Of a stretch of DNA of 64,000 nucleotides, positions 1 through 64,000 are shown piece after piece. Location of the stretch: positions 439,394-503,393 of the forward strand of contig NZ_LN812103.1 of NCBI RefSeq assembly GCF_000942395.1, read 5' to 3'. Numbering within the stretch: the stretch's first letter is position 1; every line of letters starts with the position of its first letter. The translations under genes were made by a program, and so were the position numbers. Under the pieces are notes generated by a model. The model searched no databases. It had not been told where the DNA came from and was given only the letters and a program-made list of their open reading frames with translations. The DNA is from Risungbinella massiliensis (lineage in GTDB: Bacteria > Bacillota > Bacilli > Thermoactinomycetales > Thermoactinomycetaceae).

Positions 1-2
1 TC

Positions 3-1115
3 CAGCATATCCACCCACGATTCCAAGCACGGCTTAAGCGAGAATTAGTAGAAGATGCTTTTCGTCGCTATACCAATCTAAAAGAAGTGCCACTAGAGAA
101 GACAGTACGGATGCAAGAACCGTGGTTTTATCGGAACAAAGCGCAATTTCCGCTAGTCCAAAAAGGAGAGAAAGTGTTGACAGGACTCTACTCTCCTTCT
201 TCTCATCGTTTGATTGATTTATCAGAATGTCCGATTCAACACCCTCTGTTAAATGAGATTTTGGAGAAGGCTCGTCATATCCTACAAGAACTAAAAGTCT
301 CCATCTACGATGAGAAGAAACATCGTGGTCTCATTCGTTATCTGATCGTTCGGATTGCCTTCCAGACAAAGGAAGCGCAGATCGTTCTTGTTACCAGTAA
401 AAATGAATTCCCAGAAGTACACGATTGGGTGCGAGAAGTGACGAAGCGTATTCCAGAAGTAGTAAGTCTGATGCAAAATGTCAATCCAGACAAGACATCT
501 CTTATCTTTGGAGAGAAAACGAAGCGACTTTGGGGAGAACGAGAAATTGTAGAGAAGTTAGGACATCTAGAATATGGCCTCTCTGCACGTGCATTCTTTC
601 AATTGAACCCAGAGCAAACAATTCGATTATACGAACTGGTAGAAGAAGCAGCTGCTCTCACTGGAACGGAGCGAGTAGTAGATGCCTACTGTGGTGTGGG
701 AACGATTGGTTTGTGGTTGGCAAATCGCGCCAAAGAAGTGATTGGTATGGATACCATCGTAGAAGCGATTGAGGATGCCAAGCGTAATGCCGAGCGAAAT
801 GGGATCACCAATGTTCGTTATGAGGCAGGAGCAGCAGAAGAGTTATTGCCTCAGTGGATCAAGGAAGGATTGCGACCAGATGTGGTGATAGCAGATCCAC
901 CTCGTGTAGGATTGGGTGAACCATTCTTGCGGGCATTAATAGAGAATCCAGTTAAACGACTTGTCTATGTTTCCTGTAATCCATCGACACTAGCCAAAGA
1001 TGCAGATCAGCTTCTTCAAGCAGGTTACCAATTAACGAAAGTGACTCCGGTTGATATGTTTCCACAGACATCGCATGTAGAATCGATTGCTACTTTTGTG
1101 AGAAAAGACAAATAA
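3..1115 (+). CDS. rlmCD: 23S rRNA (uracil-5-)-methyltransferase, 5' end outside the window
   Basis: C-terminal about 370 residues of a TrmA/RlmD-family SAM-dependent RNA methyltransferase that makes m5U in 23S rRNA. The frame is open back to base 3, so the true start and the N-terminal TRAM/Fe-S cysteine region lie upstream. Visible are the SAM motif DAYCGVGTIGLWLA, DPPR, the catalytic Cys in SCNPSTLAKD, and the terminal general-base motif QTSHVE. The symbol follows Bacillus YefA/RlmCD; other family members (RlmD, TrmA-like) cannot be separated without the N-terminus. The last codons are echoed by a 20-bp direct repeat at 1844-1863. Confidence 0.93.
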   Translation, partial: QHIHPRFQARLKRELVEDAFRRYTNLKEVPLEKTVRMQEPWFYRNKAQFPLVQKGEKVLTGLYSPSSHRLIDLSECPIQHPLLNEILEKARHILQELKVSIYDEKKHRGLIRYLIVRIAFQTKEAQIVLVTSKNEFPEVHDWVREVTKRIPEVVSLMQNVNPDKTSLIFGEKTKRLWGEREIVEKLGHLEYGLSARAFFQLNPEQTIRLYELVEEAAALTGTERVVDAYCGVGTIGLWLANRAKEVIGMDTIVEAIEDAKRNAERNGITNVRYEAGAAEELLPQWIKEGLRPDVVIADPPRVGLGEPFLRALIENPVKRLVYVSCNPSTLAKDADQLLQAGYQLTKVTPVDMFPQTSHVESIATFVRKDK

Positions 1116-1133
1116 AAGATGTATTAATGAGTC

Positions 1134-1161
1134 AAGAGCCTTTCCATTAGGAGAGGCTCTT
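1134..1161 (+). terminator. Weak stem-loop after rlmCD
   Basis: The 8-bp stem AAGAGCCT/AGGCTCTT (1134-1141 with 1154-1161) lies just after the rlmCD stop but has no T-run after it. Confidence 0.4.
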
Positions 1162-1266
1162 AATGAAAGGGATTCAATAAAGGAGTCTGTAACGTACCAT
1201 AAGGGAAGGTTTTCAAGGTATTCATTTTATTGTTGGTAGAATAGAGAAGAGAGTTGTGGTGAAGTT

Positions 1267-1731
1267 ATGATCTTAGTAAGTTCTTGTCTAGCTGGCTTTG
1301 AGGTAAGGTATAACGGATCACATTGTTTAGATAATAGTGTGCAATCTTTGATAAAAAGTGGACAAGCAATAGCTATTTGTCCTGAATTAATGGGAGGGTT
1401 TTCTACTCCAAGAGAACCTGCTGAAATAGTGGGGGGAACTGGGGAGGATGTTCTCAAAGGAACAGCAAAAGTACTGGAGAAGTCAGGTAGGGATGTAACA
1501 GATCTCTATTTAAAAGGTGCTTATGAGACACTAAAAAAAGCCAAAGAAGTAAATGCGACGATAGTTGTCTTAAAAGAATATAGTCCCTCTTGCGGAAGTA
1601 AAGTGATTTATAATGGGGAATTCAAGAATGAAAAGATGGCTGGCAATGGTGTAACGACTGCTTTGCTCTTAAAAAACCATATTAGAGTTATATCAGAAGA
1701 AAATCTTCCTAATATACTTCCTGAGATATAG
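1267..1731 (+). CDS. DUF523 family protein
   Basis: 154-residue protein matching the DUF523 (YbbK-like) family: starts MILVSSCLAGFEVRYNG, then CPE(L)MGG..TPREPAEI in the first third and a SPSCGS motif near residue 105. The conserved cysteines suggest metal or thiol chemistry, but the family's biochemical role is not known to me. Length is normal for the single-domain form. It stands alone, has a weak ribosome site, and sits inside the 20-bp direct repeat pair described separately, which suggests it arrived as a small insertion behind rlmCD. Confidence 0.8.
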   Translation: MILVSSCLAGFEVRYNGSHCLDNSVQSLIKSGQAIAICPELMGGFSTPREPAEIVGGTGEDVLKGTAKVLEKSGRDVTDLYLKGAYETLKKAKEVNATIVVLKEYSPSCGSKVIYNGEFKNEKMAGNGVTTALLLKNHIRVISEENLPNILPEI

Positions 1732-1861
1732 TAAAAGATTTAAATAACTAGGGTTCTTTAGTTATAAAACAAAAAATATTAATATCGCATTACAATTACT
1801 TGTATTCACAGTAATCACCTTCTATTACCATGTTTGATTGGTCGCTACTTTTGTGAGAAAA

Positions 1862-1887
1862 GATCAGGTATAGCTTGGTCTTTTTTT
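1862..1887 (+). terminator. Rho-independent terminator, probably the ancestral rlmCD terminator
   Basis: Stem GATCAGG/CTTGGTC (1862-1868 with 1874-1880, using G-T pairs) followed by seven T. It starts directly after the second copy of the rlmCD tail repeat. Confidence 0.65.
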
Positions 1888-1976
1888 GTGAAATTTTCAT
1901 CTGAATAAGAACTAACGTTCTTGTTGTTGCTCGGTTTTTCGAGTAAACTAAAAAATAGAAATCAAGGAGGCTTGTC

Positions 1977-2411
1977 ATGAAGAAAGAGCGTTTTTGTGTT
2001 CCTGTCACCATCCATGTATTTTTCCGAAAAGGGGATCAAATCCTTTTATTGAGACGTTTTCAGACAGGCTATCAAGATGGGAATTATAGTGTGGTAGCTG
2101 GTCATTTGGATGGGGATGAAACGGTGATCCAAGCAGCGATTCGAGAGGCAAAAGAAGAGGCAGGGGTAGATATAGAGGAAACAGATGTACATATGGTTGG
2201 GGTAATGCATCGTCGCTCTGATTCCGAGCGGATTGACTTTTTTGCTGAGATCACCAAGTGGTCAGGCGAGATTGAAAATCGAGAACCGAATAAATGCGAT
2301 GATCTCCGCTTTTTCCCTGTTGAGGAGCTTCCGGTGAACACAATACCATACGTACGTCAAGCAATCTCGAACTATCTCCAAAACAAATGGTTTGATCTGG
2401 CGGAATGGTAG
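1977..2411 (+). CDS. Nudix hydrolase
   Basis: 144-residue Nudix-fold pyrophosphatase. The Nudix box is visible around residues 41-63: G-H-L-D-G-D-E then A-A-I-R-E-A-K-E-E-A-G-V, with the REXXEE core intact. It probably hydrolyses a nucleoside diphosphate derivative; the substrate cannot be read from sequence. Start ATG follows an AAGGAGG site at good spacing. Single-gene unit. Unrelated in detail to the second Nudix protein at 59.6 kb. Confidence 0.88.
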   Translation: MKKERFCVPVTIHVFFRKGDQILLLRRFQTGYQDGNYSVVAGHLDGDETVIQAAIREAKEEAGVDIEETDVHMVGVMHRRSDSERIDFFAEITKWSGEIENREPNKCDDLRFFPVEELPVNTIPYVRQAISNYLQNKWFDLAEW

Positions 2412-2615
2412 ACCTTAACTTCTTCTAAACTCTACAATGAGCCCGTTTCAGTAGAAGATTCTTAGGGTAAAATAGATTTTGAGCCTGATTATTTGGGATC
2501 GTATTATTTTTTCGTCACTTGATGTGAGAGAAACAGGTTTTCTGGAATATCTCTCGAAAAGAATAACAGATTCTTCTATTATGATAGGTAAGTTCCTTAG
2601 AAGGAGCGATTGAGT

Positions 2616-3098
2616 ATGGATTTTCGATTACGTACAATGAAACCACAAGATTCACAACTGCTTCATACTTTCTTGGAACATTCTATCTCGTTCCCAGAAG
2701 ACCAAGAGTGGACAGAAGAAACAAAAAAAGAAGCAATTGATCGGTATCTGAACAACTGGGGACAAATGGGCGATATCGGGTTTATCATTGAACTGAAGGC
2801 GAGCAAGGAACCAATTGGAGCTGCATGGTTCCGTGAGTTCTCGTCTAACAGCCCAGGGTTAGCCTATGTTGATGAAAAAACTCCAGAAGTCTCGATCATG
2901 GTGCTTCCAGAATACCGTGGAGCAGGTCTAAGTTATGATTTATTACGCAAATTGATTGATCAAGCTAGTATGGAAGGATACCCAGCTCTTTCTCTTAATG
3001 TGAACAAACAAGATCCAGAGCTGGAGTTATATCAAAAACTAGACTTTGAGATGGTACGCGAAACAAGCAATACTCAAGTATTAAAACGTGCACTATAA
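2616..3098 (+). CDS. GNAT family N-acetyltransferase
   Basis: About 160-residue GNAT-fold acetyltransferase. It has the typical beta4-alpha3 region VSIMVLPEYRGAGLSYDLLRKL (R-G-A-G acetyl-CoA loop) and an ending with LYQKLDFEMVRETS, the usual last strands. ATG 2616 is preferred to TTG 2610 because AGGAGCG lies about 10 bases upstream. Acceptor substrate unknown. A terminator follows immediately. Confidence 0.85.
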   Translation: MDFRLRTMKPQDSQLLHTFLEHSISFPEDQEWTEETKKEAIDRYLNNWGQMGDIGFIIELKASKEPIGAAWFREFSSNSPGLAYVDEKTPEVSIMVLPEYRGAGLSYDLLRKLIDQASMEGYPALSLNVNKQDPELELYQKLDFEMVRETSNTQVLKRAL

Positions 3099-3100
3099 GG

Positions 3101-3125
3101 GCTTCCCGGCAAGGGAGGCTTTTTT
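3101..3125 (+). terminator. Terminator after the GNAT gene
   Basis: GCTTCCC/GGGAGGC hairpin (3101-3119) followed by a T-run, between the acetyltransferase stop and the next start. Confidence 0.8.
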
Positions 3126-3147
3126 GTTAGGAGGAGATTGTATATAT

Positions 3148-4074
3148 ATGATGTTAAAAGAGAGACAGTTAGGGGCTTTGTGGGGTTTTTTGATTGGAGA
3201 TGCCGTAGGGGTACCTTATGAGTTTACCTCAGCGGATCTGTTACCGCCGATGGACCAGTTAGAGATGACTCCACCAACCGGGTTTGTCCGAAGCTATCCA
3301 AATATTCCGAGCGGAACTTGGTCGGATGATGGGGCACATGTTCTATGTCTATTGGATAGTTTAATTGAGCGATCTCATCTAGATCTCGATCATCTAGCGA
3401 CCACCTTACTCCAGTGGTATCAGCAAGGTAAATGGGCAGTAGATCAAAATGTGTTTGATATTGGAATTCAGACGGCAACTTCCCTCCGAGCTTTTGATCG
3501 AGGAGTTGCGGCGGATCAAGCCGGATTTGTTCGTCCAGACGGCAAAGGAAATGGTTCCCTGATGCGAGTTCTTTCTCTTGCACTCTGGCATCAAGGTAGT
3601 GATCAGAGTCTAATAGAAGATGCCCATCGCCAATCGCTTCCAACTCATGGTCATATCTTGAATCAAGTCTGCTGTGCCCTTTATGCCCTATGGGTGCGAG
3701 CGGTATTAGCAGAAGGTGAGATCGAAGCGTCCTACCACCAAGCAGTAGCAAAGCTTCGGCAGTATTATACCCATAAGTCTGAATATCTGAAGCAGTTGGA
3801 ATACAATGTACGTCCAGATGAAGAGCCAGTTAGTGATGGGGGAGGTTATGTGGTTACCACCCTACAAAGTGTACGGATTGCTGTTCGCCAACCTGATTTT
3901 CGTAGTGTGGTCCAAAAGGCGATCTCCCTAGGTGAGGACACGGACACCAATGCTGCCATCGCTGGGGGTCTGTTCGGAGCGAAAGTAGGAATGAATGGCT
4001 TACCTAAGGGGTGGTTGGAGCAGATGAGGGGGAAAGAGCTAGTAGGAGGTTTGGTGAAAAAATGGCTTGGGTGA
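3148..4074 (+). CDS. ADP-ribosylglycohydrolase family protein (DraG-like)
   Basis: About 308 residues. The family removes ADP-ribose from proteins, nucleic acids or small metabolites using two Mg ions. Visible landmarks: GALWGFLIGDAVGVPYEF at the N-terminus, TWSDDGAHVLCLLDS (metal-binding Asp pair), GNGSLMRV in the middle and SLGEDTDTNAAIAGGLFGA near the C-terminus, which supplies the other metal ligands. ATG 3148 (or 3151) is chosen because GGAGGAG precedes it; the longer frame would run through the upstream terminator. Physiological target unknown. Confidence 0.9.
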   Translation: MMLKERQLGALWGFLIGDAVGVPYEFTSADLLPPMDQLEMTPPTGFVRSYPNIPSGTWSDDGAHVLCLLDSLIERSHLDLDHLATTLLQWYQQGKWAVDQNVFDIGIQTATSLRAFDRGVAADQAGFVRPDGKGNGSLMRVLSLALWHQGSDQSLIEDAHRQSLPTHGHILNQVCCALYALWVRAVLAEGEIEASYHQAVAKLRQYYTHKSEYLKQLEYNVRPDEEPVSDGGGYVVTTLQSVRIAVRQPDFRSVVQKAISLGEDTDTNAAIAGGLFGAKVGMNGLPKGWLEQMRGKELVGGLVKKWLG

Positions 4075-4369
4075 GGAAATATCACATTGTAATAAAAACT
4101 TAGAATGACAGGGAACTCACATTTCGCATGATAATCGGAGCTAAGATCCAGATGATTTTGAGGTGTATTTATACCTCTTAAAAAAGAACAGAGACATTTA
4201 TTAGATTTGATAGATTGTTGAAGGACTCTTCTGAGATGGAAGTGGGACATGAATAACAGGGAATTTATGCAGATGAAGAGTAATAGAAGGATAACAAGAT
4301 AAGAAAAAAGTAGATATCATAAATACAACCAAGCTCTGAGCAGAGCTTGGTTGTGTCCCTAGGGTTAGC
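4075..4369. other. Intergenic stretch without a gene
   Basis: No credible coding frame. It ends in the terminator of the minus-strand zinc-ribbon gene (4325-4354). Confidence 0.6.
4325..4354 (-). terminator. Terminator of first zinc-ribbon gene
   Basis: Perfect 14-bp stem ACAACCAAGCTCTG/CAGAGCTTGGTTGT. A near copy sits behind the paralogous gene at 4937-4966, so the whole unit, including its terminator, was duplicated. Confidence 0.8.
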
Positions 4370-4696
4370 CTAGAGAATAAAGTGGGATTGGTATTTGGTT
4401 TTGCAAGTTGGACAGTTTACGCTACAGATGATGTATGGTCCTTTGCGAGTTTTTTTCAATTTCCGTTTCGGTGTATGTACTCTATCTTTTGGATAAGAGT
4501 ATTTGTCATGGTGTGTTTGTTTCATCGTTACTGTACATTTGCTGCATCTAGCCTTAACTTCATGATCATGTATTTTGGGTTGGATTGGCTCTTCATTACA
4601 GATCGGACAGATTTCTCGATCTTTTAATAATACATCATCACGTAACTCACAAACTGCACAGTTCCATTCATTTGCTTTTTTCCATACGGGTCCCAT
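4370..4696 (-). CDS. Cysteine-rich zinc-ribbon protein, paralogue 1
   Basis: 108-residue protein of unrecognised family with four Cys-X2-Cys pairs (CAVC, CPIC, CSKC, CPTC), so it very likely binds two structural zinc ions; the middle and end are Lys/Arg rich. It is paralogous to the product of 4982-5317: both start MGP.W, share WNCAVCE, ICP.C..EPIQP and GPY...C..NC..CKTKY.SHF. No signal peptide or membrane segment. Its ribosome site lies inside a conserved leader hairpin (4699-4732). The role is unknown; nucleic-acid binding and autoregulation through the leader are possibilities, not shown. Confidence 0.75.
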   Translation of the reverse strand: MGPVWKKANEWNCAVCELRDDVLLKDREICPICNEEPIQPKIHDHEVKARCSKCTVTMKQTHHDKYSYPKDRVHTPKRKLKKTRKGPYIICSVNCPTCKTKYQSHFIL

Positions 4697-4800
4697 AAGC
4701 GGACACCTCCTAATTTATTTTGAGGTGTCCGCATTTACGCGTGCCACCTCTTTCAAAAGGATCAATGGCCCTGCTGAAAGAGATGGCACGATATAATATT
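4697..4800 (-). promoter_or_regulatory. Two-hairpin mRNA leader of zinc-ribbon gene 1
   Basis: Read on the minus strand, a 15-bp hairpin (4741-4755 with 4775-4789, one mismatch) is followed by a perfect 11-bp hairpin (4699-4709 with 4722-4732) whose 3' arm contains the Shine-Dalgarno GGAGG. GAGGTG in the first hairpin can also pair with CACCTC of the second, so an alternative fold freeing the ribosome site is possible. The layout is repeated at 5318-5440. Confidence 0.65.
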
Positions 4801-4936
4801 CTAGCATATATCTTGAAAAGATAGTTAATTCATATTGTGTATATTATTTGAAGGTTCCATAACTTTGCGCAAGATGCTTATGTAGGAAAACAGGTGAAAA
4901 TTTGCTTTCTACCCCTTTTTTGTCTACTATATAAAT

Positions 4937-4966
4937 ACAACCAAGCTCTTGCCGGAGCTTGGCTGT
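4937..4966 (-). terminator. Terminator of second zinc-ribbon gene
   Basis: 12-bp stem ACAACCAAGCTC/GAGCTTGGCTGT (one mismatch), nearly identical to the terminator at 4325-4354. Confidence 0.78.
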
Positions 4967-4981
4967 TTCCTAGGGTAATCC

Positions 4982-5317
4982 CTAGAAATGGGACCGGTAC
5001 TTAGTCTTGCAGACCTGGCAGTTTGCGATACAGACGACAACGTACGGTCCTTTTTCCGTTTTTTGCAACGTCAAGGGGACTGTTTTGGCTCTAGCCTCGA
5101 GGTTAGAGTACATATCGTCTCGTTTTTGCTGGATCATGAGCTGGCACTTTTTGCATCGGGCTTTGACGATCATGTAGCCATTTTTCAGGTGTGTTTCTGG
5201 TTGGATCGGTTCTGCTTTACACACCGGACAAATGCGCCGATTTTCTAAGGACGTACCATCGCCAATCTCACAAACTGCACAATTCCATGATGTCTTGTTC
5301 TCCCAGTGGGGTCCCAT
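4982..5317 (-). CDS. Cysteine-rich zinc-ribbon protein, paralogue 2
   Basis: 111 residues with the same four Cys-X2-Cys pairs (CAVC, CPVC, CKKC, CQVC) and the same ends as its neighbour at 4370-4696. Sequence between the motifs has diverged, while the Cys spacing, the leader RNA and the terminator are kept. This suggests selection on zinc binding and on leader control. Family not recognised; cytosolic by lack of a signal sequence. The two genes are transcribed as separate units, each with its own leader and terminator. Confidence 0.75.
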   Translation of the reverse strand: MGPHWENKTSWNCAVCEIGDGTSLENRRICPVCKAEPIQPETHLKNGYMIVKARCKKCQLMIQQKRDDMYSNLEARAKTVPLTLQKTEKGPYVVVCIANCQVCKTKYRSHF

Positions 5318-5440
5318 ATACGGACACCTCCCAATTTATTTTGAGGTGTCCGCATTTACGCGTGGCACCTCTTTCAACAGGTCGGATTGCCCTACTGAAA
5401 GAGGTGCCACGATATAATATTATTTTATCATATATTTTGA
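5318..5440 (-). promoter_or_regulatory. Two-hairpin mRNA leader of zinc-ribbon gene 2
   Basis: Perfect 15-bp hairpin (5362-5376 with 5396-5410), then a 10-bp hairpin (5321-5330 with 5343-5352) that buries GGGAGG, the ribosome site 9 bases before the ATG. AT-rich DNA upstream (5411-5440) is a likely promoter. The CACCTC/GAGGTG blocks occur twice and could exchange partners. Confidence 0.68.
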
Positions 5441-5537
5441 AAAGAGAGTTAAGTGCGATAAGAAGATTGGATTCATTTAGGTGTGGAACATCCGCCACTT
5501 TAATAAATAGTATTGTGTTGATGGAGTGCTTTAGTTT

Positions 5538-5567
5538 AAAAACGCTTGGATTGTTTCCAAGCGTTTT
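5538..5567. terminator. Bidirectional-type terminator
   Basis: 12-bp stem AAAACGCTTGGA/TCCAAGCGTTTT with A and T runs on either side. It lies between the lipoprotein gene (minus) and the zinc-ribbon leader. Nothing else is seen in 5441-5619. Confidence 0.8.
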
Positions 5568-5619
5568 TTATGTGTTAAATGTGTATATATTTGATGAGAA
5601 ACAAACCTCTTTTTTTGAG

Positions 5620-6156
5620 CTACTCCACTTTTACTATCACTTGTTCATAAAGCTTTTCTTCAATATAAGCGTTTAGCACCCACATCCCTTTTTTAGGAAG
5701 CATCATGCTAGCAGGAAGGTCACGATGATTTCCTGTCGATTCTGGCAGAGGGTAGGTGGACCAGACTTGTTCCAGAGAGTCTGCTTGGATTAGAGCTTTG
5801 CTTACTTGATTGCTCTCTTTGTGTACTGCTACGACGGTGAGAGTACCACTAGGTAAGTGATCCCCGAAAAAGTGCCACATATATTTATTGGGTTTCCCTG
5901 CTTTCCAAGGAGTAGAGAGAATGCCTATTTTGTCTGGTGTACCTCTTAGTTCGATCCCCTCATAAGTGAAGATGGGACTCTCTTGCCAGAGGACGTTTTG
6001 TATATCAGATAGTTGAAAAAAGGGTGGAGGTGCATCAGGTGTTAGAGAATTGGTCATTTTAGGATTTGTGTTCTTTTCCTCTGAAATGGCGGTCTCTGTG
6101 CTACATCCTGTCACTAAAATGAAGAGGGTAGAAACGATGATCAAGGACTTTTTCAT
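5620..6156 (-). CDS. Lipoprotein, DUF4871-like
   Basis: 178 residues with a lipoprotein signal: MKKSLIIVSTLFILVTGC, lipobox LVTG-C, predicting attachment to the outer face of the membrane. The rest is a single domain with W-H-F-F-G near residue 92 and a closing block MMLPKKGMWVLNAYIEEKLYEQVIVKVE that resembles DUF4871 proteins of Bacillus; that match is from memory of the family pattern. Its ATG overlaps the stop of the upstream 92-aa ORF (ATGA), indicating translational coupling. Function unknown. Confidence 0.7.
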   Translation of the reverse strand: MKKSLIIVSTLFILVTGCSTETAISEEKNTNPKMTNSLTPDAPPPFFQLSDIQNVLWQESPIFTYEGIELRGTPDKIGILSTPWKAGKPNKYMWHFFGDHLPSGTLTVVAVHKESNQVSKALIQADSLEQVWSTYPLPESTGNHRDLPASMMLPKKGMWVLNAYIEEKLYEQVIVKVE

Positions 6157-6431
6157 ATTACAGACGCTCGCTCTAAGGAAGAGAGATGATAAGAACCCTG
6201 TCTTTGAAATAGCTCTACTAGTTTTGTTCTTCCTTGGCTACCGTGTTGAATAATAAAATTCAACTTGACCGATTGAGCAGTATTTACTTTGACAAAAGCT
6301 TGATGCAGAGATGGCCAAGCTGGTCTACCCATAAAAGCAGGATTTATTGCATGTGTCAGAACATCATATTGCCAACATTGTTGTCTAATCTCAATTGCTT
6401 GGTCTTGCCACTTATCTGTAGATTTTGTCAT
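6153..6431 (-). CDS. Short hypothetical protein, possibly truncated
   Basis: 92 residues, M-T-K-S-T-D-K-W-Q-D-Q-A at the start and a conserved-looking block around THAINPAFMGRPAWPSLHQAF. ATG 6431 has AGAGG upstream. The C-terminal third looks unstructured and may be a truncated tail. The same reading frame continues upstream without a stop into a TnpB scar, so the longer ORF back to 6518 is a fusion artefact. Ends overlapping the lipoprotein start. Family not recognised. Confidence 0.5.
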   Translation of the reverse strand: MTKSTDKWQDQAIEIRQQCWQYDVLTHAINPAFMGRPAWPSLHQAFVKVNTAQSVKLNFIIQHGSQGRTKLVELFQRQGSYHLSSLERASVI

Positions 6432-6600
6432 ATGAGATACCTCTTTTACTTCTCGAGACTTGGCAAACGTTACCCAACCTAGCTTAGATAGTTTGATTTT
6501 GTTCCCGGAGACTTTCACGTCCCTATGAGTTGAAATTATTTTACGACTTTTCGGAGTAATGTCAATGATGATTGGCGGATAGAGAAACTTATGAAGGAAA
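6432..6600 (-). pseudogene. Remnant of an IS200/IS605-type TnpB (OrfB) gene
   Basis: Minus-strand translation gives a stretch with GNKIKLSKLGWVTFAKSRE, matching the beta-barrel part of TnpB/OrfB proteins (pattern I-K-L-P-K-L-G-W-V-K-F). Only about 50 residues remain, with no catalytic RuvC motifs and no TnpA, so it is a scar. Assigned from the motif pattern. Confidence 0.55.
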
Positions 6601-6649
6601 AAGTACCAAGACAGGTCGGACTTGCGAGAGGGCAGAAATCCTCCCTCGT

Positions 6650-6685
6650 CTAACGCAGATTCATCTGTTTTTGTAGAGGCGTTAG
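6650..6685. repeat. Small inverted repeat next to the TnpB scar
   Basis: CTAACGC (6650-6656) and GCGTTAG (6679-6685) form a 7-bp stem with a 22-base loop, within otherwise gene-free DNA (6601-6720). It could be an IS end. Confidence 0.3.
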
Positions 6686-6721
6686 TTGGCTAAACATATA
6701 TTAAATATACTGGTTAGGAAC

Positions 6722-6747
6722 AAAAAAACAGACTCTAACAAGTCTGT
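6722..6747 (-). terminator. Terminator of the polymerase/YolD operon
   Basis: Minus strand ACAGACT/AGTCTGT stem (6728-6734 with 6741-6747) followed by a seven-T run. Confidence 0.8.
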
Positions 6748-6748
6748 C

Positions 6749-7087
6749 CTACGGCCATTCCATTCCTAGTAGTTTGGCAAAAGGGATCACTTTCTCTTGT
6801 TCACCATTGCAAATTTGGATTTGCTGCCGCCATTGGTCTACTTTTTCCACAAACCCACAAAATTGCTCAGGAGCGTAGCGGGTGGCGTAAGTAACGAGAA
6901 GGGGACGTCCTTCGGCTAATGCTTCTTGGAGTAGATAGCTCATCTCTTCCCATTGGTCTTCGCTCAATTCAGGTGCTTGGTATTCTCGTTTTTTCTGGCG
7001 TTGCTCCATTAGCATTTCGCGATGTTCTGGTAAAAACATACGACTACCCTCCCAAAGGAGATTGCCACGGTGTAGTTGGTTGCTCAT
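6749..7087 (-). CDS. YolD-like protein
   Basis: 112 residues. Matches the YolD-like family, small proteins coded with Y-family polymerases in Bacillales: N-terminal LHRGNLLWEGSRMFLPEHRE and a C-terminal Sm-like barrel part ending VIPFAKLLGMEW. The start overlaps the stop of the polymerase gene by 4 bases (ATGA), so it is the second gene of an SOS-inducible pair. Proposed to modulate the polymerase; exact role not established. Confidence 0.85.
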   Translation of the reverse strand: MSNQLHRGNLLWEGSRMFLPEHREMLMEQRQKKREYQAPELSEDQWEEMSYLLQEALAEGRPLLVTYATRYAPEQFCGFVEKVDQWRQQIQICNGEQEKVIPFAKLLGMEWP

Positions 7088-8304
7088 TTGTAGTGACCTC
7101 CGATTTTACGGGCGCGTTCATTGGCTTGGCTAGCAGGTAGAAGAGAACTGGCACGGAGAATCGATGTAGGACCGAAGCGTTCTTTGATCGCATCCATTGT
7201 ATAGCCAATCCGCATTTCTTTGTCCCGGTCTTGAAATAGATTGAGTTGAATTGTCTGATCGCTCTCTAGTTGTCCCAGCTGAACTCCGAGCGAGCGAACA
7301 GGTTGTTCATCCCAGAATTGAAGAAACAGCTCCCATGCATGATGGAAGATCGTCATCGTATCGTTGGTAGCATCACCTAGTGTCATTTGACGGTGAAACC
7401 CAGTCGGAATCTCATAGATTGCCCCACGAGACCCCACCGAGATGGTACGCCCCATTAATCGATGTTTGCGTGCACGTCGGCAGACCTCTTCGCATAGTTC
7501 GAGGATCACCACTTGGATTTCCTCTTCCGTCCGATAATCCCGAGGAAGTGTCATATTGTGTCCGATAGCTTTGCGCTTTTGAAATGATCGAGTGGTGACT
7601 GGTGAATGATCGATCCCGTTTGCGGTCATCCAAAGAACATGGCCATTAATCCCCCAACGACGCTTTAAACGTTCTAGTGGATACTGTGCGAGATTGCCAA
7701 TGGTACGAATTCCCATCTTTTCAAAGTGACGGCGCATCCGGCTACCCACTCCAAATAGATTACTTATTGGCTTTGGCCATAACTCATTCCGCAAATTCTC
7801 ATAGTTCAGTTCAAAGATCCCTGACTTATTTTTCTTGGCGAAATGATCGCATGCCATCTTGGCTAAGACCTTGTTGGGACCCATTCCTACTCGTGCATAA
7901 AGTCCCAACTCTTGTTGAATAGCGGCTTGAATCTTCTTCGCAATTTCATTTGGTTCTCCAAATAGCTTTTCACTCCCACGTACGTCGATAAACTGTTCAT
8001 CAATCGAGTAAGGTTCCACTTTATCGCTAAATCGCTCTAATATCTCTGTTAGTTGGATGGAGGTCTTCACATAAATCTCCATCCGTGGACGTACCACTAC
8101 TACTTCGGGACAAGCTTGTTGTGCTTCCCATAGTGTCTCAGCATTACGAATTCCATAGGACTTTGCAATTGGACAAGCGGCGAGTACCACCCCACCACGT
8201 CGCTCGGGATCTCCAGAGACTACCACTGGTCGATTCCGTAGCTCAGGATGTTCGGCTTTCTCGATACTGGCGTAGAATGATTGCATATCAACGAGGAAAA
8301 CCAT
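7084..8304 (-). CDS. Y-family DNA polymerase (UvrX/YqjW type)
   Basis: 406-residue translesion polymerase. N-terminal catalytic motif FLVDMQSFYASIE (first metal Asp), then YSIDEQFIDV (second acidic pair S-I-D-E), the helix-hairpin-helix region around LFGVGSRMRRHFEKMGIRTIGNLAQ and the little-finger domain after residue 240. Closest in feel to the UvrX/YqjW/YozK branch that pairs with YolD, rather than housekeeping DinB. Two LexA boxes lie directly upstream. Expected to act at DNA damage, error-prone. Confidence 0.92.
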   Translation of the reverse strand: MVFLVDMQSFYASIEKAEHPELRNRPVVVSGDPERRGGVVLAACPIAKSYGIRNAETLWEAQQACPEVVVVRPRMEIYVKTSIQLTEILERFSDKVEPYSIDEQFIDVRGSEKLFGEPNEIAKKIQAAIQQELGLYARVGMGPNKVLAKMACDHFAKKNKSGIFELNYENLRNELWPKPISNLFGVGSRMRRHFEKMGIRTIGNLAQYPLERLKRRWGINGHVLWMTANGIDHSPVTTRSFQKRKAIGHNMTLPRDYRTEEEIQVVILELCEEVCRRARKHRLMGRTISVGSRGAIYEIPTGFHRQMTLGDATNDTMTIFHHAWELFLQFWDEQPVRSLGVQLGQLESDQTIQLNLFQDRDKEMRIGYTMDAIKERFGPTSILRASSLLPASQANERARKIGGHYK

Positions 8305-8324
8305 CTTCTCTCAACCTTCCTATG

Positions 8325-8338
8325 CGAACATATGTATG
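8325..8338 (-). promoter_or_regulatory. LexA (DinR) box 1
   Basis: CGAACATATGTATG against the Bacillus consensus CGAAC-RNRY-GTTYG: one mismatch. Lies 21 bases before the polymerase start. Confidence 0.75.
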
Positions 8339-8353
8339 TAATTCCATTATATG

Positions 8354-8367
8354 CGAATAGATGTTCG
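8354..8367 (-). promoter_or_regulatory. LexA (DinR) box 2
   Basis: CGAATAGATGTTCG against the same consensus: one mismatch. With box 1 it makes a double operator, so the polymerase-YolD pair should be SOS-induced. Confidence 0.75.
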
Positions 8368-8501
8368 GTTTATACTGAGAAAAGATTCCAAGAGAAGAGG
8401 ATTGCCAAATGGAAAATTACACGACCTTGCTAAAACAGAGCAGAGTTCTTTCTTTTGTTTTTGTTTACAATAAGAGAGATTACTTGAAAAAGAGGTATTC
8501 C

Positions 8502-10085
8502 ATGACATCCAAGAAAATACTTCATCATTTCATCATGCCAAATCATCTATTTCCACACCAAGCTCTAGAAGCTATCTACCTAGAAAACGGCCGTATCCAA
8601 GCAATGGGTTCGCGTAAAGAAATTTTGCTCCAGTATGGTCGACCTGATGTGGAGAAGATCGATTTAGCCGGAGGCTATCTTACCCCTGGATTGGTAGATA
8701 GTCATCTTCATCTTTCTTTATTAGGGCAAAAGTTACTCGCTCTTGACTTATCAGGTGCTTCTTCCAAACAGGAATTGTTAGAGCGGGTTCGAGCTACCGC
8801 CCATCAGATCAAACCTGAGTCTTGGATTGTAGGACAAGGCTGGAATGAGGCAGAGTTTCAAGGGGAGATCCCTACATTGGAGGAGTTAGATCAAGTAGCT
8901 CCTCATCACCCGATTTTGCTCATTCGCGTCTGCCACCATGTCTATCTAGCCAATACCTTGGCATCCCATAGAGCAGGAGTACGTCCTCATGAGGAAGACC
9001 CAGCAGAAGGTAGGTATGGAAGAGACCTAACAGGACGTTGGGATGGGTTAGTTTATGAGAATGCATCATTTCCGTTTCATCATGCGATCCCGGAGCCGAG
9101 CAAATTAGAGATAAAAGAGATTTTTCGTCGGGCGATGCGCGAAGCATTGGCAGGGGGCTTGACTGGAGTACATACGGAAGATATGCGTCTAGTGAAAGAT
9201 GCGGAGTTGTTAAATGAGATCATGCAGGAACTACACGAAGAAGGAGTACGACTACGTACTCATCATTTAATTTACTATCCTTATCTAGAACAGGTAGAAG
9301 ATCGAACTTGGCGTAGGTTAGTAGATAGCCCTTTTTTCCGCGTCGGAGCAATTAAGCTTTTTTCCGATGGGTCATTAGGTGGGAGAACCGCATGGCTAAC
9401 AGAGCCGTATCTAGATGACCCTAACACAACGGGGCTCTCGATCCACAATGATGAAGAGATACAGCAGATTGCTAGAAATGCCAACGAGATTGGTTTACCG
9501 ATTGCGGTACATGCGATTGGAGATCAAGCGACACAGCAAGTGGTAGAGACGATGCGCCAAATTCCTGCACCTCCAGAGACTACTCTTCGACATCGGCTAA
9601 TTCATGCTTGTATTTTATCGCCAGAACTTGTCGACCAGATTGCTTCATTACCAATTATCGTGGACCTCCAACCTCTGTTTGCTCAAAGCGATCGTACTTG
9701 GCTACCAGAGCGGCTTGGAAGAAAGCGACTTGCACAATCTTTCCTGTGGAAAACACTTTTGCAAAAGGGAATTCCCTGTGCTGCTGGTACTGATGCTCCT
9801 ATAGAACAAGTAGCCCCTATCTATACCATTCAGGCGGCGCTGCGTAGATTAGACTGGGATGGAAAAACAAGCTCTCCAGAATCGCTGACATGGGCGGAAA
9901 TTTTGGCAATGTATACAACAGGTAGTGCATATGCAGTAGGAGAAGAAAAGGAACGAGGCAAAATCGCAGTAGACTATTATGCTGATTTCACTGTTTGGGA
10001 TCGCCCAATAGACTCGGAAACAGGAGAATATGCGAACGTTACACATACGATCTGCAATGGAGAGATAGCATACCAGGCAGAATAG
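8502..10085 (+). CDS. Amidohydrolase (YtcJ-like, amidohydrolase_3)
   Basis: 527-residue metal-dependent hydrolase. Motifs: GLVDSHLHL (first metal ligands), W-N-E..F near GQGWNEAEF, ACTSDGSLGG-like IKLFSDGSLGGRTAW, AVHAIGD (His ligand), and AAGTDAPIE (late Asp). These match the YtcJ/NfdA branch acting on formamide-like or cyclic amide bonds; the true substrate is unknown. ATG 8502 with AGAGG upstream is chosen over the longer frame from 8409, which covers the likely promoter (TTTACA...). Single-gene unit ending at the hairpin 10124-10168. Confidence 0.85.
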   Translation: MTSKKILHHFIMPNHLFPHQALEAIYLENGRIQAMGSRKEILLQYGRPDVEKIDLAGGYLTPGLVDSHLHLSLLGQKLLALDLSGASSKQELLERVRATAHQIKPESWIVGQGWNEAEFQGEIPTLEELDQVAPHHPILLIRVCHHVYLANTLASHRAGVRPHEEDPAEGRYGRDLTGRWDGLVYENASFPFHHAIPEPSKLEIKEIFRRAMREALAGGLTGVHTEDMRLVKDAELLNEIMQELHEEGVRLRTHHLIYYPYLEQVEDRTWRRLVDSPFFRVGAIKLFSDGSLGGRTAWLTEPYLDDPNTTGLSIHNDEEIQQIARNANEIGLPIAVHAIGDQATQQVVETMRQIPAPPETTLRHRLIHACILSPELVDQIASLPIIVDLQPLFAQSDRTWLPERLGRKRLAQSFLWKTLLQKGIPCAAGTDAPIEQVAPIYTIQAALRRLDWDGKTSSPESLTWAEILAMYTTGSAYAVGEEKERGKIAVDYYADFTVWDRPIDSETGEYANVTHTICNGEIAYQAE

Positions 10086-10123
10086 TGGAGTTAAATGGTT
10101 TAAATCGATTTAGATGGAAAATA

Positions 10124-10168
10124 AAAAAGAACCCTCCTTCATATAATAGAAGGAAAGGGCTCTTTTTT
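10124..10168. terminator. Terminator between convergent genes
   Basis: Imperfect stem AAAAAGAACCCTCCTTC / GAAGGAAAGGGCTCTTTTT around an ATATAATA loop. It can serve both the amidohydrolase (plus) and the metS gene (minus). Confidence 0.75.
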
Positions 10169-10181
10169 ATTTTTATTTGCA

Positions 10182-10286
10182 CTATTTTGGTTGATTGGCT
10201 CGATAGGCGTGAAAGAGGAAATAAGCTAAACCACCCCAAAGCAATGTTGCGCCCAATATTAACATAATCCATGCGCTGATACTCAT
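10182..10286 (-). CDS. metS: Small subunit of methionine/alanine importer (MetS-like)
   Basis: 34-residue single-helix membrane miniprotein: MSISAWIMLILGATLLWGG then a short basic tail FHAYRANQPK. It has a strong ribosome site (GAGGTGGG) and lies 15 bases after the stop of a NSS-family transporter. This is the known arrangement of MetP-MetS, where the short subunit is needed for transporter activity. Assignment rests on context, size and topology. Confidence 0.75.
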   Translation of the reverse strand: MSISAWIMLILGATLLWGGLAYFLFHAYRANQPK

Positions 10287-10301
10287 CTATCCCACCTCTT
10301 T

Positions 10302-11795
10302 CTAGTTATCTTGATCTGGGCTTAACCCTTTCCAACTACCTCTTTGTAATACAAATCCGGCAACTAACAATAAAACCATGAATGCATAACCAAAGGTGAT
10401 CAAAGCGCTAACAGGGTAACCTCCATATGGTTTTGCCACTTCTTCAATAGTGTATTGGATTAGAATATAGCCAAGTACTACTGGAACAATAAAGCGAAGT
10501 ACCACAACCCACCAAGAACCAATTCGGATATCAGACACGCTATTGATATGATCTTGTAATGGTCGTAATTGTTTCGCAAACCAGCCCACTAGGATGACGG
10601 AGATGAAAGCACTGAATAAGATACCGAAAATATTGATAAAGTGATCCACGATATCGAGTACCATCAAACCACTGTTGGTTGTATAGAGTACCGTTACTAA
10701 GAAACCAAGTCCACAAATCCAGTTGATTGCTGCTTTATGGCTAATTCCAAATTTTTGTTGGAATGCTGCAATACCAGGTTGTAGTAAGGATATAGCAGAC
10801 GTAAATCCTGCGAAAACTAAACACCCAAAGAACATGATACCAAAGAATGCGTTAAATCCTGGAAAAGCATTAATAATATTAGGGAAGACCACAAATGCCA
10901 AACCGATCCCTTGAGATACTACTTCATCTACGGAAACACCCTGCTGCGCAGCTAAAAAGCCAAGAGCACCAAACACGGCAATAGCTGATAAGAACTCGAA
11001 TCCGCTGTTGGCAAAAGCAGCAATCAATCCACTGTTGGACAAATCGCTATTTTTTTTCAAATAGGAAGCATAAGTGATCATAATACTCATACCAAGACTT
11101 AAAGAAAAGAAGACTTGGCCATATGCTGCTGCCCAAACACTAGGATCTAGCATTTTACTGAAGTCCGGAGTTAGTAACACGTCCAGCCCTTCTGTAGCAC
11201 CTGGTAGCGTAACAGCACGAACTGTGATTAAAACCATCATAAGCACGAGAATTGGAAGTAAGATGCGGCTAGCAACTTCGATTCCCTTTTGGATCCCACG
11301 ACGCATGATAAAGTAAGCCAGTACCCAAATGATTACTACGGGAAGTAGTACATTCCATTGAATTCCACCAAAGCTCCAAACGTCGTCACTGATATGGAGG
11401 AATTGGTTCATAAAAAAGTCTTCTGTATCATTGCCCCATTGCGTTCCAATGGAGAAATAAGCATAACTAGCAGCCCAGCCGATAATGACCATATAATAAG
11501 TGACGATGACAAAAGAAACGAGTACTTGCCACCAGCCTAACCATTCAAATTTATTAGACAATTTTGCCAACGATTGAGGCGTAGAACCTCTCCCTTTATG
11601 ACCGATTGCATATTCCAAGAGCAAGATTGGAATTCCGGCGGTGAATAGTGCAATCAAATATGGGACTAGAAATGCTCCCCCACCATTTTCATAAGCGACA
11701 TACGGATAGCGCCAAATGTTTCCTAAACCAACCGCTGAACCAACAGCAGCTAGGATAAATCCCCATCGTGAGCCCCATTGTTCTTTTTGCTCCAT
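10302..11795 (-). CDS. metP: Sodium-dependent NSS-family amino acid transporter (MetP-like)
   Basis: 497 residues, about 11-12 membrane helices. The opening helix has the Na+/substrate signature GSAVGLGNIWRYPY of neurotransmitter:sodium symporters. Followed by the MetS-like miniprotein, which points to methionine or alanine uptake, though NSS substrates cannot be fixed from sequence. Strong ribosome site GGAGGAA. The promoter lies in the 11796-12070 divergent region. Confidence 0.85.
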   Translation of the reverse strand: MEQKEQWGSRWGFILAAVGSAVGLGNIWRYPYVAYENGGGAFLVPYLIALFTAGIPILLLEYAIGHKGRGSTPQSLAKLSNKFEWLGWWQVLVSFVIVTYYMVIIGWAASYAYFSIGTQWGNDTEDFFMNQFLHISDDVWSFGGIQWNVLLPVVIIWVLAYFIMRRGIQKGIEVASRILLPILVLMMVLITVRAVTLPGATEGLDVLLTPDFSKMLDPSVWAAAYGQVFFSLSLGMSIMITYASYLKKNSDLSNSGLIAAFANSGFEFLSAIAVFGALGFLAAQQGVSVDEVVSQGIGLAFVVFPNIINAFPGFNAFFGIMFFGCLVFAGFTSAISLLQPGIAAFQQKFGISHKAAINWICGLGFLVTVLYTTNSGLMVLDIVDHFINIFGILFSAFISVILVGWFAKQLRPLQDHINSVSDIRIGSWWVVVLRFIVPVVLGYILIQYTIEEVAKPYGGYPVSALITFGYAFMVLLLVAGFVLQRGSWKGLSPDQDN

Positions 11796-12070
11796 AAGAT
11801 TGTTCCTCCTTCTTTTTCTCTAATAAGTCTAAATAATAAAACTATTTAGACTGACTAAGAGTATTTATATTTAATGAATTATACATATTTTGATCAAATT
11901 TTGCACGAAAAAAAGTATAATTTTTTAACATAGTAATTTATTCCAAAAATATCGAATGAAGCATTATGGCATTTTTCTATTCTTTCACTCTCGAAATAAA
12001 TGTGATTAAATAATGAAAGTATTTATTTTTGTATTTAACAACCACGTTTTGCCAAGGAAGAAGGATCAGT
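11796..12070. promoter_or_regulatory. Divergent promoter region
   Basis: AT-rich, gene-free DNA between metP (minus) and the TSUP permease (plus). No clear operator or riboswitch seen. Confidence 0.5.
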
Positions 12071-12838
12071 ATGGAAGATTTGAGTGTTCAGATGATCGTA
12101 TTTTTAGTAATGGCAGGATTTTTGGCTTCTTTTGTAGATTCCGTTGTAGGAGGAGGTGGAATGATCTCATTACCTGCTTTACTCATGACCGGAATGCCAC
12201 CATCTCTTGCACTTGGAACAAATAAACTTGCAAGTAGTATGGGATCTTTCACCAGTACTATCTCCTTTTTACGATCAAAGAAGATGGATACCAAGTTGGT
12301 ATGGAAGTTGTTTCCACTTACTTTTATTGGTTCGGCTTGTGGTGCCTTTGTGGTACGGTATCTTCCTTCTGACATGTTACGTCCGCTCATCATTGTGCTC
12401 TTGATTTTAGTGACGATCTATACCATTTTCAAAAAAGATTGGGGTTCAGAGAATAAATATCAAGATCTTACTTGGAAAACAGGTATCTTTATCGTAGCTG
12501 CTTCCTTTGGTCTTGGTTTTTATGATGGCTTCTTTGGACCTGGGACAGGCTCTTTTCTCATGTTTAGTTTTTTGATGATCGGCTACTCCTTCTTGACAGC
12601 GGCGGCCAATGCGCGCCTCTTGAACTTTGCTAGTAATTTAGCTGCTGTTATTATGTTTGCTTATCTTGATTCAATCCAATATACGTACGGAATTATTATG
12701 GGAATATCGATGATTGTGGGAGCACTGGTAGGTACCAAGGTTGCCATCCAAAGCGGTACCAAATATGTTAAATGGCTATTTGTGAGTGTTTCCGTCTTGT
12801 TAATCAGTAAGCAGTGTTGGGATCTTTTACATGGGTAA
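12071..12838 (+). CDS. Sulfite exporter TauE/SafE family (TSUP) permease
   Basis: 255 residues, about 7-8 membrane helices. TSUP family signature GFLASFVDSVVGGGGMISLPALL and GTNKLASSMGSF at the start, with the repeat half carrying GFYDGFFGPGTGSFLMF. Family members move sulfite, sulfoacetate or other anions; the substrate here is unknown. Start ATG 12071 is preferred over the longer frame because of conserved N-terminus and the purine-rich site just before it. Confidence 0.88.
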   Translation: MEDLSVQMIVFLVMAGFLASFVDSVVGGGGMISLPALLMTGMPPSLALGTNKLASSMGSFTSTISFLRSKKMDTKLVWKLFPLTFIGSACGAFVVRYLPSDMLRPLIIVLLILVTIYTIFKKDWGSENKYQDLTWKTGIFIVAASFGLGFYDGFFGPGTGSFLMFSFLMIGYSFLTAAANARLLNFASNLAAVIMFAYLDSIQYTYGIIMGISMIVGALVGTKVAIQSGTKYVKWLFVSVSVLLISKQCWDLLHG

Positions 12839-12903
12839 TATAGAAGCTTAAAAAATTTAAAAATACAATCTTGTTCTTCCTTTTTGGAATACCACTACTT
12901 TTG

Positions 12904-12944
12904 AGAATCTCGATCAAAGACCCATAGATCAAGATTCTTTTTTT
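12904..12944 (+). terminator. Terminator of TSUP gene
   Basis: GAATCT..GATC / GATC..AGATTC hairpin with a seven-T run. Confidence 0.75.
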
Positions 12945-13039
12945 GTTATTTGACTCTTGAAATGGGTTCTAAAATACATTTACCAAATAAGCGCATGATC
13001 GCCTACCTAAACGCATAGAAATGTGCGGAGGTGGTTCGT

Positions 13040-13468
13040 ATGCCAGTCATCCGTGCAACGAGTGAGGAAGTGAAGTTATTAGCTCGGCTTATGCGTGCAG
13101 AGGCAGAAGGAGAAGGAGATCAAGCGATGCTTCTGGTTGGAAACACCAGTGTAAACCGGGTACTAGAAGATTGCTTAGATTTTAAAAACATCGGAACGGT
13201 TACTAGAATGGTTTTCCAGAGTCCTGGTGGATATGAATCCGTTCAATTACCGTATTTTTATCAAGCGGCTCGAGGACGGGAGATCCGATTAGCTAGAAAA
13301 GTTATTAATGGTTGGCGCGCTGATCCAGCTAAATATTCTCTCTGGTTCTATCGTCCAACTGGAAACTGTCCACCTACTTGGTATGGACAGAGGAACAGTG
13401 GACGTTACAAAAGCCATTGTTTCTTCATTCCCACTCCAAGAGACTGCCCAAAAGTCTATCGATATTAA
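13040..13468 (+). CDS. cwlJ: Spore cortex-lytic cell wall hydrolase CwlJ
   Basis: 142 residues, Hydrolase_2 (SleB/CwlJ) domain without a peptidoglycan-binding part, as in CwlJ. Motifs: LLARLMRAEAEGEGDQAMLLVGNTSVNR (catalytic Glu region), FQSPGGYES and SLWFYRPTGNCPPTWYGQ near the end. CwlJ degrades cortex during germination in response to Ca-DPA. ATG 13040 has GGAGG 8 bases upstream. The next gene is gerQ, needed in Bacillus for CwlJ localisation. Confidence 0.92.
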   Translation: MPVIRATSEEVKLLARLMRAEAEGEGDQAMLLVGNTSVNRVLEDCLDFKNIGTVTRMVFQSPGGYESVQLPYFYQAARGREIRLARKVINGWRADPAKYSLWFYRPTGNCPPTWYGQRNSGRYKSHCFFIPTPRDCPKVYRY

Positions 13469-13504
13469 GATGGATTTTACCTGAATAGTTGGGAGGAGAA
13501 AGAA

Positions 13505-13780
13505 ATGTATTGGTATTATCCGGCGCAACCGCAAGCCCAAATAAGAGAGACTCAGCAACAGCGACCTGAGAGGATGTTTTCGGAAGATTTGCTTCAACGA
13601 AACTTAGGACGCGACATCACGGTTTATCAAACATATGAGAATAACAATAAGTGGAATGCCATTGTTACCAGAGGAAGGTTAAAAGAGGTAGGACGCGATT
13701 TTATCTTAATTACAGACAAAGAAAATGGTAAAGATCGTTTGCTATTTAATATTCACGTCGATTATGTGGTCTTTGACTAA
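13505..13780 (+). CDS. gerQ: Spore coat protein GerQ
   Basis: 91 residues. Matches GerQ (YwdL) in the conserved C-terminal block: VYQTYENNNKWNAIVTRG then GRDFILITD and a final hydrophobic VDYVVFD. The Gln-rich N-terminus (QETQQQ-like) fits its role as a transglutaminase-crosslinked coat protein. Coded 36 bases after cwlJ, the known partner gene; strong GGGAGGAG ribosome site. Confidence 0.92.
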   Translation: MYWYYPAQPQAQIRETQQQRPERMFSEDLLQRNLGRDITVYQTYENNNKWNAIVTRGRLKEVGRDFILITDKENGKDRLLFNIHVDYVVFD

Positions 13781-13819
13781 GAGACACTAAGTAAGCCAAA
13801 TAAATAATCTAGAGAGAAC

Positions 13820-13844
13820 GAGTCGAGAAATCGGCTCCTTTTTT
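13820..13844 (+). terminator. Terminator of cwlJ-gerQ
   Basis: GAGTCGA/TCGGCTC stem with GAAA loop and a six-T run. Confidence 0.75.
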
Positions 13845-13982
13845 GCGAGAGAGCATTGGCTTATCTAGTGCTTTTTTCCCAGTATAACTAGTTCAGCTCT
13901 GGGAATAAGAGTTATTCTTCCAGAATAAAGCAGACCGAGAGCTATACGATTCGGAACGTATAATAGAAAATCTACAAAAAAA

Positions 13983-14011
13983 AGTCGCGATCACAGTAAT
14001 AGATCGCGACT
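13983..14011 (-). terminator. Terminator of putP
   Basis: Perfect 10-bp stem AGTCGCGATC/GATCGCGACT; on the minus strand a T-run follows. Confidence 0.85.
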
Positions 14012-14020
14012 TTCTCTGAT

Positions 14021-15502
14021 TTACTTTTGAATTTCGGTATCTAATGTTTTTTTCATCTTACTAAATTGTTCTTCTACGGCATCAGAAGAACCTCCTGTTA
14101 CAAGGCTGACGATGATCACGGTCACTAGACTTAGGAAAAATCCAGGAATCATTTCATAGAGGAAATCTGAAGCACCAGGAATTTGAACCCATATAAGTAC
14201 TGTTAAGGCACCAACGACCATTCCAGCTAAGGCACCCCAGTGATTCATTTTTTTCCAATATAAACTTACCAAGATCGCCGGACCAAAGGCAGAACCAAAT
14301 CCAGCCCAAGCGTATCCTACTAGATTCAAGATCGTATCTTTGGGAGTAATAGAAAGTGATAACGAAATAATAGCTACAACTAACACCGACAACCGGCCGA
14401 TCGTTACCAGTTCTTTATCGCTAGCGTTTCGACGGAAAAACGTCTTATAAAAATCTTCTGTTACAGCACTGGAAACAACAAGTAGCTGTGAAGAGATGGT
14501 ACTCATAATGGCAGCGAGAATTGCGGAAAGCAAAAATCCGGTAATATATGGGTGGAACAGAAGATTAGAAAACTGAATAAAAATGGTTTCCGGATCCGCA
14601 ATTTTCATATGGTGGATGCTATAGTATGCGGCACCAACAAGACCTGTTAACATCGCCCCGATTAAGGCGATTACCATCCAGCCAATCCCAATCCTTCGCG
14701 CTGCTTTTAGCTCTTTGACAGAGGTAATCGCCATAAATCGAACGATAATATGAGGTTGTCCAAAATAACCAAGTCCCCATGCCAACAGGGAGAGGATACT
14801 AAGTGCAGATGTACCTTGAAATAAATCCAGTAACCCTGGATCAATCTTTTGAATCTCCTCGATCGCAATAGTGGTACTTCCGATCTCGGTAAGTGCGACG
14901 AACGGGATCAAGATTAAAGCAACAAACATAATGATACCTTGAACAAAATCGGTCCAACTTACAGCAAGAAATCCTCCAAACAAGGTATAAGCGATTACCA
15001 CACCTGCTGTAATAAAAAGTCCAACCTGATAATCTAAACCAAAAGCACTCTCAAAAAAAGTACCCCCTGAAACCATACCTGCTGATACATAAAGGGTGAA
15101 AAAGATAAAAATGACTGTTGCGGAAACAAATCGTAGAAGTTTGGAGTGATCTAGAAAGCGATTTTCTAAGAAGTCAGGAATGGTAATGGAGTTACCTGCT
15201 ACTTCTGTAAAGGTACGAAAACGAGGAGCAAGAAGAAGATAGTTTGCATAAGCACCGATAATAAGACCAATCACAATCCAACTATTAGATAGTCCCGATG
15301 CCATCATTGCCCCTGGTATTCCCATCATCATCCAACCACTCATATCAGAAGCTCCAGCGGATAGAGCAGTAACCGCAGGCCCTAACCCTCGCCCGCCTAG
15401 CATGTAGTCAGAAAGATTGGATGTTTTTTTATATGCCCAATAGCCAATTGCTAACATCCCAATCATATAAATAGTCAACGAAATAATGACTTGTATTTGC
15501 AT
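14021..15502 (-). CDS. putP: Sodium/proline symporter
   Basis: 493 residues, about 13 membrane helices. The SSS family pattern is clear: GGRGLGPAVTALSAGASDMSGWMMMGIPGA near residue 40-65 (PutP/OpuE signature) and the AYTLFGGFLAVSWTDFVQG helix around residue 170. PutP takes up proline for nutrition, the near-identical OpuE for osmoprotection; these cannot be separated from sequence. Monocistronic with its own terminator; ribosome site AAAGGAGATG. Confidence 0.9.
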   Translation of the reverse strand: MQIQVIISLTIYMIGMLAIGYWAYKKTSNLSDYMLGGRGLGPAVTALSAGASDMSGWMMMGIPGAMMASGLSNSWIVIGLIIGAYANYLLLAPRFRTFTEVAGNSITIPDFLENRFLDHSKLLRFVSATVIFIFFTLYVSAGMVSGGTFFESAFGLDYQVGLFITAGVVIAYTLFGGFLAVSWTDFVQGIIMFVALILIPFVALTEIGSTTIAIEEIQKIDPGLLDLFQGTSALSILSLLAWGLGYFGQPHIIVRFMAITSVKELKAARRIGIGWMVIALIGAMLTGLVGAAYYSIHHMKIADPETIFIQFSNLLFHPYITGFLLSAILAAIMSTISSQLLVVSSAVTEDFYKTFFRRNASDKELVTIGRLSVLVVAIISLSLSITPKDTILNLVGYAWAGFGSAFGPAILVSLYWKKMNHWGALAGMVVGALTVLIWVQIPGASDFLYEMIPGFFLSLVTVIIVSLVTGGSSDAVEEQFSKMKKTLDTEIQK

Positions 15503-15664
15503 TGGATCATCTCCTTTGCTCTGTTGGTGCTATATACTATCAGATATCCAGCGATTTTCAATGAATTTACTAAATGTTATATTCGTTGAAATTTTGTAAA
15601 TACTTAATGTTTTTTATGATGAAAGGTACAACTTTACATTAAGGAACTTAGATCTTTCCGCACA

Positions 15665-15693
15665 AAAAGCCTTCGTTTTTCAAAGGCTTTTTT
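15665..15693. terminator. Terminator near the protease gene
   Basis: AAAGCCTT/AAGGCTTT stem with A and T runs on both sides, just past the stop of the minus-strand protease. Confidence 0.75.
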
Positions 15694-15700
15694 AAAAAAG

Positions 15701-16402
15701 TTATTTAATTTTTTCTTTAAACTCATCAATAGGAATAGCAAAACCTATGCTCTGAGATGGTGTGATAGCTAGTGTATTAACTGCGATCACTTGCCCTAGC
15801 ATGTTCAAAAGCGGTCCACCACTATTACCAGGATTGATTGCAGCATCTGTTTGAATGACATTGTCATATGAACGATTACCAACTTTCAAAGACCGGTGTT
15901 TGCCACTAACAATTCCAAAGGTGACTGTTTGATCCAAACCGAACGGATTACCTACTGCGATTACGTATTCCCCGATTTGGGTATCTTTACAGGAACCAAT
16001 CGGTGGAGGACGTAATCTCTGTTTGGTTTTGACTTGAATCATAGCTAGGTCCCGTTTTTCATCCTTCCAAATGGGGGTTGCTGGCAAATATGATTTCATG
16101 CCGTACACCTTTACTCGTATGTTGTTGGAGCGCTGAATAACATGCTCATTGGTAAGGATGATCCCCGATGGATGAAGGATAAAACCTGATCCAAACTGCT
16201 GTGTGGTTCGCACATGTTCGGTAGGAGGGGGTTGGAAAAATTCTAAAAAAGGGTCGTAAGAACCGACAGTCTCTATTTTTTCCTCCGTCACAATAGAGAC
16301 AACCCCATGACGAGCTTTGCGAATAACCGGAACGATAAAATTAGCGGGATGCTCAGCTGCAGATGGGTGTAGCTTGGAACTAGCTCCTTTTTTGGTGTTC
16401 AA
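15701..16402 (-). CDS. HtrA-like trypsin-fold serine protease without PDZ domain
   Basis: About 233 residues. The S1C catalytic triad is intact: His in ILTNEHV, Asp in EKRDLAMIQV, Ser in NPGNSGGPL. Unlike DegP/HtrA/YyxA it ends right after the protease domain (no PDZ) and shows no membrane anchor or signal peptide. TTG 16402 is preferred as start because AAGGGGG sits at good spacing; ATG 16453 has no ribosome site. Probably a cytosolic or mother-cell/forespore quality-control protease. Single-gene unit. Confidence 0.78.
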   Translation of the reverse strand: MNTKKGASSKLHPSAAEHPANFIVPVIRKARHGVVSIVTEEKIETVGSYDPFLEFFQPPPTEHVRTTQQFGSGFILHPSGIILTNEHVIQRSNNIRVKVYGMKSYLPATPIWKDEKRDLAMIQVKTKQRLRPPPIGSCKDTQIGEYVIAVGNPFGLDQTVTFGIVSGKHRSLKVGNRSYDNVIQTDAAINPGNSGGPLLNMLGQVIAVNTLAITPSQSIGFAIPIDEFKEKIK

Positions 16403-16516
16403 AATCGATCCCCCTTTTTTAAGGCACCATTGCGCTATTGTATGTATGGACATGAATGTTGGATTGGACTTTAAGTAATATTACCTGCAGGAAGTGTTTA
16501 TGGATCATTCATAGCT

Positions 16517-16573
16517 ATATGTAAACTAGTTATAATAAGTTGGTTGACATAAAGGGGGGAGCTGACGTAATTT
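16517..16573 (+). promoter_or_regulatory. bioY promoter with putative BirA operator
   Basis: Inverted half-sites ATATGTAAAC (16517-16526) and GTTGACATAA (16543-16552) with 16 bases between them fit the BirA operator layout. The right half overlaps TTGACA (-35, 16545-16550), followed after 17 bases by TAATTT (-10). Biotin-dependent repression is the expected logic. Confidence 0.55.
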
Positions 16574-16617
16574 AGAGGAGTAGCAATTATTTTTTATACT
16601 GAAAAAGGTGGATTTAC

Positions 16618-17196
16618 ATGAGTTATTCTTTTAATCGTTTACGCAATATGTCATTGGCAGCTTTATTTGCAGCACTACTAGCTATTGGAGGAATGATTTC
16701 CATCCCAATTCAACCCCCTATTACGTTACAGACATTAGTAGTGATGCTAGCTGGTTCGCTTCTTGGTCCGATTTGGGGAATGGTGAGTATGTTCCTTTTT
16801 ATTGCCCTTGTGGCAGCTGGTTTGCCATTACTCGCAGGGGGATCTGGTGGGATTGCGCCTCTATTTGGGCCAACTGCCGGATATATTTGGAGCTGGCCTC
16901 TTGCAGTATTAATCATTGGCTTCCTGATCCAAAAATGGGGAGGAATAGAGCGAAAGTGGGTTTTCTTCGCTGCTAATTTCATAGGTGGGTTTCTCTTCGT
17001 TCATGCGCTTGGACTTCCTTGGTTTGTCCAATTTACAAATCTTCCATGGGAAAAGAGTTTTTTACTGGTGTTACTTCCTTATGTACCAGGAGACATAGGA
17101 AAAGTAATACTAAGTAGTTTATTGGCGATCACATTAACTAAAGCGTTGCCGAGTAAAACACTCCCTATTAATCAAAGAATAAAGCCAACTGCATAG
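16618..17196 (+). CDS. bioY: Biotin transporter substrate-binding subunit BioY
   Basis: 192 residues with about six membrane helices. BioY S-component of an ECF transporter: PIQPPITLQTLVVMLAGSLLGP at residues 30-50 and GGSGGIAPLFGPTAGYIW around residue 80 are family landmarks. No energising EcfAT or bioMN genes adjoin, so it would use a shared ECF module. The upstream BirA-like operator agrees with biotin uptake. Ribosome site AAGGTGG. Confidence 0.93.
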   Translation: MSYSFNRLRNMSLAALFAALLAIGGMISIPIQPPITLQTLVVMLAGSLLGPIWGMVSMFLFIALVAAGLPLLAGGSGGIAPLFGPTAGYIWSWPLAVLIIGFLIQKWGGIERKWVFFAANFIGGFLFVHALGLPWFVQFTNLPWEKSFLLVLLPYVPGDIGKVILSSLLAITLTKALPSKTLPINQRIKPTA

Positions 17197-17202
17197 GGTT
17201 GG

Positions 17203-17262
17203 GAAAAAGGTGCTATCACAGCGAATTCCATTGTGGAATGAGCGAGTGAGGGTGCCTTTTTC
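17203..17262 (+). terminator. Probable terminator after bioY
   Basis: GAAAAAGG (17203-17210) pairs with CCTTTTTC (17255-17262), with an inner TCAC/GTGA step. Confidence 0.5.
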
Positions 17263-17296
17263 TTTGTTTCGAAACTGTCGTGTTGGAGATAGGCAA

Positions 17297-17337
17297 ATAT
17301 CAAGAGACTGCTAACTTCCATAGCAGTCTCTTGATAT
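17297..17337 (-). terminator. Long perfect hairpin closing the repeat-protein operon
   Basis: 17-bp perfect stem (17297-17313 with 17321-17337) and a 7-base loop. The last eight codons of the 138-aa ORF lie inside it, which is unusual for a true coding end. Confidence 0.75.
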
Positions 17338-17716
17338 AATGGATTCGTTTTCTGATCGAGTTGGAGCTAATAAGATAACGTTTCTTCGTATTTGGTTCCT
17401 CTTGTTGGGATTTATAAATTTCTAGATTGATTTGTGTTCTTTTTGATTTGAATCTCCTAGCTATTCGTGCTAGCCTTTTTTTTATTTTGGAACAAATTGC
17501 ATAAATTGTTGACTTAGCTAAACAACGAATGGGAATTTTGATATAGAAATATTTTACAATAGGGCGAAAGATCTTTCTGATGATGACGCATATTTTTAAA
17601 ATAAAATTTTTACATGGAGAAGCTACTCTTTGTAGTTGGAGGTTTACATGGGCATCTTCCCCTGGGAGTAACTCAAAAGGAGGACTACTTGCCAGTTCAT
17701 AGCAATTTCGAATCAT
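17300..17716 (-). CDS. Hypothetical basic protein, probably degenerate
   Basis: 138-residue frame starting 3 bases after the upstream gene's stop. Its first 30 residues (LASSPPFELLPGEDAHVNLQLQRV) echo the N-terminus of the upstream protein (LEPSPPITLEGREGETASLRLQQNV), so it begins like a paralogue. The rest is Lys/Arg/Ile rich, has no recognisable domain, and runs into the terminator hairpin. I read it as a truncated or decayed copy that may still be translated. Confidence 0.4.
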   Translation of the reverse strand: MIRNCYELASSPPFELLPGEDAHVNLQLQRVASPCKNFILKICVIIRKIFRPIVKYFYIKIPIRCLAKSTIYAICSKIKKRLARIARRFKSKRTQINLEIYKSQQEEPNTKKRYLISSNSIRKRIHYIKRLLWKLAVS

Positions 17717-17719
17717 AAG

Positions 17720-18580
17720 CTACGCCTCTACTTGAACAGTAGCTTTGACACGATAAGTTCCTGCTGGTAGATCACCAAATAGATATAAACCACCTGAGTT
17801 GCTTTTAGTAATATCCACAATGGTCTCGACACCATTGGAAATCGAATAGAGAGCAACAGTCGCATTGGGGATTGGCTGATTTGTTGCGTTGTCCGTAATA
17901 AATCCACTGATGGTCCCTGTATTTACATCTGGATCACTGATAAGGTCGATATCAAGTCCAGCAAATTCTCTGGAAGCTACATTTAACGGAGCACTTTGAT
18001 TGGATAAGTATCCAGCTTTACTCGCCGTAATGAAATATTCTCCATCGAGCAAATTGGCAAATAAATATTGACCTGTAGCATTTGTTGTCACAATTCCTGC
18101 TAAGGAAGGAGTACCCCCTACCACTTGATAAAGTTCAATCGTGGCATCTAGAAGAGGAGTATTGGTAGAGGTATCTCGAACAATCCCAAAAACAGCATTT
18201 TTCGTTCCATCAGGATCTATCTGCATAGTAATGGCGACATTCGTCGGTCTATTTCGCGTAACAGAAATGGGAATTCGAGTAGGAGTTAACAATCCGGGTT
18301 CTGATGCGGTGATAAAATAGGAGCCAACAGGGACTTGCGGGAAAGAAAAGTTCCCAGCAGGGTTACTGTTTGTATGGTCAAAGGGGACATCATTTGAGTT
18401 AAACAACTTTACTGTAGCTGCATTTACAGGTGTACCATCAGGGCGACGTACACTACCAGTGACAATTCCGTTTTCCAACAATACGTTTTGCTGTAAGCGT
18501 AAACTGGCAGTTTCTCCTTCACGACCTTCCAGTGTAATGGGAGGACTAGGTTCGAGGATGTATCTGTCTGAAATTGCCAT
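17720..18580 (-). CDS. Carboxypeptidase-regulatory-like repeat protein
   Basis: 286 residues made of three beta-sandwich repeats of the CarboxypepD_reg type: GIVTGSVRRPDGTPVNAATVKLF, GIVRDTSTNTPLLDATIELY and GFITDNATNQPIPNATVALY mark each start, and G-Y-F/Y-L-F..L..G.Y.I.A marks each end. The N-terminus SPPITLEGREGETASL is an extra segment. No signal peptide, LPXTG motif or membrane helix is seen; a surface or spore-coat structural role is possible by analogy only. Confidence 0.72.
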   Translation of the reverse strand: MAISDRYILEPSPPITLEGREGETASLRLQQNVLLENGIVTGSVRRPDGTPVNAATVKLFNSNDVPFDHTNSNPAGNFSFPQVPVGSYFITASEPGLLTPTRIPISVTRNRPTNVAITMQIDPDGTKNAVFGIVRDTSTNTPLLDATIELYQVVGGTPSLAGIVTTNATGQYLFANLLDGEYFITASKAGYLSNQSAPLNVASREFAGLDIDLISDPDVNTGTISGFITDNATNQPIPNATVALYSISNGVETIVDITKSNSGGLYLFGDLPAGTYRVKATVQVEA

Positions 18581-18754
18581 ATTACCAAACCTCCATCAGA
18601 AGACATAATCGTATAAGATGAGATATTATATGAACCATCAGTATGCTAGTGTGGACACCTGACTTTTTGGTAATAAAAATGGGATACAACGTTAGATTAT
18701 TATAAATAAAATTGGAATTATCGATATTTTTAGTGACAGCAAACTCTAAAGTAA

Positions 18755-18787
18755 AGATACCTCCCTACTGGCTATAGGGAGGTGTCT
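18755..18787 (-). terminator. Hairpin after the 112-aa gene
   Basis: GATACCTCCCTA / TAGGGAGGTGTC stem, immediately past the stop of the minus-strand ORF. Confidence 0.6.
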
Positions 18788-18788
18788 C

Positions 18789-19127
18789 TTATTCTAATTG
18801 TGTAAAACCCGTTATTTTACAAAAAAAACGCAAGAAGCGAGGATGGAAGGGTAAAACTAACTTAGCTGGGGACTGAGAGTGAAAACCGGACTGCGTAATC
18901 ACGATCAATTCATTAGCCGTTAGTTGATAGAGTCGTTGACGATGACTACCGTGTATATTGGAAGGGTGGATTCCAAGTAGATCATCCAATAATAAATAAT
19001 ACGACATATGAGGTTTTTGAAATAAGAATTCTTTTGTTGTTAATGTTACACGGTATTGACTTTTTCGTTGAGAAATGAGTAATTCTCCGGCTAAGCGTTT
19101 ATAAGGTATCAAATCTTGAGATGTCAT
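18789..19127 (-). CDS. Hypothetical protein, 112 aa
   Basis: No family recognised. Mixed alpha/beta composition with alternating hydrophobic strands (YRVTLTTKEFLFQ, SYYLLLDDLLGI, ELIVITQSGF) that would suit a small PH-like barrel. ATG 19127 has AAAGGAG upstream; the longer frame to 19202 has no support. Divergent from the DUF4309-type lipoprotein gene at 19226. Confidence 0.6.
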   Translation of the reverse strand: MTSQDLIPYKRLAGELLISQRKSQYRVTLTTKEFLFQKPHMSYYLLLDDLLGIHPSNIHGSHRQRLYQLTANELIVITQSGFHSQSPAKLVLPFHPRFLRFFCKITGFTQLE

Positions 19128-19225
19128 GGATGTCTCCTTTTCCTGCGCCTCTTTTCTAAAGGTTTTTCCACCTTTTCTTTTTATCGAAACACTCTGATAC
19201 AATTAGGAAGAGAGGAGTGACACAG

Positions 19226-19762
19226 ATGGGTAACAAATGGTGGAAAAGCTCTCTATATTTAATAGTTGTCGTATTAGCTGGTTGCACGTGGACTAATCCA
19301 GCAGCCAATGAAAGCGCTAACGTGGATACAAGTCCCTCTGATCCCAATAGTCTGGGGGGACGGCAAGAACAAAAGGCAGATCCAAAATCGATGCTACAAA
19401 AATTACAGCAGGGGGAATTAGATACTGTTCCATTTCGTATAGGAACTCCACTATCTCAAGTGAAAAAGAGATGGGGAGAGCCTACTCAAGAAGAGGAGAA
19501 TGTAGTGGAATTCTCTGAAAAAAAGACGATATTCACTATTGAATCCAAAGCAAATGCGCAGATTACCTCGATTGAATCAACCGATGACCGATACCAAAAG
19601 ATCACCAAAAGCGATATTTTTAACTATTGGGGAGAACCTATTGAACAAGAGCTGGTCGGAGATAAATTTTTAATTACTTATCGGTGGAATTCATTTCAAA
19701 TCGATTTGGAAATGAGTGGACCAGCGGAGGACTCTTATCTTGTGTCCGTTCGACTCTATTAG
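19226..19762 (+). CDS. Lipoprotein, DUF4309 (YjgB-like)
   Basis: 178 residues. Signal with lipobox VVVLAGC, a low-complexity N/S/D/Q linker, then a DUF4309-like domain: FRIGTPLSQVKKRWGEPT, then Y.KITKSDIFNYWGEPIEQ. The W-G-E-P motif occurs twice, as usual in this family. Likely anchored on the outside of the membrane; function unknown. A related lipoprotein lies at 36650-37222. Confidence 0.72.
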   Translation: MGNKWWKSSLYLIVVVLAGCTWTNPAANESANVDTSPSDPNSLGGRQEQKADPKSMLQKLQQGELDTVPFRIGTPLSQVKKRWGEPTQEEENVVEFSEKKTIFTIESKANAQITSIESTDDRYQKITKSDIFNYWGEPIEQELVGDKFLITYRWNSFQIDLEMSGPAEDSYLVSVRLY

Positions 19763-19777
19763 TTTTTAAAACGGTAG

Positions 19778-19804
19778 AACCCTTCTAGCTTAGAAGGGTT
19801 TTTA
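19778..19804 (+). terminator. Terminator between convergent genes
   Basis: AACCCTTCTA/TAGAAGGGTT hairpin with T-run. Confidence 0.85.
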
Positions 19805-19807
19805 AGT

Positions 19808-20263
19808 TTATCGTTCAGTAGGGTCTCCAATTTCTTCTTCTCTGTGTTGTCCATCATCAGCATCTACTTGTGGATTCTGTTTTCTAGGTTCCAATAATAC
19901 AAAGGTGTTTCCATAGAGATCGTGAAAAACAGCTTGAATTCCCCAAGGTGCTTCATTGGGTTCCATGGAGATCTTGACACCTTTTAGACGGAGACGATCT
20001 ACCTCTTCTTGGCAATTATCTGTTTCAAGAACCCATCCAGATAGATTACCTGCTTTATGTAATCTAGGATCATTCTCTTCTTTTGTAATTAAGTATAAGA
20101 TAATCTCGATATCTTGATTAGGTGGTGACATCGTTACCCACCGTAGTTCAGGACCCATGGGACTATTACTCCGTACTTGGAATCCTAACTTTTCTTGATA
20201 CCAGTCGATTGCCTCGTCATAATTTGGAACAGGAATACATAGATGGGAGAGTTTTTGAATCAT
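19808..20263 (-). CDS. VOC family (glyoxalase-fold) protein
   Basis: 151 residues. Single vicinal-oxygen-chelate module: starts KLSHLCIPVPNYDEAIDWYQEKLGF (metal-ligand His), contains W-V-T-M-S-P..D-I-E-I-I-L, and closes with AVFHDLYGNTFVLLEP (Glu ligand). ATG 20263 follows GGAGG. Substrate unknown. An acidic tail (DADDGQHREEE) extends past the domain. Confidence 0.82.
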   Translation of the reverse strand: MIQKLSHLCIPVPNYDEAIDWYQEKLGFQVRSNSPMGPELRWVTMSPPNQDIEIILYLITKEENDPRLHKAGNLSGWVLETDNCQEEVDRLRLKGVKISMEPNEAPWGIQAVFHDLYGNTFVLLEPRKQNPQVDADDGQHREEEIGDPTER

Positions 20264-20304
20264 AAAAGTACCTCCTACAAAATGGATAAGATTTTTTATA
20301 GATT

Positions 20305-20432
20305 GTTGCATTAATCCAAGTTAAACGTAGGCGCGCCGCCGGTTTTCCCGCTTATGATCTGCTCCGGCTTCCTATCGCTCATAGTCGCATCTCAAAAGGG
20401 GAAAACCTCTGGCTTTGGGCTAATTATGCAAC
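20305..20432. repeat. Nested inverted repeat, GC-rich element
   Basis: Outer arms GTTGCAT (20305-20311) and ATGCAAC (20426-20432) enclose inner arms GGTTTTCCC (20341-20349) and GGGAAAACC (20399-20407), with a GC-rich interior unlike its surroundings. No coding frame. It could be a structured RNA or a small mobile-element relic. The rest of 20264-20626 shows only promoter-like DNA for the next gene. Confidence 0.45.
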
Positions 20433-20632
20433 ATGCTCTCTTTATACAAAAATCAATTAAATGAAGAGAATAGCTTGATCTAGGAAGTTCTTGGTCAAAC
20501 GCAACGAAAGTGAGTCTGATCAAGATAGTCGGTACAAACTTAGATTATGGAACGAACAGGCTTTTTCTTATATAACTGTATTGTTTGCAATACTATATAA
20601 CTATATCCCAATGACTAGAGAGGATTATGGAA

Positions 20633-21364
20633 GTGGCAACCAACAAACGACAAAGGTTAGATAAAATATTAGCTCATTTAGGTTTAGGGACCCGAAAAGA
20701 AGTGAAGAAAATCTTAAAGGATGGCAAGGTACGGATTAATGAAGTGATCCAAAAAGATCCCAAACTTCAGATTGATCCATACCATGACCGGATTCAAGTG
20801 GAAGGGGAGACTTATCACTATCGAGAATTCGTTTATTTCATGATGCATAAACCACCAGGTGTCATCTCTGCTACAGAAGATGTTCGGGGGCATACTGTTG
20901 TAGACTTACTTGAAAAAGAGGATGCGAGGTTCGAGCCTTTTCCTGTAGGTAGATTGGATAAAGACACGGAAGGTCTTTTACTATTAACCAATGACGGGAA
21001 ACTAGCCCATGAGTTACTTGCTCCTAAAAAACATGTGTCTAAAACATATTTCGCACGAATAGAAGGGGAAGTAACCGATGAGGATTGTTTCCAGTTTGCA
21101 AAAGGAGTCATATTGGATGATGGCTATGAGACCTTACCTGCAAAACTAAATATAAAGAAACAAGGAGCCATTTCGGAGGTAGAGATCACCATTGTGGAAG
21201 GAAAGTTCCATCAGATCAAAAGAATGTTTACGGCTGTCGGTAAAAAAGTAGTTTATTTAAAACGGCTTACGATGGGGCCATTACACCTTGATCCGAAGCT
21301 TCAAAAGGGTTCGTACCGCGAATTAACGAAGGAAGAATTGGAACTACTAAAAAGGAAGCATTAG
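20633..21364 (+). CDS. 16S rRNA pseudouridine synthase, RsuA family
   Basis: About 243 residues: S4 RNA-binding domain at 1-60 (RLDKILAHLGLGTRKEVKKILK), then the RsuA/RluB/E/F-type catalytic domain with GRLDKDTEGLLLLTNDG containing the catalytic Asp, and KFHQIKRMF near the end. Converts a uridine in small-subunit rRNA to pseudouridine; the exact site (516 in RsuA) is inferred. GTG 20633 is at better distance from AGAGG than ATG 20627. Confidence 0.88.
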   Translation: MATNKRQRLDKILAHLGLGTRKEVKKILKDGKVRINEVIQKDPKLQIDPYHDRIQVEGETYHYREFVYFMMHKPPGVISATEDVRGHTVVDLLEKEDARFEPFPVGRLDKDTEGLLLLTNDGKLAHELLAPKKHVSKTYFARIEGEVTDEDCFQFAKGVILDDGYETLPAKLNIKKQGAISEVEITIVEGKFHQIKRMFTAVGKKVVYLKRLTMGPLHLDPKLQKGSYRELTKEELELLKRKH

Positions 21365-21483
21365 AATTTATGGAGGAAAAGAGAGAACGGCAGAAAAAGA
21401 GAATATTTTCACAAAAAAGCATCTCCATCCGTGTATTTGTAGCGGAGATGGGAGAAATTAGAACAGCAATAGGAGAGATGAGT

Positions 21484-21927
21484 ATGTCTTCGAATCCATC
21501 TAACGAGACCATTATTTCGCTATTAGAACAAGCAAAAACGATTGCAGTGGTTGGACTATCTGATAAGCCTGATCGTACCAGTTATCAGATTGCAGAAGCA
21601 ATGCAACAAGCTGGATACCGTATCATACCAGTAAATCCGAATCTGCGGGGACCTGTATTAGGAGAGACATCTTACGCAACTCTTCAAGAAATACCAGATA
21701 CGATCGATATCGTTAACATTTTTCGCAGATCAGACTCTGTGCCACCGGTGATCGATGAAGTGGTTCAGATGAGTTCAAAGCCAAAGGCAGTTTGGATGCA
21801 ACTAGGAATCGCTCACGATGAGGCTGCGAAGAGAGCTCTTGATCATGGAATTGAATTTGTGATTATGGATCGATGTATTAAAGTAGATCATGCTGTTTTG
21901 TTAAAGGGAAAAAAGCGTAACAGTTAA
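21484..21927 (+). CDS. CoA-binding protein (YccU/YneT family)
   Basis: 147 residues, Rossmann-like CoA_binding_2 domain: KTIAVVGLSDKPDRTSYQIAEAMQQAGYRIIPVNP (glycine loop), then DIVNIFRRSD, WMQLGI and FVIMDRCIKVDH. These are hallmarks of the YccU/YneT family, whose physiological role is not settled. ATG 21484 is preferred, with AGGAG 8 bases upstream; the frame is open further upstream but lacks conserved sequence there. Confidence 0.85.
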   Translation: MSSNPSNETIISLLEQAKTIAVVGLSDKPDRTSYQIAEAMQQAGYRIIPVNPNLRGPVLGETSYATLQEIPDTIDIVNIFRRSDSVPPVIDEVVQMSSKPKAVWMQLGIAHDEAAKRALDHGIEFVIMDRCIKVDHAVLLKGKKRNS

Positions 21928-22061
21928 AAGATGAAATACTATCATTATTCTCCTTATTGCGACTCTTTATTTCAACAACGTGACAAAATATGACTCGTAC
22001 GTTACAATTAATCTAGTTGAAATGCATCGGAGTCAATAAGGATAGGGAGGATGACGGTGGC

Positions 22062-22778
22062 ATGCTAGGTTCTGTCATGAATACATCGATGATCTACGCT
22101 CAAGGCAGGGCTTTTCCGAAAGGTAGTTACCGAAAAAATCGGAATAGAATTGAGCGCCTCATCGCCGAAGATCCAAAAATTGATTATTATTATGAACTAG
22201 CAATATTAGAAGCGATCAAACAAAATTGGGATCGTGCTCAAAGTGCTATCGAGCAACTTTTAGAAATGGAGCCTTGTTTAGTCGAAGGGATTCTATTTTT
22301 AGCTCAGGTGTTAGAGAGCAAAGGAGATCTAGATAAAGCAGAGTCACTTTATTTGCGAACTCTCGAGAAACAAACTGCGAGTAGTCTTGTCTTCCGTGAA
22401 TATGGTCGCTTTCTTCTTGAACGTGAGTCGTTTGCTCTAGCACGTACTCACCTTCTAAAAGCACTAGAATTAAACCCTACAGATGCGTATGCCCATTCCT
22501 TACTAGCAGAACTTTCTTTTCATTTAGGACATTTAGGACAGGCTATGTTGCATCTCCATCTAGGGTCTAATCAACCAGAATTGCATCCATTTTACTACCC
22601 ACGATCTGCTAGATTGTGGATGACGATGGGCTATTATGAAGAAGCAGTATTTCATTGGAAACGAGCTTTGCAGTTGGAGCCTAAAAATCAGTTGTATCGC
22701 AACCAACTTCGTAAAGCGGTGAAAGCAAAACAAAAAAGTTTGAACCAGCGAATTAGAGAAGCATTTACCAAAAATTAA
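22062..22778 (+). CDS. Tetratricopeptide repeat protein
   Basis: About 238 residues. Several TPR units follow a basic N-terminus: pattern A..A...EPCLVEG..FLAQVLESKGDLDKAESLY.RTLE, then AR.HLLKALELNPTDAYAHSLLAELSF, then EEAVFHWKRALQLEPKN. No signal peptide or enzyme domain, so a scaffold role. The start is uncertain: ATG 22062 or 22077, both weakly spaced from GGGAGG; a longer frame to 22017 is open. Confidence 0.7.
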   Translation: MLGSVMNTSMIYAQGRAFPKGSYRKNRNRIERLIAEDPKIDYYYELAILEAIKQNWDRAQSAIEQLLEMEPCLVEGILFLAQVLESKGDLDKAESLYLRTLEKQTASSLVFREYGRFLLERESFALARTHLLKALELNPTDAYAHSLLAELSFHLGHLGQAMLHLHLGSNQPELHPFYYPRSARLWMTMGYYEEAVFHWKRALQLEPKNQLYRNQLRKAVKAKQKSLNQRIREAFTKN

Positions 22779-22925
22779 ATTGGAAACTTCTACTAAAAAA
22801 GTTAGACGAAATATCGACAAAATTCGGGATGCGTGTTAGAATATTCACTGTAAGTAAGATTGACCTTCTTGCTTACGCTACCACGCTTCTTTTTTTAACT
22901 CCTTAATCTTGACCCTCTTTCATTT

Positions 22926-22949
22926 GACCAGGAAGGGCCTGGTCTTTTT
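22926..22949 (+). terminator. Stem-loop with T-run upstream of DUF309 gene
   Basis: GACCAGG/CCTGGTC (22926-22932 with 22938-22944) followed by TTTTT, 20 bases before the next start. Confidence 0.75.
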
Positions 22950-22969
22950 CTTTTGGAAGGAGATAGCCA

Positions 22970-23338
22970 ATGCCTCATCCATTATATCTACAATTTTTTC
23001 GAAATTACCATCAAGAAGAGTATTGGGAAGCTCATGAAGTGCTAGAAGAATTATGGCAAACTCAACGGGATAATGATTTTTATCATGGATTGATTCAGAT
23101 AGCTGCCATTATGCATCAACTTCGTCGAGGTAAAGTAAGAGGTGCGCGTAAACTGGCTACTACTGCTAGAGGTTACCTCCGCCCATATGCTCCTTATCGT
23201 GAGGGAGTTGACTTGGCTCAAGTGCTTTCTTGGTTAGAAAACTGCCTACAAAAACTGCCTGACCAAATAGAAAAAATACCCTTAGAAGACTTAGAAAAAC
23301 TAGCCATTCCTGTCTGTCCTCTTCCTCATGTGGAGTAA
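22970..23338 (+). CDS. DUF309 family protein
   Basis: 122 residues. Clear DUF309 pattern: FFRNYHQEEYWEAHEVLEELW (family F-N..Y-W-E-A-H-E-x-L-E), then FYHGLIQIAAIMHQLRRGK and GARKLATTARGYL. These helical proteins have conserved His/Glu residues that could bind metal; function unknown. Ribosome site GGAAGGAG. The short hairpin after the stop (23337-23362, GGCCA...TGGC, T-run) probably ends the transcript. Confidence 0.85.
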   Translation: MPHPLYLQFFRNYHQEEYWEAHEVLEELWQTQRDNDFYHGLIQIAAIMHQLRRGKVRGARKLATTARGYLRPYAPYREGVDLAQVLSWLENCLQKLPDQIEKIPLEDLEKLAIPVCPLPHVE

Positions 23339-23488
23339 AGGCCAGACAAGAATGGCTTTTTTATTTAGCGAAAATAAAACTATTGGAAAAATAGAATGAA
23401 TATACATAAAAAGCAGAATCACCGACTAAATAATAGTAAGAAAAAGAGGATATATCTGTTAAATGAAAATGGAAAGGAGAATGTGATA

Positions 23489-24055
23489 ATGAAAGGAAAA
23501 CGTTGGTCAGAAGAAGAGGATTATTATTTACGAGATGAAGTTCTCCGTTCGATTAGTGAGGGAGCCTCTCAGTTGGACGCATTTGAAAAGGTAGGAAAAG
23601 AATTAGGGAGAACATCTGGTGCATGTGGGTTTCGCTGGAATGCGGTATTGCGTCAACAAAATCCAGTTGCTTATACGGAAGCGAAGCGAAAGAGGGTCTA
23701 TACTCAATTGCAGAAAAAAAGACGTCCACAAGTTACTACTTTTGCCTCGTTGTATCAATCACTACAACAAGCTGAAAAAGATTGGAATAAATTAAAGGCA
23801 GAATACCAAAAGCTGCAAAAACAGATTGAAATGCGAGAAGTACAGCTTCAACAATTGAAAAAAGAAAATCTTACGTTACAGAGCAGTCGTGTCCATGCTC
23901 CAGCATTTCAACAGGAGATGATGGATCGCTACCAAGAGTTATTGGAATTGGTACAGCGTCTAAAGGAAAATCCCTCCTTTTCCCTAACTAAGTTTGCGCA
24001 CAATCATGATTCTACCAAGGCGGACAACGAGACCGATCTTAAACCTTCTACATAA
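23489..24055 (+). CDS. RsfA-family prespore transcription factor-like protein
   Basis: 188 residues. N-terminal SANT/Myb-like domain (KRWSEEEDYYLRDEVLRSI ... ACGFRWNAVLRQ) as in RsfA and YlbO, followed by a coiled coil (about residues 90-135, QKLQKQIEMREVQLQQL). RsfA tunes sigma-F-dependent genes in the forespore of Bacillus. ATG 23489 has GGAAAGGAG upstream; the extra 31 codons in front look non-coding. Fits the many sporulation genes in this window. Confidence 0.82.
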   Translation: MKGKRWSEEEDYYLRDEVLRSISEGASQLDAFEKVGKELGRTSGACGFRWNAVLRQQNPVAYTEAKRKRVYTQLQKKRRPQVTTFASLYQSLQQAEKDWNKLKAEYQKLQKQIEMREVQLQQLKKENLTLQSSRVHAPAFQQEMMDRYQELLELVQRLKENPSFSLTKFAHNHDSTKADNETDLKPST

Positions 24056-24098
24056 GATAAAGAAATATGGAGTCTAAGTTGCTCCACTTGGTGGGAGA

Positions 24099-24290
24099 GT
24101 GGATAACATCGAAGACTTAAAGAGACGTATTCTCGATTTGGAAAAACAGTTAATGGATGTACGAAAAGAACAAGGTAAAATAAGAAAAGATATGGATTTG
24201 TTTGAGTGGATGTTACTGGAAGAGTACCGTATTTTACTTAAATTACTCGGAGAAGATCCACCACAAAGTCGAATACATTCAGAGATATAG
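24099..24290 (+). CDS. Small coiled-coil protein
   Basis: 63-residue frame with GTG start: DNIEDLKRRILDLEKQLMDVRKEQGKIRKDMDLFEWMLLEEY, a continuous heptad-like helix. The purine-rich site GTGGGAG is closer to the GTG than usual and no other start is available before the upstream stop. Coiled coil resembles the tail region of the upstream RsfA-like protein only in composition. Function unknown. Confidence 0.5.
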   Translation: MDNIEDLKRRILDLEKQLMDVRKEQGKIRKDMDLFEWMLLEEYRILLKLLGEDPPQSRIHSEI

Positions 24291-24328
24291 AAAATGGTTT
24301 GAACATATATGTAACGCTCAGATAGTGT

Positions 24329-24360
24329 GCTACTTCTTTTTTTAAGGAAGTAGCTTTTTT
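24329..24360. terminator. Terminator between convergent genes
   Basis: GCTACTTC/GAAGTAGC stem (24329-24336 with 24347-24354) followed by a T-run. Confidence 0.8.
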
Positions 24361-24551
24361 TATGGAACCTTTTGTTGTTTTTGTGTATAGCCTATAAAAA
24401 GCACAAATGCCCTCCCTAAAGGAGAGCACCTGTGTATGTTATGAGGCTACCACATGAGGTTTTCCTTTTAACCTTTAGTGTAGTAGCCATTATCGCAATA
24501 ACAGAAGTAGTAAAATCGTAGTAAAATCAGTGTAGGAGATTTATTCGCAAT

Positions 24552-24653
24552 CTAGCATCCATATCCCCAGTTGTTGCATAAGAGGCAGAAGATAGTTGCA
24601 ATGATAAGCAAGAAGCAGAGTAGTTTGTTATGACCAAAACCGTATCCGCTCAT
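24552..24653 (-). CDS. YjcZ-like sporulation miniprotein, copy 1
   Basis: 33 residues: Gly/Tyr-rich start (MSGYGFGHNK), one membrane helix (LLCFLLIIATIFCLLC) and a short NNWGYGC end. This matches the YjcZ/YxzE-type small spore membrane protein pattern. Strong ribosome site GGAGGTGAAAAG. First of five related genes on this strand; it is too short for standard ORF cut-offs. Confidence 0.8.
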   Translation of the reverse strand: MSGYGFGHNKLLCFLLIIATIFCLLCNNWGYGC

Positions 24654-24683
24654 ACTTTTCACCTCCTTACATAATAAGTTCCA

Positions 24684-24809
24684 TTAGCAACCTTTGTTAT
24701 ATCCTCCATAACCGCCCCAGTTGTTGTTGCACAAGAGACAGAAGATAGTTGCAATGATAAGCAAGAAGCAAAGCAGTTTGTTATGACCAAAGCCACCGTA
24801 TCCACCCAT
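24684..24809 (-). CDS. YjcZ-like sporulation miniprotein, copy 2
   Basis: 41 residues: MGGYGGFGHNK, then the same helix LLCFLLIIATIFCLLC, then a Gly/Tyr/Asn tail NNNWGGYGGYNKGC. Ribosome site GGAGGTG. The helix is identical at residue level to copy 1, whereas the tail has expanded. Confidence 0.8.
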   Translation of the reverse strand: MGGYGGFGHNKLLCFLLIIATIFCLLCNNNWGGYGGYNKGC

Positions 24810-24842
24810 ATTTTTCACCTCCCTTACAAAATATAAGTTCCA

Positions 24843-24962
24843 TTAGCAACCTTTTCCGTAACCACCATATCCTGAGTTGTTACACAAGAGACAGAAAATA
24901 GTTGCGATGATAAGCAAGAAGCAAAGTAGTTTGTTACCACCAAAACCACCGTATCCACCCAT
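24843..24962 (-). CDS. YjcZ-like sporulation miniprotein, copy 3
   Basis: 39 residues: MGGYGGFGGNK, the conserved membrane helix, and tail NNSGYGGYGKGC. Ribosome site GGAGGTG. Confidence 0.8.
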   Translation of the reverse strand: MGGYGGFGGNKLLCFLLIIATIFCLLCNNSGYGGYGKGC

Positions 24963-25012
24963 ACTTTTCACCTCCGAAAAAGCAATTCAAATCACTAGGT
25001 TTCAAAACTCAA

Positions 25013-25135
25013 TTAACAACCACATCCGCCACCGTATCCACCGTAGCTGTTATTACAGAACAAACAGAAGATAGTTGCGATTATAAGCAGGAAGCAGAGA
25101 AGTTTGTTATGACCGAATCCATATCCACCGCTCAT
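25013..25135 (-). CDS. YjcZ-like sporulation miniprotein, copy 4
   Basis: 40 residues: MSGGYGFGHNK, helix LLCFLLIIATIFCLFC, tail NNSYGGYGGGCGC. Ribosome site AAGGAGGTG. The nucleotide sequence has drifted more than the protein. Confidence 0.8.
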   Translation of the reverse strand: MSGGYGFGHNKLLCFLLIIATIFCLFCNNSYGGYGGGCGC

Positions 25136-25293
25136 CGTTTTCACCTCCTTTAAAGGAGTAAGAGAATGGAGACTCGTTAGTCTTTATCGTTTTCGTAGCA
25201 TTAGACTGGATTGTCTTCTGCTGGTTTTACTGTATGCCGAAGTTTTCTGGTAGGTACAGGCATCTGACTATACTTTCTAATTTCGTTATTCGT

Positions 25294-25377
25294 CTATAGC
25301 CATCCAACTAACCAAAAAATCGTCGGGATCACAAGCAAGAAAACGAGGAGTTTATGGGAGCTAACATCGTAGCTCAT
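25294..25377 (-). CDS. YjcZ-like miniprotein, divergent copy 5
   Basis: 27 residues: MSYDVSSHK, helix LLVFLLVIPTIFWLVGWL, no Gly-rich tail and no Cys. Same layout and spacing as copies 1-4 and a strong site GGAAGGAG, so I include it as the outermost, most diverged member. Confidence 0.6.
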   Translation of the reverse strand: MSYDVSSHKLLVFLLVIPTIFWLVGWL

Positions 25378-25536
25378 TGCAAACACTCCTTCCGATTGTT
25401 CTCTTCTACCATATGAAGGACGGCTAATAGGGGAAGCGACAAATACCTATGAGAGGCTAAATGGGCTAAAAATAGCTGAACTTCCTCACCAAAAAAGAGG
25501 AGTTACATAGTATGAGAACAAAAGGGGGAGTGTAAT

Positions 25537-25827
25537 GTGTCTCAACAAAACGGTGATTTAAAATCATTAACCAATATGATCAATTCTTTCTTGGGAACTA
25601 GGGTGCTGAGCGAACAGCAGCTCAATGTCATCATGCAAGGGGCCAAAACAGCATTTGATCGCGGTGGGATGCCAGCAGTGATTGAATACTTAATGAAAGT
25701 GACGCAAGCTGATGTAGACAAAAATGAACTTACTCGATTTGCAGAAAACGTTCGGAAAAATCCACAGATCGGAAAAGATATTTTAGATGGAAAACGAAGT
25801 CTGAAAGGGTCAAAGAAAAAGAAGTGA
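25537..25827 (+). CDS. Hypothetical protein, 96 aa
   Basis: GTG start with GGGGGAG upstream. Helical, soluble, ends in a Lys-rich tail (GSKKKK). No family recognised. Repeated helical pattern LTNMINSFLG ... LNVIMQGAKTAFDRGGMPAVIEYLMKV suggests a small helical bundle. Own terminator follows. Confidence 0.65.
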   Translation: MSQQNGDLKSLTNMINSFLGTRVLSEQQLNVIMQGAKTAFDRGGMPAVIEYLMKVTQADVDKNELTRFAENVRKNPQIGKDILDGKRSLKGSKKKK

Positions 25828-25838
25828 TTTGTAAAACA

Positions 25839-25886
25839 AAAAGGTACTGATTCCGAGACTAGAACTCGAAATCAGTACCTTTTTTG
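25839..25886. terminator. Terminator between convergent genes
   Basis: Stem AAGGTACTGATT/AATCAGTACCTT (loop about 18 bases) with T-run. Confidence 0.85.
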
Positions 25887-25920
25887 GACAGATCGATTGA
25901 TGAATTATTTTCGTTTTTAA

Positions 25921-27006
25921 TTAAAAACCTTGCAATGAGTTCCAAACTTCAAGCTTAGTCTGAACTTTGGAGATGACTTCATTGGTGAATTCAGATGTAT
26001 GTGCAGTACCTCCGATATCAGCTGTTTTGGTACCCTCTCGAACTGTTTCGATGGTCGCTTCGTAAATTGCACGAGATGCAGTAACTGCTTTTGGATCGTC
26101 GATATAGGTCAAAACAGAAGCTGCTGCTAGGATCATCGCCATTGGATTAGCAATATCTTTTCCATACAGAGAAGGAGCAGTACCATGAGGTGCTTCAGCC
26201 ATCACTACTTTTGGCTGGAATTCTTCATCAAAGCCCATCAAGATGGATTCCGAACCAGCGATCGTTCCAAAGAGTTGCAATACCATATCGCTGAGGCAGT
26301 CGCCATCTCGATTGAGGGCAGGGATGACAAGCGCTTCTCCCGAATTGTTAAGAAGCAGAGCATAAGTCGCATCAATCAATTGTGGCTCATAACGGACATC
26401 TGGATAACGTTTACTTGCTTCATCCATCTCTTCTTTTAACATACCTTCGTAGACAGGGCTTACCGTAAACTTAGGTCCACCAAACACTTTCGCTTTCATT
26501 TTACGAGCATGACGGAAGGTGTATTCTGCTACCGCACGACAAGTTTTTCGGTCTATTGTTTCCGTACGGTAAGCGATTTCATCAATGCCCGAACCTTCAC
26601 GCCATTCTTTTGCTCCATACGCATCTCCTACCGCCATCCGAATGACAGAAATGGGTGCAAAAGTACCTGCTACTGGACGTACACCAGGAATCCGGCGACC
26701 TGTGCGCACAATCACTTTCCCATCGATTGCTTTACGCAAGATAGCGTTTGGACTACCTACATCGCCTTTATTTTCTGGTGTGATCGTCGCAGCTTTTATA
26801 CCATAACCAGTACGCTTCATCGCTTCAGCTGCTTCATGAACGACTTGGTTGTTTGTTGCTCGACGATTTTCTAGACTCAGATCGAAGTTTAAAAACTGTA
26901 GATCTAGCCCGATGACATTTGGTTCTAATACACGCAATGCTTCTTCTAACAATTCTTGTCCTGTCTGATCGCCTTGCATGACGACGACACTAATTGGTTC
27001 AGTCAT
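25921..27006 (-). CDS. Isocitrate/isopropylmalate dehydrogenase family protein
   Basis: 361 residues. Beta-decarboxylating dehydrogenase fold: VVVMQGDQTGQELLEEALR at the N-terminus, IVRTGRRIPGV (substrate loop), GGPKFTVSPVYEGML, NRDGDCLSDMVLQLFGTIAGSESI (metal/Asp region; N-x-D-G-D-x-x-S-D) and APHGTAPSLYGKDIANPMA for NAD(P). It belongs to the branch annotated as isocitrate/isopropylmalate family in Bacillales but is not obviously leuB or icd, so the substrate is left open. ATG 27006 with AGAGGTGG is chosen. Confidence 0.82.
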   Translation of the reverse strand: MTEPISVVVMQGDQTGQELLEEALRVLEPNVIGLDLQFLNFDLSLENRRATNNQVVHEAAEAMKRTGYGIKAATITPENKGDVGSPNAILRKAIDGKVIVRTGRRIPGVRPVAGTFAPISVIRMAVGDAYGAKEWREGSGIDEIAYRTETIDRKTCRAVAEYTFRHARKMKAKVFGGPKFTVSPVYEGMLKEEMDEASKRYPDVRYEPQLIDATYALLLNNSGEALVIPALNRDGDCLSDMVLQLFGTIAGSESILMGFDEEFQPKVVMAEAPHGTAPSLYGKDIANPMAMILAAASVLTYIDDPKAVTASRAIYEATIETVREGTKTADIGGTAHTSEFTNEVISKVQTKLEVWNSLQGF

Positions 27007-27322
27007 AGAAGCCACCTCTATCTTCATTGTTTGCTGGATCGTTGGTTGCATCGGTCCTCTCGGATGCCCCCATTAGACGCTATGGACGAGAGTGAGATGA
27101 ACTCGCTACACCATTTGTTGCAGAGAGTTTGATTTCCGGATGCAACAACTTCTATTATACTGAAAAAAGGGAGAGTTGGAGAGATTTTGGCGAAAAGCTA
27201 TCTATACATAATAGAACCGATTCGGAAATCGGGGATTATTTGTGATTTTTGGCTCTCTTTGGAAGATAAAAGTTTTTTCTGAAAAAAAGATGGGTAACAG
27301 ATAGTAAGGAGAGGATGGAGAA

Positions 27323-27757
27323 TTGGTATATGAAATTGCAGCAGCCGTAGCAGCTGGCGCATTCCTAGTGCTCGTAATCGCAATTATTTTGACACTCCGG
27401 TCAGTTAACAAGACTTTGACTTCTACTAAAACACTCCTAGATGATCTTTCGACAGATGTGCAAGATCTAGTGAAGAAGTCATCTGAACTAGTAGAGGAGA
27501 CAAAATCTACTATTCAAGTTTCGCAAGAGATTTTGCGGGATACTCAAACAGTAGTGAAAGATACAGCAGGAGATATTCAGAGTAAGATTCACCGAATGGA
27601 CAACCTTTTCCATGCCGTAGGGGAGGTAGGAGATCGTTTGCGTCGTGTCTCGGACCACGTTGCCAAAGAAGCGGAAGCAAACAGTTCTCGTATTGGAAAA
27701 GTAGTCTCACTGGTAAGTGTAGGGATGGATATTGCCAAACGTTTTCAGAAAAAATAG
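27323..27757 (+). CDS. ytxG: DUF948 protein YtxG
   Basis: 144 residues: one N-terminal membrane helix (AAAVAAGAFLVLVIAIILTL) then a long amphipathic helix region (VNKTLTSTKTLLDDLSTDVQDLV ... STIQVSQEILRDTQ) typical of DUF948. The TTG start has AGGAG upstream. First gene of the ytxG-ytxH-ytxJ stress operon known from Bacillus; the order supports the name. Confidence 0.85.
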   Translation: MVYEIAAAVAAGAFLVLVIAIILTLRSVNKTLTSTKTLLDDLSTDVQDLVKKSSELVEETKSTIQVSQEILRDTQTVVKDTAGDIQSKIHRMDNLFHAVGEVGDRLRRVSDHVAKEAEANSSRIGKVVSLVSVGMDIAKRFQKK

Positions 27758-27771
27758 GGAGGAATATGCAA

Positions 27772-28125
27772 ATGAGCCAAAATAGTGGTGGAAAAGACTT
27801 TTTATTAGGTGTATTTTTAGGTGCTGCAATAGGAGCTGTGACTGCACTTCTCACTGCACCAAAATCAGGAAGAGAGCTTCGCCAAGATTTGCAAGAAGGT
27901 TATGAGGTGGCAAAAGAACGTAGTTCCCTAGTAGCACAAAACGTACGAGAGACTGCGACGGGAGTTGCTGGTCGTGTGAATGATGTGAAAGACAAAGTAC
28001 AGGCAAAATGGATTGAGATTCGCAGCAGAGAAGAGGAAGATGTTCGAATTGAGCCAATGGAAGTCGTCTATAAGAGTGATTTTTCCAATCAAACGGGTGT
28101 AGAAAGTAAATCACAGGAGAAATAG
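27772..28125 (+). CDS. ytxH: YtxH domain protein
   Basis: 118 residues. The signature FLLGVFLGAAIGAVTALLTAPKSGRELRQ is the YtxH membrane helix plus the Gly/Pro turn. The rest is a charged helical tail. ATG 27772 is better spaced from GGGAGG than ATG 27766. Follows ytxG by 14 bases. Confidence 0.9.
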   Translation: MSQNSGGKDFLLGVFLGAAIGAVTALLTAPKSGRELRQDLQEGYEVAKERSSLVAQNVRETATGVAGRVNDVKDKVQAKWIEIRSREEEDVRIEPMEVVYKSDFSNQTGVESKSQEK

Positions 28126-28215
28126 TTTCTCCCGTATATTTCAAAACATGTGGTAATATCCTGACAAAGGAGTCCTCTAGTGAGGGGGCTTCTTTGTACG
28201 TTAGGAGGCGGAAAA

Positions 28216-28542
28216 ATGCAATCTATATCTACTAGAGAACAACTAGCAAAAGTATATGAGCATTCTCAGCAAGAAAAAGTAGTTCTATTGAAACATAGTA
28301 CTACTTGTCCAATTAGCACAGCTGCACTTGACGAAGTGAAGAAGTTTGCGAAAACCAATCCAACTTGTCCCGTTTATGTGGTTTATGTGATCGAGTCTAG
28401 ACCGATCTCTTTACAGATTGCAGAAGACTTAGCTGTTCGCCATGAATCTCCTCAAGTAATTGTGCTAGAGAACAAAAAAGCATCTTGGAGTGCTTCACAT
28501 TGGAAAATTACGGAGAAATCACTAGCAGAACAACTAGTATAA
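28216..28542 (+). CDS. ytxJ: Bacillithiol-linked monothiol redox protein YtxJ
   Basis: 108 residues. Thioredoxin-like fold with the motif STTCPISTAAL giving a single active Cys (T-C-P-I), as in YtxJ, which debacillithiolates proteins. Start ATG 28216 follows AGGAGGCGG. The 3' part has VIESRPISLQIAEDLAVRHESPQVIVL, the expected cis-Pro region. Third gene of the ytxGHJ run and indirect evidence that the organism makes bacillithiol. Confidence 0.9.
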   Translation: MQSISTREQLAKVYEHSQQEKVVLLKHSTTCPISTAALDEVKKFAKTNPTCPVYVVYVIESRPISLQIAEDLAVRHESPQVIVLENKKASWSASHWKITEKSLAEQLV

Positions 28543-28609
28543 ACCTCGCAAGAGTTTCCCTCTTCGTTTACAATAAATAGAGTTCTTTTCTGTAGAAAGA
28601 GGAAATGCT

Positions 28610-29614
28610 GTGGCAAACAACGAGAAAATCCAACAACTTCAACACATTGACCATCAATTAGCTAAGTTGCTAGAACAACGCGTTCAACTAACTAGAGAAT
28701 TTTCCACTCAAGAGAAATCAGTGGATTTGAGTTTTCTAGAAGAAGTGAGTGACGAAAATCGAACACAGATAATGGAGATTTTCACACTTCTGAACAAACC
28801 GAGTTCTCCTAAACGAACGTTACTTGTCAGTCGCGACGCTCAACCTGAATCGACGATTATTACTAGTAAAGGAAGAAGTTTGGGTCGGACTCCCCAGATT
28901 ATCGCAGGCCCATGCTCTGTAGAATCAGAAGAGCAAGTGATGGCAGTGGCAGAAGTCCTACAAGAACAAGGGATTAAGTGGATGCGTGGAGGCGCTTTTA
29001 AACCTCGTACCTCTCCATATGATTTTCAAGGTCTAGGTAAACGAGGATTAGAGATTTTGCGCCTTGCAGGAGATCAATATGACTTGCGTGTGATAAGTGA
29101 AGTGATGCATCCAGCTGATCTAGAGATGGCTGCCGAGTATTTGGATGTGATTCAGATCGGAGCACGCAATATGCAAAATTTTGATCTGTTAAAAGCGGCA
29201 GGAAAGGTACAGAAGCCAGTACTCCTAAAACGTGGACTATCAGCTACCCTTGAAGAGTATCTCTATGCAGCTGAATATATCTTAGATGCGGGGAATTCTG
29301 AGGTAATCTTGTGTGAGCGGGGCATTCGTACCTACGAAAAATGGACTCGTAATACATTAGATATTTCAGCAGTTCCGATTCTAAAACAAGAAACGCATCT
29401 TCCTGTTTTGGTCGATATTACGCATTCCACTGGTCGCAAAGATCTTTTATTACCAATGGGTAGAGCGGCATTGGCTGCTGGTGCAGATGGAATCATGTTG
29501 GAAGTGCATCCTGATCCAGCTAAAGCTCTATCCGATTCAAAACAACAGATCAATTTAGAAGAGTTTCGCCATTTTATGGAGCAAATCCGAATGATGAACC
29601 ATCCTTCTTTTTAA
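28610..29614 (+). CDS. aroA: 3-deoxy-7-phosphoheptulonate synthase (AroA/AroG-type, with short N-terminal chorismate-mutase-like part)
   Basis: 334 residues. First step of the shikimate pathway. N-terminal about 60 residues resemble a helical chorismate mutase part ([21 protein letters not shown]), as in Bacillus AroA. The DAHP synthase barrel shows [54 protein letters not shown] and [18 protein letters not shown] start. Neighbouring ytxJ and ccpA match the Bacillus order. Confidence 0.92.
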
Positions 29615-29618
29615 TTTG

Positions 29619-29645
29619 AAAACCGCTGAATCGACAGCGGTTTTT
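29619..29645 (+). terminator. Terminator of aroA
   Basis: AAACCGCTG/CAGCGGTTT hairpin with T-run. Confidence 0.85.
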
Positions 29646-29751
29646 GCTCTCTTTCTCGTGAAAATTTGTTATGATAAAAATATGATTTTAAGAGAAGCAA
29701 TTATTTTTCTACATATTATAGATCTGTTTATTTTTAAGGGAGGAGAATTTT

Positions 29752-31485
29752 GTGAATATACGTCAAGTTTTAGAGCTGGCAAATGACGGGAAGGTCGAAC
29801 CCGCTCAGCTTTATGGTTTTTTTTCTACTCATGTTCCAAGTATCTATGTTTTATATCATCAGACAGAAAGCGGTAAAAAACCAGTCCTGTCCAAAAGTAA
29901 TCATCCAGATGGAAAGTATGCTGTCGCTTTTACAGATGTAGAAGCTGCTAAATTGGTAAAAGTAGAATATCCAGAGTACTTGCAACTGGTTAAAGAGCCT
30001 ACCTTACCCTTTTTATTAAAAGCATTTCGTTCCGATGCAGAGGGAATTCTCCTCAATCCAGCGTTACCATCTAAGCTATTTTTGGTAAAACATCATTTAA
30101 TCAACTTGATTCGAGAGTACTGTATACATAAACTTGCTCATATGTCAGGTGCTTGGATTCCGACCCAAGATGCTAACATGCTGTTGGGAGAATACCAAAA
30201 AGGGCAATTCACCGTTGCGATCTATGTGTCAGAAAAAGAGGCGAAACGAGTCATTCGGAAGAAAAAATGGGATGGGATTCAGGCTGTTCAGCATTCTTGG
30301 TCCAATATTATAGATCGAATGAGACAACAACAAGCCTCTACCCTGTTTCTACAATTTGAATTACCAGAGCAGATGGTTCTCCAACCAGAACATATCGATC
30401 GAATTGTCCAAGGTCCACAGATGGGTTACCAAGAACCAGAGATATCGGTAATTCCTTTAACAGAAGAGAAATTAGCGAGCGCTGTTTCAGAGCCACAACT
30501 GGTTGTGAACCCAGTATCAGTACCTCCAGTAGTAGAAAAACCAGGTATAGAGGTAGTTGAGAAGCCCACTCCTGAACCTATCGCACAAGAGGCTCCATCT
30601 CAAGAGGAAGAAACCGTACAACCTCGAATGGATACTATTCCGATGATGGATGCGATTACTCCAGAAGCGGAGAAAAAGTCTGGAAAAGAGCAGACAAAAC
30701 AATTGGTACAGGAAATTCCAGCAAAAGAAGAAAATCCAGTGATGGAACCACAGCTAGTAGAGCCAGTGCAACCGGAACCTGTCCAAAAGCAAGTAGAAGT
30801 TTCACCAGAGCCTGTGGTATCGCTACCTCCTCAACAGGAAGATTCTCCAGCGAGCAAAGTTGCCGAAGAAGTCCAGTTGGAGTCAGAGCAGAAACCAAAA
30901 GAATCCAGCTCTGCGGTACAACCTACGGAAAGTGTTGAACTGAATGAAGCACCAAAAACACCTCCAGCTATGGAGTTTCCTGTCAATCCGTCTTTAAATA
31001 GACCAAATCCATCACCTGCTCCTACTCCGTCGACCGAAGAAGTGTTAGCTAGTAGCCCATCTGCACGAGATCCGCATATTGTTCAACAACTCACCGCACT
31101 AGAACATGCGACAATTGAAGATCAGGGTATTGGCATGGGTTGGGGAGTATGTGATGCTTTGGCAAAAGTAAGGCGTATATGGGTAGTAATGGATATTCAC
31201 AACAATATGGTTATTTTAGCAGGACAACGTGAACTACCCATTATTGATTTGTTTAGCTCGATGGAAAACGCACAATTCGTTATTGAAAAGACACGGGAAC
31301 GAAATCCTAACTTGCCACAGATGCGACCTCAACTGGTCTCCACCAAGAAGCTGTTCCGTTCACTGGCACGTAAAGAATCCATCGTTTGGATAAACCGTGA
31401 ATCATCTGATGCATGGCGAAGCCCAAAAGTAGATACCATCCCATATGTCTTGCAATTGATGAAACAATATGGATTTGTCAACTAA
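29752..31485 (+). CDS. 577-aa protein with Pro/Gln/Glu-rich linker, unknown function
   Basis: GTG start with strong GGGAGGAG. N-terminal globular region (1-235) with an SseB-like feel: VAFTDVEAAKLV, LLNP near residue 100, a repeated VAIYVSEKEA block. Residues about 240-440 are a low-complexity linker rich in P, E, Q, V (EPVQPEPVQKQ). A C-terminal globular domain (450-577) holds WVVMDIHNNMVILAG and a closing LMKQYGFVN. No signal or membrane segment. Family not identified. It is inserted between aroA and ccpA, which adjoin in Bacillus. Confidence 0.65.
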   Translation: MNIRQVLELANDGKVEPAQLYGFFSTHVPSIYVLYHQTESGKKPVLSKSNHPDGKYAVAFTDVEAAKLVKVEYPEYLQLVKEPTLPFLLKAFRSDAEGILLNPALPSKLFLVKHHLINLIREYCIHKLAHMSGAWIPTQDANMLLGEYQKGQFTVAIYVSEKEAKRVIRKKKWDGIQAVQHSWSNIIDRMRQQQASTLFLQFELPEQMVLQPEHIDRIVQGPQMGYQEPEISVIPLTEEKLASAVSEPQLVVNPVSVPPVVEKPGIEVVEKPTPEPIAQEAPSQEEETVQPRMDTIPMMDAITPEAEKKSGKEQTKQLVQEIPAKEENPVMEPQLVEPVQPEPVQKQVEVSPEPVVSLPPQQEDSPASKVAEEVQLESEQKPKESSSAVQPTESVELNEAPKTPPAMEFPVNPSLNRPNPSPAPTPSTEEVLASSPSARDPHIVQQLTALEHATIEDQGIGMGWGVCDALAKVRRIWVVMDIHNNMVILAGQRELPIIDLFSSMENAQFVIEKTRERNPNLPQMRPQLVSTKKLFRSLARKESIVWINRESSDAWRSPKVDTIPYVLQLMKQYGFVN

Positions 31486-31511
31486 CTCCTTTTTGGGGTT
31501 AGTTTTTTTAT
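31480..31511 (+). terminator. Terminator of the 577-aa gene
   Basis: AACTAACTCC/GGGGTTAGTT hairpin (31480-31489 with 31495-31504) followed by T-run. Confidence 0.8.
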
Positions 31512-31559
31512 AACGAAAGGTTAACATTTAGCTGAAGGCTAGTAAGAGCATGGAGTATT

Positions 31560-31650
31560 GGTGGAAGGATCTCGCCCAAACAATTTGAAGAATCTAACTA
31601 ACCATAACAGGAGATGGAAAAAACCTCCCACTTATGAAAGTTTCACTTTA
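31560..31650 (+). repeat. Dispersed repeat, copy A (possible IS end)
   Basis: 31625-31650 matches the reverse complement of 58850-58875 in 25 of 26 positions, with patchier similarity over a further 60 bases upstream. No coding content. The ccpA promoter lies just beyond. Confidence 0.5.
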
Positions 31651-31728
31651 ATAGGAAAAAGTTAAATCTCTAAGATATTTCTTTGGTATACTAATAGGAA
31701 AAACTTGAGATATAAGGTGTATATTCAA

Positions 31729-32781
31729 ATGAAAAAACGTGAAACGATTACGATCTACGATGTGGCAAGAGAGGCAAGTGTCTCTATGGCGACGGTTTCT
31801 CGTGTCGTCAATGGAAATCCCAATGTCAAACCAGCTACACGCAAAAAAGTATTAGATATTATCAAGCAACTCGGTTATCGACCCAATGCAGTAGCCAGAG
31901 GCCTCGCAAGTAAAAAAACCACTACTGTTGGTGTTGTAATCCCGGATATCTCCAATGCTTTTTTTGCTGAAGTAACCCGTGGGATTGAAGATATTGCCAC
32001 CATGTATCATTACAACATCATTATCAGTAATTCTGATCTACAACAGGAAAAAGAGCTACAACTTATTGAAACATTGCTAGAAAAACAAGTAGATGGGCTT
32101 TTATTCTTGGGTGGACTCGTCACAGAAGAACACAGAGAAATTTTTCAACATGCTAATGTACCGATCGTACTTGCTGCGACACGTGATGAAAAAAGACAGA
32201 TGCCATCCGTGATGATCGACCAAAAACAAGCGGCACTAGAAGCTACTTCTGTCTTAATTCAAGAAGGAAATGAGCGAATCGCTCTGATTAGTGGTCCACT
32301 AACCGATACAGTAAAAGGCTATCCTCGCTATCTTGGATATAAGGAAGCGATGTTGGAGGCAGGTTTAGCTTTTGATGATCAATTGATTAAAGTTGGAGAT
32401 TATCGCTATAAATCGGGTTATGATTGCATGTCGTCTCTTTTAGAATTAGAAGAAGATCAACGTCCAACCGCTGTATTTGTGGTAAGTGACGAAATGTCAG
32501 TAGGTGCGATCCATGCGATCCAAGATAGAGGACTAAAAGTTCCAGAGGATATTTCCATCATGGGCTTTCATAACATTCCACTGGCATCTCAAGTACGTCC
32601 TTTACTCAGTAGTGTAAGTGTACCGATGTATGATATAGGTGCAGTAGCGATGAGGTTACTTACAAAATTTATTAACGATGAAGAAGTGGAAAGCAATCAA
32701 GTCTTACTTCCGTACCATATGAAATTACGTCAGTCGACTCGTATCAAAGAACTAGAAGGGGACAATCAGAGCGATGACTAA
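31729..32781 (+). CDS. ccpA: Catabolite control protein A (LacI family)
   Basis: 350 residues. N-terminal LacI HTH (TIYDVAREASVSMATVSRVVNGNPNVKPATRKKV) and hinge YRPNAVARGLASKKTTTVGVVIPDISNAFFAEV, followed by the periplasmic-binding-like core. The VARGLASKKTTTVG hinge and location downstream of aroA identify CcpA rather than another LacI regulator. It represses or activates carbon genes with HPr-Ser-P. ATG 31729 has AAGGTG upstream. Stop overlaps the start of the next gene by 8 bases. Confidence 0.93.
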   Translation: MKKRETITIYDVAREASVSMATVSRVVNGNPNVKPATRKKVLDIIKQLGYRPNAVARGLASKKTTTVGVVIPDISNAFFAEVTRGIEDIATMYHYNIIISNSDLQQEKELQLIETLLEKQVDGLLFLGGLVTEEHREIFQHANVPIVLAATRDEKRQMPSVMIDQKQAALEATSVLIQEGNERIALISGPLTDTVKGYPRYLGYKEAMLEAGLAFDDQLIKVGDYRYKSGYDCMSSLLELEEDQRPTAVFVVSDEMSVGAIHAIQDRGLKVPEDISIMGFHNIPLASQVRPLLSSVSVPMYDIGAVAMRLLTKFINDEEVESNQVLLPYHMKLRQSTRIKELEGDNQSDD

Positions 32782-33487
32782 GCAAACGATAGGAATTATC
32801 GGGGCAATGGAGGAAGAGGTTTCAAAGTTACTCGAGAATATGAAGACCCCAAAACAAGTGGAAGTGCATGGAATTCCCTTTCTTCAAGGCGAATGTCAAG
32901 GAGTTCCAGTTGTCCTTTGTACATGTGGTGTAGGAAAAGGAAATGCTGCGATTACTGCAATGACTTTGGTGAATTATTTTGAAGTGGACCAGATTTTCTT
33001 TACTGGTGTAGCGGGAGCGCTTGATCCCGACTTAGATATTGGGGATATTGTTATCTCCCAAGATTGTCAGTATCATGATCTGGATGTACGAGCTTTAGGT
33101 TTTGAGCAAGGGGTAATCCCTTTTCAAGAGGTTTCCATTTTCCCAGCGGATCAGAATCTAATCGAATGGGCACAAAAAGCATGTACTGATTTAGAAGGAG
33201 TAAAAGTACGGGTAGGACGAGTTCTCACAGGAGACCAGTTTATTTCCGATCAGGCAAAGAGCCGATTCCTCCATGAAGAACTGAAAGGATCTTGTGTGGA
33301 GATGGAAGGTGCAGCAGTGGCTCACGTAGCGTATGTGACCAACCGTCCTTATGTCGTTATCCGCTCCATTTCTGATCGTGCAGATCAGTCGGCTCATGTG
33401 AACTTTGAAGAGTTCACTCAATTAGCTTCTGATCGATCTAGTTATGTGGTACAACGACTATTAGAACAGATTGGCAAAATGGTTTAA
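32774..33487 (+). CDS. mtnN: 5'-methylthioadenosine/S-adenosylhomocysteine nucleosidase
   Basis: 237 residues. PNP-fold nucleosidase: TIGIIGAMEEEVSKLLENM at the start, GVGKGNAAITAMTLVNYF, FTGVAGALD, then VEMEGAAVAHVAY (catalytic Glu) and RSISDRADQ (catalytic Asp) near the C-terminus. Clears MTA and SAH in the methyl cycle. Translationally coupled to ccpA; that pairing is unusual compared with Bacillus. Confidence 0.93.
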   Translation: MTKQTIGIIGAMEEEVSKLLENMKTPKQVEVHGIPFLQGECQGVPVVLCTCGVGKGNAAITAMTLVNYFEVDQIFFTGVAGALDPDLDIGDIVISQDCQYHDLDVRALGFEQGVIPFQEVSIFPADQNLIEWAQKACTDLEGVKVRVGRVLTGDQFISDQAKSRFLHEELKGSCVEMEGAAVAHVAYVTNRPYVVIRSISDRADQSAHVNFEEFTQLASDRSSYVVQRLLEQIGKMV

Positions 33488-33505
33488 TTTATACTTACAA
33501 AAAAA

Positions 33506-33541
33506 GGACGACTAACTGGAAAATAGTTAGTCGTCCTTTTT
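33506..33541 (+). terminator. Terminator of ccpA-mtnN
   Basis: 12-bp perfect stem GGACGACTAACT/AGTTAGTCGTCC with A and T runs on both sides, so it may also serve the remnant on the minus strand. Confidence 0.9.
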
Positions 33542-33544
33542 TTC

Positions 33545-34012
33545 TTAAACCATCATTTGTTTTAATTGAGATAAATACCGTGAGCGCACAATCCAAAAGT
33601 AGACAAATTGCACTGCAAAGAAGGCTCCAATGGTAGTTATAACAGACATGAAATTTTGACTAAGGGTATATTGATCTTGAAGAACTGCTACCAATTACGG
33701 CTAGTGTTGATGCTACAATAAGTGGAATAAAGAATAAAGCAGCTATTTGAATGGTTGCGGCACTCTTCATTTTGTTTTCACTCAAGCCAATTTTGGAGAG
33801 TGCGTGATAGGTGATATTTGCCTGGTTTAATTCTTGATCGATGTTCTTTAATTCAATTTGTTCGCCCTCTTTTTCAAAAAGTAGGTAGTTAATGGCAAAT
33901 GGATCATCTGTATAAATCGACTCTGTTATTTGTTTGAATCCAAGCACAATTCCAACCGAAGCACATGCCATTCCTGTCACGATGGTAACCATAAAAGTCT
34001 TGAAATACAAAG
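33545..34012 (-). pseudogene. bceB-like permease remnant
   Basis: C-terminal pieces of a BceB/FtsX-type ABC permease. One frame gives KTFMVTIVTGMACASVGIVLGFKQI and LSKIGLSENKMKSAATIQIAALFFIPLIVAST; another gives the tail FFAVQFVYFWIVRSRYLSQLKQM. The frame change near 33660-33680 and the missing N-terminal two thirds show it is dead. It should have worked with the BceA/BceR remnants just upstream. Confidence 0.8.
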
Positions 34013-34208
34013 CCCAGCTGTCTACGACGAAATTGGGCTAGTGCGTTCTTCTTTAGTTGGTATGAATTTTGTCCATTGATGAGAATTTCTCCCGAACTAG
34101 GTGAATCAATAGTGGACACCATATTGAGAAGAGTTGTTTTTCCACTTCCAGAGGCAACCATGATCCTGCATATAATTTACTGAGTCCGCGCACTTGTAAA
34201 ATTTCCAT
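34013..34208 (-). pseudogene. bceA-like ATPase remnant
   Basis: The start MEILQVRGLSKLYAG (ATG 34208) and the Walker A region SGSGKTTLLNMVSTIDSPSSGEILINGQ are in different frames with about 25 codons lost between them. After LGFVFQDF the sequence jumps directly into permease sequence, so Walker B and the rest are deleted. Confidence 0.8.
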
Positions 34209-34485
34209 TATCTAGAGCCATAATTTGCTCCATGCTACCTTCTCTAGCACTGATAAATAAAATTGGACAAGTAGAGATTTGCCGAATTTGCCGACACCAA
34301 TAGTAGCCATCGTAAAAAGGTAGATTCACATCTAACAGTAACAGATGAGGATTTACCACTTTGAATTGCTCTATCACTCATTTAAAATCAGTTGTAATAA
34401 TTGCATGATATCCGTATTTTTCAATATGACTTTGCAGCAGCTTTGTAATTTTAGGATCGTCTTCTACCAACATAATGGAAAACAT
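34178..34485 (-). pseudogene. bceR-like response regulator remnant
   Basis: Receiver domain: MFSIMLVEDDPKITKLLQ, then LLLDVNLPFYDGYYWC (phospho-Asp) and CPILFISAREGSMEQIMALDNG. An in-frame TGA at 34378-34380 interrupts codon 36, and the DNA-binding domain is gone. Ribosome site AGGAAGG upstream of ATG 34485 survives. Confidence 0.82.
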
Positions 34486-34670
34486 GCTACCATCCTTCCT
34501 AGACCTTTAATCGACCGATTTACATGTAGTATCATGATACATTGTCACTTATTTCAACTCAAATCAAGAAAGGCCAATCCAGTAATCTCATTATTCATCA
34601 AATTGTTAATGTTATCCCTTGTGTTATAATAATAGAGAAAAATAGGTCCGCTTAAAGGAGGCATTTTCTA

Positions 34671-36437
34671 ATGATCGAAAACGAACGCTTAGCTGTTACA
34701 ACAAAGGGTAATAACCTAACTAGTTACGAACAGGCAAGGGAGTCTTTTGATTGGAGTGAAATTGAAAGCGCATTCACTTGGAGTAAGACAGGGAAAGTAA
34801 ATGCCGCCTATGAAGCTATTGACCGACATGTGGTAGAGGGAAAAGGAAAGAAGATTGCTCTTCGATATAGTGATCCAAAGCGTTCGGAAAACTATACATA
34901 TGAAGAGATGTCTGCCTACTCAAATCGATTTGGCAATGTTTTAAGAAAGCTTGGAATCCAAAAGGGAGATCGTGTTTTTATCTTTATGCCACGAACTCCT
35001 GAACTGTATTTCAGCTTTCTCGGTACCATTAAAGCGGGAGCTATTGTGGGACCGTTGTTTGAAGCATTTATGGAAGGTGCTGTTCGTGATCGTTTGGAAA
35101 ACAGTGAGGCGGTTGCTCTTGTGACAACACCTGCACTGTTGCCACGAGTTCCATTAGACGAACTACCACATCTCCAACATGTCATCATAGTAGACTTGGA
35201 TCAATCAGGTGCTAGTCTTGCCGAACAGGAAGTGGCAGCAACTACCACTACCAAGAAGCAAACCAACTTTTTTGACTTCCAAAAAGAGATGGCACAAGCA
35301 TCGGATGACCTTTTGATTGAGTGGGTAGATCGAGAAGATCCCATGATCATTCACTATACGTCTGGATCCACTGGTAAACCAAAGGGAGTTTTACATGTTC
35401 ATAATGCAATGCTCCAACATTATCAAACAGGAAAATGGGTATTAGACTTACAAGAAGATGATATTTATTGGTGTACAGCAGATCCAGGTTGGGTGACAGG
35501 AACTTCTTATGGAATCTTTGCTCCATGGTTAAATGGAGTTACGAATGTGATTCGGGGTGGACGATTTAGTCCAGATGATTGGTATCAAACATTACAAGAG
35601 AACAAAGTAACGGTTTGGTACAGCGCCCCTACTTCTTTTCGTATGCTAATGGCAGCAGGGGACGAAATGATACCAAAGTACGACCTTTCTAGCGTACGAC
35701 ATGTGTTAAGCGTAGGGGAACCACTCAATCCAGAAGTAGTACGTTGGGGAATGAAAGTCTACCAACGTCGTATTCATGATAACTGGTGGATGACGGAAAC
35801 AGGTGCCATCCTGATCTCCAACTATCCTCAGATGGAAATTAAACCTGGATCGATGGGTAAGCCTCTTCCAGGAATTCACGCAGCGATTATCGATGATCAG
35901 GGAAATGAGCTAGGACCAAATCAGATGGGACATCTTGCGATTCGGACACCTTGGCCATCAATGATGCGAAAAATATGGAAAAATCCAGACAAATATGCTG
36001 AGTATTTTCAAATAGATGGTTGGTATGTATCGGGAGACTCTGCGTATCAGGACGAAGACGGGTATTTTTGGTTTCAGGGCAGGATTGATGATGTAATTAA
36101 TACTGCTGGAAAGCGAGTCGGACCATTTGAAGTGGAGAGCAAATTGGTGGAACATCCAGCAGTTGCCGAGGCGGGTGTGATTGGGAAACCTGATCCAGTG
36201 AGAGGGGAGATAATTAAAGCTTTTATCGCATTACGCCATGGTTATACGGAATCGGATGAATTAATAAAAGAGATCCAAGAGTTTGTTAAAAAAGGTCTAG
36301 CAGCTCATGCAGCTCCAAGAGAGATTGAATTCAAAGAAAAATTACCCAAGACACGCAGTGGAAAGATTATGCGTCGTGTCCTCAAAGCCTGGGAACTGGG
36401 TCTGCCCACAGGTGATCTATCTACGATGGAGGATTAG
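34671..36437 (+). CDS. acsA: Acetyl-CoA synthetase
   Basis: 588 residues. AMP-forming ligase: IHYTSGSTGKPKGVLHVHN (P-loop), MTETGA region as WWMTETGAILISNYP (W-W-M-T-E-T-G), YVSGDSAYQDEDGYFWFQGRIDDVINTAGKRV and the C-terminal KTRSGKIMRRVLK with the regulatory Lys acetylation site. Activates acetate. Preceding promoter region has TATAAT near 34626. A cre-like site sits in the early coding sequence, as expected for a CcpA target. Confidence 0.93.
   Translation: MIENERLAVTTKGNNLTSYEQARESFDWSEIESAFTWSKTGKVNAAYEAIDRHVVEGKGKKIALRYSDPKRSENYTYEEMSAYSNRFGNVLRKLGIQKGDRVFIFMPRTPELYFSFLGTIKAGAIVGPLFEAFMEGAVRDRLENSEAVALVTTPALLPRVPLDELPHLQHVIIVDLDQSGASLAEQEVAATTTTKKQTNFFDFQKEMAQASDDLLIEWVDREDPMIIHYTSGSTGKPKGVLHVHNAMLQHYQTGKWVLDLQEDDIYWCTADPGWVTGTSYGIFAPWLNGVTNVIRGGRFSPDDWYQTLQENKVTVWYSAPTSFRMLMAAGDEMIPKYDLSSVRHVLSVGEPLNPEVVRWGMKVYQRRIHDNWWMTETGAILISNYPQMEIKPGSMGKPLPGIHAAIIDDQGNELGPNQMGHLAIRTPWPSMMRKIWKNPDKYAEYFQIDGWYVSGDSAYQDEDGYFWFQGRIDDVINTAGKRVGPFEVESKLVEHPAVAEAGVIGKPDPVRGEIIKAFIALRHGYTESDELIKEIQEFVKKGLAAHAAPREIEFKEKLPKTRSGKIMRRVLKAWELGLPTGDLSTMED
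34763..34776 (+). promoter_or_regulatory. cre-like site inside acsA
   Basis: TGAAAGCGCATTCA against TGWAANCGNTNWCA: one mismatch. It lies about 90 bases into the coding region, where CcpA could block transcription. Confidence 0.45.
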
Positions 36438-36485
36438 TAGAGGTTTCTAGGATAGCTAGAATGTAAATGGACTTAGAAAAGATAG

Positions 36486-36520
36486 CCCGCTGTTTCAATG
36501 GGAGAAACAGCGGGTTTTTT
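36486..36520 (+). terminator. Terminator of acsA
   Basis: CCCGCTGTTTC/GAAACAGCGGG hairpin with six T. Confidence 0.9.
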
Positions 36521-36649
36521 GTGTATTTTCGTTATATGCACACTGTTATATTAACAGGTTAACAGCAAACCATTGGTAAGAGTAAAACAGTTATCTAGTG
36601 GCATTTGTTGTTACCTATCATGATTTGCTACTCTCCTTTTTTCAACTGC

Positions 36650-37222
36650 TCATTTTGTAACGGAGATATAGCTAACTGCCTTCGTTTTGGTGTTAATTCC
36701 GTAAATCACTTGATAGTTTCCCACCTGATAAATCAATTCTGTAGCAGATGCGTCGATGACGATCCGTTTCGCAGGTTTACCTAATTCTATTTCTACTTGG
36801 CTAGCTTGGATGATTTGAAACTCAGGATGATCAGAGGTAATTTTGCTTACTTTTCCATTAATCAAGGAAAAATTGGTGTAATGTTCCTTTTCATAGATTA
36901 GATACTCGCTAGTGCCCTCATCGGGAGTCCCCCAAATTTTCTCGATCGTAGCTGGTGTAGCTGTGCCCACAACAAATTCTACAAAGAAAACTCTTCCTTT
37001 TTTGGCTTCGTCATAAATTTCGGAGACCAAAGTGCGTGTGACAGGATTTGGTTTTGTTTCGGAATTCGTTGGAGGTGTATTTGGTGGGACTGTCGGATTA
37101 GGAGAAGACTGAATGGGTGTTGGGTTAGGAGAATCAGTAGGGGTGGCTTTTGATTCTTCGATAGAGCAGGCTGTGGCTAGGAGCAAAAGACTTGATACCA
37201 AAAGATAAACATGTTTCATCAT
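36650..37222 (-). CDS. Lipoprotein, DUF4309 (YjgB-like)
   Basis: 190 residues. Signal LLVSSLLLLATAC (lipobox ATA-C), a long Pro/Thr/Asn linker that would span the wall, and a DUF4309-like domain: EFVVGTATPATIEKIWGTPDEG, YTNFSLINGKVSKITSD, VEIELGKPAKRIV. Related in plan to the lipoprotein at 19226-19762. Function unknown. Confidence 0.72.
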   Translation of the reverse strand: MMKHVYLLVSSLLLLATACSIEESKATPTDSPNPTPIQSSPNPTVPPNTPPTNSETKPNPVTRTLVSEIYDEAKKGRVFFVEFVVGTATPATIEKIWGTPDEGTSEYLIYEKEHYTNFSLINGKVSKITSDHPEFQIIQASQVEIELGKPAKRIVIDASATELIYQVGNYQVIYGINTKTKAVSYISVTK

Positions 37223-37304
37223 AGTTCCCCTTTATAACCAAATGATAAGTTCAGTATATTCATAATAATATTATATTCACGGTCGTTTCGTGAATCCATA
37301 AAAA

Positions 37305-37335
37305 AACACCTACCAGTTTTCTCTGATAGGTGTTA
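37305..37335 (-). terminator. Terminator of the first PBP gene
   Basis: AACACCTA/TAGGTGTT stem, seven-T run on the minus strand. Confidence 0.85.
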
Positions 37336-37347
37336 GGGGGAAATATG

Positions 37348-39672
37348 TTAGCCCAAACTAGTAATTCTCCTGACGGTTCCTTGTGGCTGTTCTGTTTGTG
37401 ATGGTGTTTCTGTCTGGGTTGGTTCTTGTGTTTGATTATCAGTCGTTGTTTCTGTCTGAGATTTATCTGGTTGATTTGGAGACTGAGTTGTATTTTTAGG
37501 CTTTTGAGTTGTATTTTGATTCTGAGTTGGTTCCGGCTGATTATCAGGAGCATTCGGATCAGTTGGAGGCACTACTCTGTTACACTCAAAGCATTTGAAG
37601 TCTTCTTGTGTACCGCCAGGATCAGTAAAAGAAGCTCCAGGTTTTAGAAGTCCTTTTTTGCTCTTAATCGCATTGAAGAACTTGATCCAAGCGTCTTTGT
37701 TCATATTGTCTGACGCTTTAAAGTTGTACTCATAACCGGACCAGACAGCCATACTAATCTCTGGAGTAGATCCAGCAAACCAGAGGTCATATTGGCTACT
37801 AGTTGTACCGGTTTTTCCGATCACATTGTAACCACCAGTACTTGCCCCAATACGAGTAGCAGTACCAGTTGTAATTACTTGACGCATCATTCTCTGCAGT
37901 TGAGCAGCAGCGGAAGGTTTGAACACTTGATCTGGTTTGATCGTTTGATTTGCATCATAGATTACATTTCCGCTCGCGTCTGTAATCTTGGTAATCAGGT
38001 GAGGTTTGATGTATGAACCATTGTTGGCAATGGTTTGATATGCACCTGTCATTTGGGCAACCGTGTATCCATTGGTTGATCCACCTAATACAAGTGCTTC
38101 TCCATCATTTTTATGTGCTGGAACACCCATTCGAGTTAAATATTTTTGTAATCCTGCTTTTCCTAATTTATTTTCTAGACTTCGATAAATCTTAATTGCT
38201 GGGATGTTATAGGACCAAGTTAGTGCCTTGGTAGCTGTAACAGTACCACTGTATTTGTTATTAGCATTGACATAAACCTTGGAGCTACCACGCTTTTGTA
38301 ATGGTTCATCTACAATCGGCGAACTTGGTGAGATAATCCCTTCGTTCAGGGCAGGTCCATAAGCGAGAATTGGTTTAAAGGTCGATCCAGGTTGGTTGGT
38401 CGCTTTAAACGCAAAGTCCATTTGGTTCTTCGAAAAGTCTTTTCCTGCATAGAAGGAGAGGACTTCTCCAGTGGTGTTTCGAACTACTACAGCACCGACT
38501 TGTTCTTCAACTTTAATGGTCTTTTTCTTTTTACCAGAACCAACGGTATAGTTTCGCGTTGGACGTTTAATCTTGTCACCTGCGGCATTCATGCTATCAT
38601 ACATCGCTTTATCGATGGAGGTGTAGAAATGATAGCCACCTTGGCTAACTAATTTTTCATACTCTTCTTGTGATTTTTGCTTTACACCATTCTTTTTATC
38701 GATACTCTTCAAAATATCGATTGCTTCACGTTCAATTGCTGAAATAATAAATGGATATTGATCGTAAGCATTGGTAAAATCCTCTGATTTTGCAAGAGAT
38801 TTGGTTATGTCATACTTCATTGCCTCTTGATACTCTTGCTCTGTGATTTGGCCAAACTTTTTCATTTGGGCAAGTACCAATTGCATCCGTTCAATTCCAT
38901 TTTGAAGTCGTTTTTCATTGCTAAATGGGTTATAAACGTTTGGAAGCTGCACCATACCAGCGATATATGCCGCTTCTGGAAGGTTTAGGTCTTTTACATT
39001 TTTATTGAAAAGTCCATTTGCTGCTACATAGACCCCATACATATGTTTGCCGTTCGCGCCTTTACTAAAGTAGGCACTGTTCATGTACTTCACAAAAATC
39101 TCGTCTTTTGTGTAGTACTTTTCGAGACGGACTGCATTAATGATATCTTTTGCTTTTCGTGTAAAAGATTTTTCTGTGTCATCGATAATTTCATTTTTGA
39201 CCAATTGTTGGGTAAGTGTACTACCACCGGTAGAGTCTTCTTGGCCAGTCAAACTTTGGTATAATGCTCTTGCGATCGATCGAGGTACTACTCCATTATG
39301 TTCATAAAAGCTGTGATCTTCGATTCCGAGGAATGCCTTTATCAGATAAGGATTCACATCGTTTACCGATGTAATCAGTTGCCGATCTTGCTCGGAGTGC
39401 ATCTTCCCGATTAGATCTTCTTGACCTGTGATGGCATCACGGAAGTATGCATAGCTAGTCTGATTCCAACCTTCTAATTCTTTATCGAAATCAGCTTTAT
39501 TGCGAATAGGTTCATCTTTTACAAGAGCAGAAGCGTAGCCAAATCCTACTCCTACTGCGCCAAAAACTATTACGAGTAACATAACAAAACTATAAAATAG
39601 AAACTTGCCTAAAATGCCGAGAAACTTTTTCTTTTTAGCATCTGTTGGTTTCTCTGTTTGATTCACTTGCAT
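37348..39672 (-). CDS. Class A penicillin-binding protein, copy 1
   Basis: 774 residues. Bifunctional peptidoglycan synthase: N-terminal membrane helix (LFYSFVMLLVIVFGAVGVGFGY), GT51 glycosyltransferase with EDHSFYEHNGVVPRSIARAL and TGGSTLTQQLVKN, and transpeptidase with SxxK in GSTFKP, SYN, and KTGTT. A Thr/Gln/Pro-rich tail (about 90 residues, QTETTTDNQTQEPTQ) ends the protein. ATG 39672 is preferred, with GAGGGGG upstream. Next to a paralogue of the same plan. Confidence 0.9.
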   Translation of the reverse strand: MQVNQTEKPTDAKKKKFLGILGKFLFYSFVMLLVIVFGAVGVGFGYASALVKDEPIRNKADFDKELEGWNQTSYAYFRDAITGQEDLIGKMHSEQDRQLITSVNDVNPYLIKAFLGIEDHSFYEHNGVVPRSIARALYQSLTGQEDSTGGSTLTQQLVKNEIIDDTEKSFTRKAKDIINAVRLEKYYTKDEIFVKYMNSAYFSKGANGKHMYGVYVAANGLFNKNVKDLNLPEAAYIAGMVQLPNVYNPFSNEKRLQNGIERMQLVLAQMKKFGQITEQEYQEAMKYDITKSLAKSEDFTNAYDQYPFIISAIEREAIDILKSIDKKNGVKQKSQEEYEKLVSQGGYHFYTSIDKAMYDSMNAAGDKIKRPTRNYTVGSGKKKKTIKVEEQVGAVVVRNTTGEVLSFYAGKDFSKNQMDFAFKATNQPGSTFKPILAYGPALNEGIISPSSPIVDEPLQKRGSSKVYVNANNKYSGTVTATKALTWSYNIPAIKIYRSLENKLGKAGLQKYLTRMGVPAHKNDGEALVLGGSTNGYTVAQMTGAYQTIANNGSYIKPHLITKITDASGNVIYDANQTIKPDQVFKPSAAAQLQRMMRQVITTGTATRIGASTGGYNVIGKTGTTSSQYDLWFAGSTPEISMAVWSGYEYNFKASDNMNKDAWIKFFNAIKSKKGLLKPGASFTDPGGTQEDFKCFECNRVVPPTDPNAPDNQPEPTQNQNTTQKPKNTTQSPNQPDKSQTETTTDNQTQEPTQTETPSQTEQPQGTVRRITSLG

Positions 39673-39791
39673 TATGGCTACCCCCTCAACAAATTGCATT
39701 ATATCATATGGAAACCTTTGTTAGCTCTAATATTTCTTGTGACAAATGGATGAAATGAATGCCAGTTTTTGAGAAAATTTCACTTGGCAAA

Positions 39792-39838
39792 ATTGAAGAA
39801 AAGAGCTGTCTCCAAAGTAAAAAGGAGACGCTCTTTTT
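39792..39838. terminator. Terminator between the two PBP genes
   Basis: Stem AAAGAGC.GTCTCC / GGAGAC.CTCTTT with T-run; directional for the minus strand as well. Confidence 0.8.
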
Positions 39839-39839
39839 G

Positions 39840-42158
39840 TTAATCTAATTCATTAGATGACCTTGGTTTTAAGATGGGTGTTTCTACAGGGGGACGTGTC
39901 CCACCGTTATCATTTCCACCACCACCAGTTCCTGGTTTATCTGGATTTGGAGGTGGGTACGTCGGTTCATTTGGCTTTGGAACAGGAGGTTTCTTTGCTT
40001 CCTCTTCCGCTTTTTTCTTCGCCTCTTCTTCCGCTTTTTTCCTTTCATAGTCTGCTACATTACCACAGTCAAAGCCACATATTGTTCCAGGAAGATTTCC
40101 AGGGTTGGAGAAGCCCGCTCCTTTTGGAAAGAGATCAGGACGTGCTTTTGCCGCAGAATTAAAAACATTGACCCAAGTCTGTTGGGCAATATATCTCATA
40201 CTGCTTCCCATTTCCATTGGGTAATCAAAACCACCCCATGTTCCGATGGTGATGTTGGGTGTGTATCCAACAAACCAGAGATCCTTGTCATCGTTGGTTG
40301 TTCCTGTTTTTCCAGCGATCCGGTAATTCCCTTGGATACGATCTCGAGTATAGGAAGCTGTCCCATTTAACACATTTTGTAGCATAACGGTTAGTTGGTA
40401 GCTGGTTTGAGGGGAAAAGACGGTAACTGGTTTTGCTTTATACTCCCAGATTATATTGCCAGCTGAATCCGTTATTTTTGAAATGAGATACGGTTCATTA
40501 TATTTGCCGCCATTAGCAAGCGTAGAAAAAGCCGCAGTCATTTGCTGTACGGTAAAACCATGAGTAAATCCACCGATGGAGGAAGACTCCCCATCTTTTT
40601 TATCTGGTGTTAGCCCCATCTTCTGGATATAAGAAAATGCCCTTTTTTGCCCAACATTTTGAAAGGTTTTGATAGCTGGAATGTTGTAGGACCATTTGAG
40701 TGCCTCAGACACAGTCACAGGTCCTTGATATCTGTTATTGGCATTTTTGTAAGTACCAGATCCGTCAGCTTTTCGGAGCTCTTCATCTACAATTTTGGAA
40801 CCTGGAGAGAGCAGTCTTTCTTCCAATGCAGGCCCATAGTCCAAGAGAGGTTTAATTGTCGATCCAGGTTGTCTGGAGACATTGAGTGCATGATCTCTCT
40901 GATTGGCAGAAAACTTTTCCGAACCGGAGACAAAGGCGAGGATTGCACCAGTCTTGTTATCTAATACAACAGCTCCAACGTTTACCGGCACTTTTTTGCC
41001 TTTGTAGGTTCGCTTTTGAATGGTTATGTTTTTTAGTGCTGCTTCATTCACCTTGTTGTAAAGATTTTCGTCGACCGTAGTATAGAAACGGTACCCACCT
41101 GTTGTAGCTTTTTGCTTGTATTGGTCCAGTGTTGTTTTGTACTTTCCTTGTTTACTCAGTTCATTTGGGTCGAGTCCATCCAGTTTCATCAATAGTTCTG
41201 CCGCTTGAGTTTCTACTGCATACATGATAAAAGGATAGCGCTCGTAGCCATTCTCAAATGATTCAGGTTTAGCAAAGCTGGCAACAAGATCAAATCGAAG
41301 TGCCTCATCATACTGTTGTTTGGTGATTGCTTTATGTTCTAGCATCTTATCTAGAACTAACTTCATTCTTTTTATTCCTACTTGAATATTGTCCGAGTTC
41401 TCTTTAAATGGATTGTAGTCATTAGGACGCTGTACCATTCCTGCTATGTAAGCTGCTTGTGGAAGATTGAGATCTTTTTGGTCTTTATCAAATAGTCCTT
41501 TTGCAGCAGACGAGACCCCATACATGTTGCGGCCAGTTGCGCTATCTCCAAAATAGACACTGTTTAAATAATAAAGAAAGATTTCATTTTTGGAGAACAT
41601 CTTTTCAATTCGTAAGGAGAGAACGATCTCTTTTGCTTTTCGATCAATTTCTTGCCTTCTGTCTTCTAGAATGATCAACTTTACCAACTGTTGGGTTATG
41701 GTACTACCGCCTGTTTGCGTATCTGCGTTGCTTAGTTGTTGCCATGCGGCACGTGCGATCGAGGTAGGACGAATTCCATTGTGTTCATAATATTTCCAGT
41801 CCTCCATCGAAATAAAGGCCTTTTGCAACAGTGGATTTACTTGATCCAATTTAGTGATGGGCAAGCGTTCATCTCCTGAACGAAGTGTGCCAATCTCTAC
41901 GGGTACTCCATTTGTATCTTTATTCTGAAAGTAGGCGAAACTAGTTTGGACTAAACTATCCAGTTTCTTTTGGAAATCGTCGCGATTTAGGACTGGTTGA
42001 TCGATCACCATCGCAGAGACGATACCAAATCCTACTCCAACTGCTAGTGTTCCAAGGCAAGTTACAAATAAAAGAGTCCATAGAAATATCTTTCCAACCG
42101 ACTTCCCGACTGTTTTCCATCTGTTGGGGGGATGGAATCGTTCTTTTCTTGTTTCCAT
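39840..42158 (-). CDS. Class A penicillin-binding protein, copy 2
   Basis: 772 residues, paralogue of copy 1. Membrane helix at 18-45 (IFLWTLLFVTCLGTLAVGVGFG), GT51 with EDWKYYEHNGIRPTSIARAAW and TGGSTITQQLVK, transpeptidase with GSTIKP (SxxK), SYN and KTGTTNDD. The tail differs: a Lys/Glu-rich helix then Pro/Gly/Asn-rich end. The pair diverges from tyrZ, whose T-box starts just upstream. Confidence 0.9.
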   Translation of the reverse strand: METRKERFHPPNRWKTVGKSVGKIFLWTLLFVTCLGTLAVGVGFGIVSAMVIDQPVLNRDDFQKKLDSLVQTSFAYFQNKDTNGVPVEIGTLRSGDERLPITKLDQVNPLLQKAFISMEDWKYYEHNGIRPTSIARAAWQQLSNADTQTGGSTITQQLVKLIILEDRRQEIDRKAKEIVLSLRIEKMFSKNEIFLYYLNSVYFGDSATGRNMYGVSSAAKGLFDKDQKDLNLPQAAYIAGMVQRPNDYNPFKENSDNIQVGIKRMKLVLDKMLEHKAITKQQYDEALRFDLVASFAKPESFENGYERYPFIMYAVETQAAELLMKLDGLDPNELSKQGKYKTTLDQYKQKATTGGYRFYTTVDENLYNKVNEAALKNITIQKRTYKGKKVPVNVGAVVLDNKTGAILAFVSGSEKFSANQRDHALNVSRQPGSTIKPLLDYGPALEERLLSPGSKIVDEELRKADGSGTYKNANNRYQGPVTVSEALKWSYNIPAIKTFQNVGQKRAFSYIQKMGLTPDKKDGESSSIGGFTHGFTVQQMTAAFSTLANGGKYNEPYLISKITDSAGNIIWEYKAKPVTVFSPQTSYQLTVMLQNVLNGTASYTRDRIQGNYRIAGKTGTTNDDKDLWFVGYTPNITIGTWGGFDYPMEMGSSMRYIAQQTWVNVFNSAAKARPDLFPKGAGFSNPGNLPGTICGFDCGNVADYERKKAEEEAKKKAEEEAKKPPVPKPNEPTYPPPNPDKPGTGGGGNDNGGTRPPVETPILKPRSSNELD

Positions 42159-42219
42159 CTTGATAACCCTCCTCTGTATGGCTAATATTATGATATAGTA
42201 AGCAGAAATCAGAACAAGC

Positions 42220-42447
42220 GTAGAACAAGCGAAGTAGTCCCAGGGTGTTGATTATAGAGAGCTGGTGGTCGGTGAAAACCAGTACAAACCCGGAGGATGA
42301 ATTACACTTGGGAGCTTTTGTCTTGAAGACACGGTCTAAGGAGCCGTTACCTCCGTTGAGCGGGATAAAAGCTATGCTTTATCCAATTAGGGTGGTACCG
42401 CGGAAACCAATACTCCGTCCCTTTTTAGGGATTGGGTATTTTTTTAT
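42220..42447 (+). promoter_or_regulatory. T-box leader (tRNA-Tyr) of tyrZ
   Basis: Stem I contains the specifier TAC (42283-42285, tyrosine codon) inside ACCAGTACAAAC. The conserved T-box AGGGTGGTACCGCGG is at 42389-42403, followed by the terminator AATAC..TCCCT/AGGGA..GTATT with T-run. Uncharged tRNA-Tyr should favour read-through. No separate protein is coded here even though the frame is open. Confidence 0.92.
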
Positions 42448-42475
42448 TTGGCTATTGGAAAGGGGCATTCCTGCT

Positions 42476-43726
42476 ATGAATGAAAAAGTGAATCCACAAG
42501 TTGAACAAGAAGTAGCGCGTCAAGTTGCCATCTTGGAAAGAGGCGCTGTAGAGATCTTGCCAAAAGAAGAGCTAGCAAATAAGCTACGGAAATCGATTCA
42601 ATCAGGCAAACCATTGAAAGTAAAATTAGGCCTTGATCCGACTGCTCCAGATATCCACATCGGGCATATGGTAGTTGTAAATAAAATGCGGCAGTTCCAA
42701 GAGCTAGGACATGTCGTCCAAATCGTGATCGGAGATTTTACCGGACGGATTGGAGATCCTACCGACAAATCCGAAACGAGAAAGCAACTGTCGGAAGAAG
42801 AAGTAGTTGCGAATGCGAAAACATATACGGAACAACTTTTTAAAATATTAGACCCTGCCAAAACAGAGGTTCGTTACAATAGTCAGTGGCTAGCTCCACT
42901 TAACTTCGCAGATGTAACACGTTTAGCAGCTAACATGACGGTTGCACGGATGTTAGAGCGCGATGATTTCTCCAAACGCTACACAAATGGGCAACCCATT
43001 AGTCTACATGAATTTTTCTACCCATTGATGCAAGGATATGATTCGGTAGCATTAGAGTCTGATGTCGAGATGGGGGGAACAGACCAGACGTTCAACTTAT
43101 TGATGGGTCGTCAGCTACAAAAAGAATACAATCAAGAAGCACAGGTTATCTTTACTATGCCACTTTTAGAAGGGTTAGATGGTGTCAAAAAAATGTCCAA
43201 AAGCTTGGGCAACTACATTGGCGTAGATGAATCTGCAACTGAAATCTATGGGAAAGCGATGTCTGTCCCAGATGAGCTAATGGTAAAATACTTCGAACTT
43301 GCGACCAATCTGTCTCCCGATGAAGTAGACCAAATTGCAGCTGGGATGGAAAATGGAACGCTTCATCCACGCGATATGAAAATGAAGTTGGCTCGTACTT
43401 TGGTCGAAATGTACCAAGGAAAAGTGGCCGCATCGGAAGCAGAGAAGCAGTTTATCACGGTCTTCCAACAGCGAGACTTGCCTACTGACATTCCGGAAGT
43501 AGTCCTCGAGACGAGTAAACTGGAAGAGGGAAGTATCTGGATCGTTCAGTTATTAACAGACCTCAAGTTGGTACCTAGTAATGGAGAGGCTCGCCGTATG
43601 ATTCAAGGTGGCGGCGTACGGATCGACCAAGAAAAAGTAAGTGATGTGCAATTACGTGTTGTACCACAAGATGGAATGGTGGTACAAGTAGGGAAGCGGA
43701 AGTTTGCCAAAATCAAGTTGGGATAA
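42476..43726 (+). CDS. tyrZ: Tyrosyl-tRNA synthetase (TyrZ type)
   Basis: 416 residues. Class I signatures: [24 protein letters not shown] (HIGH) and [10 protein letters not shown] (KMSKS), C-terminal S4-like RNA-binding domain from about 350. [11 protein letters not shown] and [14 protein letters not shown] are typical of the TyrZ clade rather than Bacillus TyrS. ATG 42476 is the first start after the T-box terminator. Controlled by the T-box leader. Confidence 0.93.
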
Positions 43727-44121
43727 AATAAAACAACAGAGAGGGAGAGTCCTAGTGGATTCAACCTCTCTATTTTATGTATTGGGGGAGCTATTAGTCC
43801 CTCATTATAATAGAGTGAGGAAATATCTAAATGGTTCATTTTAAAATAAAAGTTCTTTTATTAGACATAATTACCACGTCTGTTGATTTACTGAATATAA
43901 GGAGCTGATTTTTACCCTGAAATACTTTTGTACCGCTACAAAGCGGATTGAGTTACTTTAGAACTGGTTTGAATAAGTCTATTGGGAATGAAGTGTACTA
44001 AAACCAACAAAGCTCCCTCACTCAGCAAAAACGCGTAGAAGTGAGGGAGTTTTTTAGATATCATAAGGCCTTCTTAAGGCTAGGTTTGGTATTTATTTTT
44101 TCGGTTTCTTATTTTCGTAAA
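43727..44121. other. Intergenic stretch with two terminators
   Basis: An AGAGAGG / CCTCTCT hairpin ends tyrZ at about 43738-43772. A strong CTCCCTCACT/AGTGAGGGAG hairpin with T-run lies at 44013-44055. Between them (43780-44010) I see no gene, only AT-rich DNA, possibly decayed. Confidence 0.6.
44013..44055. terminator. Strong terminator at the edge of the accessory island
   Basis: 10-bp stem CTCCCTCACT/AGTGAGGGAG with six T on the plus side. Confidence 0.85.
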
Positions 44122-44835
44122 CTACAAAAGATCGCCTTTTTTTCTATATAGCTTAATCCGCTCTACTTCGCTTTTTACTAGATTCCTGTGATTTTTAGAT
44201 AGAAACCAAGTTGTAGGATTCCACTCACCCGTGTCAGCATAGTAGTTGGTTATTTTGATACCGTGTTGCTGAAAGGCTTTGGAAAAAGTAAGGTAGGTAC
44301 GTAATTGATGGAATGGCGATGTGACCAGGATCACACGAGATAAATTATGTTTTTTTAGTAGAGTAAGTACATACTCTGCATTTTCACGTGTGTGTAACGA
44401 TTCATTTTCCACTAAAATCGCATCAAGGGGAACACCCATATCCAAAGCTTTGTCACGTAAGTAGCTAGCTCCAAGATTCATATCCCACGTTTTTGCGGCA
44501 CTTGGGATATTTTCCTTGTGAATTCGTCCATTCAAAGCAGCGGTCTGAAGCTCTTCTAGAGGGATCAGATTCGGTGTTTTTCCATCTACTTTCACACTAA
44601 ATTTACCACTACAGATCAAGTAAGGAGCCCAGCCTTGGTGATACAAATGTACAGCAGTCCTGATCTTACCATCGAGAAAGTTGATGTTTCCACGAGTTCC
44701 TGCAAGCACCACAATCGCATCGGCTTTGTTTAGATGATCCCGTAGAGCAAATTGTTTTCCTTTTCTATAGAAAACAAACCAAGTGACTAGCAATAAGATT
44801 AATAGAAACATGATAAGAAGTAGTATCGTTTTCAT
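44122..44835 (-). CDS. DUF218 (YdcF/SanA-like) membrane protein
   Basis: About 237 residues. N-terminal membrane helix (ILLLIMFLLILLLVTWFVFY), then the DUF218 domain: ADAIVVLAGTRGN at 45-58, TRENAEY and RVILVTSPFHQLRTYLTF. This family is tied to envelope functions in other bacteria, but the reaction is unknown. ATG 44835 is chosen over the upstream TTG. Confidence 0.8.
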   Translation of the reverse strand: MKTILLLIMFLLILLLVTWFVFYRKGKQFALRDHLNKADAIVVLAGTRGNINFLDGKIRTAVHLYHQGWAPYLICSGKFSVKVDGKTPNLIPLEELQTAALNGRIHKENIPSAAKTWDMNLGASYLRDKALDMGVPLDAILVENESLHTRENAEYVLTLLKKHNLSRVILVTSPFHQLRTYLTFSKAFQQHGIKITNYYADTGEWNPTTWFLSKNHRNLVKSEVERIKLYRKKGDLL

Positions 44836-44836
44836 T

Positions 44837-45053
44837 TTACTCACACTCAGCAAGTACGTTGCTCAATTTGCCAACATGCTGATCCTTTCTCCATTGAGAT
44901 TGGTTCAGATTACTGTGTAATGCTTTTACTCTATTTAGAATCTTGTTTGATCCAGCTGATCGTGCAAGGGCAAAAGCATCTTTTGCGTTGTGAACACAAG
45001 CATCAAGGATACCTAGTGTATAGCTTTTTTCTTTTGGATAAGGAACATTTAAA
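44837..45053 (-). pseudogene. C-terminal remnant of a TPR-type regulator-like protein
   Basis: Minus-strand frame without start reads ..GILDACVHNAKDAFALARSAGS, then NRVKALHSNL and a stop at 44837-44839. The helical pattern LARSAGS...ILNRVKALH resembles the end of HTH-TPR regulators; the N-terminal part is missing. It overlaps the promoter of the 45096 gene and looks like a scar. Confidence 0.45.
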
Positions 45054-45095
45054 ATTTATTAAAAAGTTTGATATCATTTCTATGAGGTGAAAATA

Positions 45096-45993
45096 ATGAG
45101 AAAGAGAAAACGACATCGAAAAAATAAACAATTGTTAGAAGAAACGTCATCCAACTCAGTAGAACAAAAGTTGGAGGGAAATTTTTTTACAAGTGCTATA
45201 TTTCAACCTGAATTATTAGTAGGTCTTGGGCTAGTAGGATTATATGTTTTTACATATGCTTATTACTTAGGATATTATCATTTTTATAAGATTCCTATTA
45301 TGTATCTAGACTTGAACCTTACGAAACTAACAATACCTAGTTTTTCCTTTATAATAATTATATTCGGATTTTTTATTCCCAATTACATACTATATAGATT
45401 TAAATCAGACTATAAAAACAATCCAAGACTTAAACGAAAAAGAGTCATTATTACAATGGTTCTTTTGATGATTATTTTGGTACCACTTATACTAACATTC
45501 TTTTTAAAACTTCTTGGATACTTTCAAAATATACAGGTTAATTCACCGATTGATGTTCAACTTAGTACTATTTATTTTGTATGTATTATAACAACATTTT
45601 ATTATTCTTATGATATTGATAAATTCAAACGATCAAAAACTTACAGGGGACTAGGAATATTCTTCATAATTATTCTCCTTTTTTTTGCTGCTTACTCTTT
45701 AGGAGCCTCCTCTACCTTATAAAAAGATCTATCCGATCTTAATTGAAGATGGTAAGGCACAACAATCGATAATACTTGATACATACAAGGATTTTTACAT
45801 TACATCACCATATAAAAAAGTAAAACATGGTTACCAACTAACAGGCGAGATTGAATTGGTGGAAATTAAAACAGATGAGCATGTTAATCCGATAGAAATT
45901 TTACATTCTAATGGTCAATACAAAATGAATTATGAATCGAAAACAATCTTTATTAAAGAAGTCCCTATCAAAAATCTTATTTTGCCAGAATAA
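45096..45993 (+). pseudogene. Membrane protein gene with a frameshift
   Basis: The first frame (to 45722) codes about 208 residues with a Lys/Arg-rich start and four or five membrane helices. It stops, but a second frame continues with coding character to a stop at 45991-45993 (KIYPILIEDGKAQQ ... IFIKEVPIKNLILPE). Joining the two gives about 300 residues: membrane part plus external C-terminal domain. One indel near 45700-45715 would explain it. AT-rich. Family not recognised. May be sequence error or real decay. Confidence 0.55.
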
Positions 45994-45994
45994 C

Positions 45995-46040
45995 AGAGAA
46001 AACCTATCAATATTAGAAATAGTATTGATAGGTTTTCTCT
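45995..46040 (+). terminator. Terminator after the frameshifted membrane gene
   Basis: Perfect 18-bp stem (45995-46012 with 46023-46040). Confidence 0.85.
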
Positions 46041-46159
46041 GATTGAGTAGCTCAAATTTACCTCTATATTTTGTAGCACTTTTTTCTCCTTAAGACAAAG
46101 ACGCTAGAGGAAATAGAGTTTTTCCTTTTTAATATTATTTTTGTTATTTCAAAAAACGA

Positions 46160-46181
46160 AACCCAAGGTCACCCTCGGGTT
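46160..46181 (-). terminator. Terminator of the XRE-TPR regulator
   Basis: AACCCaAGG/CCTcGGGTT stem; on the minus strand a T-run follows (TTTTTTG). Confidence 0.75.
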
Positions 46182-46194
46182 AGCTTTTGACAAT

Positions 46195-47601
46195 TTAATT
46201 ATCTGGTGGGTTTGTGACAGAACTCTTGTTGGTAGGCAAGGTTTCATTAGGTATCATTTGAAGTCCACCTCTACTTTTAGCTAATTGTATACTAAGTCTA
46301 AAGTAGAGTGTAGAGTATTTATTATATTTGATCAAGTCTCTATTTTCGTACAAGGCGCCTAGCTGAAGGGCGAGATCACATTGTTGTACAAGCAGTTTAT
46401 GGCGTTGCGTGATCTCAAGAGCTTTTTCATAGTAACCAATTGCTTGTTCCTGATCATTTTGTTTTAGATAACAATCACCTAATGAAACTAAGCTTTTAAA
46501 CACAGATAGAGAATCGTTTACGCGCTTTCCTTTAACGATAGCTTGTTCTAGGATTTCTCTTGCCTGATCTATTTGTCCTTCATTCAGGTAAAGCTCGCCT
46601 AGTTGGATGTCATTTTGAACCGTTAAGAATTTCCATTTAATTTTATCTTCAAATTGGGCGGCTGTCTGCAAACAGATTTTAGCTTGGTCTAATTTACCTA
46701 AATTTCTATATGCTTTTCCCAAAGCCACCCATAACTCAAAACTTCGATCATAGTTTTTGTGTCGACGAGCAATGTGTATGCCCTCTAGACAATAGGGAAT
46801 TGCTTGAGTATAACGCTTGCTCTTAATATACAAGATTGCGGCAAGTTCATACATATTAAGAGCTGATTCTGTATCTGTGTGGTCTATAGTCTCCCATAGC
46901 TCATTTAGAATGTCATGAGCTTCTTCATTGTGTTCAAGCTTTTCTAAAAATATTGCCTTACTCAAAAGAAGCTGATGGAAAATAAACTTCCTATTTCTAT
47001 CTTTATTATATGAATCTAGTCCTTTTTGAACAAATTCTAGTGCCTCTGTTAAATTGTTTTCACGGAAGTTAATCCTTGCTAATCCATAGTAAGCATTGGC
47101 TAATAAATTCTCTTCATCTGATTCAGGATTGTTCAAACAAATTTTGATCGTCTCATAGAAGTGAAACTCCGATTTCTTCCAATTACTTTGCCAGTTGTCC
47201 TTCTTATAGTAAGCTTGGGCAGTTAGAAACTCGATTAAAGCCAGAAATTTACCAGTAGTACAATTAGGCTTAATCTGTTTCAAGCGTTTTAAGGATGTAT
47301 TAGGATTTACCAAGTCTATATTGTTCTCAATAGATAGAAGCTCGACCTCTAATTTTTCTGCGTGCTGTGCCTCTTTTTCCTCATCTGACTTGATTAAATC
47401 GACCAATTCTTTTTCACTAACTCCGATCTTGCCAAAGAGCTTGATGATCTTGTCTGGCTTTACATTTCTCTTCCCTGTCTCAAAATGGGAGATTGTTCCT
47501 GCTGACAATCCTCGCTCTACTAAATCCTCTATTTTGATCCCCTTCGCATCCCGTATCTCACGAAATATCTTACCTGTCTGATTGTATAGATAGTAGTCCA
47601 T
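46195..47601 (-). CDS. XRE-family HTH regulator with TPR domain (RRNPP-like)
   Basis: 468 residues. HTH_3 at about 8-60 (DLVERGLSAGTISHFETGKRNVKPDKII) and six or more TPR-like repeats to the end (YKKDNWQSNWKKSEFHFYET; AIPYCLEGIHIARR; QAREILEQAIVKGKR; AIGYYEKALEITQRH). This domain plan is that of peptide-sensing regulators such as PlcR/Rap-type or Rgg-like proteins. ATG 47601 follows GGAGGG. It is divergent from the lasso operon, so it may control it. No propeptide gene is seen next to it. Confidence 0.75.
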   Translation of the reverse strand: MDYYLYNQTGKIFREIRDAKGIKIEDLVERGLSAGTISHFETGKRNVKPDKIIKLFGKIGVSEKELVDLIKSDEEKEAQHAEKLEVELLSIENNIDLVNPNTSLKRLKQIKPNCTTGKFLALIEFLTAQAYYKKDNWQSNWKKSEFHFYETIKICLNNPESDEENLLANAYYGLARINFRENNLTEALEFVQKGLDSYNKDRNRKFIFHQLLLSKAIFLEKLEHNEEAHDILNELWETIDHTDTESALNMYELAAILYIKSKRYTQAIPYCLEGIHIARRHKNYDRSFELWVALGKAYRNLGKLDQAKICLQTAAQFEDKIKWKFLTVQNDIQLGELYLNEGQIDQAREILEQAIVKGKRVNDSLSVFKSLVSLGDCYLKQNDQEQAIGYYEKALEITQRHKLLVQQCDLALQLGALYENRDLIKYNKYSTLYFRLSIQLAKSRGGLQMIPNETLPTNKSSVTNPPDN

Positions 47602-47786
47602 TTGTCCCTCCAAAAAAATTTTTCACTTTTTTTCTTTAGAAATTCTGCTTTTTCCCGTGTTTCGATTGAATTAACAGAAAAGTTACTCTGGGATTTTTGA
47701 AAATTTCTACAAAGGTATCTTTTGTGCTTGCAAATCTACTGTATTTTTCAAGTTTTTCCTGTTTAAAAATATTTAATTTCAATAAT

Positions 47787-47815
47787 TTGTCACTAATTCT
47801 ACTATTAATTATAAT
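47787..47815 (+). promoter_or_regulatory. Promoter of the lasso-peptide operon
   Basis: TTGTCA (47787-47792), 17-base spacer, TATAAT (47810-47815): near-consensus sigma-A. It points into the lasso operon. The remainder of 47602-47926 is AT-rich and gene-free. Confidence 0.65.
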
Positions 47816-47834
47816 CAGAAACAAGAACGACGTG

Positions 47835-47887
47835 TAGCAATGAAGGGGACGGTATAGAGGCTTCACACTACCTCTCCTTTGTTGCTA
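47835..47887 (+). promoter_or_regulatory. Stem-loop in the lasso operon leader
   Basis: TAGCAA (47835-47840) pairs with TTGCTA (47882-47887), and inner AGAGG (47856-47860) with CCTCT (47871-47875). It could set mRNA stability or be a binding site; no riboswitch class recognised. Confidence 0.4.
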
Positions 47888-47926
47888 AGGATAAGTAGTT
47901 GAAACATGAAAAAGGAGCAAGAGCTG

Positions 47927-48199
47927 ATGCTAGAACTCACTTTGAAAGGATCGCATACCGAGGTGATTCAACTAATGAGATGGATCGAATGCCTGTCTAC
48001 GATCAATTCGGTCACGTTTCAGGGAGATTCCAGTGTAAAGTGCCACGTCAAGCTGAATCAACTTCACAAGATGCCAAATTCTACAGTGGAGATGAAAACA
48101 GAGAGTGGAGCAGATATTCAGATACAGCTATCTGATTGTGAAATGGTTACACTGGGGAAGAAAACTGTGTTGAGAGGCAAGCATTACGATATTTTCTAG
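47927..48199 (+). CDS. Unknown 90-aa protein, first gene of lasso operon
   Basis: Starts LELTLKGSHTEVIQLMRWIECL, then strands (VTFQGDSSVKCHVKL, TVEMKTESGADIQIQL) and ends VLRGKHYDIF. ATG 47927 lies 10 bases after AAAGGAG; ATG 47906 has no site. It precedes the B1 gene by 16 bases. Not one of the standard lasso proteins known to me. The first 20 residues resemble DUF3970-type small proteins only loosely. Confidence 0.6.
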   Translation: MLELTLKGSHTEVIQLMRWIECLSTINSVTFQGDSSVKCHVKLNQLHKMPNSTVEMKTESGADIQIQLSDCEMVTLGKKTVLRGKHYDIF

Positions 48200-48215
48200 G
48201 CGAAGGAGATAGGAA

Positions 48216-48485
48216 ATGACGAGGTATATAGTGCCGAAAGAAATTGTATTTAACGATATTGATAATGGTGCGTTCATCTATAACAGTAAAACCGAAATGT
48301 GTTTTGGATTAGATGAAGTAGCTCTTTCCATATGGAAGATGATCCATGCAGGGGAAAGTGTTGGGTCTATTGTTCGCAATATTCAAAACAAATATACCCA
48401 GGATGAAGCCCTAGTAGAGAGAGATGTTAATGATCTCATTGATCGACTCGTAGAGCACTCTCTACTAATTGCGTTAGACGACTGA
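48216..48485 (+). CDS. Lasso peptide B1 protein (RRE, PqqD-like)
   Basis: 89 residues. RiPP recognition element: beta-strands IVFNDIDNGAFIYNSKTEMCFGLDEVALSIW, then a helical part with IQNKYTQDEALVERDVNDLIDRLVEH. PqqD-like proteins bind the leader peptide and hand it to B2 and C. Stop precedes the precursor gene by 20 bases, with an AAAGGAGGTG site between. Confidence 0.9.
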   Translation: MTRYIVPKEIVFNDIDNGAFIYNSKTEMCFGLDEVALSIWKMIHAGESVGSIVRNIQNKYTQDEALVERDVNDLIDRLVEHSLLIALDD

Positions 48486-48505
48486 TGAAAGGAGGTGAGA
48501 CAAAA

Positions 48506-48646
48506 ATGGAAAACCAAAAACAAGAAAAGAAAGAGTACACATCGCCAAACTTAATCGTACTTGGCAACATCGTAGAGATTACTTTTGGTGGCGCTGGTGG
48601 ACACGACACAGACACCTACTCTACCAAATACCCACGTAGCGAATAG
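48506..48646 (+). CDS. Lasso peptide precursor (A)
   Basis: 46 residues, too short for standard ORF cut-offs. Leader M1-F27 carries the RRE-binding pattern Y11-x2-P14-x-L16-x3-G20-x5-T26, with Thr at the usual -2 position. Predicted core G28-E46: GGAGGHDTDTYSTKYPRSE, 19 residues. Gly1 can close an isopeptide ring with Asp9 (or less likely Asp7), leaving a tail with Tyr and Lys plugs. It ends Arg-Ser-Glu. Ribosome site GGAGGTG. Class II lasso (Gly start). Ring residue inferred from spacing. Confidence 0.88.
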   Translation: MENQKQEKKEYTSPNLIVLGNIVEITFGGAGGHDTDTYSTKYPRSE

Positions 48647-48656
48647 CATTGATTCT

Positions 48657-48690
48657 TATAGAGAGCACATTAAAAGGTGTGCTCTCTATA
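48657..48690 (+). terminator. Attenuator-like hairpin between precursor and kinase genes
   Basis: Perfect 13-bp stem (48657-48669 with 48678-48690), 8-base loop, no T-run. Placed right after the precursor stop, it may raise precursor over enzyme mRNA, as in many RiPP operons. Confidence 0.7.
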
Positions 48691-48718
48691 AATATTAAAG
48701 AAGAGAGGGAGGGTTAAA

Positions 48719-49648
48719 ATGAACTACTACAAAATGTATGGTTTGGTAATAAAAACGAAGCTAGATTTAAGTGACTATTTTTATGAATGTGGTAAGAGCT
48801 ACTATGATTTTGAAATTGTATGCGATGATCGGTTCTTTAACAAAGATCTATTAAACCAATCGAAACTGGTATTTAGAAGGTTTATTGTAGGTGAAGCTGT
48901 TCCTTTTAAAGAGGTTTATAAAGTTGGGAATAGCGATTATTTTTTGCGATGGTTAACTAAGTATCAGTTTTTTATAGATCCGTTTAAGCGCCGCCTTATT
49001 ATGAATAGTGAGCTTGATGAAGAGTTTTTCGCCATCTTCTTCTCCAAAATAACTTCTTTTTTGCTATATCTAAAAGGACATTCCCAGTTACACGGAAGTG
49101 CGGTTAGATATCGCAATAAGACAATATGTTTCATAGGAGATTCTGGTACTGGCAAGTCAACAATTGCTTCTTTGTGTGCTTTAGCTGGAGGAAAGATCAT
49201 TACAGACGATATTATTGCTCTTGCCCCAGAAACGTATATGGTCAGAAGCGGTATCCCGAGTATGCGGCTTTCTGAATCTTCGCCACTTGTTAGTCAAGCA
49301 ACTAGGAATTTTGGAGAGATCGACAAGCTCAGAGTGGATGTTTCGCAAGGACTTCATTATAAGGACGATTCGTTTATTGATGGCTTCTTCTTTCTTAAAT
49401 TGGATGATACAAAAGGTCTCGTTTCTAAGCGTCTAAAGGGAAATGAAACGATAATGCATTTACTTTCCAATGTCTATGCTAAGCATTTCTTGAAGCATGT
49501 GTTTAGTGAAGTTTTCTACGATAGAAATTTACCAGTATTCACACGATTATCCTGCGAGGTACCTATGTTCAGGGTTTATCGAGATACCGAAACGAATCCA
49601 GAATCACTGTTTAGCCTAATTGATGAATTAGTAAATCAGATTAGTTAG
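48719..49648 (+). CDS. HPr-kinase-like lasso peptide kinase
   Basis: 309 residues. C-terminal HPrK/P-type kinase fold: P-loop GDSGTGKST at 140-148, HGSAVRYRNK in front, and GGKIITDDIIALAP with acidic D163-D164. N-terminal half is unlike HPr kinase (about 120 residues). Proteins of this type phosphorylate the C-terminal Ser of lasso peptides of the paeninodin group. Here the core ends in Ser-Glu, so Ser is penultimate. Operon member between A and B2. Confidence 0.85.
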   Translation: MNYYKMYGLVIKTKLDLSDYFYECGKSYYDFEIVCDDRFFNKDLLNQSKLVFRRFIVGEAVPFKEVYKVGNSDYFLRWLTKYQFFIDPFKRRLIMNSELDEEFFAIFFSKITSFLLYLKGHSQLHGSAVRYRNKTICFIGDSGTGKSTIASLCALAGGKIITDDIIALAPETYMVRSGIPSMRLSESSPLVSQATRNFGEIDKLRVDVSQGLHYKDDSFIDGFFFLKLDDTKGLVSKRLKGNETIMHLLSNVYAKHFLKHVFSEVFYDRNLPVFTRLSCEVPMFRVYRDTETNPESLFSLIDELVNQIS

Positions 49649-49659
49649 GGGGAACTGTA

Positions 49660-50085
49660 ATGGGGAGAGTGGTTTCATTTATTTTGAGTTATTGGTATCT
49701 GTTCTTCTATTATAGAAGATTAAGGAAAAAGGGGTTGCAGGATGCAATTAAAAACATTGAGGATGAAACAGTAACACGAAATAAAAGATTGAATGAGGGC
49801 TGTATTATTAGTGGCTTTCAATTGGCTTGTAAATTGCACTTCTTAAATATAGAGTGCTTAGAACGATCACTAGCTCTTTACAAACTATTACGTTTTAACA
49901 ATATGCAGAGCCGACTTTGTATTGGGATTAAAAAGAAGCCTTTCTTAAGCCACGCATGGGTTGAGACCCCTATTCGTGAGTTGGACGAGAGTAAATACAG
50001 AGATAAATTTCAGGTGTTTCTACAATATCAGAGGGAGGATAAGTCCAATGCCAGTAGCTTTCTACTCAACAAAGGGAGAGTTTGA
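49660..50085 (+). CDS. Lasso peptide B2 protein (leader peptidase)
   Basis: 141 residues. Transglutaminase-like cysteine protease that removes the leader. Catalytic Cys66 in IECLERSLALYKLLR and His98 in SHAWVE. 11 bases after the kinase stop. Its 3' end overlaps the cyclase start by 38 bases, indicating coupled translation. Ribosome site GGGGG. Confidence 0.88.
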   Translation: MGRVVSFILSYWYLFFYYRRLRKKGLQDAIKNIEDETVTRNKRLNEGCIISGFQLACKLHFLNIECLERSLALYKLLRFNNMQSRLCIGIKKKPFLSHAWVETPIRELDESKYRDKFQVFLQYQREDKSNASSFLLNKGRV

Positions 50086-51798
50086 TCTAAGTAATCAAGT
50101 ATATTCCACAGTAGTTGATGGAACCTTTTGTTTTCCATCCCATTGGCATAGTTATCAGGTAAATCAATATATCATTGTCGTGCTTGAAGATCTCAACGGG
50201 AATATTGGATTGCTATTAGAGATATTGAGATCTAACTCTACTATGAGTGATGATTTACTTCAGCCCTTAAAAGGATCATTTTCTTTTCTATTATATGATA
50301 GGCAAGCGAGGAGATTGCAAGTGTTCAGAAGTCTGACTGCTGATCCTGTTTTTTATTATCACTACTCTGGCAAACTTGTTGTGTCCAATGAACTTGATTC
50401 ACTTCGTAAATACAGCAGGGATCTGAACACAGATTATTTTAAATTGTACTTGCATACCGAGCTTACGGAGACAGAGCATACTCCTTATATGGGTGTAAAG
50501 CGTATTTTACCAGCTCACAAAGTCGTTAAAGAGGAAAATCGAGAGATCGTGAACAAGAAATACTGGTCTTTAACACAAGAGAACAGAGACAACAACGCAT
50601 CGCTAGAAGAACATATTGAGACATTTGCAAGCATGCTTAAAGATGCTGTAAAAAAATCTGTTGCTGATCAAAGAATCATTAGCTGTGAAGTTAGTGGAGG
50701 ATTGGATTCAACTAGTGTTGCTTTTTTGGCAGAAGAGAATATTGGAGTAAAGGTATATGGGCATACCTATATCTTTGATAAAATCGAGGACGGGAAACCG
50801 AACAAAGAAACTGTTGATATAATATATCAGCAAACCGACATCGTCCCGAATTACCTTAATCTTTCGAACTATTGGTCGTTCAAACATGTTAAAGATGAGA
50901 TTAAAGTCTATGACGAACCAAGCCCACTTGTTTTGCATTCTGCTATGTTTCATGAATTAAATCAGTCTGCCAAGAGCATGGGGTCAACGGTGCTTCTATC
51001 TGGAGAAGGAGGAGACGAGTTATTATCCTCGAGCTCGTATTATCTCCGAGACTTATTTCTACAAGGTAAAATGAGCCAAGTGTGGTCTCATATGTTGAAA
51101 GTATCTACGAAAAGAAAACAACCATTATGGAAGATCTTTTGCACTTATATCCTGCCTTCTTTGTTGCCACTTAAACTGAGATATCGACTAGAGAATGAAT
51201 TAAATAAACAAACTTGGCAAAACACAGGATTTTCTTTGACTTGGTATACTACTCCTTCTTGGATTGGGGATAATCTGAAAGGTATTAGTTTTCAAGAAGT
51301 GGAAGAGGAACGGAGAAAAATAAGAGATCCTAGTTTAAAAAGTATCTACTTGAGAGAGAACTTTGAAAGGTTTATCCTGATTAATCCCTGCCCTTGGTTA
51401 AATAGCAACATTGGTAAGCCGAATGGTCTTAAGCGAATTTATCCATTCAGAGACCAACGACTTATTGAATTTTTTTTACATTGCCTTCGTTAACGAAACT
51501 AGAAATCAGTCGTAAAAAGAGATGTATTAGCGAAGGACTTCAGAACACTATCCCAAAAGCAATACTGGCTAATCCAGATGATAGTCGGTTTACAGAGATC
51601 TATCGCAAAGGTTTTTTCAAGGAATCCGACTATGTAAATCAGCTAATAAAAACATCTCGTGCGGCAGATTTAGGATGGATTCAGAAAGATGTATTTATGG
51701 ACGCTGTAGAAAGGTTTAAGTTTGGGCTCAATAATGATTTTGCCCTAATCTTTCGAACGCTGAGTTTAGAGATTTGGCTTAGGCATCATGGGTACTAA
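50048..51798 (+). CDS. Lasso cyclase C (asparagine-synthetase-like), frameshifted
   Basis: Asn-synthetase B-like ligase that forms the lactam ring. Frame 1 (50048-51493) starts MPVAFYSTKGE (no glutaminase Cys), contains the AMP/PPi motif SGGLDSTSVAF at about 216-226 and stops after RLIEFFLHCLR. The family sequence continues in another frame from 51481 (LPSLTKLEISRKKRCISEGL) to 51798. The break is an 8-T run (51470-51477): one extra T restores a single about 583-residue protein. Ribosome site GGAGG before ATG 50048. It may be an error, a phase switch, or slippage. Confidence 0.85.
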
Positions 51799-51823
51799 TA
51801 AATTTTCGGAGGCTGGATGTAAA

Positions 51824-53242
51824 ATGGTTGTGGAACCAACTTGGAAACGAATAGGACTTACAGATAAATTGAGCGAGGATTCTGGTAAGGGAATTGGAAT
51901 TATTATTTTAGATGGTGCTCTATCACATGTGTCACTAAGTCATTTGAAAGGTCGTGCAAAACTAATTAAAGTGCGTAAAGACATGACAATTAGTTGCACC
52001 GATTTGTTTGAGGAGCCTTTGACAGAAGAAGTGGAGAAAGAAGAACATGGTTTGATGGTGCTTAGTTTACTAGCACATCAACCGATGGAATATAGAGGTA
52101 TGGAGTATGCAGGATTGGCACCTTCGGCAAACTATATCTTTCTATCTTCCTATATCCCTGAACGTAGAAAGAAAGGTCTCGAATGGATATTACAACAGGA
52201 CTGGGGTTTCCCGTTAAAGATATGTTTAAATCTACTCGTACCACAGGAGAGAGGATGGATGTCTCCAACTCATCTCGATCCTTATGTGCAAGCTTTGCAG
52301 CCTGCTGTGGATGCGGGTTTGTTGGTTATTGCTGCTGGCGGAAATTCAAGGGCACACAATAACTTGCATCCAAAACAATATTTTACAGTGAGTGGTTACA
52401 ACGATAAGGGTTTCAGTGAACTTAACAACTATGAAGTACATCCAGCAGTAGCTTCTGGTGTAAACAGCGATGGGCATTGGAGACCAGATATCCTTGCACC
52501 CTATACTTATCTTCCTTTGCCTAGTTTAGAAAGAGATGGAGTAGATTATTTTAGTGCTACCTGTGGGAGCGCTTCTCTCATAACAGGACTATGTGCATAT
52601 CTATTTTCGATCTTTCCTGATCTTACCGTTAATAACATTCGAAATGCTTTAATGGAAACAGGAGATGTACTAGAAGGCTTTCCAGCTCCTATTGTGAATG
52701 CTCGAAAGGCATTTAAGGCATTAAAAGAAGGCAACCGTAACGATAAGCATCTGTCTTTAGAGCCAACTGTTGTAGTGACCAATGAAAAGGAATCCATACT
52801 CTCTGCAGACCCCTTAGAAAGATCTTTAGCTTTGACCATGCTAATAAAAGATAGGCAATTATCGAGGGAAGAAATTTGGGATTATACGAATGATGAATCT
52901 CCCATGGTAAAAAAAGTAGCCATACAAGGATTAGGAAACCCAATTAATCAAGTGGAAAGAGATTTATATTGGGAACGTGTTTGGGGGGAATCGAGCAGAG
53001 ACGGTGTAAAAGAAAGTTGGGCATATACTCTGCTCGAAACATCTCCCATAGAAGAGCTAGATAAATGGATGTCTTTAGTAGAAACTAGGTCATTTGATAC
53101 TCGAATTTGCATTACTATCTTCTTACAAAAATATTTTCCAGATGCTCCTGAAATAGAGCATTCTCCTGATCCCGATCCAAAGACAATGTCTGCTATTGTT
53201 GCCCCATTAGTAGAATGGCATAAGCATAGATTCGAAAGTTGA
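51824..53242 (+). CDS. S8 (subtilase-fold) protein with Cys at the nucleophile position and HEAT-like C-terminus
   Basis: 472 residues. N-terminal subtilase core with Asp30 (IIILDGALSH), His75 (EEHGLMV) and oxyanion Asn174 (AAGGNS). At the nucleophile motif the sequence is SATCGSASLITG; aligned with subtilisin GTSMASPHVAG, Cys247 takes the place of Ser. No signal peptide or propeptide. The C-terminal 150 residues are helical repeats (LERSLALTMLIKDRQLS; SPMVKKVAIQGLGNP; ESWAYTLLETS), HEAT-like. Last enzyme of the lasso operon; starts 25 bases after the cyclase. Role (processing, hydrolysis or immunity) unknown. Confidence 0.75.
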   Translation: MVVEPTWKRIGLTDKLSEDSGKGIGIIILDGALSHVSLSHLKGRAKLIKVRKDMTISCTDLFEEPLTEEVEKEEHGLMVLSLLAHQPMEYRGMEYAGLAPSANYIFLSSYIPERRKKGLEWILQQDWGFPLKICLNLLVPQERGWMSPTHLDPYVQALQPAVDAGLLVIAAGGNSRAHNNLHPKQYFTVSGYNDKGFSELNNYEVHPAVASGVNSDGHWRPDILAPYTYLPLPSLERDGVDYFSATCGSASLITGLCAYLFSIFPDLTVNNIRNALMETGDVLEGFPAPIVNARKAFKALKEGNRNDKHLSLEPTVVVTNEKESILSADPLERSLALTMLIKDRQLSREEIWDYTNDESPMVKKVAIQGLGNPINQVERDLYWERVWGESSRDGVKESWAYTLLETSPIEELDKWMSLVETRSFDTRICITIFLQKYFPDAPEIEHSPDPDPKTMSAIVAPLVEWHKHRFES

Positions 53243-53255
53243 TAGCAGTTTAATT

Positions 53256-53408
53256 TTGTTACCTTTTCCTTTAGATAGTTTGGCAATTGATCTTACGCTT
53301 AATAAATATTTATCAGAGTTGACAGAAGAAGTACGACGATTAGTTCAATCTGAAGCAAATGAAAGGATTTATAACATATTCATGGATGTACTAAAAATGA
53401 TTGAGTGA
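53256..53408 (+). CDS. Small 50-aa ORF or gene remnant
   Basis: Frame with TTG start, reading LPFPLDSLAIDLTLNKYL then SELTEEVRRLVQSEANERI and a stop. It has coding character (helix with mixed charge) but no clear ribosome site. It may be a coupled small lasso-operon gene or the end of a lost one. Family not recognised. Confidence 0.35.
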   Translation: MLPFPLDSLAIDLTLNKYLSELTEEVRRLVQSEANERIYNIFMDVLKMIE

Positions 53409-53499
53409 GGCTCAAATTAAGTATGATTATGTGGCTATGTTTCGAGATAGACATATTTCGTTCCATCTTATATACTTATCTAGAAAACTATACCAAAAT

Positions 53500-53592
53500 A
53501 ACAGGGGAGCTGGGATAGGCCGGCTGAGAGTGTGTTCCCAACAACACAGACCCTTACACCTGATCCGGGTAATGCCGGCGTAGGAATTCATA
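53500..53592 (+). promoter_or_regulatory. TPP riboswitch (THI element)
   Basis: Conserved blocks GGGGAGCT, GGCTGAGAG, GACCCTTACACCTGATC and GGGTAATGCCGGCGTAGGAA occur in the correct order. It senses thiamine pyrophosphate and controls the operon downstream through the terminator at 53616-53646. Confidence 0.95.
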
Positions 53593-53615
53593 GGGTTTTT
53601 CTATGTGTCTATGTG

Positions 53616-53646
53616 CGCCTCTTATCGAAGGATAGGAGGCGTTTTT
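53616..53646 (+). terminator. Riboswitch-controlled terminator
   Basis: CGCCTC/GAGGCG stem with TATC/GATA extension and five T. Located 25 bases past the TPP aptamer and before thiY. Confidence 0.85.
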
Positions 53647-53701
53647 GCGTAGAAACGAGCTAGTCGGAATGTTCTTGCCTCACTCTACAGGAGGAAAGGA
53701 A

Positions 53702-54703
53702 ATGCGTAGAAACAAATGGCTGTTAGTTCTCTGTGCCATGTTATTGATTTGGACTACAGCATGCAGCAATGACGTAGCTAGTGGAACAGATAAAGGGTTA
53801 ACCAAAGTGAAGTTAATGTTAGATTGGACGCCCAATACCAATCACACTGGACTATATGTCGCAATAGCAAAAGGATATTTCAAAGAAGAAGGATTAGATG
53901 TTGAGATTCTCCAACCAGGGAAAACAACGACGGAAGCAGCAGTTGGTGGTGGGCAAATTGATTTTGGAGTAAGTGTACAAGAAAATGTGACTTTCTCTCG
54001 TACACAACAAGTACCCATTTTATCTATTGGAGCCATCATTCAACATAATACCTCTGGATTTGCTTCTCCCATGAATAAAAACATCAAGAGTCCAAAGGAC
54101 TTTGTGGGGAAAACATACGGAGGATATGGGTCACCAACTGAGAAACCAATTATCCAAGCGTTAATGACGAAAGAACAAGCGGATGTAAACAAAGTGAAGT
54201 TTCTTAATATCGGGAGTGTGGACTTTTTTACAGCAGTAAAACGGGATGTAGATTTTTCATGGATTTATCAAGGTTGGACTGGTATCGAGTCAGAACTTCG
54301 TGGCGAGAAGTTAAACATGATTTATTTAACGGATTATGCCAAAGAACTGGATTACTACACCCCTGTGCTGATCACGAGTGAACAGAAAGCAAAACAAGAC
54401 CCAGAGACCGTTCGTAAGTTTATGAAGGCGGTTTCCAAAGGGTATCAATTCGCTATTGAATCACCAGATGAAGCAGCAGAGATCTTGATTAAAGCGGAAC
54501 CAGATTTGAATCCAGAGCTTGTCCGCAAAAGTCAACAGTGGTTAAGTCCTCGTTATCAAGCAGAAGCAAAACAGTGGGGACATCAAGAAAGATCTGTTTG
54601 GGATAACTACGCTCAGTTTTTACAGAAAAACAACCTTCTAGAAGGAAAATTTAACCCAGATGAAGCGTTCACCAATCAATTCTTACCACAAGGAGGGAAG
54701 TAA
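53702..54703 (+). CDS. thiY: ABC transporter substrate-binding lipoprotein ThiY-like
   Basis: 333 residues. Lipobox in LLIWTTAC, then NMT1/THI5-like fold: VKLMLDWTPNTNHTGLYVAIAKGYFKEEGLDVEI, GGQIDFGVSVQENV, and YGSPTEKPIIQALM. Binds a thiamine pyrimidine precursor (HMP or formylamino-HMP). The TPP riboswitch in front and ThiX/ThiZ behind fix the role. ATG 53702 has GGAGGAAAGG upstream; the longer frame from 53645 overlaps the terminator. Confidence 0.92.
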   Translation: MRRNKWLLVLCAMLLIWTTACSNDVASGTDKGLTKVKLMLDWTPNTNHTGLYVAIAKGYFKEEGLDVEILQPGKTTTEAAVGGGQIDFGVSVQENVTFSRTQQVPILSIGAIIQHNTSGFASPMNKNIKSPKDFVGKTYGGYGSPTEKPIIQALMTKEQADVNKVKFLNIGSVDFFTAVKRDVDFSWIYQGWTGIESELRGEKLNMIYLTDYAKELDYYTPVLITSEQKAKQDPETVRKFMKAVSKGYQFAIESPDEAAEILIKAEPDLNPELVRKSQQWLSPRYQAEAKQWGHQERSVWDNYAQFLQKNNLLEGKFNPDEAFTNQFLPQGGK

Positions 54704-54704
54704 T

Positions 54705-55001
54705 ATGGCAAATGCACTTGTAAGTATTCAGATCTTACCACATACTCCGAACGGAGAGAGTTCGATACCTTATGTGGACCAAGCAATTGAAGTTATTCAG
54801 GCATCAGGGGTTCCATATCGGGTGGGGCCGCTCGAAACGACGATGGAAGGTCAGTTATCTGACTTACTACAGATCGTCGCCAAAATGAATGAAAAGATGA
54901 TCGAAGCAGGATGTCCGAGCACTTTAGCGCAGGTGAAAATTTGTTACAACCCCCAAGGCATTACGATGGGTCAACTGACCGAAAAATATGACCAAGATTA
55001 A
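54705..55001 (+). CDS. Thiamine-binding small protein (MTH1187/YkoF-like)
   Basis: 98 residues. Thiamine_BP (DUF77) fold: NALVSIQILPHTPNGESSIPYVDQAIEVIQASGVPYRVGPLETTMEG. It is coded within the thi operon between substrate-binding protein and permease and overlaps the permease start by 14 bases. Such proteins bind thiamine and its precursors; a role in cytosolic handling is likely. Confidence 0.82.
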   Translation: MANALVSIQILPHTPNGESSIPYVDQAIEVIQASGVPYRVGPLETTMEGQLSDLLQIVAKMNEKMIEAGCPSTLAQVKICYNPQGITMGQLTEKYDQD

Positions 55002-55758
55002 ACATCTAGTACCGCCACTCCTCTTTTTTGCCATCCTCCTGTTAGGTTGGGAGTCGGCGGTTTCTGTTTATGCGCTGGAACCTTGGATGTTACCTGCACC
55101 AACTGTTATTTGGAAGGAACTGATCGATCGCTTTCCTTCGTTGACAATAGATATTGTAGCGACGATGAGGATCGCTGTTCAAGGTTTGTCTATTGGTGTT
55201 TTAGTAGGGACGTTGCTTGCTTTACTGCTACATCTAAACCGTTGGGTATATAACACACTCTATCCACTTTTGGTAATTACTCAGAACATCCCAACGATTA
55301 CGCTGGCACCTCTTCTGATCCTCTGGTTTGGTTTTGGGGATTTGCCGAAATTGCTAATCGTAGCCTTAGTATGCTTTTTTCCTATTACTATTTCTCTGTT
55401 AAGTGGTTTCCGGCAGGTAGATCCGATCCTCCATCAATATTTGCGAATAACAGGTACGAACCGCCTACAACTCTTTACCAAACTGGAACTACCAAGTGCA
55501 TTGCCAAGTCTATTTGCAGGACTCAAGCTAGCAGCCACCTACAGTGTGATGGGTGCTGTCATCTCTGAATGGTTAGGCGCGGAGGAAGGTTTGGGTCTCG
55601 TGATGACGACAGCGGCAACTTCATTCCGAACTTCCCGTGTTTTCGTTGTGATTTTGCTCATTGTAGTTTTGAGTCTCATAATGGTGGGAGTCATTTCTCT
55701 GCTTGAGAAATGGATGATACGAGAGCAACGTCAGAAAAAGGGGAGGGGGAATAGATGA
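54988..55758 (+). CDS. thiX: ABC transporter permease ThiX-like
   Basis: 256 residues, about six membrane helices. BPD_transp_1 permease with the EAA loop around LFTKLELPSALPSLFAGLKLAATYSVMGAVISEWLGAEEG. N-terminus KIKHLVPPLLFFAILLLGWE. Pairs with the ATPase at 55755. Confidence 0.92.
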   Translation: MTKIKHLVPPLLFFAILLLGWESAVSVYALEPWMLPAPTVIWKELIDRFPSLTIDIVATMRIAVQGLSIGVLVGTLLALLLHLNRWVYNTLYPLLVITQNIPTITLAPLLILWFGFGDLPKLLIVALVCFFPITISLLSGFRQVDPILHQYLRITGTNRLQLFTKLELPSALPSLFAGLKLAATYSVMGAVISEWLGAEEGLGLVMTTAATSFRTSRVFVVILLIVVLSLIMVGVISLLEKWMIREQRQKKGRGNR

Positions 55759-56507
55759 CCAAGAAGCTAGTTTGCGATGAACTTTCGTTTGGATATGAAC
55801 AACATAAACCAATCTTGCATCAACTCTCGCTATATGTGGCAGAAGGAGAGTTTGTTTCGCTCATTGGTCCTTCTGGTAGTGGGAAAAGCACCTTATTTTA
55901 TCTGCTAGGCGGACTCTATACTCCGAAACAGGGAGAAATAGAGTTAGATGGTCGTTCGATCATTGGGAAAAGAGGTTGTATTGGATATGTACCGCAGCAA
56001 GCTTCTTTGCTTCCGTGGCGCACAGTTGAACAAAACGTACGACTATCGCTTGAGATCGGAGCACATCCCAAAAAGATAGATGTTGATTCGCTCTTGATGC
56101 ACGCAGGGTTACAGCAAGTAGCTCATGCCTACCCACATCAATTATCTGGAGGAATGCAACAGCGAGTTGCATTTATCCGTGCTTTGGCTCAAAATCACTC
56201 TCTCCTATGTCTGGATGAACCATTTGCTTCGCTTGATGCATTAACTCGTTTTCAGATGCAGAGATGGCTAATGAAAGTATTGGAAGAAGAAAGTAGAACT
56301 GTCTTACTCATCACTCACAGTATTGAAGAGGCACTGCTTTTATCAGACAGAATTTATCTGCTAGGCGCCAATCCTATGCAGGTGAGGGAGGAGTTTTCCA
56401 TTCCTCATCCTAGAGAAGAACGTCTAAAGTGGAGGGAGTCTCCCGATTTTGTATCATGGAGAAAGAAGTTAGAGGAATTATTATTTGAAGCTAAATCAGT
56501 AGTTTAA
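55755..56507 (+). CDS. thiZ: ABC transporter ATP-binding protein ThiZ-like
   Basis: 250 residues. Walker A GPSGSGKSTLFY, signature LSGGMQQRVAFIRALAQ, Walker B LLCLDEPFASLD, H-loop LITHSIEE. Overlaps thiX by 4 bases. Completes the importer thiY-thiX-thiZ; no thiamine biosynthesis gene or tenA is seen in the operon. Confidence 0.92.
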   Translation: MTKKLVCDELSFGYEQHKPILHQLSLYVAEGEFVSLIGPSGSGKSTLFYLLGGLYTPKQGEIELDGRSIIGKRGCIGYVPQQASLLPWRTVEQNVRLSLEIGAHPKKIDVDSLLMHAGLQQVAHAYPHQLSGGMQQRVAFIRALAQNHSLLCLDEPFASLDALTRFQMQRWLMKVLEEESRTVLLITHSIEEALLLSDRIYLLGANPMQVREEFSIPHPREERLKWRESPDFVSWRKKLEELLFEAKSVV

Positions 56508-56571
56508 GATAAGGACAGACTATAACCTATAAACACATAGTAAAACCAATAATTACGTGCAAACACAGGGA

Positions 56572-56607
56572 AACTCTTTGGGAAAGTAATCTCCCAAAGA
56601 GTTTTAT
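56572..56607. terminator. Terminator of the thi operon
   Basis: AACTCTTTGGGA/TCCCAAAGAGTT stem with a short T stretch. Confidence 0.85.
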
Positions 56608-56608
56608 C

Positions 56609-56938
56609 CTACACAGCGGTTTGACTTTGATTCGAGATTTCTTCAAGTCCCAATTCTTCTACTAAAAAGCTACCTTCTGAAACAAGCAAAGTTTGATTTT
56701 TTTCCGTATGCTTCCATCCATTTTGGATCGCGTATTTGGTCAATGCGGCACAGACACCTGGTTTATGAAAGTTAGTACCCCACGCATCCTGATAGGTGAA
56801 ACATACTTCAAAATAAGAGGACTTCCATTCTCCTGAATAAACCCGAAGCTTTACATTGTCTCTATTTTCGTTAACCACATAATAAAATGAGTGGTCTTCT
56901 ATCGTGATTTTTCTTGTACCCTTTGGAGATGTTTTCAT
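56609..56938 (-). CDS. Hypothetical protein, 109 aa
   Basis: No family recognised. Looks like a small alpha/beta domain: IEDHSFYYVVNENRDNVKLRVYSGEWKSSYFEVCFTY, then AWGTNFHKPGVCAALTKYAIQNGWKH. Convergent with the thi operon. Coding character is good; role unknown. Confidence 0.6.
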   Translation of the reverse strand: MKTSPKGTRKITIEDHSFYYVVNENRDNVKLRVYSGEWKSSYFEVCFTYQDAWGTNFHKPGVCAALTKYAIQNGWKHTEKNQTLLVSEGSFLVEELGLEEISNQSQTAV

Positions 56939-57090
56939 TCAAATCACCCTTTCCGATGGAAGCTATGTACCCAGAAGTGATGAGAGCACTTTGAATTAAT
57001 AGTTCCCTTTACATTTAGGGATCTGTCATCTATTTCAGAATAGTCCCTATCTTATTATTATACCAAAAGACTTCCATTTTCTATATAAAC

Positions 57091-57129
57091 AAAACCACCC
57101 TGTCTCCCAAAAGGGAACAGGGTGGTTTT
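57091..57129 (-). terminator. Terminator of rpsD
   Basis: 13-bp stem AAAACCACCCTGT/ACAGGGTGGTTTT. Confidence 0.9.
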
Positions 57130-57139
57130 CCAAAACCGA

Positions 57140-57742
57140 TTAACGAGAGTAGAACTCTACGATCAGGGTTTCGTTGATTTCAGCTGGCAATTCGCTGCGA
57201 TCTGGCAGGCGAGTGTAAGAGCCTTCTAGCTTGTTTTCGTCGAAAGCTACGTACTCTGGAAGGTATGAACGCTCTTCCAAAGATTCTTTGACGATGGACA
57301 AGCCACGGCTTTTTTCACGAAGACCGATTACTTCACCAGGAGTTACTTGGTAAGCAGGACGGTCTACTTTTTTACCGTTTACTGTTACGTGACCATGAAC
57401 TACAAGCTGGCGAGCTTGGCTACGAGTACGAGCAAGACCCAAGCGATAAACAAGGTTGTCCAGACGGGATTCGAGCAACTTCATGAAGTTCTCCCCGTGT
57501 ACACCTTTCATTTTGCCTGCTTTGTCGAACAGGGTACGGAATTGTTTTTCTCCGAGACCATACATCAGACGAAGTTTTTGTTTCTCCTGAAGTTGGATAC
57601 CGTACTCGGAAAGTTTTTTGCGTTGGTTTGGACCATGTTGTCCAGGAGCGTATGGGCGGCGGTTCAGCTCTTTCCCAGTTCCCGAGAGGGAGATTCCTAG
57701 ACGACGGCTCAGTTTCCAACGTGGGCCAGTATAACGTGCCAT
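57140..57742 (-). CDS. rpsD: 30S ribosomal protein S4
   Basis: 200 residues, full length. [25 protein letters not shown] at the start, S4 domain with [38 protein letters not shown], and closing [15 protein letters not shown]. No N-terminal zinc cysteines, so the C-minus form. Stand-alone gene with a long structured leader upstream, as known in Bacillus where S4 represses its own mRNA. Confidence 0.97.
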
Positions 57743-57975
57743 TATGAAAAACTCCTTTCATCATTTGCAGATATTTCGCAAATGACAGGGTTGCTGATTT
57801 GCTATGATTATCCTCACAATCCGGATAGCGGCGAAAAGGTGGGATACTCGCTTAAACGAGGCAAATCAGTGAGGGTGATCCCTTCACCTATCGTTTGCAT
57901 GCTATCCTCAAGTCCCTTAGGAGAGGGTATTTTGAGCCATACAGACCAATATTATATTGGATTAGCTAAAAATGC
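57743..57975 (-). promoter_or_regulatory. Structured rpsD leader (probable S4 autoregulatory element)
   Basis: About 200-base leader on the minus strand. A long-range stem GGATAGC/GCTATCC links 57901-57907 with 57823-57829; CTCG...GCGAG and GGTGA...TCACC stems are inside; a CATTTGC/GCAAATG stem sits just before the ribosome site. A TATAAT near 57960 marks the promoter. The plus-strand frame across it (57782-58081) is not a gene. Confidence 0.6.
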
Positions 57976-58117
57976 AATGATTAGTCTTGATAAATGGAAA
58001 AAGAAACTTCTTCCTATTTATTTTTATTCCGTAAATCTTGATTCGACTCGTTCGGTTGCTTTTGACAAAGTCACTGCCTAAATCAAGATTAGAACCGTTT
58101 CATTGATTCTGATTTAG

Positions 58118-58807
58118 TTACTCGTTTTCTTTTTCTACTTCCTCCACTTCCATACTGTCTGTCGACTTCGGAGGGGTAGCTCGAACAAAATGAATTGGCA
58201 TACCACGACCTGCAAATTTTTGCTCATATTCGGTCTGGATGTTCCACTTATTCCATGGACTCTCATGCAGGTTGCGAGTCAAGTCTTGCAAAGTCCATCC
58301 CATCTCATGGAATTCTTCTAAGGAAAAGTCAAAGAGGGAGAGACTATCTGTTTTGAGAATGAGATCGCCGTCTGGTGCAAGTAGCTCAGCATAGATAGCT
58401 AGAAAGTCCCGATAAGTAAGACGTCGTTTATAATGACGTGCTTTCGGCCAGGGATCACTGAAATGCAAGTAAAAGCGATCCACTTCACCAGGAGCGAATA
58501 CATCTCGTAGTTTTTGGATATCCATCCAAATATAACGGAGATTGGTGTTCTCTGTAGCCGTTCCTTTTTCCGCCGCTTGAAGAAGAGGCTCTTGGATCTT
58601 TTCAATCCCGATCCAGTTGTGGTCAGGATGTTGCGTTGACGCTTTTGCCAAAAATTGCCCTTTTCCTGTTCCGAGTTCCACATAAAGCGGCTGATTTGGT
58701 TTGGCATAGAGGCTTTTCCAAGATCCTTTAACCTGATGAGGATCATTGATTACCAGAGGATGTTCTTGTAATCGTGGGATAGCATTTGGATTTCTGCGCA
58801 GTCTCAT
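58118..58807 (-). CDS. trmB: tRNA (guanine-N7-)-methyltransferase
   Basis: 229 residues. TrmB signatures: LYVELGTGKGQFLAKAS (SAM motif I), WIGIEKIQEPLLQAAEK, FYLHFSDPWPKARHYKRRLTYRDFLAIYAELLAPDG and C-terminal NIQTEYEQKF.GRGMPIHFVRA. Forms m7G46 in tRNA. Acidic C-terminal tail (EVEEVEKENE). Confidence 0.96.
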   Translation of the reverse strand: MRLRRNPNAIPRLQEHPLVINDPHQVKGSWKSLYAKPNQPLYVELGTGKGQFLAKASTQHPDHNWIGIEKIQEPLLQAAEKGTATENTNLRYIWMDIQKLRDVFAPGEVDRFYLHFSDPWPKARHYKRRLTYRDFLAIYAELLAPDGDLILKTDSLSLFDFSLEEFHEMGWTLQDLTRNLHESPWNKWNIQTEYEQKFAGRGMPIHFVRATPPKSTDSMEVEEVEKENE

Positions 58808-58849
58808 AGAAGAAAGATACCTACCTTTTTAAGTCAGATCTCATTATTA

Positions 58850-58990
58850 TAAAGTGAAACTTTCATCAGTGGGAGTTTTCTTCGCTTCCATACTAGTTGA
58901 TGAATTAGATCTTTAGGAACAGTGTCCCCTACCTATCTTCCTTGCTTCTTCCAAATATTGAAGTGGAGGTTTTTTCTGTTCGAGATCTAT
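58850..58990 (-). repeat. Dispersed repeat, copy B (possible IS end)
   Basis: 58850-58875 is the reverse complement of 31625-31650 with one mismatch. Neighbouring bases (58876-58950) also line up loosely. Gene-free. Read on the minus strand, the composition and order of blocks recall right ends/RNA ends of IS200/IS605 elements, but this is from memory. Confidence 0.45.
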
Positions 58991-59094
58991 TCCCTTTAAT
59001 GGAGACTGCCTATATTGTCGCATTGCCATTCATATTCGCATTGGCTAAGATAAGGAAGGGATATGGGACTTTTATAGAGAAGGATGAGTCGTAG

Positions 59095-59574
59095 ATGATG
59101 ACGAGGGAAAAACTACACCATGAATTAGACGATTTAACACCTAAAGAAGTAGAAACGATCACTCATTTAGTTCAAGCATTAAAACGTTCACGCAAAAGTC
59201 CTTTGGCTTATGTAGAAGAAATGATTCACTACGAATATGTAGGACAAGATGAGAATACAGGGGAATACCTTCACCGCATGCAGATTACGAATGAACTTCA
59301 GAACCGTTACCAAATCTTGCATGGAGGGATTACTGCTACTTTTATTGATACATCTTTAGGCTCAACAGTCTTTCAATTACTTGGGGAAGAAGCAAAAGCG
59401 GTCACATTGGACCTTAACATCCATTTTTTAAACAAAGGTGAAAATGGATGGCTCTATGCACACACCAAGGTAGTGAAACAAGGTAAAACCATCATCATGT
59501 TAGAATGTAGAGTGGTCGATGAGAACCATAAAATTATCGCAACTGCTTCTTCTACCTTTTTTCATATAAAGTAG
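59095..59574 (+). CDS. Hotdog-fold thioesterase (PaaI-like)
   Basis: 159 residues. Hotdog domain with NRYQILHGGITATFIDTSLGST (HGG active-site loop) and AVTLDLNIHFLNKGENG. N-terminal 45 residues form an extra helix region (LTPKEVETITHLVQALKRS). Acyl-CoA substrate unknown. Its stop overlaps the GTG of the next frame, so it pairs with the Nudix gene. Confidence 0.82.
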   Translation: MMTREKLHHELDDLTPKEVETITHLVQALKRSRKSPLAYVEEMIHYEYVGQDENTGEYLHRMQITNELQNRYQILHGGITATFIDTSLGSTVFQLLGEEAKAVTLDLNIHFLNKGENGWLYAHTKVVKQGKTIIMLECRVVDENHKIIATASSTFFHIK

Positions 59575-59583
59575 GTGGAAAAA

Positions 59584-60006
59584 ATGGGCAAACCGCTCAC
59601 CATTGCAGCAAAAGCGATCCTCTTTGACGAAGGAAAAGTTCTCGTATTGCGACGTTCTCCACAAGAAAGAAAAAACAGAGAGTCTCATTTATGGGATTTT
59701 CCTGGTGGATCGGTAGAACCAGAAGAGCCAATTATGGAGGCTCTTGCTCGAGAGATCAAAGAAGAGACGGGGCTAGAGGTAAAAGTAGTTGCACCCGCAT
59801 ATGTATATGACGAAGTGCAAGAAGAAAAGCATCTAGTCCTACTCAAATTTGCCTGTGATCAACCAATTGGAGAAGTTCAACTGAGCGAAGAGCATGATCT
59901 GTTTTTATGGGTTCCAATCGATGAATTGGAGGAAACTCCATTTCCGGATTGGATGAAAGAAGAGATCAAGAAAGCCTACCGGGTTTATACGGAGTTGCGA
60001 AATTAA
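59584..60006 (+). CDS. Nudix hydrolase
   Basis: 140 residues. Nudix box intact: GGSVEPEEPIMEALAREIKEETGLEV (G-x5-E-x7-R-E-x-x-E-E-x-G). N-terminus TIAAKAILFDEGKVLVLRRS as in MutT/ADP-ribose pyrophosphatases. ATG 59584 with AGGTGG; GTG 59575 possible. Couples to the thioesterase. Confidence 0.87.
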   Translation: MGKPLTIAAKAILFDEGKVLVLRRSPQERKNRESHLWDFPGGSVEPEEPIMEALAREIKEETGLEVKVVAPAYVYDEVQEEKHLVLLKFACDQPIGEVQLSEEHDLFLWVPIDELEETPFPDWMKEEIKKAYRVYTELRN

Positions 60007-60013
60007 GGGGAAA

Positions 60014-60056
60014 AGTACCTAGCAGCATGAACATCTACTACTGCGATAGGTACTTT
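60014..60056 (+). terminator. Terminator before nagA
   Basis: AAGTACCTA/TAGGTACTT stem with inner GCAG/CTGC and T-run. Confidence 0.8.
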
Positions 60057-60192
60057 TTTCATGGAATGAAAGTCATTTTCAAACTGCGGACCAAACGGAG
60101 AAAATCTGGAGCTAGGAATGACTAAGGCAAAAGTAACGGAACGAATTTGATTCAGATTATTTTTCGAGTAGATTCTAGAAAGGATGAAGATA

Positions 60193-61389
60193 ATGGGCAA
60201 AATCGCATGGACGCATGCTAATATTTATACAGAAGTAGGTTGGCTTACAGATGCTTATCTCCTCACAGAAGGTGGAAAAATTCAGGAAATCGGCGAAATG
60301 ACCCATTATCAGGGAGATGCGGACCAAACGATCTCATTAGAAGGAAAAGGCCTCCTCTTGCCTGGGATGATTGATGTACATATACATGGAACCGATGGTG
60401 CTGATACGATGGACGCTACACCAGAAGCGTTAACCACAATGGCGAAAGCTCTGGGGCAAGAAGGAACTACTAGTTTTTTGGCTACAACTATCACGCAAGA
60501 AAAAGAAGCGATCAGCCGAGCACTTGCAAATGCAGCTGATTTTATCGAGACACAACCTACCTCTGGACAGGCGGAGTGCCTAGGAATTCATTTGGAAGGA
60601 CCTTTTATTAATCCGAAAATGGCGGGCGCTCAGCCAATTGAGCATATCACTCCTCCTGATATATTTCAGATGAAAGAATGGCAAGAGATAGCGAAAAATC
60701 ATATACGTCTCATTACGATGGCTCCAGAAGAGGAGAATGCTCTTGATTTGATTCGGTATTTAGCTGAGACTGGAGTAGTTGCCTCGATTGGCCATACAAG
60801 TGCTACCTACCAGCAAGTACGTGAAGCGATTGCAGCAGGTGCAACCCATGTAACTCATTTATACAACCAGATGAGAGGACTTCATCACCGTGAACCAGGT
60901 GTGGTGGGTGCAGCGATGCTATCAGATGAACTAATGGTTGAAATGATCGTAGATGGAATCCACATCGATCCGAAAATGGTAAAGCTTGCTTATGATCAGA
61001 TTTCGGCGGATCGAACAGTCTTAGTCACTGATTCGATGAGAGCGAAATGTTTGCGGAATGGGAAGTATGACCTAGGCGGACAAGAAGTAACCGTAGAAAA
61101 TGGGGAGGCAAGGCTGTCCAATGGGTCTCTAGCAGGCAGTATTCTCAAAATGAAAGATGCAATTTGGCATATGAGAGAGTTTGCCGGTGCAAGCTTAGAA
61201 GAACTGGTTCAGATCTCTTCTACCAACGCTGCCAAAGAATTGGGTGTTTGGGACCGAAAAGGGAGTATTGCAGTAGGAAAAGACGCTGATTTTGTATGGT
61301 TAACGGATGAATTAGAACTAGAAATGACAGTAAGTCGTGGAGAAATATCATATCAAAGGAGTACAGAAACGACCAATGGAACTAATTAA
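60193..61389 (+). CDS. nagA: N-acetylglucosamine-6-phosphate deacetylase
   Basis: 398 residues. Amidohydrolase barrel: GMIDVHIHGTDG (HxH), HLEGPFINPKMAGAQP, IGHTSATYQQV, THLYNQMRGLHHREPGVVGAA, and TDSMRAKC (late Asp). Removes acetate from GlcNAc-6-P in amino sugar use. ATG 60193 is better spaced from AAAGG than ATG 60184. Overlaps nagB by 14 bases. Confidence 0.94.
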   Translation: MGKIAWTHANIYTEVGWLTDAYLLTEGGKIQEIGEMTHYQGDADQTISLEGKGLLLPGMIDVHIHGTDGADTMDATPEALTTMAKALGQEGTTSFLATTITQEKEAISRALANAADFIETQPTSGQAECLGIHLEGPFINPKMAGAQPIEHITPPDIFQMKEWQEIAKNHIRLITMAPEEENALDLIRYLAETGVVASIGHTSATYQQVREAIAAGATHVTHLYNQMRGLHHREPGVVGAAMLSDELMVEMIVDGIHIDPKMVKLAYDQISADRTVLVTDSMRAKCLRNGKYDLGGQEVTVENGEARLSNGSLAGSILKMKDAIWHMREFAGASLEELVQISSTNAAKELGVWDRKGSIAVGKDADFVWLTDELELEMTVSRGEISYQRSTETTNGTN

Positions 61390-62113
61390 AGCAAAAGATT
61401 ATCGAGAGATGTGCAAATTAGCTGCAGAAAAAATGATCAAGTTAGTGATGGAAAAACCAAATGCTGTTTTAGGTCTAGCAACTGGCTCTACCCCATTGGG
61501 AACGTATGGATTTTTAAAGCAAGATTATGAGCAAAATGGTACTTCTTATCAACAGGTGACCACGTTTAATTTAGATGAGTATGTGGGATTGGACGGATCG
61601 CATCCTCAAAGTTATCGATACTTTATGAATAAGAATTTGTTTTCTGGGATCGACATCCAACTGGATAACACCTATGTACCAAGTGGACAAGTAGAGAACA
61701 TGGAAGAAGAGTGTCTGAACTATGAATCACTGCTACGTACAAAAGGTCCAATAGACTTACAACTACTTGGGATTGGACGCAATGGTCATATTGGATTTAA
61801 TGAACCAGGTACGTCATTTCAGACCAATACGCATGTTGTAGAGCTAACGGAATCGACTCGTGAAGCAAACAAACGCTTCTTTGACTCAATCGAAGAAGTT
61901 CCAACTCATGCGATTACGATGGGAATCTCTTCGATTATGGAAAGCAACGAAATTCTTTTATTAGTAAGCGGTGAGAGTAAAGCACCGATTGTTCGGGATC
62001 TATTTGAAAAGGAACAGACAGAAGAAATTCCAGCCACCGTACTCAAAAGTCATCCCAATGTGACGGTTATTGCGGATGAGGAAGCATTGTCTTTGTTAAC
62101 GGAAAAAGTATAA
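61376..62113 (+). CDS. nagB: Glucosamine-6-phosphate deaminase
   Basis: 245 residues. VLGLATGSTPLGTYGFL, FNLDEYVGLDGSHPQSYRYFMN, LLGIGRNGHIGFNEPG and the allosteric/late region THAITMGISSIMESNEILLLV are NagB hallmarks. Converts GlcN-6-P to fructose-6-P. Operon with nagA; no GntR (NagR) regulator gene follows in this window. Confidence 0.95.
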   Translation: MELIKAKDYREMCKLAAEKMIKLVMEKPNAVLGLATGSTPLGTYGFLKQDYEQNGTSYQQVTTFNLDEYVGLDGSHPQSYRYFMNKNLFSGIDIQLDNTYVPSGQVENMEEECLNYESLLRTKGPIDLQLLGIGRNGHIGFNEPGTSFQTNTHVVELTESTREANKRFFDSIEEVPTHAITMGISSIMESNEILLLVSGESKAPIVRDLFEKEQTEEIPATVLKSHPNVTVIADEEALSLLTEKV

Positions 62114-62181
62114 TCATTACATCATTTTTGGCTTTTAAGTTGGATGGTAAAAAGTTTCTACATTTATGCTAAATTCGAAAA

Positions 62182-62217
62182 GATGACTTCTGAACAAATC
62201 AGGAGTCATCTTTTTTT
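62182..62217 (+). terminator. Terminator of nagAB
   Basis: GATGACTtCTGA/TCAGgAGTCATC stem with seven T. Confidence 0.9.
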
Positions 62218-62293
62218 ATAAAAAACACCCATTTTTAGCATGAAATAACGATTGTAGATAAAAAATAAAGAATGCTTCAAAGAGGGGGCTAAT

Positions 62294-63856
62294 ATGAGAA
62301 ATTTCATTAATCTAATAGAAAAGCTATCAAAAGACAAAGAACAAAAAATCAACGAACAACAACCAACAAAGTTAATTTACAAGAGTCTTTCTAAGAATTT
62401 AGAGATTATTAAAATTACACTTGGGAATTGTAGCGACCTAATTGTCCGCGAATTTCAGCTCGGTAAAACCAATGTCAAAGCAGCAATCTTTTATTTAGAT
62501 GGTTTGGTGAACATTAATTATATTCAAGAAAATATATTGAAATCATTAATGGCAGATGTAAAGAATGTCACAAATACAGACGGTGATCCAGATCAAACAA
62601 ATATCATCGCGTATTTAAAAAATCATATACTGACAGTTGGAGAAACAAAAAAAGTTTTTGACTTTAAACTGTTGTATCATTCGCTTTTGTCTGGAGACAC
62701 AATTTTATTAATTGATGGGCAAAACCAAGGTTTAATCTCTAGTACGAGAGAGTGGAAAGAGCGTGGAGTGCAAGAATCCAGTACGCAGAGTGTAGTAAAA
62801 GGATCGAAAGAGAGCTTTACCGAAACAATGCGTACTAATACGGCTCTCGTTCGCCGGAGAATAAAAGATACACATTTGAGGATCGATACTAGACAGATTG
62901 GTAGAGTTACCAAAACAGATGTTGCTGTTCTATATATAGACGGAATTGCCGATGAAAAAGTAGTCAAAGAAGTTTTCTCTCGCTTGGATTCTATTGATAT
63001 TGATGCCATTTTGGATAGTGGATATATCGAAGAGCTAATCGAAGATACGACATATACTCCATTTCCAACTACTTATTCTACGGAACTTCCTGATACAGTT
63101 GCAGCAGGGTTACTAGAAGGTCGGGTTGCCATCATGGTAGATGGGACTCCGTTTGCTCTTTTGGTTCCTGGACTATTTGTCCATTTTTTTCACTCCAATG
63201 AAGACTATTACCAACGATTTGATATTAGTACCTTTGTTCGCATTCTCCGTTTTATCGCTTTTGTGATGGCTCTGCTAGTTCCATCCATTTATATTGCAGT
63301 TACTACTTATCATCAAGAAATGATTCCCACTTCCCTCTTAATCAGTTTAGCTGCTCAACGTGATGGAGTACCTTTTCCGGCTCTTTTTGAGGCGATGATG
63401 ATGGAGTTTACCTTTGAAGTTTTGCGGGAGGCTGGACTGCGTCTGCCCAAAAACGTTGGTTCTGCCATTTCTATTGTGGGTGCATTAGTACTTGGTCAAG
63501 CCGCTGTACAGGCTGGTTTAATTTCAGCGGCAATGGTAATTGTCGTGTCCCTCACGGCGATTAGTAGCTTTATGTTTCCCTCTTATACGATGTCGTTTCC
63601 TGTAAGAATTCTAAGATTTATCTTTATGGGTCTAGCGGGTTTTATAGGTCTGTTGGGAGTTGGCTTGGGTTTGATTGCACTTATTTTTCACTTATGTAGT
63701 CTGCGGTCATTTGGAGTTCCGTATATGGCGCCCTTTGGCCCTTACATTCAAGAAGATCAAAAAGATGCTATCTTCCGTTTTCCTCGAGGGAAACTATTTT
63801 CTCGCCCTCGATTGATTAGTCATCAAAACCGAGTTCGAATTAAGATGAAGCACTAG
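62294..63856 (+). CDS. Spore germination protein, GerA family (A subunit)
   Basis: 520 residues. N-terminal soluble domain (1-300) with LLYHSLLSGDTILLIDG, IKDTHLRIDTRQIGRVTKTDVAVLYIDGIA, and GRVAIMVDGTPFALLVPGLF, then five membrane helices from about 315 (FVRILRFIAFVMALLVPSIYIAV). It is the A subunit of a germinant receptor such as GerA/GerB/GerK; the exact receptor is not fixed. Ribosome site AGAGGGGG. Confidence 0.95.
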   Translation: MRNFINLIEKLSKDKEQKINEQQPTKLIYKSLSKNLEIIKITLGNCSDLIVREFQLGKTNVKAAIFYLDGLVNINYIQENILKSLMADVKNVTNTDGDPDQTNIIAYLKNHILTVGETKKVFDFKLLYHSLLSGDTILLIDGQNQGLISSTREWKERGVQESSTQSVVKGSKESFTETMRTNTALVRRRIKDTHLRIDTRQIGRVTKTDVAVLYIDGIADEKVVKEVFSRLDSIDIDAILDSGYIEELIEDTTYTPFPTTYSTELPDTVAAGLLEGRVAIMVDGTPFALLVPGLFVHFFHSNEDYYQRFDISTFVRILRFIAFVMALLVPSIYIAVTTYHQEMIPTSLLISLAAQRDGVPFPALFEAMMMEFTFEVLREAGLRLPKNVGSAISIVGALVLGQAAVQAGLISAAMVIVVSLTAISSFMFPSYTMSFPVRILRFIFMGLAGFIGLLGVGLGLIALIFHLCSLRSFGVPYMAPFGPYIQEDQKDAIFRFPRGKLFSRPRLISHQNRVRIKMKH

Positions 63857-63871
63857 AAAGAAGGAAATGGA

Positions 63872-64000
63872 ATGAATCGAAGAAATCTATTCTTGTGTAT
63901 TCTGCTGCTTCTATTTATGACAACAGGGTGTTGGAGTAAAAAGGAACTAAATGAACTGGCAATCATGAGCGGAGTTGGGATTGACAAAACCGAAGATGGT
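63872..64000 (+). CDS. Spore germination lipoprotein, Ger(x)C family, 3' end outside the window
   Basis: First 43 residues only: signal LFLCILLLLFMTTGC (lipobox TTG-C), then WSKKELNELAIMSGVGIDKTEDG, the standard GerC start. 15 bases after the gerA-type stop, so order A then C; a B subunit would be expected later or elsewhere. Confidence 0.9.
   Translation, partial: MNRRNLFLCILLLLFMTTGCWSKKELNELAIMSGVGIDKTEDG

Follow-up and report, generated by a model that had tools for sequence, protein, structure and literature searches.

The operon and its neighbours

The question raised by this locus is what a subtilase-fold protein with a cysteine in place of its catalytic serine does at the end of a lasso peptide operon which encodes a kinase and has no exporter at hand. 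The operon was found in Risungbinella massiliensis within the window, i.e., the whole stretch of 64,000 nucleotides that was analysed, and its genes B1, A, K, B2, C and S8, like the preceding X, are all encoded on the plus strand. The following features were identified here:

46195..47613, minus strand: HTH and TPR regulator, divergent from X (Pfam HTH_3 and TPR over cutoff)
47906..48199, plus strand: X, 97 aa (Pfam and NCBIfam, no match over cutoff)
48216..48485, plus strand: B1, PqqD-type leader-binding protein (RRE; PF05402, 44.9 bits, cutoff 23.4)
48506..48646, plus strand: A, lasso precursor, 46 aa (best start 48506, from the alignment of four precursors)
48647..48718, plus strand: hairpin between A and K (raw MFE -25.1 kcal/mol)
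48719..49648, plus strand: K, divergent HPr-kinase-like kinase (Hpr_kinase_C and PEPCK_ATP matches below cutoff)
49660..50085, plus strand: B2, leader peptidase (NF033537, 55.9 bits, cutoff 33; PF13471)
50048..51493, plus strand: C, lasso cyclase, first part (PF00733, Asn_synthase, 66.6 bits, cutoff 21)
51481..51798, plus strand: C, C-terminal remainder in a different frame (46-66% identical to the C ends of relatives)
51788..53242, plus strand: S8, Cys-type subtilase (PF00082, Peptidase_S8, 35.8 bits, cutoff 21.8)
53493..53603, plus strand: TPP riboswitch (Rfam RF00059, 67.4 bits, gathering 54.3)

An earlier note on this DNA had counted all seven genes as one lasso operon, which profiles and relatives confirmed for B1, A, K, B2, C and S8 but not for X. 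As a lasso gene X was rejected, since it gave no tblastn match in the relatives' loci and X-like ORFs accompany HTH-TPR regulators elsewhere; it is probably a partner of the regulator, outside the lasso pathway. Such X-like ORFs, recognised by eye, adjoin regulator homologues in loci L068 and L022. The regulator itself, which we take to be of the peptide-responsive, RRNPP-like type, has tblastn homologues in L017, L020, L021, L022 and L068, several of these being related loci, but its family appears to be abundant. On the 3' side, the TPP riboswitch marks the next, unrelated operon, whose genes, going by their ORFs, look like a thiamine-precursor importer.

As in other lasso clusters, a PqqD-type RRE and a transglutaminase-like B2 are both present. 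Lasso precursors are recognised by a Y..P.L..LG leader followed by a core with Gly1 and an Asp or Glu at positions 7-9, all of which are found in A together with Thr at position -2. The latter residue is described for lasso precursors in the part of PMC10885120 that was available. The predicted core of A comprises 19 residues (G1 to E19) with D9 as ring acceptor and Ser18 in penultimate position, whereby the leader motif, Thr -2, G1, D9 and the penultimate Ser are invariant across the four aligned precursors. Between A and K, hairpins of unrelated sequence are found at the same site in the relatives G031 (-24.7 kcal/mol) and G030 (-22.9 kcal/mol), with a weaker one in G032 (-16.1 kcal/mol; all raw MFE), hence the element is a probable attenuator or mRNA-stability element, as judged from predicted folding. 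The cyclase matches its family, but in the window its gene is broken, the frame being lost near position 51475, while uninterrupted C frames of 579-585 aa are present in G031, G032 and G030 (loci L017, L018 and L020); homologues of B1 were identified in the same three loci.

The genome search proposed in the earlier note recovered the order B1-A-K-B2-C-S8 in G031, G032 and G030, and this order is thus kept in 4/4 loci with biosynthetic genes, the window included. As the order recurs in these three genomes, the layout is, going by gene order, not a chance arrangement; here it was seen in one family only, the Thermoactinomycetaceae. The earlier note had not recognised the combination as a described lasso family, which agrees with our finding that the literature searched, as far as its text was available, held no description of a lasso layout with a kinase and a Cys-subtilase.

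No exporter was found in the window's cluster or in the next 10 kb, as noted before, and when the G030 exporter was searched against the genome of R. massiliensis, its sole match within the window was the ATPase of the putative thiamine-precursor importer. For the family as a whole this does not hold: S8 of G030 is immediately followed by an ABC exporter (L020 5859-7622, over cutoff for both ABC_membrane and ABC_tran), and another is located some 3.7 kb downstream in G031, past a gene on the opposite strand (L017 2426-4150), while none was found within the 19 kb read in G032. An exporter in the operon of close relatives, which the earlier note had named as evidence against its reading, was thus encountered in G030 and nearly so in G031. 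Read from these loci, the absence of an exporter is a trait of the window strain and not of the family. The idea that S8 occupies the exporter's slot simply as its replacement was consequently weakened, since G030 possesses both genes side by side and G031 has them close together.

Kinase and precursor end in comparison with known clusters

K adjoins A, as in paeninodin-type clusters, and scores 16.5 bits against Pfam Hpr_kinase_C (cutoff 33.3). Its motifs HGSA, GxSGxGKST and DD are invariant and common to the K proteins of other clusters. For comparison, 20 other kinase clusters were taken as paeninodin type, in three of which B1 or B2 went undetected. The four S8-type K proteins form a separate clade in the K tree and are 35-50% identical to each other, as compared to 15.7-23.4% identity with K of the 20 other clusters. 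A profile built from the four reaches the other K proteins at 1e-17 to 1e-8, a gap in E-value which is inflated by the origin of the profile, hence identities and tree were determined as well.

Paeninodin-type clusters of Paenibacillus and Bacillus likewise encode A, B1, B2 and C, alongside an HPr-kinase-like K that carries the motifs named above. They differ in that C comes first, followed by K-B1-B2-D or D-K-B1-B2, in that exporter D is always present (20/20) and S8 is not (0/20), and in that all 27 precursors, found in 19 of the 20 clusters, end exactly in Ser, while the window layout combines its own K clade with S8 and a further residue after the Ser. None of the four S8-type precursors carries a C-terminal Ser; they end in Ser plus Glu, Glu, Gln or Asp. 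In paeninodin, the C-terminal Ser is phosphorylated, according to the available text of PMC8498205. Closer in taxonomy is the shimazuellin cluster of Shimazuella, from the same bacterial family, which shares A, B2, C and B1 but has the order A-B2-C-B1-D, kinase and S8 being absent among the genes given in the accessible part of PMC9774768.

The Cys-type subtilase

S8 probably starts at 51824, where its relatives begin, and by eye it has no signal peptide. It is the last gene of the lasso block and overlaps or closely follows C. Of the catalytic residues, D42 and H87 as well as the oxyanion residue N186 are invariant wherever readable, while the catalytic Ser is replaced by Cys259. The Cys-variant subtilase announced by the earlier note was thus confirmed, and the exchange is found in 9/9 readable lasso-linked copies, the tenth having a stop at that codon. 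Selenocysteine at the TGA of the Hazenella S8 was rejected, as the selB matches in G023 and G000 all fall under the curated cutoff and resemble general GTPases; the TGA was therefore taken as a nonsense mutation. Gly occupies position 222 (subtilisin numbering), and Ser, Thr or Ala stands in place of the usual Pro225. The loss of Pro225 is also seen in Ser-type relatives and hence not specific to the Cys branch, whereas the Cys is confined to the lasso-linked clade among the sequences in the S8 tree. Good conservation extends into the C-terminal part, where many alignment columns past residue 320 are invariant. The G030b copy falls marginally below the Peptidase_S8 cutoff (21.1 vs 21.8), and the predicted structure of S8 is of low confidence, with a mean pLDDT of 34.3 for an alignment made of the window and L003 pieces.

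Engineered Cys-subtilisins serve as peptide-joining tools. Subtiligase, peptiligase, thymoligase and omniligase share with S8 a Cys at 221, a Gly or Pro at 222 and a residue other than Pro at 225, and HMMER aligned the natural GTCGSAT..G to GTCGASN..G of 5ox2 and GTCPASA..G of 7am3, the entries for thymoligase and omniligase precursor. S8, unlike these, is natural, has an extra C-terminal part and is distantly similar (E about 1e-4), the likeness being one of sequence. The literature searched, judged by titles, yielded no natural Cys-subtilase. S8 proteases of RiPP gene clusters are known from PatA/PatG, NisP and ElxP, which are however serine enzymes of other peptide classes acting in leader removal or macrocyclisation (PMC10885120, in the part available).

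Distribution and loss of S8

S8 was found in 15/398 genomes of the class, and among 398 genomes of the phylum the own genome and one weak match (4e-21) were recovered. Carriage by mobile elements was not detected: 50,697 phage records and 72,556 plasmid records gave 0 matches, and of 21 pattern matches in viral contigs 0 were confirmed. A known defence role was not adopted, the match being a weak one to PADLOC 'subtilase'.

Within the family, all ten S8 loci adjoin a C end or C remnant (G020 judged by eye). At 6/10 of them the upstream biosynthetic genes were lost while S8 or its remains were kept: the open frame is intact in G026, G034 and G030a and decayed in G023, G030c and G020. The breakpoints within C differ among these six loci, leaving 12 to about 116 residues. 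The reverse was not observed, as among 42 genomes of the order neither an S8-type K (cut 1e-5) nor a sizeable C of that type (cut 1e-15) was found without an adjacent S8. Hence no locus was seen to have lost S8 ahead of its production genes, as would be expected if S8 protects the producer. The end branches of orphan copies in the S8 tree (0.15, 0.27, 0.28 and 0.46) are not longer than those of linked ones (0.40, 0.41, 0.47 and 0.88); the branch of the decayed L021 copy is 0.41 and G020 was left out of the tree.

Proposed function of S8

Based on these findings, S8 was tentatively taken as a cytosolic thiol-subtilase which acts on the lasso peptide mainly for self-protection, an explanation given somewhat less than an even chance. 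In this scheme B1 and B2 would bind and remove the leader, C, which is broken in the window strain, would close the ring between Gly1 and Asp9 and K would phosphorylate the tail Ser. S8, residing in the cytosol, would form a thioester with its substrate via the Cys, which is expected as the catalytic Ser is now a Cys within a pocket that lacks Pro225. This substrate would be the lasso peptide or its tail, whereby S8 may bind, cut or covalently capture the peptide within the producing cell, either in addition to an exporter or in its place. Lasso isopeptidases have a prolyl-oligopeptidase-like fold. If an immunity or detoxification function holds true, S8 would resemble them as a protease encoded beside a lasso cluster and acting on the peptide, their fold being different from S8; none is apparent among the window's ORFs. 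Self-protection is weakened by the fact that three of six orphans are decayed, that six loss events are few and that neutral deletion followed by slow decay could yield the same picture. Furthermore, an exporter is encoded in or near two of the operons, and the fold was probably not a lasso immunity protein originally, since the Ser-type relatives of family f9 do not stand beside lasso genes.

The main rival to self-protection is maturation of the C-terminus, which we consider unlikely, albeit with an appreciable chance. Here, S8 would remove the residue after the penultimate Ser, or exchange it by thioester transfer, yielding a C-terminal Ser for the paeninodin-type kinase. The link of S8 with the extra residue, set against the uniform Ser ends of S8-less kinase clusters, fits this at least as well as it fits protection, and the position of S8 behind C is in line with it. 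This contrast may however reflect a single event, as the four S8 operons represent one K clade, and the S8-type K may simply take the penultimate Ser. Subtilases are mostly endopeptidases, so that removal of a single residue would be unusual, and maturation does not account for S8 persisting where the precursor is gone.

A role as pseudo-protease, or as a hydrolase of very low activity, in which S8 would bind through its C-terminal part and serve as chaperone, regulator or sequestering protein, is quite unlikely. The conservation of that part speaks for such a role, as does the sharp loss of subtilisin activity reported for S221C on its own, but a binder should have lost some of the Asp, His, oxyanion Asn and Cys, all of which are kept in the readable copies, and the absence of Pro225, which restores activity in thiol-subtilisin, argues for a working site (both effects from the part of PMC7921005 available).

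Very doubtful, too, is that S8 is a natural subtiligase-like enzyme, by which a tail thioester on the kinase-marked lasso peptide would be passed to an amine, thereby exchanging the residue after the Ser or joining another molecule. We know of no peptide-bond-forming tailoring step for lasso peptides, and the literature searched, in the text available, contained no description of one.

Least probable is a function independent of the lasso peptide with a shared transcript only. In its favour, the nearest outside relatives, which are of the Ser type, stand alone in 10/197 genomes of family f9, no lasso genes having been found beside them, and 9/10 of these genomes have a K cluster elsewhere as compared to 105/197 overall, a weak excess confounded by relatedness (7/10 belong to one genus) and thus discarded, whereas the constant position at C and the restriction of the Cys to the lasso-linked clade, among the sequences in the S8 tree, speak against such a function.

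A natural Cys-subtilase tied by its operon to a small, predictable peptide could reveal the use for which such an enzyme evolved, be it ligation, tail editing or self-protection. The family moreover presents a lasso layout in which kinase, precursor end and accessory enzyme jointly differ from other kinase clusters, and as these differ together, the role of tail phosphorylation becomes testable.

Operon layout and conservation

On the plus strand of the window, the genes X (unknown 97-aa protein), B1 (PqqD-type RRE), A (precursor), K (HPr-kinase-like kinase), B2 (leader peptidase), C (cyclase) and S8 (Cys-type subtilase) are flanked by a regulator gene in divergent orientation and by a TPP riboswitch, with short or negative gaps (72 bases at most) that resemble the spacing within a single transcript. 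Profile searches revealed B1, B2, C and S8 to pass curated Pfam or NCBIfam cutoffs, while K comes near the HPr-kinase and PEPCK models but stays below their cutoffs. At several places, a protein of about 97-99 aa was identified divergently beside an HTH-TPR regulator (window:46195-48199; L068:11512-13385, a distant locus of the same genome, whose copy gives a sub-cutoff DUF3970 match); the pair has the look of a repeatedly occurring module of two genes with no part in lasso synthesis.

Within the taxonomic order, S8 was identified in 8 of 42 genomes, R. massiliensis counted (1e-20), and flank reading together with tblastn documented the complete B1-A-K-B2-C-S8 order in R. massiliensis, in both G031 and G032, and at a single G030 locus. 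The C frame of the window is broken near 51475 and continues in another frame, the C frames of the three relatives being uninterrupted; the G032 operon otherwise looks complete, and its K is also frame-broken near the start (L018:7728-7830), hence all six genes possess uninterrupted frames in G031 and G030 only. Both breaks may be real or may be assembly errors. Common to the precursors are the leader motif, Thr at -2, Gly1, Asp9 and a penultimate Ser, and a hairpin 3' of A accompanies all four full operons, the hairpin sequences being unrelated. Neither a lasso cluster with a subtilase nor a natural Cys-subtilase was found described in the titles, abstract beginnings and passages of the literature searched, PMC9774768, PMC11810901 and PMC10885120 among them.

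The S8 active site

Alignment of all S8 copies revealed that Asp, His and the oxyanion Asn are retained wherever readable, and that the catalytic Ser is exchanged for Cys in all nine copies readable at this site. In the tenth, from Hazenella coriacea (G023, like R. massiliensis a member of the Thermoactinomycetaceae), the sole internal stop, a TGA, coincides exactly with the codon of the catalytic Cys (L003:10748-10750); as no selB over cutoff was found in this genome, it is probably a nonsense mutation. The G020 copy is split across two contigs and contains stops. In subtilisin BPN' numbering, position 222 is Gly in 10/10 copies and position 225 is Thr in eight, Ser in one and Ala in one; the motif position is borne out by HMMER, which aligns the active-site stretch with two engineered peptide ligases, namely thymoligase (5ox2, GTCGASN) and 7am3 (GTCPASA). 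According to passages of PMC7921005, the S221C exchange renders the acyl-enzyme more readily cleaved by amines, P225A restores activity, and synthesis proceeds better with a small polar residue at 225 (Asn, Asp, Ser or Cys, and likewise Gly) than with Ala. Residues other than Pro at 225 also occur in Ser-type relatives and in an ordinary subtilase of R. massiliensis, thus the Cys alone distinguishes the lasso-linked branch, which forms one clade (support 88/99).

Of the 197 genomes of family f9, which we take to be Paenibacillaceae, 10 encode Ser-type relatives; Ser is kept in all nine readable copies, that of G176 being too broken to tell. Homology to the window genes revealed no lasso genes beside them, and in nine genomes the K clusters either occupy different contigs or are separated from the Ser-type gene by at least about 0.9 Mb, G469 having none. 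Two of these Ser-type genes adjoin ABC exporters (L122, L123), and in G469 the S8 gene is directly followed by two exporter genes, as if in one operon (L122:9611-14690).

Kinase group and precursor ends

K matches were obtained in 43 of 398 genomes of the class, whereby the four S8-type kinases reach 1e-147 or below, against 1e-17 for the next match, the same four having built the profile. Measured apart from these scores, they form one clade (support 100) and are 35-50% identical mutually versus 15.7-23.4% to K of the other kinase clusters, 20 of which (out of 39) were fetched. All 20 possess C, K and an exporter and none S8; with small profiles, B2 was undetected in two (L101, L119) and B1 in one (L118). 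Motif and position identified precursors in 18 of these clusters plus L110, none being obtained in L101, and 27/27 end in Ser; the S8-type precursors end in SE, SE, SQ and SD (n=4). As the four S8-type operons are one lineage, Ser versus Ser-plus-one represents one evolutionary contrast rather than 31 independent ones. In three of the other clusters (L100, L104, L105), the precursor gene is present in three or four near-identical copies, all ending in ...YNPS or ...YNPGS.

The exporter

No exporter was found in the window. In G030, an ABC exporter follows S8 together with a short PqqD-like ORF. The region 0.8 to 5.4 kb downstream in G031 contains a nucleotidyltransferase, a PqqD-like ORF that stays slightly below the Pfam cutoff, and an ABC exporter, an opposite-strand gene separating the first two. 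The 19 kb of G032 that were read revealed no exporter, profile hits weaker than 1e-10 being omitted. A decayed exporter, its ATPase part 49% identical to the G030 exporter, is located 514 kb away in R. massiliensis:

L068:7381-8426 (G000:C7, about 1005380-1006425), decayed ABC exporter

It may formerly have served the window operon, though this is no more than conjecture. R. massiliensis also encodes an intact exporter-like protein (36% identical) on a different contig, where no lasso genes were noticed around it. Absence of the exporter in single strains is already known, as PMC11705953 describes a Neobacillus paeninodin cluster without nucleotidyltransferase and ABC transporter.

Loss of biosynthetic genes

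At six loci, originally found via S8 (G020, G023, G026, G034 and two of G030), only the C end precedes S8, the remnant comprising 12 to about 116 residues; half of the six S8 frames are intact and the other half decayed, and S8-type K is absent genome-wide from G020, G023, G026 and G034. The G026 contig starts at the locus, the C end being fused there to an amidase-like start. Conversely, no S8-type C (1e-15) or K (1e-5) without S8 was found in the same 42 genomes, a search which covered K and sizeable C, so that small relics (short C remnants, B1, A, B2) could be missed; weak hits in G028 we take as other C/K types. This six-to-none pattern fits a gene that is harmful to lose while the peptide is made, and neutral decay could likewise have produced it. 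In G034, two near-copies of a 166-aa gene flank the orphan S8 and a neighbour looking like an MFS transporter (L016:10030-14029), as might be expected of a small segment that is duplicated or mobile.

Suggested mechanism

By likeness to known families, B1 and B2 would bind and remove the leader and C would close the ring, while K, by analogy to paeninodin (as described in PMC8498205), would phosphorylate the tail. The kept catalytic set and the engineered enzymes suggest that S8 may act on the peptide via a Cys thioester. For S8, the loss pattern places self-protection first; C-terminal maturation ranks second, given the Ser-plus-one tails.
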